DNA of 35,806 nucleotides from Arsukibacterium tuosuense (GTDB lineage Bacteria; Pseudomonadota; Gammaproteobacteria; Steroidobacterales; GCA-2729495): contig CAMBYH010000018.1 of assembly GCA_945872065.1 (NCBI GenBank), positions 1 through 35,806 on the forward strand, read 5' to 3'. Of the stretch, positions 1 through 35,806 are shown in pieces (the stretch's first letter is position 1; every line of letters begins with the position of its first letter). The translations under genes were made by a program, and so were the position numbers. Below the pieces are notes generated by a model. It did not search any database and had not been told where the DNA came from. It saw only the letters and a list, made by a program, of their open reading frames with translations.

Positions 1-201
1 TCGCTGCCTCTGCCGGGCTGCAACCAGCAAAAATGCCAGTGTACCTACAGCCACCATGGCGACCGGCGGGACCCGGAGGAGCGGCGGACCGGCTGGGGCA
101 CCTTCGGTGGCTTTACACCCACGCTGAGCGAAGGCAACCGGCGGGGCAAAGGCCGGGACCGGCGGGCCCGGGTAGTGAAAGATCAGCCCGCCTCAAGCTG
201 A
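1..201 (+). CDS. Hypothetical protein, C-terminal fragment (5' end outside window)
   Basis: An open frame runs from base 1 to a TGA at 199-201 without a start, so it is the 3' end of a gene that begins outside the window. The visible 66 residues hold a Cys-rich motif (Cys at fragment residues 7, 12 and 14: GCNQQKCQC) followed by YSHHGDRRDPEERR and a basic tail. A Cys/His cluster next to a DRR-EERR stretch resembles a small conserved hypothetical protein that I believe is common in gammaproteobacteria; I know no function for it. It converges on yheS and the two coding ends overlap by 19 bases. The Cys/His cluster could bind a metal, but that is inference. Confidence 0.55.
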   Translation, partial: SLPLPGCNQQKCQCTYSHHGDRRDPEERRTGWGTFGGFTPTLSEGNRRGKGRDRRARVVKDQPASS

Positions 202-2174
202 CCGTAAAGGTCCAGCCACTCGGCCTCCAGGGCCTCGTGGCTCTTTTGCACTGCCGCATGGCGGTTCGTCAGCCCAGTCAGCGCCTGGGGCTCTGCCGCG
301 TAGAGGCCCGGGTCTGCCAGCTGCCCCTCCAGAACCAGTAGTTCCGCCGCGCTGGCCTGCAGCCTGGCCTCCAGTTTCGCCAGCTGTTGCTGACGTCGGC
401 TGGTGCTCTGGTCGGGTTTCGCCTTCGGGTTCCCCTTAAGCTTGGGGTTGCCCGCTGTCCTGGCCGCAACCCCCGATATACCGGGCTCGCTGCCGGCGGT
501 AACCTCTGCCACCCGGGCGGGCTCGCCAGCAGCGGCTGACTTGTTAGCCCGGGCACTGAGCCAGGTGGCGTACTCGTCCAGATCGCCCTCAAAGGGCTCC
601 ACCCGGCCATCGGCCACCCGCCAGAACGTGTCGCAGACCAGCCCGATGAGGTGCCGGTCGTGGGACACGAGCACGATGGCGCCATCGAAGTCCGACAGGG
701 CCTCGGCAAGAGCCTCCCGCATGTCCAGGTCCAGGTGGTTGGTGGGCTCGTCCAGGAGCAGCACGTTGGGCTTGCGCCACGCAATCAGCGACAGGGCCAG
801 CCGGGCCCGCTCCCCGCCGGAGAAAACGTCGACTGACTGAAAGGCCCGCTGACCGGAGAAGTACCAGCGACCCAGAAAGCTGCGCATGTCCTGGGTGGAG
901 GCTTCCGGGGCAATGTCCCGCAGGTGGTCCATCGGCGTCGCCCCGGACCGCAGGCTTTCCACCGTGTGCTGGGCGAAGTAGCCAATACGCAGGTCACCGT
1001 GCACGTTGCGTTCGCCACCGAGCAGGGGCAGTTCGCCCGTGAGGGTTTTAACGAGAGTGGATTTGCCGGCGCCGTTGGGACCGAGGAGCGCGACGCGATC
1101 TCCGGCCTCCAGGCCAAAACCCACATTGCGGAGGATGGTGACCTCACCCCGGGCTGAGTTGAGCTCGCCCGGCAGGTGCTCGTCCACTTCCCGGGGTGCC
1201 GCCGCCCTGTAACCCGCGTCGAGGTGGTTAAGGCGGACCAGTGAGAAAGGCAGCTTCGGCGGCGGGTCAAAACTGATGTGCAGGGCATGCTCAGCCCGCA
1301 CCGCTTCGGTGCCCGCCAGCTTGGCCAGGCGCTTCATCCGTGACTGGGCCTGCTTGGCCTTGCTCGCCTTGGCCTTGAAGCGGGCAATGAATTTCTGCAG
1401 GTGCTCCCGTTCCGCCTGCTCCTTCTCGAACGCGATCTGCTGGAGGCGCAGGTGCTCCGAACGCTGCCGCTCGAAAGAGGTGTAGTTGCCCGTGTAGAGC
1501 TTCGCCCGGGCGTCATGCAGGTGCAGCGTGTGGCTGGTGACGCCGTCGAGAAACTCCCGGTCGTGGGAAATAATCAGGAGCGTGCCGGGGTAATTGAGCA
1601 GCCAGTCCTCGAGCCACAGGACGGCGTCCAGGTCCAGATGGTTGGTGGGCTCGTCGAGTAGAAGGAGATCCGACGGCGTCATCAGCGCGCGGGCCAGATT
1701 GAGGCGAACGCGCCAGCCGCCGGAGAACTCACCCACGGGCTTGTCGTGGGTGATCGCCGGAAACCCGAGGCCATGGAGCAGCCGGGCCGCCCGGGCCTCC
1801 GCATCGTAGGCCTGGAGCTCGGCCAGCCGCTGGTGGGCCACCGCCACCGCCTCGTAGTCCTCGGCAGCCATGGCGTCCCGCTCGGCCTTGATCGCCGCCC
1901 AGACCAGCGCGTCGCCCGACATGACGAAGTCGACGGCGGGATCCGGCAGGTGCGGCGTTTCCTGGGCGACGCTGGCGATCCGGACGCGGCCCGACAGCTC
2001 CATGTCGCCCCGGTCCGGGTCCAGGTCGCCCTGGACCACGGCAAAGAGGCTCGTCTTGCCACAGCCATTCCGGCCCACCACACCCACGCGGACGCCCGCG
2101 TGGAGCGAGAGGTCCACATCAGACAGCAGCAGCTGCTCGCCGCGCCGCAGGGCAAGGTTCCGGAAGGTCAGCAT
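183..2174 (-). CDS. yheS: ABC-F family ATPase, YheS type
   Basis: A soluble ABC-F protein with two ATP-binding cassettes and no membrane domain; members act on ribosomes. Visible motifs are Walker A GRNGCGKT (residues 34-41), a first signature FSGGWR and LLLDEPTNHLDLDAV, a charged linker (ARFKAKASKAKQAQSRMKRL) between the cassettes, a second Walker A GPNGAGKST, a second signature FSGGERAR and a second LLLDEPTNHLDLD. Colinear matches to E. coli YheS as I remember it, including the N-terminal QETP and the GNYTSF segment, favour YheS over Uup. Its 663 residues are slightly longer than YheS, with a basic, helical C-terminal tail (KLEARLQASAAELLVLEGQL). The ATG at 2174 has no obvious Shine-Dalgarno, and a REP hairpin sits in its short leader. 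Confidence 0.93.
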   Translation of the reverse strand: MLTFRNLALRRGEQLLLSDVDLSLHAGVRVGVVGRNGCGKTSLFAVVQGDLDPDRGDMELSGRVRIASVAQETPHLPDPAVDFVMSGDALVWAAIKAERDAMAAEDYEAVAVAHQRLAELQAYDAEARAARLLHGLGFPAITHDKPVGEFSGGWRVRLNLARALMTPSDLLLLDEPTNHLDLDAVLWLEDWLLNYPGTLLIISHDREFLDGVTSHTLHLHDARAKLYTGNYTSFERQRSEHLRLQQIAFEKEQAEREHLQKFIARFKAKASKAKQAQSRMKRLAKLAGTEAVRAEHALHISFDPPPKLPFSLVRLNHLDAGYRAAAPREVDEHLPGELNSARGEVTILRNVGFGLEAGDRVALLGPNGAGKSTLVKTLTGELPLLGGERNVHGDLRIGYFAQHTVESLRSGATPMDHLRDIAPEASTQDMRSFLGRWYFSGQRAFQSVDVFSGGERARLALSLIAWRKPNVLLLDEPTNHLDLDMREALAEALSDFDGAIVLVSHDRHLIGLVCDTFWRVADGRVEPFEGDLDEYATWLSARANKSAAAGEPARVAEVTAGSEPGISGVAARTAGNPKLKGNPKAKPDQSTSRRQQQLAKLEARLQASAAELLVLEGQLADPGLYAAEPQALTGLTNRHAAVQKSHEALEAEWLDLYGQLEAG

Positions 2175-2195
2175 GAGGGCGCGGAGTTTAGCCGG

Positions 2196-2217
2196 TCGCG
2201 CCTCAAGGCGCTCCTAC
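2196..2217 (-). repeat. GTAG-type REP element (single copy)
   Basis: On the minus strand a GTAGGAG head is followed by the hairpin GCGCCTTGAGGCGC and GA. It differs at one base from the copy at 8087-8108. A 5' GTAG plus a short GC-rich hairpin is the known layout of REP sequences mobilised by REP-associated tyrosine transposases (RAYTs). The TAG of the head is the stop codon of the nitrilase gene at 2214-3350. The element lies between that gene and yheS. Confidence 0.75.
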
Positions 2218-3350
2218 AGTTTGGCGGCTTTGTTAACCCGGTCAGTGACTTCAGGCTTGACGGCGTAGCGTTCCCAGTCCCTGGGGGGCGTGAACACGCC
2301 CCAGTCCACCATCTTGTTGATCTGGTGCTTCACCAGCTCCAGCTGGTCGGCCTCGGTGAGGGGGGGCTCCTCCATGCAGAGGTTCTTCGGGTAGATGCCG
2401 CCCCGGGCCATCGCAGCGTCGTAGATGGTCTTGTACTCCTCGACGCGCATGTCCTTGATCAGGTTTTGCCACTGGGCCCGCACACGAAAGTCCCGGAGGC
2501 CGTCGATGTCCAGAACAGAGCTCACCAGCGTTTCGCCGCCCCCCAGGTACTGGGAAATGATGTTGCCCCGGTAGTCGATGATCTGGCTCTTGCCGCAGCT
2601 CATCTGGTGCACGCCGCCGGGGAAGTAAATGGCTCCGATGTTCGGCGACAGCACGTAGCAGTTGTTGAAGACCGCGTGGGCGCGGTTCTGGATTTCGGCA
2701 ATGCCGTTGCCCATCCAGGGCTCCGGATACTGGGTACGCCAGATGATCTCCGCGCCATTCAGCGCGAGGCCCCGCGCCGCCTCCGGGTAGCTGCCCTCCG
2801 CGCAGATCAGCGTACCGATATTGCCGATCTCGGTCTTCGCCACGGGGAAGACCGCCTTGAAGAGCTTCACCGGGTCATCGCCGTACTTCTTCAGGTACAC
2901 ATTCCAGATGTCACTGGGCGCCACGTTGGGCTCCCGCTGGTAGAACGCCGTTTTGTAGTGCTTGTGGATCACCTCCCCCTGGGGGTCGATGATGAAGGCA
3001 ATATTGAAAACCCGGTCCTCCATCAGCTCCGGATCCTTTGCCACCATCTGCGCGATGAGGTAGACGCCAAGCTCTTTGGCCAGGTCGCCGAGATACCGGG
3101 TCTCCTTGCCGGGAATCTCCGGCGCCACCTCCCGGCAGATGCGCAGGTGGTCCTCGCCTCCTCCAAGGCACCAGCCGCCAATGCCGCCTTCCGACACCGC
3201 AATCAGCTTCACGGGCAGGTCCAGGCTGCAGTTCCACACGGCGTAGCGCATCGAGAGCGCCAGGTTCTCGATGTCCTTCATGTAGTCATCACGGGTCACG
3301 GCCATCCGGGACACGTTCTGGATGCCGACGGCGGTGTACTGCAGGCGCAT
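2214..3350 (-). CDS. Nitrilase-superfamily carbon-nitrogen hydrolase
   Basis: A cytoplasmic hydrolase of C-N bonds (amide or nitrile), 378 residues. The family Glu-Lys-Cys triad can be placed at E54 (AVSEGG), K133 (YKTAF) and C183 (LICAEGSYPE); the Cys-x-Glu context is typical. There is no signal peptide. It resembles aliphatic amidase-type members more than omega-amidases, but the substrate is unknown. The frame is open a further 153 codons upstream, but I chose the ATG at 3350 because AAGGAG lies seven bases before it and the family fold begins there (MRLQYTAVGIQ). The longer version would run antisense through the divergent amidohydrolase gene. The stop codon is formed by a REP element, so the C-terminus may have been altered by REP insertion. 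Confidence 0.85.
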   Translation of the reverse strand: MRLQYTAVGIQNVSRMAVTRDDYMKDIENLALSMRYAVWNCSLDLPVKLIAVSEGGIGGWCLGGGEDHLRICREVAPEIPGKETRYLGDLAKELGVYLIAQMVAKDPELMEDRVFNIAFIIDPQGEVIHKHYKTAFYQREPNVAPSDIWNVYLKKYGDDPVKLFKAVFPVAKTEIGNIGTLICAEGSYPEAARGLALNGAEIIWRTQYPEPWMGNGIAEIQNRAHAVFNNCYVLSPNIGAIYFPGGVHQMSCGKSQIIDYRGNIISQYLGGGETLVSSVLDIDGLRDFRVRAQWQNLIKDMRVEEYKTIYDAAMARGGIYPKNLCMEEPPLTEADQLELVKHQINKMVDWGVFTPPRDWERYAVKPEVTDRVNKAAKL

Positions 3351-3489
3351 GGGGGGCTCCTTGGCGATGGACGCAAAGTATGGCCCCTGTCCCCGGTTCA
3401 GAAAAGCTAAAACGGTCATCCGCGGCGGGGCTGTTCCCCGGGGAGAAAAAAACCGGTTACGCTCAGAGCTGGCAATCGAGGTAATGACC
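3351..3489. promoter_or_regulatory. Divergent intergenic region, nitrilase / amidohydrolase operon
   Basis: This 139-base spacer must hold the promoters of both divergent units. It contains an inverted repeat CGGGG-N5-CCCCG at 3426-3440, overlapping CCCCGGGG, next to a run of seven A at 3446-3452. No convincing -35/-10 pair is visible. The dyad could be an operator; no regulator gene is nearby. Confidence 0.35.
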
Positions 3490-4911
3490 ATGTGGATTCG
3501 CAAGAGCGACAGGGACAGGGAAACGGGTCGCGGCACCCCCGTTCCGACGCAGATCGTCGGCAATGAGGAGTTCGACCCAATGCCCCAGACCGAGGACCAG
3601 AAGCGCGTCGAGCAGCGCATCTTCCAGCTGGCAGACCAGTACAGCCGCAAACTCGGGATGTCCCGGCGGGACTTCCTGCGCACGAGCGGCGGCATGGCGG
3701 TGTCGTTCATGGCGATGAACGAGGTATTCGGGCCCGCGTTCCTGGTGAACGAAGCCGAAGCTGCTGAACCGGCGGCCACCAGAGAAATGTGGCCGAAGAA
3801 GGAATTCATCCTCGACGGGCAGACACATCACGTCAATGACTCCATGGCGGGGCCACTGATGTTCCGGACGCAGACTGCCAAGCTCGGCCTGAACCCGGCC
3901 CTGGGCAGCGCGCCGCCCGACAAGGACAGCCTGCACCGGGCTAACTACATCAAGGAGGTCTTCTTCGACAGTGACACGGTGATGGCCTGCATCACCGGCG
4001 CTGCCATCGGCCCGCCAAAGGCCTACGTGCTGACGTCCGAGCAGATGGTTGAGACCCGTAACGTGATCAACGAAATGGCGGGCTCACGCCGGATGCTAAG
4101 CCACGGCATCAGCACTCCGACCAACCCCAACTGGGTTGATGACGCGGAACAGCTGGTCAAGGAACTCAAGATTGACGCCTGGAAGTTCTATACCGGTGAT
4201 CCTGCCGGCCCCTGGCGCCACGATGACGAAAAAGTGGCCTACCCGTTTTATGAACGCACGTTGAAGCTGGGTGTCAGAAACATCTGCACCCACAAGGGCT
4301 TGCCTATTCCTGGGCGCGGCAAGGAATTCTTCCGGCCCGATGACCTGATCAAGGCCGCGAAGGACTGGCCAGATATCAACTGGATCGTCTTCCATTCCGG
4401 CATGAAGCACATGATGACCCAGGTCCCAGCCGGCGAGAGTGGCATTGATGCCGATGGCAACATTCCCTGGACCACCGAGTTTTGCCAGCAGATCAAGGCA
4501 TCGGGAGTGAAGAACATCTACCTGGAACTCGGTGCTGTGTTCGGCCACTCGGTCGTTACTCACCCGGAAGTCTGCGGCCACCTGCTCGGCCAGGTCATAG
4601 CCGCCGTTGGCGCGGATCACGTGATCTGGGGCACTGACTCCATCTGGTGGGGCTCGCCACAGTGGCAGATTGAGGCCTTCCGGCGCTTCCAGATCCCGGC
4701 AACGCTCCAGGAGAAGTTCGGCTACCGGGCCATCTCGCCGGAGGACCGGGCGCTGATCTTTGGCCTGAACGGCGCGCGCCTGTTCAATGTCGACGTGAAC
4801 GCCGCCCGGTCAGCCATACCTGCCGACGGTCTCAGCAAGCTGAAGGCTGCCTATCAGGCCGACGGCCCGGAGCCCAGCCTTACCCAGTACGGCTGGGTGG
4901 CGGCGGGGTGA
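3490..4911 (+). CDS. Tat-exported amidohydrolase-2 (metal-dependent hydrolase) family protein
   Basis: A TIM-barrel amidohydrolase, 473 residues, probably periplasmic. SRRDFLRTSGG at residues 58-68 is a twin-arginine signal, followed by a hydrophobic stretch and AEAAEP, a likely cleavage region. The N-terminal segment before the Arg pair is unusually long (58 residues). At the start of the barrel, where relatives have Asp-x-His-x-His, this protein has DGQTHH (Q111, H113). Later FHSGMKH and IWGTDS fit the distal His and the catalytic Asp. Of the neighbouring starts at 3484 and 3490, GAGG at 3478-3481 is eight bases from 3490 but only two from 3484, so I used 3490. It is the first gene of a coupled operon with cytochrome c, MFS and deacylase genes. 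The reaction is unknown; decarboxylation is an alternative. Confidence 0.82.
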   Translation: MWIRKSDRDRETGRGTPVPTQIVGNEEFDPMPQTEDQKRVEQRIFQLADQYSRKLGMSRRDFLRTSGGMAVSFMAMNEVFGPAFLVNEAEAAEPAATREMWPKKEFILDGQTHHVNDSMAGPLMFRTQTAKLGLNPALGSAPPDKDSLHRANYIKEVFFDSDTVMACITGAAIGPPKAYVLTSEQMVETRNVINEMAGSRRMLSHGISTPTNPNWVDDAEQLVKELKIDAWKFYTGDPAGPWRHDDEKVAYPFYERTLKLGVRNICTHKGLPIPGRGKEFFRPDDLIKAAKDWPDINWIVFHSGMKHMMTQVPAGESGIDADGNIPWTTEFCQQIKASGVKNIYLELGAVFGHSVVTHPEVCGHLLGQVIAAVGADHVIWGTDSIWWGSPQWQIEAFRRFQIPATLQEKFGYRAISPEDRALIFGLNGARLFNVDVNAARSAIPADGLSKLKAAYQADGPEPSLTQYGWVAAG

Positions 4912-5312
4912 CGACGGGCCGCAACAGCGCAGCGGTTGGGGTGCTGCTGGCCTGCCTTGCTGCACCGGGCTTTGCCGCCGAACCGGCGCTGGCAGATTCC
5001 GGCTGCGTGCCTGCCGGGCAGCTCCGGGGTGATGCCGCAAATGGGGCCGTGCTCCACGGGAAGTACTGTGCCGAGTGCCACGGGGCCAGCGGCAAGGGCG
5101 ATATCATCGTCATGCACATGGACACCCCACCGAAGGACCAGAGCGACCCTGCCTACATGAAGACTCTGCCGGACGCCTTTCTTTACCTGGCTATTTGCCA
5201 GGGCGGCGAAGCGGTAGGCCGGAGTTTCATCATGCCGGCCTGGGGCGACTTGCTGTCAGATCAGGAGATCAAAGATCTGGTCGCCAGGATCAGGAGCTTT
5301 TCAGGCACATGA
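4908..5312 (+). CDS. Class I c-type cytochrome, exported
   Basis: A 134-residue periplasmic electron carrier. It has a signal peptide (LLACLAAPGFAAEPA), one CxxCH haem site (CAECH) in the context KYCAECHGASGKGD, and a likely axial Met in FIMPAWGDLLSDQEI. The GTG start at 4908 overlaps the upstream TGA (GTGA), so translation is probably coupled to the amidohydrolase. The neighbouring genes suggest it takes electrons from an oxidation step in the periplasm, although none of the three operon partners is an obvious oxidoreductase. The molybdoenzyme at 8116 is one possible donor; that is inference only. Confidence 0.9.
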   Translation: MTTGRNSAAVGVLLACLAAPGFAAEPALADSGCVPAGQLRGDAANGAVLHGKYCAECHGASGKGDIIVMHMDTPPKDQSDPAYMKTLPDAFLYLAICQGGEAVGRSFIMPAWGDLLSDQEIKDLVARIRSFSGT

Positions 5313-6571
5313 GCAGCCAGGGCAGTTCACCTCCCGAGCCCCGCATCTGGGACTTGCTGCTCGCCGTCCCGGGCCACACCTACCGGGTGTTTCTCATCTG
5401 CCTGGTTGGCGTCACATTCGCGAACCTCGATCACTCGCTCTTTACCTTCGTCCTTACCGAGATCTCCGCCGAGTTCGGCTGGTCAGACCTGGACCGGGGC
5501 ATGTATATCGCGATCACGTTCGTGGTGTCCGGAATTCTCATTACCCAGATCGGCGCACTCGCTGACCGGATCGGCCGGCGTGCCGTCCTGCTCGGCGCCA
5601 CACTGCTGACGCCCGTTTTCGTGACCGCCCTCGCCTTTGCCCCGACCACCGCGGCACTGCTCATCGCGCGAACCCTGGGCTTCACAGCGGCAGGCGTGCA
5701 GTCGCCCGTGACGGGCACGCTGGTCATGGAGGAGTCCCCACCCCGCCTGCGGGGACTCTTCACTGGGGTCCTGCAAATTGGCTTCCCTCTGGGCTTTTTC
5801 CTCGCTTCACTTCTGGTTCCTTTTATCTATGAAACCTGGGGTTGGAAGTACATCTTCTTCTTGAGTCTGCTCTTTCTGCCCTACGCCTGGGTCATCTGGC
5901 GCTACCTGAAGGACTCCGCCGCCTGGCAGCGCAGCCGGGACAAACGGGTGGCGAACCGGACACCACCGCCTGCAGTCCGGGAACTGTTCAAACCCGCCTA
6001 TCGACGCAAGACCATCCTCCTGTTCCTCGGCACATTCCTGTATGTCTTTGCCTATGGGGCCACGATCATGCTGACGCCCTACTTCCGCGAGTCCCGCGGC
6101 TGGGACGCGCGGGAGGCCATCGAGCTGGTCGGGCTCTCCTTCCTCATCGGCACCTTCGGTTACATTCTCGCGGCCTGGTTCGGTGAGTTCCTGATCAGCC
6201 GACGTAACACGATCGTGGCCTGGTGCTGGCTGGGCGGGCTCGCCTTTGCGGTGATGATCTGGTTCACCAAGGACTGGTGGTCCACCTTCCTGGCCTTCAG
6301 CACGATGACGTTCTTTTTCTACGGTGCTTACGCCGTAATGTTTACCTTCATTGCCGAAAACTTCCCGGCAGACCTGCGGGCTACCGCAGCGAGCTTTGCC
6401 AGCTCCTTCGCGGTGGAGCTGGGACTGGGCCTTGGACCCTTTGCCCTGGCCTGGGCGATCGGCCGCGTGGGCTGGGAGATGGCCTTCACCTGGTGTGCAG
6501 TCGTGCCCGTGCTGCTGGCCGGGGCGACGTTTCTGTTACTCAAGCCCGTGCCGCGGGAGGCGGTGCTTTGA
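5309..6571 (+). CDS. Major facilitator superfamily transporter
   Basis: An inner-membrane secondary transporter, 420 residues with about 12 hydrophobic helices. The MFS motif A between helices 2 and 3 is clear (GALADRIGRR). An Asp in helix 1 (FANLDHSLF) sits where the aromatic-acid:H+ symporter family has its DGYD motif, so an organic-acid substrate is plausible but unproven. The frame opens further upstream inside the cytochrome gene, but the ATG at 5309 overlaps the cytochrome TGA as ATGA and gives a normal N-terminus (MSSQGSSPPEPRIWD). It sits between exported enzymes in the same operon, so it probably imports their product. Confidence 0.88.
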   Translation: MSSQGSSPPEPRIWDLLLAVPGHTYRVFLICLVGVTFANLDHSLFTFVLTEISAEFGWSDLDRGMYIAITFVVSGILITQIGALADRIGRRAVLLGATLLTPVFVTALAFAPTTAALLIARTLGFTAAGVQSPVTGTLVMEESPPRLRGLFTGVLQIGFPLGFFLASLLVPFIYETWGWKYIFFLSLLFLPYAWVIWRYLKDSAAWQRSRDKRVANRTPPPAVRELFKPAYRRKTILLFLGTFLYVFAYGATIMLTPYFRESRGWDAREAIELVGLSFLIGTFGYILAAWFGEFLISRRNTIVAWCWLGGLAFAVMIWFTKDWWSTFLAFSTMTFFFYGAYAVMFTFIAENFPADLRATAASFASSFAVELGLGLGPFALAWAIGRVGWEMAFTWCAVVPVLLAGATFLLLKPVPREAVL

Positions 6572-7596
6572 GACGAGTACTGATCGGCGGACTGGCGTGT
6601 GCCTGCCTGGGCTTAGGGCAATTGTCCACAGCACTCGCGTCAGCCACCAACAACTGGGGTGCCCTGGAGATCCTGGGACGCAGCGTCGCCCCGGGCGAAA
6701 CGGTGCGGATGCCATTCCTCCTGGGCCCCTCCTTCGTGGGCAGCTTCCTCGATACGCTGGTGGTGGTCGTTCGCAGTTCCCGGCCTGGACCGACCCTGTG
6801 CATCACCGGTGGCATTCACGGCGATGAGATCAACGGCGTCGAGATTGCCCATCGGATCTATGCCGGTGTCACTACCCAACCGGTGGCAGGCACGCTCCTC
6901 GTCATTCCGGCCGTCAACGTCCACGGCTTTCGCACGGGCTCCCGCTACCTGGCCGACCGCCGGGACCTCAATCGCTCATTTCCCGGTTCCGCAACGGGCA
7001 GCCATGCCGACCTGATCGCGCACGCACTGTTCACTGAACTGCGCAAGCACTGCGACGCGCTGCTGGACCTGCACACCGGCTCAAACTCCCGGACCAACCT
7101 GCCCCAGATCCGGACCGACCTGGGAAACCCGCGCGCCCTTGATCTCGCCCGCGCCTTTGGCGTTGGCGTAGTGCTGGATGGGAAGGGTCCGGTCGGCAAC
7201 CTGCGACGGGCCGCCCTCGACGTCGGCATACCGGCAGTGCTGTTCGAAGCAGGGGAACCCCTGCGCTTTGACGAGACTGACATCCGGATGGGCGTCACGG
7301 GCGTCCGCAACGTGATGGCGCATCTCGGCATGTCGCCGCCATCAACTACACCTGTCCCGTCATCGCGAGTCGTCCGCCGGACAACCTGGACCCGCGCCCG
7401 GGGGGCCGGGGGTATCTTCCTGTCAGACCGGAAACCCGGCGACACGGTCCGCTCCGGCGAGACCCTGGGGACGGTGACCGATCCGATTACGGAGACGACC
7501 GAAGTCATCCGGGCGCCGCAGGACGGGCTGTTGATCGGTATGGCAGTGCCTCAGGTCGTCCTCACCGGTTACGCTCTGTTTCATATTGGCAGCTAG
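6568..7596 (+). CDS. Exported succinylglutamate desuccinylase/aspartoacylase-family zinc deacylase
   Basis: An M14-like metal-dependent deacylase or carboxypeptidase, 342 residues. GGIHGDEING supplies the His-x-x-Glu zinc pair, DLNRSFPG carries the substrate-binding Asn-Arg, DLHTGS gives the third zinc ligand, and FEAGEP fits the catalytic Glu. A C-terminal beta domain (RKPGDTVRSGETLGTV) is typical. I start it at TTG 6568: this overlaps the MFS stop as TTGA, GGGAGG lies seven bases upstream, and it begins a signal peptide (LRRVLIGGLACACLG...ALASA). Other in-frame starts lie deep inside the MFS gene. It is probably periplasmic and removes an acyl group from an amide-linked substrate, in keeping with the amidohydrolase and nitrilase neighbours. 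Confidence 0.85.
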   Translation: MRRVLIGGLACACLGLGQLSTALASATNNWGALEILGRSVAPGETVRMPFLLGPSFVGSFLDTLVVVVRSSRPGPTLCITGGIHGDEINGVEIAHRIYAGVTTQPVAGTLLVIPAVNVHGFRTGSRYLADRRDLNRSFPGSATGSHADLIAHALFTELRKHCDALLDLHTGSNSRTNLPQIRTDLGNPRALDLARAFGVGVVLDGKGPVGNLRRAALDVGIPAVLFEAGEPLRFDETDIRMGVTGVRNVMAHLGMSPPSTTPVPSSRVVRRTTWTRARGAGGIFLSDRKPGDTVRSGETLGTVTDPITETTEVIRAPQDGLLIGMAVPQVVLTGYALFHIGS

Positions 7597-7615
7597 CCGG
7601 GGAACGACCAGCACT

Positions 7616-8053
7616 ATGGATACCAGCTCACCACTCATCGATATCGGCCATGTGATCCAGCTGTCCGTGGCACCGGTGTTCCTGCTGTCCGGCATAGGCA
7701 TCATCCTTACCGTACTCACCAATCGTCTCGCCAGGGTGGTGGACCGCGCGCGGCGGCTGGAAGACGCGGCCCGCTCCAGCACGGGGGAGGCCCTGGAAGA
7801 GCGCCGCCAGGAACTCCGGGTGATCGCCTGGCGTGCACGACTGATGAACCGGGCAATCACGCTCAGCACCTGCTCTGCCCTGCTGGTGGCCCTCGTCGTG
7901 GTGCTGCTTTTTCTCGGGGCTTTCCTGAACTTCAACGCCACGCTGCCCGTGGCTGGTCTCTTCATCCTGGCGATGCTGGCGCTGATCGCCGCCCTGCTGC
8001 TCTTTTTGCGCGAGGTATTCCTGGCGATCGCCGCACTGAGGATCGGCGTGTAG
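7616..8053 (+). CDS. DUF2721 family membrane protein
   Basis: A 145-residue inner-membrane protein with about three hydrophobic helices. SVAPVFLLSGIG and the following NRLARVVDRARRLE are the hallmark of DUF2721, a family without known function. I took the ATG at 7616 (MDTSSPLIDIGHVI) rather than the GTG ten codons upstream, because family members start close to the first helix; a GGGGA lies 12 bases before. It follows the deacylase gene by 19 bases and may be cotranscribed, but the family is widespread and need not share the operon's role. Its TAG stop is part of a REP element. Confidence 0.8.
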   Translation: MDTSSPLIDIGHVIQLSVAPVFLLSGIGIILTVLTNRLARVVDRARRLEDAARSSTGEALEERRQELRVIAWRARLMNRAITLSTCSALLVALVVVLLFLGAFLNFNATLPVAGLFILAMLALIAALLLFLREVFLAIAALRIGV

Positions 8054-8108
8054 GAGTGCCTTTAGGTAGGCGGGATCGATCACGAATCGCGCCTAAAGGC
8101 GCTCCTAC
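8050..8108. repeat. Inverted pair of GTAG-type REP elements (REPIN-like)
   Basis: Left arm 8050-8075 reads GTAGGAGTGCCTTTAGG on plus. Right arm 8087-8108 is on minus and has head GTAGGAG plus hairpin GCGCCTTTAGGCGC. Two facing REPs 11 bases apart form a REPIN-like unit between convergent genes, where it could also act as a transcription stop or RNA stabiliser. The left arm supplies the TAG stop of the DUF2721 gene. The left arm is degenerate in its distal half (AGGTAGGCGGGA), so it may be the older or decaying half. Confidence 0.72.
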
Positions 8109-8115
8109 CGGCCCT

Positions 8116-10911
8116 CTACGCAGCTTTGGCCTCTGAGTACCGCTCGAAGTCACAGGTGAAATCCTGGAACGTCGAGTTCGGCTCGAAGGCAAGAGGCCGG
8201 TAGGTGATGTGCCCATAACCACTGACCAGTGCCGTAGGCTTGATGAGGGCCGAACTCGCGACGACGGCACTGAAGTTGTTCCGTCCCCCGCGGAACAGCA
8301 TGGGATCCCAGCCGTGATACATGTAGACCATCCCCGGCTGCATGCTGGAGGTGACGTGGGCCATGGCCACGAAGGACCCCATTGAATTGAACACGCGGAT
8401 CAGCTGCCCATCCTCAACGCCGCGAGCCTGCGCATCCGCCGGTCCGACGTAGATATCCGGCTCGCCACGCCGCAGGCTGAGCAGCAGGGAATCGTCAGCC
8501 CACATGGTGTGAATGCCGTGACGCAGATGCCCCATCAGCATCTGCAGCGGATACCCCTCAAGTTTCATCGGCGCCTTGTGCCCTGGCAGTTGCTCGTCTT
8601 CAGCGAGAAACCAGGCATGATCCACGTAGAACTGCTGACGCCCCGTCAGCGTGGGATAAGGCTCCCGGTACTCCACGCCCCGGAGCATGACTGAGCCGTA
8701 GGGGGCATTTCTCCCGTAGATGACCCGCTCAGTGTCGCCGTTGCGCATGAGTCCCTTGCTGCGCATCTCGTCGAAGGACACTTTGGGCACCCCCGGGTCC
8801 TTGTCGATGAGGAACTGGATGACGTCCTTCGTCTCCCTGAGCTGGCCACCCATGGTGAAAAGCTGGTGATAAAGGGTGAAGTCCCTGGGCACAGGCTGAC
8901 CGAAGAAACTGTCCTGGATCGGCGCAATACCGCGGATCTTCGCGCGCTCCGCGATCGCCGCGGCGAGCCGATTGAGCGCGCCCCAGTCGTCCACGGCTTC
9001 GCCCAGCGGCGGGACAGCAGCATCCAGCACCTGCACATAGGGAGTACGCGCCTCCAACATGTAATCCTGGCGCTCGTAGTGGTGGGCGATGGGCAGGACG
9101 TAGTCGGAGTACATGGCCGTAATACCCATGTCCGGGGCCAGCGTGATGATCGTGCCGAGCTTGTCGAAGGTCGTATCCCGCCAGCGGCCACCACCACCGC
9201 GCCAGTTAGCCGTGTTGCTGCCAGCAAAGATCCCCATTTTCCAGGGGGTCGCGGCGTAATCCGGCCAGGCGCCAGAGCGCGTGGACTCCTGGAAGTAGCG
9301 GTCGACCTTGTCGGCAACTGCCTTGCCGTAGATCTTCTCGTTGAGGCCCTTGCCGTCGGAATGGACGTAGTCCCAGCGTGCCAGGGTTGCGATGCGCAGC
9401 GTCGGCGGCAGGCCGGCCAGCATGAACATGATCTGGCTCGCCGTGCTGCCAAGGTTCTCGAGCTGGAAGCCGCCCCCTGCCTTTCCCAGATTCCCGGTGA
9501 GGGAAAGCATCAGCATGAAAGCCCGCTGCAGCAGGTCGCCCTGCAGCCACTTGCACATGCGGTAGCCGGTGAAAATCATCGCCGGCTTCGCCCGCCCGAA
9601 GGTGCGAGCGACCTGGCTGATATTGTCCGGATGCACGCCGCAGATGGCGGCCGCCTTCTCCGGCGTGTAGTCCTGCGCGCGTTTCTTGACCAGTTCGAAC
9701 ACTGTCGTAACCTGGACCCGACCCCCGCGGGTCTTGACCGTCCAGGAACCCTCCAGTGCGGGCTGCAGGTCGCCCAGGTCGAGGGTGCCGGCGGGGATGA
9801 CCGGGACCGGCGAGCCCGGTGGTGGCGGCGGCCCGCCAGTGCCCGGAGCTGCCTGCGCCTTCCGGGTTTTCTCGTCCCAGACATAGAACAGGTTGTCCCG
9901 GGCGGAATCGCCCGCCAGGAAGTCACTTTCCCTCAGGAAGCGGCCGTTGTCGACCCGCACCAGGAATGGCAGGTCGCTTTGTTCGCGGATGTAGTCCCGG
10001 TCAATCAGGCCCTCTGCAAGCAGCACCTGGATCATGCCCATTGCCAGTGCAATGTCCGTGCCCGGCTTTGGATTGACCCACTTGCTGGCGTGCATTGCGC
10101 TCGGGGTGAACTCGGGCGAGATGGCGATGACTTCAGTGCCGTTGTACCTGGCTTCCCAGAAGAAGTGGGCGTCAGGAATGCGGGTGACGGCAGGATTGCA
10201 GAACCACACCAGGCAGCAGCGGGACTTGTAGACCGCGGCCATGGTGTCGCCCAGCAGCGGCTCGCCCACTGTCATCTGCACACCGGTGGGCAGGTCACCC
10301 ACACCGGCAAACGCCTCCGGCAGCTCGATGCCGCTGATGGTGGCGAAGCGACCAAGCGCAGCAAAGGACGCGCGCTTGAGCACCATCTGGGTCCCGAGGT
10401 CGAAGCTTATAGAGCGGGGCCCAAACTCCACTGAGTAATCGATGAAACGGTCCGCAATCTCACCCAGCGCCTGGTCCCAGGTCACGCGCTCCCACTTGCC
10501 TTCGCCCCGCTCCCCGACCCTCTTCATCGGGTAGAGAATCCGCTGCTTGCCATACATGTACTTGGCGTGCCGCAGGCCTTTCTGGCAGCCCCGTGGACCG
10601 TAGTCCGGCGCATCTTCAGACCGGCCGTACTCGCCCTGCTGCTCCTCGCGCCAGACGATGCCGTTCTTGACGTAGACGTTGAAGGCGCAGGTGCCCGTGC
10701 AGTTGGTCCCGTGGGTCCCGTGGGCGACCCGATCCCAGGTCCACTTCCTGCGCATGAGGTCCTCCCAGGCGCCGTAGGGCAGCTGTTTGGCAGCCACACT
10801 GGCGGCGGAGGTGGGCGCATAGTTCAGGCTCAACGACAGTGCCAGCGAGCCGGAACCGGCGAGAAACCTGCGGCGGGAAGTGCCGACGCTACCAATGGCT
10901 GATTCAGACAT
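8116..10911 (-). CDS. Tat-exported type II DMSO-reductase-family molybdopterin oxidoreductase, alpha subunit
   Basis: A bis-MGD molybdenum enzyme of 931 residues. A Tat signal (TSRRRFLAGSG, residues 11-21) precedes a [4Fe-4S] site with His-x3-Cys-x3-Cys-xn-Cys (H67, C71, C75, C109), the His-first pattern of NarG and type II enzymes. D206 in GDLPTG aligns with the Mo-ligand Asp of NarG. The context KNGIVWREEQ, VGERGEGKWERV, YTPEKAAAICGV and the overall length resemble the ethylbenzene dehydrogenase and steroid C25 dehydrogenase catalytic subunits as I remember them. Such enzymes hydroxylate or reduce substrates in the periplasm and need beta (Fe-S), gamma (haem b) and delta (chaperone) partners, none of which is seen here. 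It is the last gene of the five-gene operon, three bases after the isomerase-like gene. Which reaction it performs cannot be decided. Confidence 0.88.
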   Translation of the reverse strand: MSESAIGSVGTSRRRFLAGSGSLALSLSLNYAPTSAASVAAKQLPYGAWEDLMRRKWTWDRVAHGTHGTNCTGTCAFNVYVKNGIVWREEQQGEYGRSEDAPDYGPRGCQKGLRHAKYMYGKQRILYPMKRVGERGEGKWERVTWDQALGEIADRFIDYSVEFGPRSISFDLGTQMVLKRASFAALGRFATISGIELPEAFAGVGDLPTGVQMTVGEPLLGDTMAAVYKSRCCLVWFCNPAVTRIPDAHFFWEARYNGTEVIAISPEFTPSAMHASKWVNPKPGTDIALAMGMIQVLLAEGLIDRDYIREQSDLPFLVRVDNGRFLRESDFLAGDSARDNLFYVWDEKTRKAQAAPGTGGPPPPPGSPVPVIPAGTLDLGDLQPALEGSWTVKTRGGRVQVTTVFELVKKRAQDYTPEKAAAICGVHPDNISQVARTFGRAKPAMIFTGYRMCKWLQGDLLQRAFMLMLSLTGNLGKAGGGFQLENLGSTASQIMFMLAGLPPTLRIATLARWDYVHSDGKGLNEKIYGKAVADKVDRYFQESTRSGAWPDYAATPWKMGIFAGSNTANWRGGGGRWRDTTFDKLGTIITLAPDMGITAMYSDYVLPIAHHYERQDYMLEARTPYVQVLDAAVPPLGEAVDDWGALNRLAAAIAERAKIRGIAPIQDSFFGQPVPRDFTLYHQLFTMGGQLRETKDVIQFLIDKDPGVPKVSFDEMRSKGLMRNGDTERVIYGRNAPYGSVMLRGVEYREPYPTLTGRQQFYVDHAWFLAEDEQLPGHKAPMKLEGYPLQMLMGHLRHGIHTMWADDSLLLSLRRGEPDIYVGPADAQARGVEDGQLIRVFNSMGSFVAMAHVTSSMQPGMVYMYHGWDPMLFRGGRNNFSAVVASSALIKPTALVSGYGHITYRPLAFEPNSTFQDFTCDFERYSEAKAA

Positions 10912-10914
10912 GTC

Positions 10915-11574
10915 TCAAGCTCCGTGTGCTCCGGGAAGTACCAGCCGCATCTCACCTTGCCGGGCCAGCGCAGCCTCGACGAGCGGCAGACGATCATTGC
11001 CAAAATACAGGTCGTCGCCAACCAGCAGTGTGGGGGTGCCAAAGCCGCCCCGGGCCAGCAGATTATTCCCGTTGGCTTCCACCTCGGTCAGTGTCGCCCT
11101 GTCGTCAATCCCGGCCGCAAACGCCTGAGGGTCCAGGCCGGCCTCCGCAGCGACGGCTTCGACCACGCTGCGCTGCTCAATAGGGCGATTGGCAGCAAAC
11201 AGGGCGGCAAACATGGCGCTCAGGTACGCGAATGCCTGGCCACTGGCGACCGCCACGACGGCGCCACGCTGGGCCCACTCGACGCGCAGAGGCCAGGGCT
11301 CCGGGCGGCGCAGCGTCAGACCGCAGTAACGTGCCCAGTCCCCCAGATCCTTGGCCTGGTAACGGGCCCGCACGGGCAGCGGGTCGGTGCGATCAGCAGG
11401 AGAGTCCGGGTTCACGCGTCGCAGCAGGTCGTCCACCAGAACGGGGCGGTAAACGATCCGGGCACCGGTCCGGAGTGCCGCATCCCGGAGTCGCTCCAGA
11501 GCCAGGTAACTCCAGGGGCAGGAGGTGTCGAAGTAGTACTCGACGGCCGGCTTTTGCTGCAGAGCAGGCGCCAT
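10915..11574 (-). CDS. HCCA isomerase / DsbA-family thioredoxin-fold protein
   Basis: A 219-residue cytoplasmic protein of the 2-hydroxychromene-2-carboxylate isomerase (kappa-GST/DsbA-like) family. The N-terminal YYFDTSCPWSYLALERL places Cys19-Pro-Trp-Ser22 where HCCA isomerases have a catalytic Ser and DsbA/FrnE proteins have CxxC. The later GGFGTPTLLVGDDLYFGNDRL is the family's cis-Pro and C-terminal region. Family members isomerise aromatic ring-cleavage or quinone-methide-like intermediates with glutathione, or act as disulfide proteins. The CPWS motif has a single Cys, so a glutathione-dependent isomerase is more likely than a dithiol oxidase. Genes before and after lie six and three bases away, which fits one operon. 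Confidence 0.82.
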   Translation of the reverse strand: MAPALQQKPAVEYYFDTSCPWSYLALERLRDAALRTGARIVYRPVLVDDLLRRVNPDSPADRTDPLPVRARYQAKDLGDWARYCGLTLRRPEPWPLRVEWAQRGAVVAVASGQAFAYLSAMFAALFAANRPIEQRSVVEAVAAEAGLDPQAFAAGIDDRATLTEVEANGNNLLARGGFGTPTLLVGDDLYFGNDRLPLVEAALARQGEMRLVLPGAHGA

Positions 11575-11580
11575 TCGAGC

Positions 11581-13128
11581 TCAGCTCCTCGCCCGCAGTG
11601 CAGTCTTCAGTACCTTGCCATTGGCATTGCGCGGAATCTGGTCGATGAACTCCACGTGCTTGGGCAGCTTCATGCGGGCAATGCGCGGCTCCATGAACGT
11701 CAGCAGTGCTTCCGCGCTGCAGTCGCTGCCGGGGCGCCGCACGATGAACGCCTTCAGCACTTCTCCCCACTTTTCGTCCGGCACGCCGATAACGGCAGCC
11801 TCCTGCACCACCGGGTGCTGGGCAAGAATTTCCTCGACCTCCCGGGGATAGATGTTCACGCCGCCCGAAATGACCATGTCCTTGAGACGGTCCACGATGT
11901 AGAGGTAACCCTCGGCGTCCCGCCGCGCGAGGTCGCCCACCGAGACCCAGCCGTCCCGGAAGGCCTCAGCCGTCTCCCCGGGCCGCCCCCAGTAGCCGTT
12001 GAACAGATAAGGGCTGCGGGAAAAAAGCTCACCCACTTCGTCCGGCTCGCACACTGTGCCGTCCTGCCGCCGAAGTTCGATGTCCGTACAGGGAAACGGC
12101 TGACCAACACACTGCTGTTTCCTGAGCTGATCGGGTGGCCGCAAGTTGGAAACGATACCCGCTTCGGTCGACCCGTAGGTCTCGTGCAGCAGCCCCGACC
12201 CGAAGTGAGCCACGAGACGCTCCTTCATCGCCTGCGGCAGCGCAGCCGCATTCGAGATTACCGTCTTGAGCGTAGCGCTGCGACTGGCCGCTAGTTGCGC
12301 GGCAGTCCCCGAGAGCAAGGCATGGAAGTGGGTAGGTACGCCGAAGAACCCCGTGAAATGCCCGCTCCCGAGTTTCGCGAGAACAGCCTCTGGCTCGAAT
12401 CTGTCGACAATCTCGGCATAGCCACCAAAGAAGACCGGCGCCAGGGAAAAGATCATGCCGGCGCCGTGACACATCGGCGCGATGGCCAGAAAGCGGTCAT
12501 CCGGCGCGTAGCAGCCGTACTCTACAGCCATACCGAAGAGGGTCAGGATGCGCGAGCGATGCGGTACCAGCACCCCCTTCGGTTTGCCGGTCGTGCCGGA
12601 CGTGTAGGGAATTGTGAAGTTGTCCCACTCCCGCACCAGAGGCGGCGACGATATGGGGCTGGCCTTGGCCAGCCAGGTCTCAAGCTCAGGACCGATAGCG
12701 ATGATGACGGGCCGGATCTCGAGCGCGACATCCCGCAGCGCCGCTGCCACCTCCGGATCTGCGAAGACCACCCGGGCCTCGGCATCGGCACAGATCGCCA
12801 CGATCTCGGGCAGGGACAACCGGGGGTTTACCGTGGCCAGGGCCACGCCAGCCTGGGACGCGCCGAGAACGATCTCCATGTACTCGATGGAATTCTTGCC
12901 GATGATGGCGCCGTGTTCACCAGGCTGGAGTCCCAGCCCTGCCGTCAGTGCCGTGGTGACCCTGTCGACCCGATTGAGGAGCGTACTGTAGGTCCGGGTG
13001 CGTTCGCCGTGGCGATAGGCAACTTTCTCCGGCGCCCGGTGCATGGCTGCCCTAACGCCACCCACCAGCGACAGATGGTGGAACGTCGCCGGGGGAAGCA
13101 CCGCGTCGAGTACCGGATCAGGCGACAT
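11581..13128 (-). CDS. AMP-dependent acyl-CoA synthetase/ligase
   Basis: An adenylate-forming enzyme of 515 residues that should activate a carboxylic acid to its CoA thioester using ATP. Visible motifs are the P-loop YTSGTTGKPKG (175-185), YGSTEAG, DGWVSVGDLARRD, the hinge DRLKDMVISGG, and a C-terminal catalytic Lys at K505 in NANGKVLK. No signal peptide or membrane segment is present. The length is usual for medium-chain or aromatic acid ligases, but the substrate cannot be read. In this operon it probably activates an acid made by the neighbouring hydrolase or oxidoreductase. It sits 17 bases after the amidohydrolase gene. Confidence 0.92.
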   Translation of the reverse strand: MSPDPVLDAVLPPATFHHLSLVGGVRAAMHRAPEKVAYRHGERTRTYSTLLNRVDRVTTALTAGLGLQPGEHGAIIGKNSIEYMEIVLGASQAGVALATVNPRLSLPEIVAICADAEARVVFADPEVAAALRDVALEIRPVIIAIGPELETWLAKASPISSPPLVREWDNFTIPYTSGTTGKPKGVLVPHRSRILTLFGMAVEYGCYAPDDRFLAIAPMCHGAGMIFSLAPVFFGGYAEIVDRFEPEAVLAKLGSGHFTGFFGVPTHFHALLSGTAAQLAASRSATLKTVISNAAALPQAMKERLVAHFGSGLLHETYGSTEAGIVSNLRPPDQLRKQQCVGQPFPCTDIELRRQDGTVCEPDEVGELFSRSPYLFNGYWGRPGETAEAFRDGWVSVGDLARRDAEGYLYIVDRLKDMVISGGVNIYPREVEEILAQHPVVQEAAVIGVPDEKWGEVLKAFIVRRPGSDCSAEALLTFMEPRIARMKLPKHVEFIDQIPRNANGKVLKTALRARS

Positions 13129-13145
13129 CGTCAGTAATTGCCCGC

Positions 13146-14003
13146 TCAGGCGGGCAGCTTGAAAACGCGCAGGGCATTTTCGCGCATCAGGAGACGCTTG
13201 GCTTCCGGACGCAGGTTGAGTTCATCGATCTCGCGAACCGCCCGCTCCGGATCAATCACCGGCCAGTCCGTGCCGAACAGCACTTTCTCTTTGCCGTAGG
13301 TGTTGGCGTAGTGCACAAAGGCCTGAGGCCAGTGCTTCGGTGCATAGGCGTCACCCGCCACGAACACGTTCTCGTGCTTCCAGCACATGGAGATCATCTC
13401 ATCGGTCCAGGGAACCCCGATGTGGATGCCGATGAGCCGGAGCTCCGGGAAGTCGATCGCGACCTGGTCCAGGCAAATGGGGCGGCCGACGGACGGCAGG
13501 CGCCGCTCCCTTGAGTACACGAGGTTGTGGCCAACCTGCATCATGATCGGCACATCGAGTTCGCAGCACTTGGCGTAGTACGGGTAGTACTTCGCATGAT
13601 CGGGTGCCAGCCCGCACCAGTGTGGATACAGGTGCGCGCCGACAAAGCCGAATTCCCGCACCGCCTGCTCGAGATCCCGCAGGCCCTGCATGCCGCGAAA
13701 CGGATCAATCCCCGCCAGGCCGGAGAACCTGGCGGGGTGCTGCCGGCAGACGTCACGGACGCGCTCGTAGGGCAACTCAAAGCCGCCCTTCACATTGATG
13801 TCGCCGGCCCGAACAGCAATCAGCAGGGAGCGTTCGATCCCGGCCCGGTCCATGCGCTCAAGGTAATTGGCGACGGTTACCCCGCGCCGGATCTCCGGTG
13901 GCATGCGCACCTGGGCCTTGAAAGCCTCGTCTAGGCCGGTGTGCCCATCCGCGACGGTCTCGGGCGTGAACAGGTTGCAGACAATATCAATCGAGCCATT
14001 CAT
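13146..14003 (-). CDS. Amidohydrolase-2 family protein with missing HxH motif
   Basis: A TIM-barrel protein of 285 residues related to the ACMSD/resorcylate decarboxylase branch of amidohydrolases. Where relatives have Asp-x-His-x-His it reads IDIVCN, so both N-terminal metal-binding His are absent (V8, N10). Downstream landmarks remain: GAHLYPHWCGLAP, VGHNLVYS, LIGIHIGVPW and the late Asp of FGTDWPVID. It may therefore use a different metal site or none. The start at 14003 was chosen over an upstream GTG because it opens directly at the barrel (MNGSIDIV) and lies seven bases after the cupin stop; the upstream extension is Arg/Pro-rich and overlaps the cupin gene. A decarboxylase or hydratase-like role is possible. 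Confidence 0.8.
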   Translation of the reverse strand: MNGSIDIVCNLFTPETVADGHTGLDEAFKAQVRMPPEIRRGVTVANYLERMDRAGIERSLLIAVRAGDINVKGGFELPYERVRDVCRQHPARFSGLAGIDPFRGMQGLRDLEQAVREFGFVGAHLYPHWCGLAPDHAKYYPYYAKCCELDVPIMMQVGHNLVYSRERRLPSVGRPICLDQVAIDFPELRLIGIHIGVPWTDEMISMCWKHENVFVAGDAYAPKHWPQAFVHYANTYGKEKVLFGTDWPVIDPERAVREIDELNLRPEAKRLLMRENALRVFKLPA

Positions 14004-14010
14004 TGACTGC

Positions 14011-14916
14011 CTACTGGCCGTCCCTGTCCCAGTCGCCAGTGGACCGCGACCGCACCGGGATCCCGGCCATGACCGGCCCCTGGGTGCGGGGGTCATAGTT
14101 CAGGGGTGTGCCTTCAACGGTTACCTTCTCGTTGATGGTGATCCAGTTGATGATGGAACCATCCATGCGAAAGATGCCGGTGAAGCCCTTTTCTTCGCCG
14201 GAGATAAAGTGGCCATGCTTGACGCGGGAGGGCCGGAAAAAGTACGTGCCCGCATCCAGTCGCCCAAAGTTGTAGTCCAGATGGCCGTCCAGGGTGTAGG
14301 CCTCCTCGAACACCGGGTGGTGGACCAGCCGGCTGTCCGACCAGCCTGGCGGTGCCCAGCACATCATGGTGACAAAGCCCTTCTCGGGATTGTCCTTCGG
14401 CGCGGGATCGTGAAACAGCAACTTGAGCTTGAGAAAGCGCTGCTGGTCACCCTCATAGATGTTGGGCATCCATTCCATGCGGGTTGTATCCACCAGAGTG
14501 AGCACTCCGGCCTCGCTGGAGGCGGTGTTGAGGCCCCGGGCAACAAATCCCGGCCGGTCCTTGGCAGACGTCGTGAAGCCCCAGTCCTGCAGCTCGCGGA
14601 ACAAGAGCACCTCCGTGCCTTCCTTGACCGCCAGGGCGGGAACCCGCAGCCCGGCGGGAGCCCGGAAGTAAGCACCCTTGCGGAGCACCTGCGACCCGAA
14701 GCGGACCTCACCGGCCAGCACGTACCATTCGGTATCGGCGTGGTGATAGCCGGCCGGACGATGCCAGCTGGAGTCAAAAACGAGCTTGGTGGACGCTCCC
14801 CCATTCTCCTCGTCGTAGGACATGTTGCGCTGGCGAACCTTCCCCTCGCCCTTGGGCAATTCTGCGGCGTGCCAGCACAAGTCAGCCTGCTGTATGAGTT
14901 CTACGTGTGGTCGCAC
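14011..14916 (-). CDS. Two-domain cupin protein
   Basis: A 301-residue protein with two cupin-like halves. The first contains RPAGYHHADTEWYVLAGEV and GAYFRAPAG. The second contains VHHPVFEEAYTLDGHLDY and GTYFFRPSRVKHGHF. The clustered His/Glu residues in each half fit cupin metal-binding motifs. It recalls ChrR-type or dioxygenase-like cupins; I cannot assign a reaction. It begins with GTG at 14916, supported by AGGAG at 14922-14926 six bases upstream. It is the first gene of the operon that ends with the molybdoenzyme, so it might be an oxygenase or an isomerase at the head of the pathway. Confidence 0.75.
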   Translation of the reverse strand: MRPHVELIQQADLCWHAAELPKGEGKVRQRNMSYDEENGGASTKLVFDSSWHRPAGYHHADTEWYVLAGEVRFGSQVLRKGAYFRAPAGLRVPALAVKEGTEVLLFRELQDWGFTTSAKDRPGFVARGLNTASSEAGVLTLVDTTRMEWMPNIYEGDQQRFLKLKLLFHDPAPKDNPEKGFVTMMCWAPPGWSDSRLVHHPVFEEAYTLDGHLDYNFGRLDAGTYFFRPSRVKHGHFISGEEKGFTGIFRMDGSIINWITINEKVTVEGTPLNYDPRTQGPVMAGIPVRSRSTGDWDRDGQ

Positions 14917-15058
14917 CCTGCTCTCCTAACCATCTTCTCGGGATGGTCAGAATACCAAGGAACTACTTGGCCACCTACTGGCCGGCACGCCGCCTTGCGG
15001 ACACCTGCTGCGATTGAGGTAAAGTCGCCCACAGGTTTACCGGGGAGTTACTCAAGCC
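14917..15058. promoter_or_regulatory. Divergent promoter region with three consecutive dyads
   Basis: Three inverted repeats stand one after another between the divergent cupin and membrane-protein genes: CCATC-N7-GATGG (14930-14946), CCAAG-N6-CTTGG (14955-14970) and GGCCA-N5-TGGCC (14969-14983). The second and third share two bases. Such a row of short dyads is what operator sites for a dimeric regulator look like, but the half-sites differ from each other. No clear -35/-10 boxes were found and no regulator gene is adjacent. Confidence 0.4.
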
Positions 15059-15733
15059 ATGACTGAATACGCTGCGTGGCACTACGCGCACATTCTGCTG
15101 TTCGTTTTCTGGGTAGGCACGGACATGGGCGTCTACCTGGCCGCCCGGAAGTCTACGGATCCCGGCCTGAGCTTCATGACCCGGGTGACCCTGCTCCACA
15201 TGGCCCTGCGCATTGAACTGCTGCCCCGGACCATGTGGAAAGCCGCGCTGCCCTTCGGTGTGATGCTGTCCCGGGAACTGGGCTTCCTGCCCATTTCTGA
15301 CCTGGCCGTAGCCCTCGTGTGGCTCTTCAGCATTGCCTGGTGGGCCATCAGCATGGCGGGCGCTTACTGGTACGACAAGCCGGTGGGCCACCGCCTGGCC
15401 GGGATCACCAACTGGCTCACCGGCTTCGTCGGGGTCGCCGTGATCGTCCTCTGCATCTCGTCCTGGCTGGGCAATGGGCCCTTCGTTCAGGACGTCCCCT
15501 GGCTCCACCTGAAGGTGGCCCTTTATGGGGTCATTAACCTGATGGTGATCTGGATGATTATCGCCTTCGACCCTCTCGGCGCGGCCTTTGGCCGACTCGC
15601 CGTCGAAGGCTCCAGGCCTGAGATCGAAGCAATCATCAGCGGCACGATGGCCAGGTCGACAGTGATCATCTGGTCGACCTACGCACTCATCTGTATCGTA
15701 GGCTTCATCGGCACAACGAAGGTGCTGGGCTAG
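15059..15733 (+). CDS. Six-helix integral membrane protein with conserved-looking His, CopD/HemJ-like
   Basis: A 224-residue inner-membrane protein with about six hydrophobic helices. His residues sit at helix ends in patterns recalling CopD and HemJ (UPF0093) proteins: H8 and H11 in WHYAHILLFVFWVGTDMG, a His in LLHMALRIELLP, and VPWLHLKVALYG near helix 5. These families are thought to bind haem or copper. I cannot make a firm family assignment. It is divergent from the operon that ends with the molybdoenzyme. A membrane haem-b protein would be a sensible electron partner for that orphan enzyme, but nothing in the sequence proves it. GGGGAG lies about a dozen bases before the ATG. Confidence 0.7.
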   Translation: MTEYAAWHYAHILLFVFWVGTDMGVYLAARKSTDPGLSFMTRVTLLHMALRIELLPRTMWKAALPFGVMLSRELGFLPISDLAVALVWLFSIAWWAISMAGAYWYDKPVGHRLAGITNWLTGFVGVAVIVLCISSWLGNGPFVQDVPWLHLKVALYGVINLMVIWMIIAFDPLGAAFGRLAVEGSRPEIEAIISGTMARSTVIIWSTYALICIVGFIGTTKVLG

Positions 15734-15790
15734 GGTCAGCGCCTGAAGGGTTAGAACCCCTCGCTCAGAGTCCGGCAGCCGGGAAAAACT

Positions 15791-15826
15791 ACGCCCCTGG
15801 GACTTTCGTCCCCGGGGCGTCTTTTC
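15791..15826. terminator. Bidirectional Rho-independent terminator
   Basis: Thirteen-base arms (ACGCCCCTGGGAC and GTCCCCGGGGCGT, one T-C mismatch) enclose the loop TTTC. On plus the stem is followed by CTTTTCTT and on minus by AGTTTTTCCC. It lies between the convergent membrane-protein and TonB-receptor genes and should stop transcription from both. Confidence 0.82.
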
Positions 15827-15868
15827 TTGCGTCGCCGAGATGGACCGGACGGGCCGGCCAAGGCGGAG

Positions 15869-18802
15869 TTAGCGACCCTCTCCAAAGCGGTAGGTGGCGC
15901 GAACCCCGATAACCCGGGGATCCGGCAGCGTGGCGAAGTAGTGGGTGGTGCCGAAGCCGGCAGTGAAGCCGAGCTGGCTGACCTGCTCGCCAAAGTCCGG
16001 ACCGCTGCCGCCCGTGAGGAAGGTATCGTCGTCGAAGACGTTGTTCATGTACGCAATGACGTCCCACTTGTCGGACGTCAGGCCGAGCAGCATGTCCAGC
16101 CGGGCGTAGTCAGCCAGCTTCACCACGTTTTCCGGGTCTGCATACCGTTCGTCCTGCCAGCTGCCGTTCAGCTCGACGAGGTACTCGAAGGGCGTGTCGA
16201 GGAACGGCCTCTGGAGAACCAGCGACGACGAGTAAGACTGCTTGGGCGAGCGCTCCAGCTGGTTGCCGTTGTAATTCAGCCGGCAGAAGGCCACAGGCTG
16301 CGCGACGGCACCGACGTTCGTAAAGTCGGCGGGATTTGTCGACTCCTGGTCCCCGAGCTTGTAAATAACGGGGCAGGAGCCGTAGACGGCGGCCCGCACG
16401 AGATTCCGGGTGTCGTCGACAAAGTCGGTGTACTTGGCATCCAGCAGGGTTCCTGAGAGACCCAGCGTGAGGCCCTCAAGGAAGCCCGGCTGCCACAGGA
16501 GTTCAAACTCAAAACCCCAGACCTGCGTGCCGCCCACGTTGATGATCCGGGGCTGGGAAATGCCTTCCGAAGACACGATCTGAATACCAACCTGCTTTGC
16601 CGAGTAATCCTGCAGGAAGATCGAGCTGTTGACGTTCCAGAACCCGCCGGCCTCGAAGTTGGTCTTCACCCCCAACTCCCAGGACTGGAGCTCCTCGGCA
16701 TCGAAACGCTGCTCGTCAATACTCGGGGGAGCGGCGCCGCCGCCGCCCGCCAGCTGGTTGATGCCCTCGGGCTTCTTGGCCTGTCCATAGGAGAAGTACA
16801 GGTTGGTGCTGTCCGTCGCCTTCCAGGCCAGCGTGACCTTGGGAGTGTTGTAGCTGGAGTAACTGGAACCCTCCTGATAGCGATAGGTCAGGGTGCCGTT
16901 GCCCGGATCGAGAATCGTCCCTGGCTGGAGATTGAACACGACCCGCTCAATATCGCAGTAGGTTCGAGCCTCTATAGGCCAGACAGCCGTCGGGTTGCTG
17001 CCGGTGGCAAAGGCGGACTCCGTGCAGCTGGAGCTAGCGGGGGTGCTGAGGCTGAAAGACTCGTTGACCCACCGGTCCTCGAGACTCAGGCTGAAGTCTT
17101 CAGTCATCTGCCAGTCGAGGCGACCGTAGAAGGACACGTCCCGCGTGCGGGCATCCCACACCGCCGCGTACTGGGGGTCCGAGACCTGGCGACGGTAATC
17201 CTGCCAGCTGGTGTTGGTATTGTTATTGCCATCGCAGATCCCCGCCACCTTGGCCAGGCTGCCAGTGGTGGCATCCAGCACGGGCACCGGCGCGGCACCG
17301 GGTCCCGGAATGCGTGTCACGACGTTGCCGGCGGAATCCAGCAGCGGCTGGGCACCGATGCGGCCATAGGGCGCGCAGAAGGTAATGTTGTTTTTGTCGT
17401 AGAGCTTCCGGATATCCTGCCAGAGCAGCACGCCCCCCGTAAGCTGGACGGGACCATCCCACTGGGTGGCGAACCGGAACTCCTGGGAGTACTGGCGGGT
17501 GCTGGTTTCCTGATTGGATTCGTTCTGACCCATCAGGGTGTCGGTCCGGCCGCCGATTACCTGGCCGTTGGCGTCGTAGGTGTAGGGCACCGAGCCGTTG
17601 CCATTGAAATCGAGCTTCGTGCTGGCCTGGTAGTCCTGGTCGTAGGAATCTGCAGCGTCGAAGTCCGTCCACCCGCTAATGGAAGAAAGCGTGCCGTAGC
17701 CCAGGTCGATACTGGCGATCAGGCTGCCGAAGAACGTGGTGGAGTTGGTCCCAAAGAAATCCTTGCCGGTGTTTTCATCCTCGCTCAACGCCACCTTGAC
17801 CCCGCCGGCGTTCTTGAGCACTCCCGGGAGGCAGAAGGCAGGAGCCCCCTGGGGATTGGTGGGATCAAAGCCAAACTTGGGGCAGAAGGTGCCGAAGTTG
17901 AACAGGTTCGTGGCAGTAGAACCGGCCTTCTGGGTGGCCGGATTACCAGTAATGAAGGGCCGCTGGATTGCCTTCGCGCTGTCGGGCAGGTAGTAAGGAG
18001 TATCACCCTGCAGGTTGACCACAGCCCGCACGTCGTAGTTTTCTTCGCTGTATTCCACGCGAGTCCGCACGCGGATGGCGTCTGTCGGCCGCCAGAGCAT
18101 GGTCAGGGCTGCGCCATAGCCGTCGGTGCCCCCCACGTTCTCTCCCGAGATGCTGTTCTGGTAGTAGCCGTCCTCGTTGTACTGCACACCGGTAATACGG
18201 ACGCCGAAGGTGTCGGACAACGGGCCGCCGACCACACCCGTAATGGTCCGTCGCCCGTAGTCGCCGATATCGAAGCCGACGCTGCCATTGAATTCGTCAC
18301 CGGGATCCCGGGTGATGTAGCTGATGGCGCCGGCAAACGCAGCGCGGCCGTAGAGGGCGCTCTGGGGGCCCTTGACGATCTCGATGCGCTCCACGTCATT
18401 CAGCAGGCGGCGATTGGCGATCAGGCCGGATCCGGCACTGATCAGGTTCTCCGTCGTGACGTCGATACCGTCCACCAGGAAGGCCACGCTGGACCGCCCT
18501 CGGGTGTTGGACAAGCCACGAATGGTGATCCGGTTGTCGGAGGGACCGAAGGACTGGTCGAACTGCACACTGGGCTGGTTGGCCACCACGTCCTTCAGAT
18601 CAGTGATGCCTTGGCGCTGGATCTGCTCGGCCGTGATCGCCGACACGGCGATGGGCACATCCTGGAGGCTTTCTTCCTTGCGGCGGGTGCTGACTATGAT
18701 TTCTTCGATCTGCGCGCTGGCAACCATCGGCAGCGCCTGAACCACGGCACAAGCGAGCCAGACGAAAGCCGTGCGGCCGCTGACATTCCTAGACCTAGTC
18801 AT
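15869..18802 (-). CDS. TonB-dependent outer-membrane receptor
   Basis: A large outer-membrane active transporter, 977 residues. A signal peptide (TAFVWLACAVVQALPMVASA) is followed by a TonB-box-like IEEIIVSTRR and the plug domain: DVPIAVSAITAEQI, NRITIRGLSN, VDGIDV, RIEIVKGPQSALYGRAAFAGAISYITRDP. The barrel then runs to the C-terminus VIGVRATYRFGEGR. The aromatic-rich end followed by GEGR is slightly unusual, since most barrels end in Phe. I took ATG 18802 (MTRSRNV) rather than the more upstream start because the signal peptide begins directly after it. Receptors of this IIVTA/IIVST type carry many substrates besides iron, and the catabolic neighbours suggest an organic ligand. No regulator is adjacent. 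Confidence 0.93.
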   Translation of the reverse strand: MTRSRNVSGRTAFVWLACAVVQALPMVASAQIEEIIVSTRRKEESLQDVPIAVSAITAEQIQRQGITDLKDVVANQPSVQFDQSFGPSDNRITIRGLSNTRGRSSVAFLVDGIDVTTENLISAGSGLIANRRLLNDVERIEIVKGPQSALYGRAAFAGAISYITRDPGDEFNGSVGFDIGDYGRRTITGVVGGPLSDTFGVRITGVQYNEDGYYQNSISGENVGGTDGYGAALTMLWRPTDAIRVRTRVEYSEENYDVRAVVNLQGDTPYYLPDSAKAIQRPFITGNPATQKAGSTATNLFNFGTFCPKFGFDPTNPQGAPAFCLPGVLKNAGGVKVALSEDENTGKDFFGTNSTTFFGSLIASIDLGYGTLSSISGWTDFDAADSYDQDYQASTKLDFNGNGSVPYTYDANGQVIGGRTDTLMGQNESNQETSTRQYSQEFRFATQWDGPVQLTGGVLLWQDIRKLYDKNNITFCAPYGRIGAQPLLDSAGNVVTRIPGPGAAPVPVLDATTGSLAKVAGICDGNNNTNTSWQDYRRQVSDPQYAAVWDARTRDVSFYGRLDWQMTEDFSLSLEDRWVNESFSLSTPASSSCTESAFATGSNPTAVWPIEARTYCDIERVVFNLQPGTILDPGNGTLTYRYQEGSSYSSYNTPKVTLAWKATDSTNLYFSYGQAKKPEGINQLAGGGGAAPPSIDEQRFDAEELQSWELGVKTNFEAGGFWNVNSSIFLQDYSAKQVGIQIVSSEGISQPRIINVGGTQVWGFEFELLWQPGFLEGLTLGLSGTLLDAKYTDFVDDTRNLVRAAVYGSCPVIYKLGDQESTNPADFTNVGAVAQPVAFCRLNYNGNQLERSPKQSYSSSLVLQRPFLDTPFEYLVELNGSWQDERYADPENVVKLADYARLDMLLGLTSDKWDVIAYMNNVFDDDTFLTGGSGPDFGEQVSQLGFTAGFGTTHYFATLPDPRVIGVRATYRFGEGR

Positions 18803-19013
18803 TCCGAATCCCCCGCGAAAGTTGCAGCGGTATAATACCAAAGCGCCGCTCCAACGCTACACCCGGCAACGGCGGCCAGCGGTCCTGCCCAACCAGCAGT
18901 CGTCCCGGGCCAGACACCCCGCCGGCGGAGGCGCGCTATAGCCAGTCTGGGGCCGATTCGCTATAGTGTTTTTGACTGTGCGGATCCGCGCTGTAATCTG
19001 GGGGAAGGTAGTA
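18803..19013. promoter_or_regulatory. Divergent promoter region, TonB receptor / barrel protein
   Basis: This spacer holds a near-palindrome GGTATAATACC at 18829-18839, a possible -10 region for the receptor. The octamer CGCTATAG occurs twice, at 18934-18941 and 18959-18966, starting 25 bases apart. The second copy contains TATAGT with TAGCCA 17 bases before it, a weak but plausible sigma-70 promoter for the barrel gene. A GGGGGAAGG ribosome-binding site ends the region. Confidence 0.4.
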
Positions 19014-19751
19014 ATGAATTCGAGACTTGTCCGGTCGAAGTTTGCCCGGTATCTGAGCATGGCGCTCCTGCCACTCGCAGCCGCAGGCGGCAGTGGCGCG
19101 GCCGCAGCAGAGGAAGACACGGGTGGGCCCCGTTACTCTTATTTTGATGCCGGCTATGAGTGGACTGACGTGCTCTATGCCGTGGAGCAGCCGGGCGGCA
19201 CCCACGAGGGGATCCTGCTGAACGGCTCGTTGGGTCTGGCCAAGGTCGGTCCGGTGGGAATCCTGGTTTTCGGCCAGTTCTTCGACGGCAACTTCAACGG
19301 CTCGACCGTGGAGTGCGACGACGGCGCAGGTGGCACTATCACCTCCAAGGACAACCGGGATTCCCAGGCGGTCGCCGGCGGTCTCGGAGCCTACCTGCCG
19401 ATCGCCGAAAAGACCAACTTCGAGCTGCGCGCGGGTTACATCGACTTCACCAAGTTCCAGACCCCCAACAACCTCTGCCAGCTGGTCTCCGCCGACGACA
19501 CCGGTTATTTCGGCGAGGCCATGATCCGCGGCCAGATGTCAGAAAACGTGGAGCTTGAGGTCGGCTTTCGTTACTCGGAGCTGAGCGATTCAGGCATATC
19601 CAATAATGACGTACTGCTGGGGCTTGGTTACAACGTCACCGACTACCTTACTCTGCGGGCCACGGGTATCGTGTTTGACACGGATTCGGGCTTCGAACTC
19701 AGCGCCCGGTTGTACTTCGGCGAGTTCCTGGGACGAGACACGATCTTCTGA
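19014..19751 (+). CDS. Exported outer-membrane beta-barrel protein
   Basis: A 245-residue exported protein. Its signal peptide is followed by alternating hydrophobic/polar strands rich in Tyr, Gly and Asp (YFDAGYEWTDVLY, NFELRAGYIDF, VELEVGFRYSELS, FELSARLYFGEF) and it ends in Phe, as outer-membrane barrels usually do. The frame opens 16 codons earlier, but the ATG at 19014 has GGGGGAAGG just upstream and starts a normal signal sequence. Two Cys (VECDD, NNLCQL) could form a disulfide. The specific family is not recognised; a small porin-like or structural barrel is likely. It is followed by another barrel gene 74 bases downstream. Confidence 0.75.
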   Translation: MNSRLVRSKFARYLSMALLPLAAAGGSGAAAAEEDTGGPRYSYFDAGYEWTDVLYAVEQPGGTHEGILLNGSLGLAKVGPVGILVFGQFFDGNFNGSTVECDDGAGGTITSKDNRDSQAVAGGLGAYLPIAEKTNFELRAGYIDFTKFQTPNNLCQLVSADDTGYFGEAMIRGQMSENVELEVGFRYSELSDSGISNNDVLLGLGYNVTDYLTLRATGIVFDTDSGFELSARLYFGEFLGRDTIF

Positions 19752-19825
19752 TCTCTCGAAATTACGTCCTGCAGATACTTAATATAGACAGATAAAGCAA
19801 ACAGAATAGTTTCGGGAGCCGGGGA
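19752..19825 (+). promoter_or_regulatory. AT-rich spacer, probable promoter of second barrel gene
   Basis: This 74-base gap is clearly richer in A and T than its surroundings (around CTTAATATAGACAGATAAAG) and ends in a ribosome-binding sequence GGGAGCCGGGGA before ATG 19826. TAATAT or TATAGA may serve as a -10 box; no good -35 was found. Confidence 0.35.
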
Positions 19826-20509
19826 ATGACCAATAGACTAACCGTACTGATGGCAATGGTTCTTACAGGACCTGCGCTGGCCTTGCCCACTGCGGCGTTC
19901 GCGGGCGGCTACGTGGGCGTCGGCATCGGCGCTGCAACGACCGAGTCGAGCCTGCAGGAGCTCAACCTGGTACCCGACAGGCCCGCAGACATCGTAGCGC
20001 TTGGCGGCGACCGTGGGTTCGACAGCACCGAGGTCAGCTACAACGTCACGTTGGGCTGGATGTTCACGAAGAACTTCGGCATCGAGGCTGGGTACACGGA
20101 CTTTGGCAAGGCCGTGCAGAACTACGAACTACCCCTCGCCTGTAATACCTTCGGCTGTCAGAGCCGGGAATGGACCACCCAGATGTCGACCTCCGGCATC
20201 CAGGCCTTCCTTGTCGGCAGCACACCGATCGGCGAAAGCCTTGACGCTTACCTCAAGTTGGGCGCCATCGTCTGGGATGCCGAGTACAACGGGTTCGAGC
20301 GCAACGTCCTGGCCACGCCGGGCCCGCCGATAGCCCAGCGTAACGAGTCCGTGAAATACGACAAGGACGGCACGGATCTGGCCGCTGCCATGGGCCTGAA
20401 CCTGAAGACCGATTCGCCCTTCAGCGTGCGTGTGGAGCTGAGCTACTACGACATCGACACGACGGACCTGATCTGGATCGGCCAGCTCATGGGGATCTAT
20501 ACCTTCTGA
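19826..20509 (+). CDS. OmpA/OmpW-like outer-membrane beta-barrel protein
   Basis: A 227-residue exported protein with the layout of small eight-stranded barrels. The signal peptide ends in TAAFAGG, the first strand GGYVGVGIGAA is typical of the OmpA-like barrel domain, NFGIEAGYTDFGKAV is the classic third-fourth strand, and the chain ends VRVELSYYDIDTTDLIWIGQLMGIYTF with a terminal Phe. No OmpA peptidoglycan-binding domain follows. Two Cys (ACNTFGCQS) in a loop may be bonded. Function is unknown; such proteins are structural or minor channels. It is not clearly related to the downstream glgA, which starts 24 bases later. Confidence 0.8.
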   Translation: MTNRLTVLMAMVLTGPALALPTAAFAGGYVGVGIGAATTESSLQELNLVPDRPADIVALGGDRGFDSTEVSYNVTLGWMFTKNFGIEAGYTDFGKAVQNYELPLACNTFGCQSREWTTQMSTSGIQAFLVGSTPIGESLDAYLKLGAIVWDAEYNGFERNVLATPGPPIAQRNESVKYDKDGTDLAAAMGLNLKTDSPFSVRVELSYYDIDTTDLIWIGQLMGIYTF

Positions 20510-20511
20510 TC

Positions 20512-20524
20512 AGCGCCCGGCGCT
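20512..20524. promoter_or_regulatory. Short dyad before glgA
   Basis: A perfect inverted repeat AGCGCC-C-GGCGCT fills the 24-base gap between the barrel gene and glgA. glgA has no visible Shine-Dalgarno, so the dyad lies where one would be expected. It is too weak, and lacks a T-run, to be called a terminator. Confidence 0.3.
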
Positions 20525-20533
20525 GCTGACACC

Positions 20534-22021
20534 ATGCGGATTCTCATGGTCTCGGCGGAGTACGCCCCGTTTGCCAAGACCGGTGGCCTGGCCGACATGG
20601 TCACCGGCCTCAGCAAGGCGCTGGTGAGCAACGGCCATGACGTTCGCGTGGTCTTGCCCCACTACCCGGGGCTGGCGCTGGACAGCCGGGACCGCCTGAC
20701 GGGAACCCCGCTAGTTCTCGATGGACTGGAGGTTTCCCCGGTTGCACTGGGCGGAGCCCACCCGGCCTATGCTTTCAGGCAAGTGGTGGGCAACCCCGGC
20801 CCCCAGCCCCTCATTTATCAGATCGACGCCCCGGGATTCTTCGGCTCCGGCGCGATCTACGGGGGCGGCGAACTGGAGGCGCGGCGCTTCGCCCTCCTCG
20901 CCCATGCCGCGTTACGGCTCTGTGGGGTGCTGGACTGGTCCCCGGAGATCATTCACTGCCATGACTGGCACGCCGCCTTGCTGCCCGTGCTGCTTAACAA
21001 CGGCTATGGCCGGACCCGGCACCTTCGTGACGCCAGCTCGGTTCTCACCATTCACAACATCGGCTACCAGGGGGTCTTCGCGGACACACTGGCTGCGGAC
21101 CTTGGACTCCTGTCGAATCCTTCCCCGGCACCGGCTTCACCGGGCCTGATAACTCAGCCACCTGCTGACCTGAACTTCCTGCGGGACGGAATCTCTGCCG
21201 CAGATGCCCTCACCACGGTCAGCCCCACGCACGGGCTGGAGATCCTGACGCCGGAGTACGGCAAGGGCCTCGATCCGCTGCTGCGCCAGCGGCGCAACCG
21301 GCTGGTCGGGATCTTGAACGGCGTCGATTACACCGCCTGGGACCCGGCCACGGATCCCAGGCTGCCCGCCCACTACGAACCCCGGGACCTCACCGGGAAA
21401 GCACTCTGCCGCGCAGACCTCGTCGCGAAGGCAGAATTGATACCGGGACCGGCTGTGCCTCTGTTGGGGATGGTCACCCGGCTTGCCGAGCAGAAGGGCC
21501 TCGAACTCGTGCTCGAGGCACTGCCGCCACTACTTCGGCAGCGGCAGGTTCAGATGGTGGTTGTCGGCCAGGGCGAAGAGCGCTACTCAAGCCAGCTTCG
21601 TCAGCTGGCGCTGACTTTCCCGGACCTCTGCCGCTTTTTTGAGGTCCAGAATGAGTCGCTGGCGCGGCTGGTCTTCGCGGGGTCCGACTGCTTCCTGGTG
21701 CCCTCCATCTACGAGCCCTGCGGGCTGACCCAGATGTATGCCCTGCGCTACGGCGCCGTGCCCATCGTCAGGGAAACGGGTGGGCTCAAGGATACGGTCC
21801 GCCACTTTGATGCAGCGAGCGGTTCAGGCACGGGCGCCGTTTTCAAGCACGCCGATGGTGCCGGACTGTCCTGGGCGATCGGTGAGGCCATCAGCTGGTT
21901 TCGTCAGCCAGCGCTGTGGGGGCAGATCCAGCAAAATGGCATGGCTGAGGACTACTCCTGGTGCCACCAGGCTCCCCACTACGAGGCGCTCTACGGGCGA
22001 CTCGCAGGCGTCACAGCCTAG
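20534..22021 (+). CDS. glgA: Glycogen synthase (ADP-glucose type)
   Basis: A GT5 glucosyltransferase, 495 residues, that extends alpha-1,4-glucan from ADP-glucose. KTGGL (residues 15-19) near the N-terminus binds the nucleotide-sugar, DWHAALLP is a conserved segment, and SIYEPCGLTQMYALRYG plus ETGGLKDTV form the C-terminal donor-binding region. The length is usual. The gene is the first of the glycogen cluster and the only one besides glgB on the plus strand. Its 3' end overlaps malQ by 11 bases on the opposite strand. No Shine-Dalgarno precedes ATG 20534, so translation may depend on coupling to the barrel gene. Confidence 0.96.
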   Translation: MRILMVSAEYAPFAKTGGLADMVTGLSKALVSNGHDVRVVLPHYPGLALDSRDRLTGTPLVLDGLEVSPVALGGAHPAYAFRQVVGNPGPQPLIYQIDAPGFFGSGAIYGGGELEARRFALLAHAALRLCGVLDWSPEIIHCHDWHAALLPVLLNNGYGRTRHLRDASSVLTIHNIGYQGVFADTLAADLGLLSNPSPAPASPGLITQPPADLNFLRDGISAADALTTVSPTHGLEILTPEYGKGLDPLLRQRRNRLVGILNGVDYTAWDPATDPRLPAHYEPRDLTGKALCRADLVAKAELIPGPAVPLLGMVTRLAEQKGLELVLEALPPLLRQRQVQMVVVGQGEERYSSQLRQLALTFPDLCRFFEVQNESLARLVFAGSDCFLVPSIYEPCGLTQMYALRYGAVPIVRETGGLKDTVRHFDAASGSGTGAVFKHADGAGLSWAIGEAISWFRQPALWGQIQQNGMAEDYSWCHQAPHYEALYGRLAGVTA

Positions 22022-23483
22022 AGCGGCCCGACTCTGCACCGTGGCGGCGGCAGGTAGCCGCGAGGCCGGCGGGCAACTGCTCCCAGGAGAAGCGCCAGCC
22101 CCAGTTCCCGCTAACGGTTCCTGGCATGTTCATCCGGGCGTCAGAGCCGAGATTCAGAATGTCCTGCAGCGGAAACATGGCGATCTGGGCCGGGGACTGC
22201 CACACCGAGCGCAGGAGCGCGGCCGGCATATCGCCAGAGGCGCAGCCCAGGATCCGGTGAACACTGTCCCGGCCAGTTTCATCCAGGCCCAGGTACCACC
22301 CGAGCGCGGTGTCGTTATCGTGGGTTCCGGAGTAAATGACCGCAGCCTCGACCTGATTTGCGGGCAGGTAGGGGTTGTCCGGGGAGCCGTCGAAGGCGAA
22401 CTGGGCGATCAGCATGCCGGGCAGCCTGAACTGGTGCCGGAGAGCATGGACATCGGCCGTGATCGTCCCCAGGTCCTCGGCCAGGAAGGGCTGACCACCT
22501 GCCGCGTCCCCGAGGGCCTGTAGCAGGTCTGCTCCCGGTGCCAGCTGCCAGCGCCCTTCCCGTGCGCTGGCGGCAGCCGCGGGGATTTCCCAGTAAGCCT
22601 GCAGTCCCCTGAAGTGATCAATCCGCAGATAGTCGAACCGCTTCAACTGGGACCGGACCCGCTCCACCCACCACCTGAAGCCATCGGCACGCATTGCCTC
22701 CCAGTCGTAGAGTGGATTACCCCACTTCTGGCCCTCGGTACTGAAGTAGTCCGGCGGAACCCCGGCAACCACTGCGAGCTGGCCCTGGGCATCCACACGA
22801 AAGAGCCGCCGGTGCCACCACACGTCGGCGCTGTCGAGATCCGCGTAGATGGGCAGATCACCGATGAGTTCTATCCCGCGCTCCCGGGCCTGCTGGCGCA
22901 GCGCAGTCCATTGACGGTCGAACACCCACTGCTCGAAGGCTGTCTCGCGAATCTCAGGCGCTGCATCCTGCAGCAGGCGGCCTGTGGCAGCAGGGGTACG
23001 GGTACGGATCGCCTCGGGCCAGGTCCACCACCCGCCGTCGCCGTGGCGGCTGCGTGCTACCCGAAACAGGGCGAAGGGCAACAGCCAGTGGCGCTCCGCT
23101 TGCCAGTAGGTGTTGAACGCCTCCCGGTCACCGGGGCTAGAGCGGGCCTGAAAGCCCATCCAGGCCTCGTGCAACAGCGCCCTGCGCTCTTCCCAGGTAC
23201 TAGCAGCCGCCCCGGGCGCTAACCAGCCAGGGGCACGCAGCGCTTCGGGATCGATCAACCGTGGGTTGCCCGCGAAAGCGGAACTCAACTGGTAGGGCGA
23301 GATGGACGAGCCAACCGGGCCGACCGGCAGCATTTGCCACAAACTGAAGCCTCCGTCCCGCAGCCAGTCCAGAAAGCGCGACGCATCGCTGCCCATCACG
23401 CCGGCCTCCCAGGGTCCGGGCAAGGAGGTGGGATGCAGCAACACGCCGGCGCGTCGCTGGCCCGTCAGCAGGGAACTCGCCAC
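22011..23483 (-). CDS. malQ: 4-alpha-glucanotransferase (amylomaltase)
   Basis: A GH77 disproportionating enzyme, 490 residues, that transfers maltosyl units between glucan chains. RAGVLLHPTSLPGPWEAG and LWQMLPVGPVGSSISPY are the N-terminal hallmarks. The nucleophile Asp lies in LRIDHFRG, the acid/base Glu in FLAEDLGTI, and a third acidic residue in SGTHDNDTALGW. The compact length matches the non-extended bacterial and plant DPE1 type rather than the longer E. coli MalQ. It is cotranscribed after glgC (16-base gap), so it probably processes glycogen breakdown oligosaccharides alongside GlgP. Confidence 0.95.
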   Translation of the reverse strand: MASSLLTGQRRAGVLLHPTSLPGPWEAGVMGSDASRFLDWLRDGGFSLWQMLPVGPVGSSISPYQLSSAFAGNPRLIDPEALRAPGWLAPGAAASTWEERRALLHEAWMGFQARSSPGDREAFNTYWQAERHWLLPFALFRVARSRHGDGGWWTWPEAIRTRTPAATGRLLQDAAPEIRETAFEQWVFDRQWTALRQQARERGIELIGDLPIYADLDSADVWWHRRLFRVDAQGQLAVVAGVPPDYFSTEGQKWGNPLYDWEAMRADGFRWWVERVRSQLKRFDYLRIDHFRGLQAYWEIPAAAASAREGRWQLAPGADLLQALGDAAGGQPFLAEDLGTITADVHALRHQFRLPGMLIAQFAFDGSPDNPYLPANQVEAAVIYSGTHDNDTALGWYLGLDETGRDSVHRILGCASGDMPAALLRSVWQSPAQIAMFPLQDILNLGSDARMNMPGTVSGNWGWRFSWEQLPAGLAATCRRHGAESGRSRL

Positions 23484-23499
23484 TTGGGTCCCGATCCGG

Positions 23500-24810
23500 T
23501 TAGGGAGCCACGGCGGGGACTGCCGCGGCCGGATCCGCGTTGAGCATGTCCTGGGTCACGAGCACCACGCCCTGCTCTGACACGTGGAAGCGCTGCCTGT
23601 CCGCGACGGGATCCTCACCAATCACCGTACCGTCCGGAATCGTGCAGCCCTCATCGATGATGGCCCGGGATATCCGGCAGCCCCGCCCCACCGCCACGTG
23701 GGGCAGGATCACCGAACGGAAGATCTCCGTCCGCTCGTCCACAGTGACGTTAAAGAACAGCAGGGACTCGCGAACACTGGCTCCGGAAATGATGCAGCCC
23801 CCGGCCACCATCGAGTTGATGGCCATGCCCCGGCGCCCGTCTTCGTCGAGAACAAACTTGGCGCAGGGCATCTGCTCCTGATAGGTCCAGATCGGCCACT
23901 CAGAGTCGTACAGATTGAGTTCCGGACTGACGTAAATCAGCTCCATGTTGGCGCTGTAGAACGCATCGACCGTACCGACATCGCGCCAGTAGGCCTGCGC
24001 CTCGGTTTCGACGCTCTGGAAAGCATAAGCGTAGACCCCACCCCCACCGATCGCCTTCGGAATGATGTTCTTGCCGAAATCGTGCGCCGTATCGGCATCG
24101 ACAGCATTCGCCGTCAGGGCCTTACGCAGATAGTCCCGCCCGAAGACGTAGATACCCATCGAGGCCAGTGCGACGTCATTGCGGCCGGGCATAGGCGCCG
24201 GATTCCGGGGCTTCTCACTGAAGCGCGTGATCCGGTTGTCGGCATCCACCGTCGCAATACCAAACTCGTGGGCAGTAGCGAGGGGCACCTGGACCATGCC
24301 GATCGTGATGTCCGCCTGCCGCTCCACGTGGAAGGCGATCATCGGACCATAGTCCATCTTGTAGACGTGGTCTCCCGCGAGGACCAGCACGAGCTCGGGG
24401 GCGTGGGCGTCGATGATGTCCAGGTTCTGGTAGACCGAGTCGGCTGTGCCCCGGTACCAGAACTCACCCAGCTTCTGCTGCGGAGGCACGAGCTGGACAA
24501 ACTCACCCAGCTCGCCGCGCAAGTAACCCCAGCCGCGCTGCACGTGCTGGATCAGGGAGTGGGACTTGTACTGGGTGAGGACCAGAATCTGGCGGATCCC
24601 GGAATTGACGCAATTGGAGAGACTGAAATCGATAATCCGGTACTTGCCGCCGAAAGGCGTGGCAGGCTTGGCCCGGTGCAGGGTGAGCTGACGCAGCCGT
24701 TCCCCGCGGCCGCCCGCCATAATCAGGGCCATGGTGCTCTTCGTCAGCTGGCTGACAAACCGGCCCGAACGGGCGGGTTTGGCGCTGCTGCCCGGATAGA
24801 AGATGCTCAC
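23500..24810 (-). CDS. glgC: Glucose-1-phosphate adenylyltransferase (ADP-glucose pyrophosphorylase)
   Basis: Makes ADP-glucose from ATP and glucose-1-phosphate, the committed step of glycogen synthesis; 436 residues. The nucleotidyltransferase motif [20 protein letters not shown] starts near residue 28, followed by [31 protein letters not shown] and FSEKP. A left-handed beta-helix hexapeptide region follows in the C-terminal third ([17 protein letters not shown]). The N-terminal extension [14 protein letters not shown] before the domain resembles the allosteric region of the enterobacterial enzyme. It is divergent from glgB across a 65-base gap and precedes malQ. Confidence 0.96.
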
Positions 24811-24875
24811 CGCAGTGTCCGCGCCTGATCTGTCACACTGGTGAGGAATGTAACACCATCGGTCCTAAGGGAGCC

Positions 24876-27047
24876 ATGCCGCCTTTGCTGCCGCCGGAAC
24901 TCAATTCCCTGCTGGAAGCCCGTGATCACGACCCCTTCCGCTGGCTGGGGCGGCACCCCTCGACGGCTGACCGGGTCGTCGTCCGGGCGCTCCTGCCCGA
25001 TACAGCCAGTGTGGAGATCGTGGAGGCCAAAGCGGCCATGTCCAGGGTCGGTCAGACGGACCTTTTTGAGTGGCAGGGCCCTGCCCTGGCGGTACCGGTC
25101 CGGTATCAGTTACGCACTGTTCGCGGCGATGGCTCGGTAAGCCAGGTCTTTGACCCTTACTGCTTTGGACCCCAGCTGGACGACGGCCAGATCAGCGCCT
25201 TCAACGGGGGCCACCACAACGCGGCGCACCGGTTTCTGGGATCCCATGCCTGGGAGGCGGACGGCATCACCGGTATGCGTTTCGCTGTCTGGGCCCCCAA
25301 CGCCGGACGGGTCAGTGTGGTTGGGGACTTCAATCGCTGGGACGGATGCTGCCACCCGATGCGGATCCGGGGAGGAACCGGGGTCTGGGAACTGTTCATC
25401 CCGGGCCTGACAGAGGGGCTCTACAAGTACGAGATCCGCAACCGCCATGCCGGAGACCTGCGCCTGAAGACTGACCCCTTCGCCCGGGAGTTCGAACTCA
25501 GGCCTGCCACCGCTTCCCGGTTCCGCCCGGCCACCCCGTTCCAGTGGCAGGACGACGCCTGGCTGCGGGAGCGACGGGCCAGTGACTGGCTACGTGCGCC
25601 GCTCTCGATCTACGAGGTGCACTTCGGGTCCTGGCGTCGCCACCCGGACGGCCGCTCCCTCACCTACCGGGAAGCTGCTGATGCCCTCGTCCCCTACGTA
25701 AAGGCTCTGGGCTTTACCCATGTGGAATTCCTGCCCCTCACGGAGTTTCCCCTGGACGAGTCCTGGGGCTATCAGCCCGTGGGTTACTTTGCACCCACCA
25801 GCCGCTACGGCAGCCCGGATGACCTGCGCTACCTCATCGATGCCTGTCATCGCGGCGGCCTGGGAGTGATCCTGGACTGGGTGCCCGGTCATTTCCCACG
25901 GGACAGCCACGGCCTCGCCGACTTCGACGGCTCCCCACTCTTCGAGTACGGGGATCCGCAAAAGGGCAGCCACCCGGACTGGGGCACGCTCATCTTCAAT
26001 TTTGACCGGCAGGAAGTGCGCAGCTTTCTGCTGTCGAGCGCGCGCTTCTGGCTGGAAGAGTTTCACGTGGATGGCCTGCGGGTGGATGCCGTGGCCTCCA
26101 TGCTGTACCTGGACTACTCCCGGAAACCGGGTCAGTGGTACCCCAACGTGCACGGAGGCAACGAGAACCTCGAGGCCGTGCACTTCCTCCGGGAACTGAA
26201 CACGATGACTCACCGGGACTTTCCCGGCACGGTCACCATCGCCGAGGAGTCCACCGCCTGGCCCGGCGTGAGCCGCCCCGTCGACACGGGTGGACTGGGC
26301 TTCAGCATGAAGTGGAACATGGGCTGGATGCACGACACCCTGAAGTACCTGCAAATGGACCCCGTCCACCGCAAGCACCACCACGATCTCCTGACCTTCG
26401 GCCCCGTTTACGCTTTCAGTGAAAACTTCCTGCTGCCCTTGTCCCATGACGAGGTGGTGCACCTCAAGGGCTCACTGCTGGGAAAGATGCCGGGAGATGA
26501 CTGGCAGCGGTTCGCCAACCTGCGCCTTGCCTTCGTCTTCCAGTGGACCTATCCGGGACGCAAGCTCCTGTTCATGGGTGGCGAACTGGCCCAGCCCTGG
26601 GAGTGGAATCACAGGGAGTCGCTGCCCTGGCACCTGATCGATGACCGCCGCCACAGGGGGATGCACAGGCTGGTGGGAGATCTCAACAGGCTCTACACCA
26701 GCACCCCTGCCCTGCACGAGATGGACTTCGACGGCCGTGGCTTCCATTGGCTGCGCTGGGACGATGCGGATAACTCAACCCTGAGCTTCGTGCGTCGGGC
26801 AGACCTTGCCGCGGTTGTCGTGGCGCTCAATTTCACCCCGGTGCCGCGGCCCGGCTACCGGCTCGGCGTTCCCCAGGCGGGACTCTGGCAGGAAGTGCTC
26901 AATTCCGACTCACGCTTTTATGGTGGCAGCGATCTGGGCAACCCTGGCCTGCATCAGGCAGAAGCGGTACCGGCCATGGGGCAGCCTTGGTCTCTCGTGG
27001 TCACGCTCCCACCCCTGGCGGGAGTGGTACTGGCGCCTGCGCCCTAG
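24876..27047 (+). CDS. glgB: 1,4-alpha-glucan branching enzyme
   Basis: A GH13 branching enzyme, 723 residues, that creates alpha-1,6 branches. It has an N-terminal CBM48-type domain ([20 protein letters not shown]), the catalytic barrel with nucleophile D404 ([12 protein letters not shown]) and acid E457 (TIAEEST), LSHDEVVH, and a C-terminal beta domain. An extra N-terminal module (residues about 1-110) makes it the long two-N-domain form, like E. coli GlgB. GGGAG precedes ATG 24876. It faces glgP with the stops ten bases apart and no terminator in between. Confidence 0.96.
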
Positions 27048-27056
27048 GCACGGCGC

Positions 27057-29681
27057 TCAGATCCAGCGCATCAGACCCAGTTCGTAGGGGTGTGACAGCT
27101 GCGGGTGAGACGGAGACCCGCGGACCCTGAAATGCAGAGCTCCGCACCAGGGGGGCCGCAACTCAACCCGGTAATGCTGCACACCATCCCCGTCGGTGGA
27201 ACCGACGGCAGCGAAGTCCTGGACATAGACATGGTCCTCACCCACCAGGCGCAGACCCGGCTCAGCCATCCCGCGATCCGCAAACTGCCGCACAGGTACC
27301 GTCAGATCGGAACAGATTTCCCGGGACACGATGCACTCAAGCCGGACATCAGTGGCAGTCAGTCCGTTCAGTTTAACGTCGACCTCAAGGCTGACACTGG
27401 TGTTGAAATCAATGCGGTTGGCCACGGTACCGTTCAGACGCAGGCCGACCCCGGGCCAGGCCGCCCGCACCTTCTGCTTCCAGACAGCGAGGCTCCGGGC
27501 CGCCGCGTAGCCATCCATCGCCAGCTCGCGGCCGCGACGCGCCGCTGGCCCGTAGAACAACACCGAGTAATCGTGCACGGTACGGTTCATGTTGAAGTGG
27601 GGCAGGATGGTGGACATGGAGCGCTTGCACTTGCGGACCCAACCGGGGGAGTAGCCGAGGCGTTCATCCCTCGCGTAGTAGAGAGGAATGATCTCGTCCT
27701 GCAGTATCTCGTAGAGGATCCGCGAATCGTGCCGGTCCCGCTCGGCGGGATCGTTGATCTGGGTAGACGGTGGAATGGCCCAGCCGTTTTCCCCATCGTA
27801 GGCTTCAGCCCACCAGCCATCGAGCACGCTGCAGTTAACGGTGCCATTGATGGCCGCCTTCATGCCCGAGGTACCACTGGCTTCCATGGGGTGGACCGGG
27901 GTGTTCAGCCACACGTCCACGCCAGAGGTGAGCAGGCGGCCCAGGCCCATGTCGTAGCCTTCGACCAGCAGCAGCTTTCCCGAGAACTCGGGCAGGCAGC
28001 TGACCCGGTGCAACTCCTGCATCAGCAGCTGCGCCGGGCGGTCCGCCGGGTGGGCCTTGCCGGCAAAAATGAACACCACCGGCCGCTCATCCTTGTCGAT
28101 GATGTCTTTCAGCCAGCCGAGATCCTGCAGTAGCAGGGTCGCCCGCTTGTAGGTGGCGAAGCGCCGGCCGAAGCCGACCGTCAGCACATCGGGTCGCGCG
28201 GGATCCAGATACTTGAGTAACCGGTGGGCGTGGGCTTCGGAAAGCTGGTTCCGCGCGTGCTGCCGGCGCAACCGGTCCCGGAGCCCCGTGAGCATGGCGG
28301 CCTTCACCTGCTGCCCGACATACCAGAAGCGGCCATCTGGAATCTCCTGGATCTGCCGCATCAGGTCCCGGTCCATCAGCTGATAGCGCCAGGACGGGCC
28401 AATGCTTTGCTCAAGCAAATCCGCCCATTCCGATTGCATGAACGTGGGTACGTGCACCCCGTTGGTGACAAAGCCGATGGGATTCTCGGCCGCCGCGATC
28501 TCCGGCCAGTTCGACGAGCAGATCGCGGCAGTCGCGTGGCGATGGATACGACTGACGCCATTGACGTTGCGGGCACCGGTCAGAGCCAGCCGGGTCATGT
28601 TGAATCCGGAGTGCCCGCCGCCGTCAGAGCCCAGATTAAGGAAGCCCTGCTCCCCGATACCCAGCTCCCCGATCAGGTTATGGAAGTAACTGGCAACGAC
28701 ATCCCGGTCAAACACGTCGTGGCCCGCAGATACCGGCGTGTGGGTGGTGAAGACCGTGCAGGCAGCAACGGCCTCCACGGCAGCGTCAAAGTCCAGGCCA
28801 CCAGTTACCAGCTCCCGGATGCGCTCGACGATCTGGAAGGCCGCGTGCCCCTCATTGATATGCCACACCCGCGGGGCGATACCGGCAGCCCGGAGTGCCC
28901 GGACACCCGCAATACCCAGAATGATTTCCTGCTGGAGCCGCGTCTGTTCGTCACCCCCGTACAACTGCCGGGTGATCTGCCGGTCGGCGGGGTCGTTCTG
29001 GGGCAGATCGGTATCCAGGAGCAGCACGGGGATACGCCCCACATCGGCCTGCCAGGCCTTGATGGCAACCTGCCGCCCCGCCAGATCGCAATGCACAACG
29101 ACCTCGTTGCCCGCAGGGTCCAGGGCCGGCCGGACGGGGGCATCCTCCGCCTGGATGTAGCTGTACTCCGCGATCTGCTGGCCGTGCTCATTGATGCGCT
29201 GGTTGAAGTAGCCCTGACGGTAGAGGAGACCCACGGCAACGAAGGGCAAACCCATATCGCTGGCCGTCTTGCAGTGATCGCCGGCCAGGATGCCGAGGCC
29301 ACCGGAATAGATGGGGAAGCTCTCGTGATAGCCAAATTCCGCGCAGAAGTAGGCCACGAGGTCGTCCGCCCCAAGGCCCGCCGGCTTGTAACCCGCCGTG
29401 CGCTGCTCCAGGTAGGAGTCGTACTCGGCCAGCGCGCGCCGGTAGGCGCCCAGGAAGGTGTCGTTGTTGGCAGCAATCTCCAGCACCGACTGGTCGACAC
29501 AGCGGAGAAAAACCCGCGGGTTGCGGCCTGTCCTCCACCACAGCTCACGATCGAGGAGCTCGAAGAGGTGGCGCGTGGGGCGGTGCCAGCTGAACCAGAG
29601 ATTGGCCGCCAGATCGTTCAACCGGGCAATGCGTTCCGGAAGGCGAGGCTGGACGTGAAGGGAGAACTGCTGACCTGTCAT
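27057..29681 (-). CDS. glgP: Alpha-glucan (glycogen) phosphorylase, DUF3417-type
   Basis: A GT35 phosphorylase, 874 residues, that releases glucose-1-phosphate from glycogen with pyridoxal phosphate. The N-terminal LNDLAANLWFSWHRPTRHLF is the DUF3417 domain of the short bacterial/archaeal phosphorylase branch, unlike E. coli GlgP. GGLGILAGDH and the PLP Lys K608 in GTSGMKAAINGT are present. The ATG at 29681 lies one base after the encoded CCA of tRNA-Lys, so there is no leader and no Shine-Dalgarno. A TAA in the tRNA anticodon loop blocks any upstream start, and no ATG, GTG or TTG lies between. The next in-frame candidate (TTG, residue 21) would cut into the domain and lacks a ribosome-binding site. 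Confidence 0.93.
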   Translation of the reverse strand: MTGQQFSLHVQPRLPERIARLNDLAANLWFSWHRPTRHLFELLDRELWWRTGRNPRVFLRCVDQSVLEIAANNDTFLGAYRRALAEYDSYLEQRTAGYKPAGLGADDLVAYFCAEFGYHESFPIYSGGLGILAGDHCKTASDMGLPFVAVGLLYRQGYFNQRINEHGQQIAEYSYIQAEDAPVRPALDPAGNEVVVHCDLAGRQVAIKAWQADVGRIPVLLLDTDLPQNDPADRQITRQLYGGDEQTRLQQEIILGIAGVRALRAAGIAPRVWHINEGHAAFQIVERIRELVTGGLDFDAAVEAVAACTVFTTHTPVSAGHDVFDRDVVASYFHNLIGELGIGEQGFLNLGSDGGGHSGFNMTRLALTGARNVNGVSRIHRHATAAICSSNWPEIAAAENPIGFVTNGVHVPTFMQSEWADLLEQSIGPSWRYQLMDRDLMRQIQEIPDGRFWYVGQQVKAAMLTGLRDRLRRQHARNQLSEAHAHRLLKYLDPARPDVLTVGFGRRFATYKRATLLLQDLGWLKDIIDKDERPVVFIFAGKAHPADRPAQLLMQELHRVSCLPEFSGKLLLVEGYDMGLGRLLTSGVDVWLNTPVHPMEASGTSGMKAAINGTVNCSVLDGWWAEAYDGENGWAIPPSTQINDPAERDRHDSRILYEILQDEIIPLYYARDERLGYSPGWVRKCKRSMSTILPHFNMNRTVHDYSVLFYGPAARRGRELAMDGYAAARSLAVWKQKVRAAWPGVGLRLNGTVANRIDFNTSVSLEVDVKLNGLTATDVRLECIVSREICSDLTVPVRQFADRGMAEPGLRLVGEDHVYVQDFAAVGSTDGDGVQHYRVELRPPWCGALHFRVRGSPSHPQLSHPYELGLMRWI

Positions 29682-29682
29682 A

Positions 29683-29758
29683 TGGTGGGCCGTGATGGAT
29701 TTGAACCATCGACCAACGGATTAAAAGTCCGCTGCTCTACCAACTGAGCTAACGGCCC
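29683..29758 (-). tRNA. tRNA-Lys(TTT)
   Basis: Seventy-six bases fold as a complete tRNA: acceptor GGGCCGT/ACGGCCC, D-arm GCTC-AGTTGGTAGA-GAGC-like, anticodon stem GCGGA/TCCGT with loop CTTTTAA (anticodon TTT at 29723-29725), T-arm GATGG-TTCAAAT-CCATC, discriminator A and an encoded CCA (29685-29683). It follows queC, as in Pseudomonas, where this tRNA-Lys is a known island integration site. The 3' end abuts glgP. Confidence 0.97.
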
Positions 29759-29804
29759 CATGTGAATATCGGATTCCTGCCTGTCTAGGCTGTGGAGTGA
29801 AGAG

Positions 29805-29821
29805 AAGATGCGCCGCATCTT
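29805..29821 (-). terminator. Hairpin overlapping the queC stop codon, possible weak terminator
   Basis: AAGATGCG and CGCATCTT form a perfect inverted repeat around one base (effective loop three to five). On the minus strand it starts at the queC TAA stop and is followed by pyrimidine-rich CTCTTCACTCC rather than a run of T. It could attenuate read-through from the tol-que operon into tRNA-Lys, or be an RNA-stabilising stem. Confidence 0.4.
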
Positions 29822-30491
29822 AGCGATAGCGCGTGGGATCCGCCACGCCGGCCGCAGAAAATCCGGCCCTTCGCAGGCGGCAGGCATCACAGTTTCCGCA
29901 GGCCTCCCCCGCCTCCGTGGCCTGATAGCAGGAGACGGTAGCCCCGAAATCCACCTTAAGCCCCAGCCCGGTCCGGACGATCTCAGCCTTGCTCATCAGC
30001 AACAATGGCGTATGCACAACAATGGGCTGGCCCTCCACGCCCCTCCGCGTCGCCAGGTTGGCCAGTCGCTGAAATGCCTCCAGATAAGCCGGCCTGCAAT
30101 CCGGATAGCCCGAGTAGTCGATCGCGTTCATCCCGGCGTAGATACGGTCGGCATCCAGCACCTCGGCGAGGCCCAGAGCGAAGGCCAGAAATACCGTATT
30201 GCGGGCCGGGACGTAGGTGATGGGGATGCCTGAGCCCGCAACCGTGGGGACTGTAAGCTGCTGATCCGTCAGGGCCGAGCCGCCAAAGTCCCCCAGACCA
30301 ATCGTCAGGGTCCGGTGTTCCACAGCACCCAGCGTCAGGGCCATCCGCTTCGCGGCGTCCAGCTCGGCCCGGTGGCGCTGGCCGTAGTCAAAACTCAGGG
30401 CGTGACACTCGCACCCGTCCTGCCGGGCCAGGGCCAGGCAGGTGGCCGAATCCATGCCACCTGACAAGAGAACTACCGCCCGGGTGGCCAT
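29820..30491 (-). CDS. queC: 7-cyano-7-deazaguanine synthase
   Basis: Converts 7-carboxy-7-deazaguanine to preQ0 with ATP and ammonia in queuosine biosynthesis; 223 residues. The PP-loop SGGMDS is at residues 10-15 and the zinc site is C188, C198, C201, C204, matching the E. coli pattern closely. The frame extends 61 codons upstream inside queE, but that part is Ala/Pro/Arg-rich shadow sequence. ATG 30491 gives the normal N-terminus ([12 protein letters not shown]) and lies two bases after the queE stop, indicating coupling. Confidence 0.96.
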
Positions 30492-30493
30492 CG

Positions 30494-31135
30494 TCAATGA
30501 CCCGGCCCGTCGCCCCAGAGGTACTTGTGCAGCTGGAGCTGGAAGCGCACCGGCAGCCGGTCCTCGAGGATCCAGTCTGCGAGCTCCCGCGCTGGCTGCT
30601 GCTCCCAGGCCGGTGAAAACAGAACCTCGCACCGGGCAGGCAGGTCGTGCACACGCAGCTGGTCGCGGGCCCATTCGTAGTCAGGCCGGTTACAGACCAC
30701 GATCTTGATCTGGTCCTCCGGCTTCAGGAGCGGGAGATTGGCCCACAGGTTGCGCTCACACTCCCCGGAAGCCGGTGTCTTGAGATCAAGGACTACCGCT
30801 ACCCGGCGGTCCACGGCGGCAATGTCCAGAGCGCCGCTGGTCTCCAGGGACACCCGGTAACCCGCGTCACAGAGCGCCGCCAGCAAGCCGAGACAGGCTG
30901 GCTGCGCGAGCGGCTCACCGCCGGTAACGCACACGTACCTGACCTGAAACTCGGCGACGCGGGCCAGAATCGCCGCCACGTCCAGGCGCTGCCCGCCGTG
31001 AAAGGCATAGGCCGTGTCGCAATACGCGCACCGCAGGGGGCACCCCGTGAGGCGCACGAAGGCCGTGGGATACCCGACGGGACGGGATTCGCCCTGGAGT
31101 GAGTGAAAAATCTCGGTGATGCGCAGGGCAGACAC
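30494..31135 (-). CDS. queE: 7-carboxy-7-deazaguanine synthase (radical SAM)
   Basis: A radical SAM enzyme that contracts the ring of 6-carboxytetrahydropterin to 7-carboxy-7-deazaguanine; 213 residues. The cluster motif is C32-x3-C36-x2-C39 (CPLRCAYC). [10 protein letters not shown] at the N-terminus, [10 protein letters not shown] and the terminal [10 protein letters not shown] are family hallmarks. It starts with GTG at 31135 and has no clear Shine-Dalgarno; the upstream GATATACC could be part of a promoter. It follows cpoB at 43 bases, the order known from Pseudomonas. Confidence 0.95.
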
Positions 31136-31178
31136 GGGCAGGTTCTGGACAGGTATATCGGGGCCGCAGGCGACCGCG

Positions 31179-31985
31179 CTAGAGCCCCTCGGCGGTCATC
31201 CGCTCGAGGCGCTGGCCGGCGAGCCGAGCCGCGGTGGTTTCGGGAAAGTTCGCCACGACGGTCTGCAGTGCTTTACGCGAAGCATTGAAGCGCTTCAGCT
31301 CATAGTTGCAGTAGCCAATCTTGAGGAGTGCGTCGGGGATCTTGCGTGACTTGGGGTACTTCTCCACGACAACGGAGAACTCCGGCAAGGCCTTGTCGTA
31401 GCTCTGGCTCACGTAGTGGGTCTCGGCCAGCCAGTACTGGGCGTTGTCCAGCAGGGAACTCTCCGGGAAGGCAATCATGAACTGCTTCAGGGCAGCACTG
31501 GCCTCCTTGTAGCGGCCCTGCTTCAGCAGCTCGAAAGCGGCCTGGTAGTTAGCCCGATCCGTACCCCCGGGGACGGGCAGCTGGCCAGGACGCAGCTCGC
31601 CCCCGTCGAGCACGCTCCGCCCATCCGGGCTCGCGGTCGTGCGCTCCCCAAGGGCCTTCTCCAGGCTCTGGAGGCGCTGATCCACGTCGACGTACTGCTG
31701 CTTCTGGGCCGCACCGGTCTGGTCCAGCTTGAACTGGAGCTGGTCGATCTGCTCCCGCAGAGCCTTTGCGTCCGCCTGCAGCTGCTCAACCTGCTTGAGC
31801 AGATTGACGAGTCCATCGCTGTCAATGACGCGCTCAACCCGGTTGACCCGCGTGTCCAGTTCCGCCAGCTTGATGTTCGTCGGGTCTTTCTCGGGGGGGA
31901 CCAGGAGCGAACAGCCTGAGACCAGTGCCGCCGCCAGGGCCGCACCGAGAACCGTTAAACGCAGACCGGCAGCGAGGTGGCTCAT
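31179..31985 (-). CDS. cpoB: Cell division coordinator CpoB (YbgF), predicted lipoprotein
   Basis: A Tol-associated periplasmic protein, 268 residues, that links outer-membrane constriction with peptidoglycan synthesis. A coiled-coil trimerisation region (LAELDTRVNRVERV through LQSLEKAL, about residues 40-110) is followed by a linker and C-terminal TPR repeats (NYQAAFELLKQGRYKEASAA, NAQYWLAETHYVSQ, IGYCNYELKRF). The signal peptide ends in a lipobox VSGC (Cys25), whereas the E. coli and Pseudomonas proteins have ordinary cleavable signals as far as I recall. The next residue is Ser, which would favour outer-membrane retention. The gene starts five bases after pal stops. Confidence 0.92.
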   Translation of the reverse strand: MSHLAAGLRLTVLGAALAAALVSGCSLLVPPEKDPTNIKLAELDTRVNRVERVIDSDGLVNLLKQVEQLQADAKALREQIDQLQFKLDQTGAAQKQQYVDVDQRLQSLEKALGERTTASPDGRSVLDGGELRPGQLPVPGGTDRANYQAAFELLKQGRYKEASAALKQFMIAFPESSLLDNAQYWLAETHYVSQSYDKALPEFSVVVEKYPKSRKIPDALLKIGYCNYELKRFNASRKALQTVVANFPETTAARLAGQRLERMTAEGL

Positions 31986-31990
31986 GGCGC

Positions 31991-32536
31991 CTATTGCCCG
32001 TAGACGATCTCAACCCGGCGGTTCAGGGACCAGGCTTCTTCGTCGCTGCCAATGACAGCCGGACGCTCCTCGCCAAAACTGACCGTGGCGATCTGGTCGG
32101 ACACCGCGCCCTGAAGCAGCAGGACGTTGCGAACGGACTGGGCGCGCTTCTCTCCGAGGCCAATGTTGTATTCCCGACTGCCACGCTCGTCGGCATGACC
32201 TTCGAGGCGCACCCGCGCTGCCGGATTGGCTGACAGGTACTTGCCGTGGGCCTGGAGAATGACGTCGTACTCAGGCTTGACGGCAAATTCGTCATACCCG
32301 AAGTAGATGATCCGGTTTTCCTGGGAAGCTCCCGGGCCGCCCAGGGCACTGCCGCCTGTGGCGCCACCCATGGCTCCACCAGCGCCCGTCCCGCCCGCGC
32401 CAACGCCGGACGACGCTGCCCCGCCGGCTCCGGCAGCGCCCGCAGCACCCTCGTCGACGGTGGACTTGGAGGGTCCCGAGCACGCCGTCACCAGCGTGAC
32501 GATGAGCAGAGCGGCAATGGTCTTGAACTTCGTCAT
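31991..32536 (-). CDS. pal: Peptidoglycan-associated lipoprotein
   Basis: An outer-membrane lipoprotein that binds peptidoglycan and TolB; 181 residues. Lipobox VTAC (Cys19). A Gly/Ala-rich low-complexity linker of about 60 residues is followed by the OmpA-like domain (YFGYDEFAVKPEY, LEGHADERGSREYNIGLGEKRA, INRRVEIVY-type end). Two starts are possible: ATG 32536 is nine bases from AGGAG, while ATG 32542 is only three bases away, so I chose the former. The Gly/Ala linker is longer and more repetitive than in E. coli Pal. Confidence 0.95.
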   Translation of the reverse strand: MTKFKTIAALLIVTLVTACSGPSKSTVDEGAAGAAGAGGAASSGVGAGGTGAGGAMGGATGGSALGGPGASQENRIIYFGYDEFAVKPEYDVILQAHGKYLSANPAARVRLEGHADERGSREYNIGLGEKRAQSVRNVLLLQGAVSDQIATVSFGEERPAVIGSDEEAWSLNRRVEIVYGQ

Positions 32537-32583
32537 GGTCATAAACTCCTGAAACTGATCTTCTACAAGCAATAAGGCTGGCT

Positions 32584-33897
32584 CTATTTGTCCGCAAAGG
32601 GCGACCAGGCGGGCTCCCGCACGTCGCCATCGAGTTCCGGGATCCGGGTCTTGATCCGGCCGTTGGCACTGACAGTGGCCAGGACCCCGCGCGTTCCCTC
32701 CTGGGTCGCGTAAATCAGCATTTCACCATTGGGAGCAAAGCTCGGCGACTCATCGAGGCGCCCGTCCGACAGGACCTGCGTGGTGGATCGCGCCAGATCG
32801 ACCAGCGCAATTCTATAGTTGCCACGGTCGTTATGCACTACAGCCAGCTCCTTGCCATCCGGCGCCATGCGCGGCCTGGCGTTGTAGGACCCCTCGAAAG
32901 TCACCCGCCTGGCGCTGCCGCCTTCGGCCGGCACCCGGTAAACCTGCGGACCACCCGCGGCGTCGGACGTAAAGTAGATCTGCTGACCGTCCAGCGACCA
33001 GGTTGGCTCGGTATCAATCGCTGAGCCGCTCGTCAGCCGGGTCAGGACCTGCGTGGTGAGGTCCAACGTGTAAATGTCGAGATTGCCATCCTGCTGGGAA
33101 AGGGCCACTGCCAGGCGCTGGCCATCGGGCGACCAGGCGGGCGCGCCATTGACGCCGGGCCGCGCTGAGACCCGCTTGCGGGAGCCTGAGCGCAGATCCT
33201 GCACATAAATCTCCGAACGGTTGGCCTCGAAGGACACGTAGGCGATCTTCCGCCCGTCCGGGGACCAGGCCGGTGACATGATGGGCTGCCGGGACTCCAC
33301 CATGATCCGGACGTTCTGGCCATCCGCATCCGCAACGACCAGCCGGTAGTTGCTGTTCACCTGGCCCTGGGCCTGGCTCCGGGACACGGTCACGTAAGCA
33401 ATCCGGGTGGAGAACACACCGCGAATGCCGGTCAGCTTCTCATAGATCACATCCGCCACCCGGTGGCAGCTGCGGCGGAAATCTGCCGCGGTTGCGGGCT
33501 GGCGATAACTCAGCAGCTGCTCGCCCCGGAGCACGTCGAACACCTGAAACTGGATCTCGTACTGGCCCGGGACTGACTGGACCACCCGCCCGATAATGAG
33601 GAAATCCGTCGACTGCATGCGCCAGTCACCAAAGTCGACGTCCGCTCCCGTAGTGGGCCGCTGCAGCATGTCTTTGCGGTCCATCGGATCGAAGCGCCCC
33701 GACCGCGCCAGATCGGCAGCCACCACGCTGGCGACATCAAGAGGCGCAGCAGCACCCGTGCCCTGCCAGCCAAAAGGCACGACAGCAATCGGCAGCGCCT
33801 TGTCCACGCCCTCGGTGATCTGAATCTGCAACTCGGCCTGACCCGGGGGGGCGGCCAGCATCAGAATTGCAGCAAGCACGGGGATGAGCTTATGCAT
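32584..33897 (-). CDS. tolB: Tol-Pal system beta-propeller protein
   Basis: Periplasmic TolB, 437 residues, that shuttles between Pal and TolA. A cleavable signal peptide (IPVLAAILMLAAPPGQA) leads to the N-terminal domain (ELQIQITEGVDKALPIAVVPF). A six-bladed propeller follows with repeated PAWSPDGRKIAYVS, PAWSPDGQRLAVALS and PTWSLDGQQIYFTS units. The length is usual. It follows tolA after a 38-base gap and precedes pal by 47 bases. Confidence 0.97.
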   Translation of the reverse strand: MHKLIPVLAAILMLAAPPGQAELQIQITEGVDKALPIAVVPFGWQGTGAAAPLDVASVVAADLARSGRFDPMDRKDMLQRPTTGADVDFGDWRMQSTDFLIIGRVVQSVPGQYEIQFQVFDVLRGEQLLSYRQPATAADFRRSCHRVADVIYEKLTGIRGVFSTRIAYVTVSRSQAQGQVNSNYRLVVADADGQNVRIMVESRQPIMSPAWSPDGRKIAYVSFEANRSEIYVQDLRSGSRKRVSARPGVNGAPAWSPDGQRLAVALSQQDGNLDIYTLDLTTQVLTRLTSGSAIDTEPTWSLDGQQIYFTSDAAGGPQVYRVPAEGGSARRVTFEGSYNARPRMAPDGKELAVVHNDRGNYRIALVDLARSTTQVLSDGRLDESPSFAPNGEMLIYATQEGTRGVLATVSANGRIKTRIPELDGDVREPAWSPFADK

Positions 33898-33935
33898 AGG
33901 TAGGGTCTTCCTTGGCCCGGCAGCCCGGACGGCGG

Positions 33936-34808
33936 CTATTGTTCCGGTTTAAACGTAAAGCGCAAGCGGCGGTCAAAGAGGCTGGGATCGTCCGGCAGCG
34001 GCAGTGGCGATGACTTGAGTACGGCGGCCTCGATGGAACGGCGGACCACCGCGTCCCCGTTGCAGCTCTCGATCTGGACGCCAATGACCTCACCGCCGGG
34101 AATCTGCGTCACGGCTACGACACATTCGATGCCAGGGGCGGCACTCGCTGGTCGAATCCAGTTCCGCGTCACCTTCTGGCTGATCAGACCCTGGTAATCC
34201 GCCAGCGCACCCGACTCGGTAGCCCGCAGCAGGCGCTCTTCCGCTTCGAGCTGCTCGGCAATTTCGCGCTGCGCGGCCTCCTCCCTCGCGCGCGTTGCCT
34301 TGAGCTTTTCTGCCTCGAGCTTCTCCGCGGCTGCCTTCTCCCGGGCCAGCTTCTCCTGCGCTTCCTTCTCCGCAGCCTTCTCCTGCTGGGCCTGCTTTTC
34401 AGCGGCCTGCTGGGCCTTGATCTGGTCGGTGAGCTGCTTCTCCTGCGCTGCCTGCTCGCGCTGGACCTTCTGCTGGCGCTCCTGCTGCTCTGCCCGCGGG
34501 GCCTCGGGCTTCGGTTCGGGCTTCGGCTTCGGCTTGGGCTCCGGGTCCGCCCTGGGTTCGGGCTGCGGTTGCGGCCGGACTGCGGGAGTGGGTTTGGGAG
34601 CAGGCCGCGGCGCTGCCCCGGACTGACGAGCCGCGTTGGGATCAACGACGGTGGCCTTGATCGCCAGCTGGGTTGGCGGCGGGGAACGGGGCAGGGTCAG
34701 GCCACCCACGAGGACCAGAAGCAGCAGCACGCCATGACCCGCCAGCGACCAGGTGATGGCGCGATCTGCTGCCGGCGTCCCGCCGACACTGGGTGCGACG
34801 GCGGCCAG
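33936..34808 (-). CDS. tolA: Tol-Pal system protein TolA, uncertain start
   Basis: Inner-membrane TolA, about 290 residues: one N-terminal helix (ITWSLAGHGVLLLLVLVGGL), a Pro-rich KPKPKPEPKPE segment, a long Ala/Glu/Lys/Gln coiled coil, and the TolA C-terminal domain (GLISQKVTRNWIRP ... SLFDRRLRFTFKPEQ). The most upstream ATG/GTG/TTG in frame is GTG 34730, which would cut the helix in half. The frame is open to 34847. I chose CTG 34808, with GGGAGG eight bases upstream, because it gives about 15 residues before the helix. A competing ATG at 34851 starts a 13-residue frame ending at a TGA (34810-34812); a base missing from the sequence could join the two. Confidence 0.88.
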   Translation of the reverse strand: MAAVAPSVGGTPAADRAITWSLAGHGVLLLLVLVGGLTLPRSPPPTQLAIKATVVDPNAARQSGAAPRPAPKPTPAVRPQPQPEPRADPEPKPKPKPEPKPEAPRAEQQERQQKVQREQAAQEKQLTDQIKAQQAAEKQAQQEKAAEKEAQEKLAREKAAAEKLEAEKLKATRAREEAAQREIAEQLEAEERLLRATESGALADYQGLISQKVTRNWIRPASAAPGIECVVAVTQIPGGEVIGVQIESCNGDAVVRRSIEAAVLKSSPLPLPDDPSLFDRRLRFTFKPEQ

Positions 34809-34879
34809 GTCAGCGACCTCCCGTAGGGACAGGTCGAGCCATTTCAGTCATCCTTGACCGCTCCATCAAGCAGGGCCTG

Positions 34880-35320
34880 TTAACTGCGTCGCCGGGGACT
34901 GGACGGGGCCTCGGTGAGAAAGCCGACGTTGGCAGCGCCCGCCTGCTGGAGCAGGACCATCGCCTGGACCACGGCGCCGTAGGGAACACGCTGATCTGCC
35001 TTCAGGAGCACGGGGGTCTTCGGGTTCCTCCGCAGCACAGCCGCCGCCAGTTCAACGACCCGCTCCCCGGCGAGCGGCGCGTCCTCATTATCCCCGACAC
35101 TGAGGTACAGGGCCCCGTCGGCATCAATGGACAGCACCAGGGGCTCCTGATTTTGCGGCGACACGATCGGGTCCGCTGACGCCTGGGGCAACTGCACATC
35201 AACCCCCTGCGTCAACAACGGCGCCGTGACCATGAAGATCACGAGCAGCACCAGCATCACGTCGATGTAGGGAACAACGTTGATCTCAGCCATCAGTCTG
35301 CGCTTGCGCGACTTACGCAC
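34880..35320 (-). CDS. tolR: Tol-Pal system protein TolR
   Basis: An ExbD/TolR-family inner-membrane protein, 146 residues, that forms the proton channel with TolQ. A short basic N-terminus (MRKSRKRRLMAE) is followed by one helix (INVVPYIDVMLVLLVIFMVTAP) carrying the proton-handling Asp, then the periplasmic domain (VLLKADQRVPYGAVVQAMVLLQQAG). It starts with GTG at 35320, three bases after the tolQ stop. An ATG nine codons later would remove the basic N-terminus and was not chosen. It ends with a basic RRRS tail. Confidence 0.95.
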   Translation of the reverse strand: MRKSRKRRLMAEINVVPYIDVMLVLLVIFMVTAPLLTQGVDVQLPQASADPIVSPQNQEPLVLSIDADGALYLSVGDNEDAPLAGERVVELAAAVLRRNPKTPVLLKADQRVPYGAVVQAMVLLQQAGAANVGFLTEAPSSPRRRS

Positions 35321-35323
35321 GGC

Positions 35324-35806
35324 TTAACGGGCTCTGCCGGTCGACGCGGCCAGCGGGCTGGGTGCGGTCTGGCCGGGCGGTGGCGGGGATGCGGGGTAGG
35401 ACCGGGCGTGAGCCTGCCGCTCGAGCACGCTGAAAAACTCCTCGATGAAGCTGTCGTAGCGCACTTCCAGGCGACTCACCTTGTCGGCGTACCGGTTGTA
35501 GGCAATGACAGCCGGAATCGCGGCGAACAGCCCGATAGCCGTGGCAATCAGCGCTTCCGAAATCCCGGGCGCCACCGCCGCCAGCGTGGCGGACTGGACA
35601 TTCCCCAGCCCGCGAAAGGAATTCATGATGCCCCACACCGTCCCGAACAGTCCCACGTACGGACTGGTGGAGCCGATCGTGGCAAGCGTGGACAGGCTCT
35701 CTTCGAGCCGATCCATCTCCCGCATCTGTGCCACGTGCATGGCGCGCCGGACGCCCTCCAGGATCTGGTCTGCCGACATGCCAGGCTGCTCAGACAGCCG
35801 CCGGAA
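35324..35806 (-). CDS. tolQ: Tol-Pal system protein TolQ, 5' part outside window
   Basis: An ExbB/MotA-type proton channel subunit. The visible 160 residues are the C-terminal part; the frame continues upstream through FRRLSEQPGM to the window edge, so the internal ATG at 35779 is not the start. ATIGSTSPYVGLFGTVWGIM and ISEALIATAIGLFAAIPAVIAYN are the second and third membrane helices of the family. The C-terminus has a Pro-rich tail (PASPPPPGQTAPSPLA). It is first of the tolQRAB-pal-cpoB-queEC run. Confidence 0.95.
   Translation of the reverse strand, partial: FRRLSEQPGMSADQILEGVRRAMHVAQMREMDRLEESLSTLATIGSTSPYVGLFGTVWGIMNSFRGLGNVQSATLAAVAPGISEALIATAIGLFAAIPAVIAYNRYADKVSRLEVRYDSFIEEFFSVLERQAHARSYPASPPPPGQTAPSPLAASTGRAR

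Follow-up and report, generated by a model that had tools for sequence, protein, structure and literature searches.

How is a protein-coding gene expressed when its start codon lies a single base behind a tRNA gene? This question is raised by glgP, one of the genes in the window (the whole stretch of 35,806 nt that was analysed). The features which bear on it are the following:

29683..29758, minus strand: tRNA-Lys(UUU) with encoded CCA (ARAGORN, anticodon TTT; Rfam tRNA)
29682..29682, minus strand: T, the single spacer base between CCA and ATG in the sequence (C in the congener G030)
27057..29681, minus strand: glgP, a DUF3417-containing glycogen/alpha-glucan phosphorylase of 874 aa with an ATG start (open reading frame and domains)
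29721..29723, minus strand: in-frame TAA in the anticodon loop, the upstream limit of the glgP frame (stop 14 codons upstream)
29681..29682, minus strand: predicted site of RNase E cleavage, U29682↓A29681 (A U ↓ A U G, compared with the published consensus RN↓WUU)
29817..29822, minus strand: TAAGAT, a weak -10-like hexamer that overlaps the stop codon of queC and is followed by GCGGCGC; candidate tRNA-Lys-glgP promoter
29820..30629, minus strand: queC, the upstream neighbour, with a start codon chosen by us (the frame extends to 30674)
24876..27047, plus strand: glgB, convergent with glgP, 9 nt separating the two stops

The preliminary description placed one T between the tRNA and glgP, and this is what we find: the CCA end of tRNA-Lys is at 29683, the ATG is at 29681, and the order read from the window 3' of the CCA is T, then ATGACAGGTCAGCAG. 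It also holds that there is no room outside the tRNA for a terminator, a promoter or a Shine-Dalgarno sequence, the spacer being one base. The tRNA matches the Rfam model over 29686-29758 at 78.3 bits and is the sole tRNA-Lys(UUU) of the 41 tRNAs found in the genome. An assembly error was ruled out by the second genome, G030, which has the junction amid different flanking sequence.

Is this ATG the true start of glgP? A wrong start codon is excluded by the domain limits, by the frame and by the 17 other full-length family orthologues, in all of which the aligned methionine is the start. Both domains score above their curated cut-offs (PF11897, 100.3 bits; PF00343, 86.7 bits), which places glgP with the DUF3417-type GT35 phosphorylases; DUF3417 starts at residue 14 and the Phosphorylase domain covers residues 360-622, and the first later start codon, a TTG at codon 20, lies within DUF3417. 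No ATG, GTG or TTG occurs from the TAA at 29723-29721 to 29681, in agreement with the earlier statement that glgP has only one possible start. Between our genome and G030, codon positions 1, 2 and 3 of glgP are identical at 90, 92 and 56%, and identity at four-fold sites is 48% (202 of 420). Judged from this substitution pattern, the protein has been under purifying selection since the two genomes split, so that genomes with the 1-nt junction evidently do use the gene.

G030 (85% protein identity) has the same CCA-N-ATG junction with C instead of T as the spacer base. While the queC-tRNA spacer differs across this pair (61 vs 84 nt), the glgP junction stays at 1 nt; a spacer of this length offers few chances for indels, and its constancy in two species is thus weak evidence for selection on spacing. 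When the pattern tRNA-Lys 3' end, 0-2 nt and ATG was searched in 396 genomes from the order, it matched in two, our genome and G030 only, in a search that is non-exhaustive since the tRNA part of the pattern covers 20 of the 29 family tRNA-Lys loci. The 1-nt junction belongs to one lineage, in which two species show it, and we do not argue that tRNA-ATG junctions are statistically in excess. A same-strand tRNA-Lys follows queC at 29 of 30 QueC loci. The preliminary description had taken relatives with a well separated tRNA and glgP as evidence against a near-leaderless message, and on this point the family is divided: the junction is kept in the congener, whereas in G014 the distance is 114 nt and the other 15 full-length orthologues have no same-strand tRNA within the upstream stretch examined. 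The simpler reading is that the leadered glgP came first. In G029, the nearest congener by QueC, neither glgP nor glgB was detected and an integrase gene lies 3' of tRNA-Lys; when 12.5 kb of this genome was searched for an att site, in the form of a repeat of the tRNA 3' end, only the tRNA itself matched. A mobile-element junction at the tRNA 3' end of our own genome is unsupported, as the convergent glgB-glgP pair also occurs in G030-G035, the six other genomes of the genus which have glgB and glgP, whole or in part.

If there is no room for a promoter at the junction, could glgP have one further upstream? Twelve of 18 glgP orthologues carry the motif TTGCCG-N17/18-(C/G)A(T/C)AAT 40-53 nt before the ATG. 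This family motif is absent from the glgP upstream regions of both junction genomes; the full motif is also missing from orthologues L006, L007, L017 and L018, and its absence by itself is therefore indecisive. Within 170 nt upstream of the ATG the best hexamer pair has 7 of 12 consensus matches in our genome and 6 in G030, a count that reaches 9 in 11 of the 16 remaining orthologues. Neither promoter-like nor terminator-like sites were found in 29500-30000. The TAAGAT at 29817..29822, a weak match with 7/12 together with its -35, reads TAAAAT in G030 and TAAGAT in G029. It appears that glgP has lost its own promoter in both junction genomes and seems to depend on the tRNA-Lys transcript.

The 20 nt before the glgP ATG give a Shine-Dalgarno energy of -1.7 kcal/mol in both junction genomes and the strong control gave -13.2, for a standard anti-Shine-Dalgarno sequence that was assumed (one exact pattern did not find the organism's own 16S 3' end in the 130-contig assembly). 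Leaders weaker than -4.4 kcal/mol belong to 12 of the 18 glgP genes. A crude estimate for the genome, from 58 ATG starts closely preceded by a stop among 147 non-overlapping ORFs of at least 200 aa in 215 kb, put 26% of starts at or below -6 kcal/mol vs 20% after shuffling, and a core 4-mer in 34% vs 21%. The same script applied to 22 starts of E. coli gave 41% vs 20% and 45% vs 28%, respectively, a difference between the two genomes that is no more than suggestive. The predicted fold leaves the junction unpaired. According to the available part of PMC9031893, a 5' phosphate and an AUG near the 5' end favour leaderless translation, and a table there lists structure around the start codon as inhibiting both initiation modes.

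The explanation that we favour, with a probability of about 0.6, is that glgP has neither a sigma-70-type promoter nor a leader of its own and would be the second cistron of the tRNA-Lys transcript, cut to a leaderless mRNA. RNA polymerase would read from a queC/tRNA-Lys promoter across the tRNA into glgP, and RNase P would free the tRNA at its 5' end. A cut between the CCA end and the AUG, with CCAU↓AUG as the best predicted site, would then be made by an endonuclease, RNase E being the most likely one, and 3' exonucleases would trim the tRNA-CCAU left by this cut. The released message would carry a 5'-monophosphate, start with AUG, or with U-AUG if the cut fell directly after CCA, and undergo leaderless translation; a cut at or next to the CCA end would give a near-leaderless glgP message in either case. 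In the uncut transcript the acceptor stem is only five bases from the AUG, well within a ribosome footprint, so that cutting out the tRNA would make glgP accessible to ribosomes.

Which enzyme could make the cut? Two genes of the RNase E/G family scored above the cut-off. None of eight genus genomes exceeded the TIGR02651 cut-off for RNase Z, with matches that scored 20-28 bits and spanned no more than 89 of the 302 positions, a result from one model for which 5 of 14 control genomes were also below the cut-off. The RNase E consensus RN↓WUU was derived from 22,033 Salmonella sites, according to excerpts of PMC5222698; A-N↓A-U-G at the junction fits this Salmonella consensus at four of five positions, with G instead of U at +3. 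Published passages also speak against such a cut: the usual endonucleolytic cut in E. coli and P. acnes lies a few nt beyond CCA (parts of PMC4681348 and PMC3848588), and the only Salmonella tRNA site given in the available text of PMC5222698 is 15 nt downstream. Cuts at either distance would remove the glgP AUG and hence count against the RNase E leaderless model. Furthermore, RNase E is not used by all tRNAs (PMC9841416, in part).

These distances lead to a contrary view of the locus, in which processing destroys the start, because the usual cut falls a few bases past CCA or the downstream RNA is trimmed 3' to 5', with loss of the AUG. There would then be hardly any glgP expression, and the junction would be a neutral accident preceding loss of the gene. 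The E. coli cuts a few nt downstream of CCA (PMC4681348, in part) and the failure to detect glgP and glgB in G029 are in its favour. However, the protein is under purifying selection in two species with the junction, the frame and domains are intact, and the integrase gene 3' of tRNA-Lys offers another possible reason for the loss in G029. We regard such an accident as improbable, and a little more so than use of the AUG on the unprocessed tRNA-glgP transcript, by internal initiation after the acceptor stem and without a Shine-Dalgarno, for which cutting of the tRNA would be unneeded or even harmful. The latter is itself unlikely, although starts without a Shine-Dalgarno are common (the energy is weaker than -4.4 kcal/mol for 12 of 18 glgP and 26 of 27 thrS leaders), the signal is faint in the crude gene set and the junction is predicted to be unpaired. 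Processing of tRNA is expected to be fast. The acceptor stem, moreover, ends five bases before the AUG, and structure at the start codon inhibits initiation (PMC9031893, available part).

It may also be that a promoter in queC, in the queC-tRNA spacer or in the tRNA was missed by the consensus scan and makes a separate glgP mRNA. Atypical promoters do escape such scans. Against this, nothing promoter-like was found in the 500 nt around the junction, the best hexamer pairs are the poor ones given above, and the tRNA part of the sequence has to remain a tRNA, while a start upstream of the tRNA would yield the same bicistronic RNA as our main explanation. Of the three alternatives we consider this one the least likely.

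The glgP junction had been presented as a single oddity, which does not hold, since close tRNA-gene junctions recur in the genus and family. The thrS gene, essential as a rule, lies 16-28 nt behind tRNA-Val at 10 of the 22 family loci with tRNA-Val upstream; at five of the other 12 the gap is 101-181 nt and contains a TAGAAT or TAAAAT box. As the loose form TANNNT also matches four of the 10 short gaps, it is uninformative by itself. The short-gap thrS genes, in 10 family genomes, start without a Shine-Dalgarno; 27 thrS leaders were scored in all. In the control genome G049, from another family of the order (39 tRNAs; ORFs of at least 90 aa starting at most 100 nt behind a tRNA), a prs-like gene with a GTG start and a stretch GGAGAGAG before it lies 21 nt after tRNA-Gln, ORFs lie 45 nt after tRNA-Asn and 56 nt after tRNA-Gly, and a trigger-factor-like gene lies 53 nt after tRNA-Leu. 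The ORFs within 15 nt (2, 3 and 5 nt; TTG, ATG and TTG) were judged by eye to be chance frames or over-extended starts. Close spacing is thus not confined to the genus, and stress can be laid only on the extremely short, promoterless cases. The glgP junction is part of a wider habit of close tRNA-gene spacing. A candidate second case, tRNA-Pro(GGG) 1 nt (our genome) and 3 nt (G030) before an ATG, was not counted: in each of the two genes a second in-frame ATG precedes a signal-peptide-like stretch, and the reading in our genome is also split across two frames.

The closest known kinds of arrangement are mitochondrial tRNA punctuation and leaderless mRNAs. The tRNA punctuation model of RNA processing in animal mitochondria is credited to Ojala, Montoya and Attardi (1981), as cited in PMC5203842. 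As in that system, the tRNA abuts the frame (1 nt in both junction genomes), there is no room for a leader, no separate promoter was found and no Shine-Dalgarno is present; tRNA excision would create the mRNA 5' end with the start codon at or near it. Unlike it, this is a bacterial chromosome on which glgP is one gene among leadered ones with no genome-wide rule, the cut is predicted, and RNase E would be the likely enzyme (RNase Z being below the cut-off of one model). Another difference is that CCA is encoded in the tRNA-Lys gene, so that the cut must fall after it. A tRNA gene upstream of a same-strand protein gene is also known from the E. coli operons thrU-tyrU-glyT-thrT-tufB and metY-rimP-nusA, in which cotranscription is followed by separation via tRNA processing. 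The contrast with E. coli drawn earlier is justified: the thrT-tufB gap is 114 nt and the metY-rimP gap 206 nt, enough to fit a leader and a ribosome site, unlike the single base here.

With the leaderless mRNAs of lambda cI, P. acnes, S. coelicolor and mycobacteria, glgP would share the missing Shine-Dalgarno and an AUG that stands at the 5' end or beside it. Leaderless mRNA of E. coli requires a 5' phosphate (PMC9031893, in part). Unlike leaderless messages made by transcription start (sections of PMC4681348 and PMC3848588), the glgP 5' end would come from RNA processing, and in this it would resemble the MazF-generated leaderless mRNAs of E. coli, whose leader is removed endonucleolytically. 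MazF is a stress toxin whose leaderless model was not reproduced by other laboratories, according to the available text of PMC9031893, and toxin cuts leave 5'-OH ends (PMC3848588, in part), whereas the predicted glgP cut would belong to tRNA maturation. Within the available text of the open-licence literature on tRNA processing and leaderless starts, in a non-exhaustive search, we found no report of a bacterial mRNA starting at a tRNA 3' cut.

Perhaps there is a bacterial form of tRNA punctuation in this gammaproteobacterial lineage, in which tRNA genes took over the promoter and 5'-end formation of their neighbours and the genes would have shed promoter and leader until abutting the tRNA. In this broader proposal, which is tentative and which we do not ourselves expect to hold in full, glgP would be the end state, with the terminal A of the tRNA, the spacer base and the AUG together making up an RNase E site (A N ↓ A U G) and releasing a strictly leaderless 5'-monophosphate mRNA in the very cut that starts tRNA 3' maturation. 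The series from the other relatives through G014 to the two junction genomes suggests a route by which a gene drops promoter and leader and leans on a tRNA, and the thrS series suggests another gene that has gone most of the same way. From its arrangement, glgP probably yields a leaderless mRNA upon tRNA excision, and a coupling of glycogen breakdown to tRNA-Lys maturation would be a putative consequence of the junction. If this is true, one endonuclease cut in a bacterium supplies a tRNA together with a leaderless mRNA that is ready for use, leaderless translation in proteobacteria gains a constitutive source besides transcription starts or stress toxins, and mitochondrial tRNA punctuation would have a natural bacterial counterpart.

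The junction examined here joins tRNA-Lys(UUU) to the gene of a glycogen phosphorylase homologue, glgP, and is made up of the following elements:

29822-29820, minus strand: stop codon of queC
29758-29683, minus strand: tRNA-Lys(UUU), CCA encoded
29681 (ATG) to 27057, minus strand: glgP, a DUF3417-containing phosphorylase

In the genome of the window (G000) the spacer between queC and tRNA-Lys is 61 nt, a single T on the minus strand separates the CCA from the glgP ATG, and glgB is convergent with glgP, 9 nt separating the two stop codons (27047-27057). Match positions place glgB and glgP in the same convergent order in G030-G035, with some copies cut by contig ends. The preliminary description had claimed a fused geometry with a 1-nt spacer, a closed upstream frame and no earlier start codon, and all of this was borne out by the sequence: a TAA within the tRNA anticodon loop closes the glgP frame, and between that TAA and ATG 29681 there is no in-frame ATG, GTG or TTG. 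Because DUF3417 begins at GlgP residue 14 and the next possible start, a TTG at codon 20, lies inside this domain, ATG 29681 is the glgP start; the aligned methionine is the start in 18/18 full-length orthologues. The observation is correct and unusual, and it is stronger than at first noted, because a second species has the junction too and because it is one of several short tRNA-gene junctions.

From the sequence we consider it probable that the glgP mRNA is made by tRNA processing. According to excerpts of PMC4681348, RNase E together with RNases PH and T, or else RNase BN, matures the 3' ends of E. coli tRNAs, beginning with a cut a few nucleotides downstream and continuing with exonuclease trimming. 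In vivo cleavage sites give RN|WUU as the consensus of RNase E, and the U at +2 matters most (PMC5222698). Written as A N | A U G, the junction puts the last A of tRNA-Lys at -2, the spacer base at -1 and the AU of AUG at +1 and +2; zero spacer would put C at -2. Because the 1-nt gap creates this register, a good RNase E site is predicted exactly before AUG, whatever the spacer base. In the predicted RNA fold the acceptor, anticodon and T stems are retained and the junction is unpaired. Two RNase E/G-family genes exceed the cut-off. In the eight genomes of genus g1, to which G000 belongs, no protein reached the cut-off of the RNase Z model TIGR02651; since 5/14 control genomes also fall below it, genus g1 may have a divergent RNase Z. 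In its proposed effect the glgP junction would work like mitochondrial tRNA punctuation, but it may differ in the enzyme, RNase Z not being found by this one model in the genus. In the open-licence literature searched, no bacterial mRNA was described as having its 5' end formed at the CCA end of a tRNA. CCA is encoded in 37/41 tRNAs of G000, 31/33 of its congener G029 and 44/45 of a second congener, G030; the tRNA-Gln(TTG) before a prs-like gene is apparently without it in G000 and G029 (L166, L260) and has it in G030 (L234).

Could a message beginning at this point be translated? RNase E cleavage leaves a 5' monophosphate. Leaderless translation in E. coli needs a 5' phosphate and is lowered by greater distance from the 5' end, as stated in excerpts of PMC9031893. 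Over the 20 nt that precede the start codon of glgP, the best pairing with the standard anti-Shine-Dalgarno (anti-SD) sequence is -1.7 kcal/mol in both G000 and G030. A pairing of -4.4 kcal/mol was reached by 6/18 glgP leaders and 1/27 thrS leaders (27 of 30 loci scored), versus 33% of random 20-mers, and the SD signal is weak in the crude G000 gene set (26% of 58 starts at or below -6 vs 20% after shuffling; in E. coli, 41% of 22 starts vs 20%). By these scores SD-less initiation is ordinary for glgP and thrS in this family, so that the leaderless step is smaller than at first sight.

Protein genes also begin close behind other tRNAs in G000, G029 and G030, where 41/41, 33/34 and 45/45 tRNAs, respectively, were analysed (gaps in that order of genomes):

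thrS (identified by Pfam) after tRNA-Val(GAC): 16, 16, 17 nt
RDD-like gene (Pfam RDD, 22.2 bits in a 90-residue fragment, slightly under cut-off) after tRNA-Glu(CUC): 20, 20, 13 nt
ppiD-like gene after tRNA-Asp: 37, 37, 21 nt
trigger-factor-like gene after tRNA-Leu(UAG): 40, 40, ~39 nt
secE-like gene after tRNA-Trp: 15 nt, G030

The ppiD-like, trigger-factor-like and secE-like labels were read from protein starts, without a family search. A same-strand tRNA-Val(GAC) lies upstream of thrS in 22/30 family loci (G000:C1:82990-84915, L179 and L183; family, L184-L212), with a gap of 16-28 nt in ten (six g1 genomes and four of another genus, g8) and 41-181 nt in 12, five of which hold a TAGAAT or TAAAAT box inside the gap. 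Since thrS is essential as a rule, it can probably be expressed from a tRNA transcript through a leader of 16-28 nt that has no SD. Close spacing is not confined to genus g1, because gaps of 21-56 nt between a tRNA and the protein gene after it also occur in a control genome from another family. Among the best 80 of 588 confirmed named-genome glgP loci, which include L031 and L032 (the same contigs as G031 and G039), none had tRNA-Lys upstream (flanks up to 3,000 nt, many shorter), and 11 had a same-strand tRNA-Leu(CAA) 44-440 nt from the start (L065, L070, L074, L075, L081, L083, L084, L092, L094, L095, L106). Separately, if translation starts at the first ATG, a CpeT-like gene (18.2 bits, under the Pfam cut-off; L178, G000:C1:75700-77700, minus strand; L244, G030) lies 1 nt behind tRNA-Pro(GGG) in G000 and 3 nt behind it in G030; its G000 reading is divided between two frames, with another ATG close by.

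How did this arrangement arise? A protein search of 40 family genomes gave matches in 22 and 18 full-length close GlgP orthologues, G000 included, with identities of at least 67% in g1 and another genus, g5, and 62-64% in the remaining genera. QueC matched in 37/40 genomes, and in 29 of 30 loci fetched queC is followed by a same-strand tRNA-Lys. The sequence after this tRNA varies, and glgP stands there in three genomes. The comparison with relatives proposed in the preliminary description was partly favourable: the 1-nt spacing is kept in G030 (CCA-C-ATG), but tRNA-Lys and glgP are 114 nt apart in G014, which belongs to a different genus. The remaining 15 orthologues had no same-strand tRNA upstream within 1,500 nt (872 for L003, 132 for L018). 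In 12/18 orthologues (three from the genus of G000; the 12 are not all independent, L008 and L009 being near-identical), TTGCCG-N17/18-(C/G)A(T/C)AAT lies 40-53 nt upstream of the glgP ATG; L006 has CATAAT without the rest, and the motif was not found before glgP in L007 (G014), L017, L018, G000 or G030. The simplest reading of these sequences is that glgP-glgB was first placed behind tRNA-Lys, and that the line of G000 and G030 then lost promoter and leader; the first step may or may not be common to G014 as well. In G029, the closest congener by QueC (93%), glgP and glgB were not detected (genome 92% complete). An integrase gene of G029 (L326:9416-10561, Phage_integrase, 103 bits) starts ~146 nt after tRNA-Lys (3' end L326:10708), and a similar protein start lies behind tRNA-Lys(CUU) in G000 (L146).

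Between G000 and G030 glgP is 80% identical in DNA, 90/92/56% at codon positions 1/2/3 and 48% at four-fold sites (202/420). On these figures neutral sites are near saturation and the protein is under purifying selection, which argues for a long period of use of the gene in genomes that carry this junction. Other distances differ between the two: queC-tRNA-Lys is 61 vs 84 nt, Val-thrS 16 vs 17, Glu-RDD 20 vs 13 and Asp-ppiD-like 37 vs 21. A constant 1-nt gap in a single genome pair is no proof of selection on the gap.

A scan of 29500-30000 gave no promoter-like site. Within 170 nt upstream of glgP, the best-matching pair of hexamers (7/12 matches) includes a weak TAAGAT that overlaps the stop codon of queC and is followed by a G+C-rich stretch; a clearer box, TATGAT/TATCAT-GCGCG, precedes tRNA-Lys in several relatives, as read from the locus sequences. 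tRNA promoters with such G+C-rich stretches are often under stringent control. If this is true of the tRNA-Lys promoter, such control would tie glgP to growth rate.
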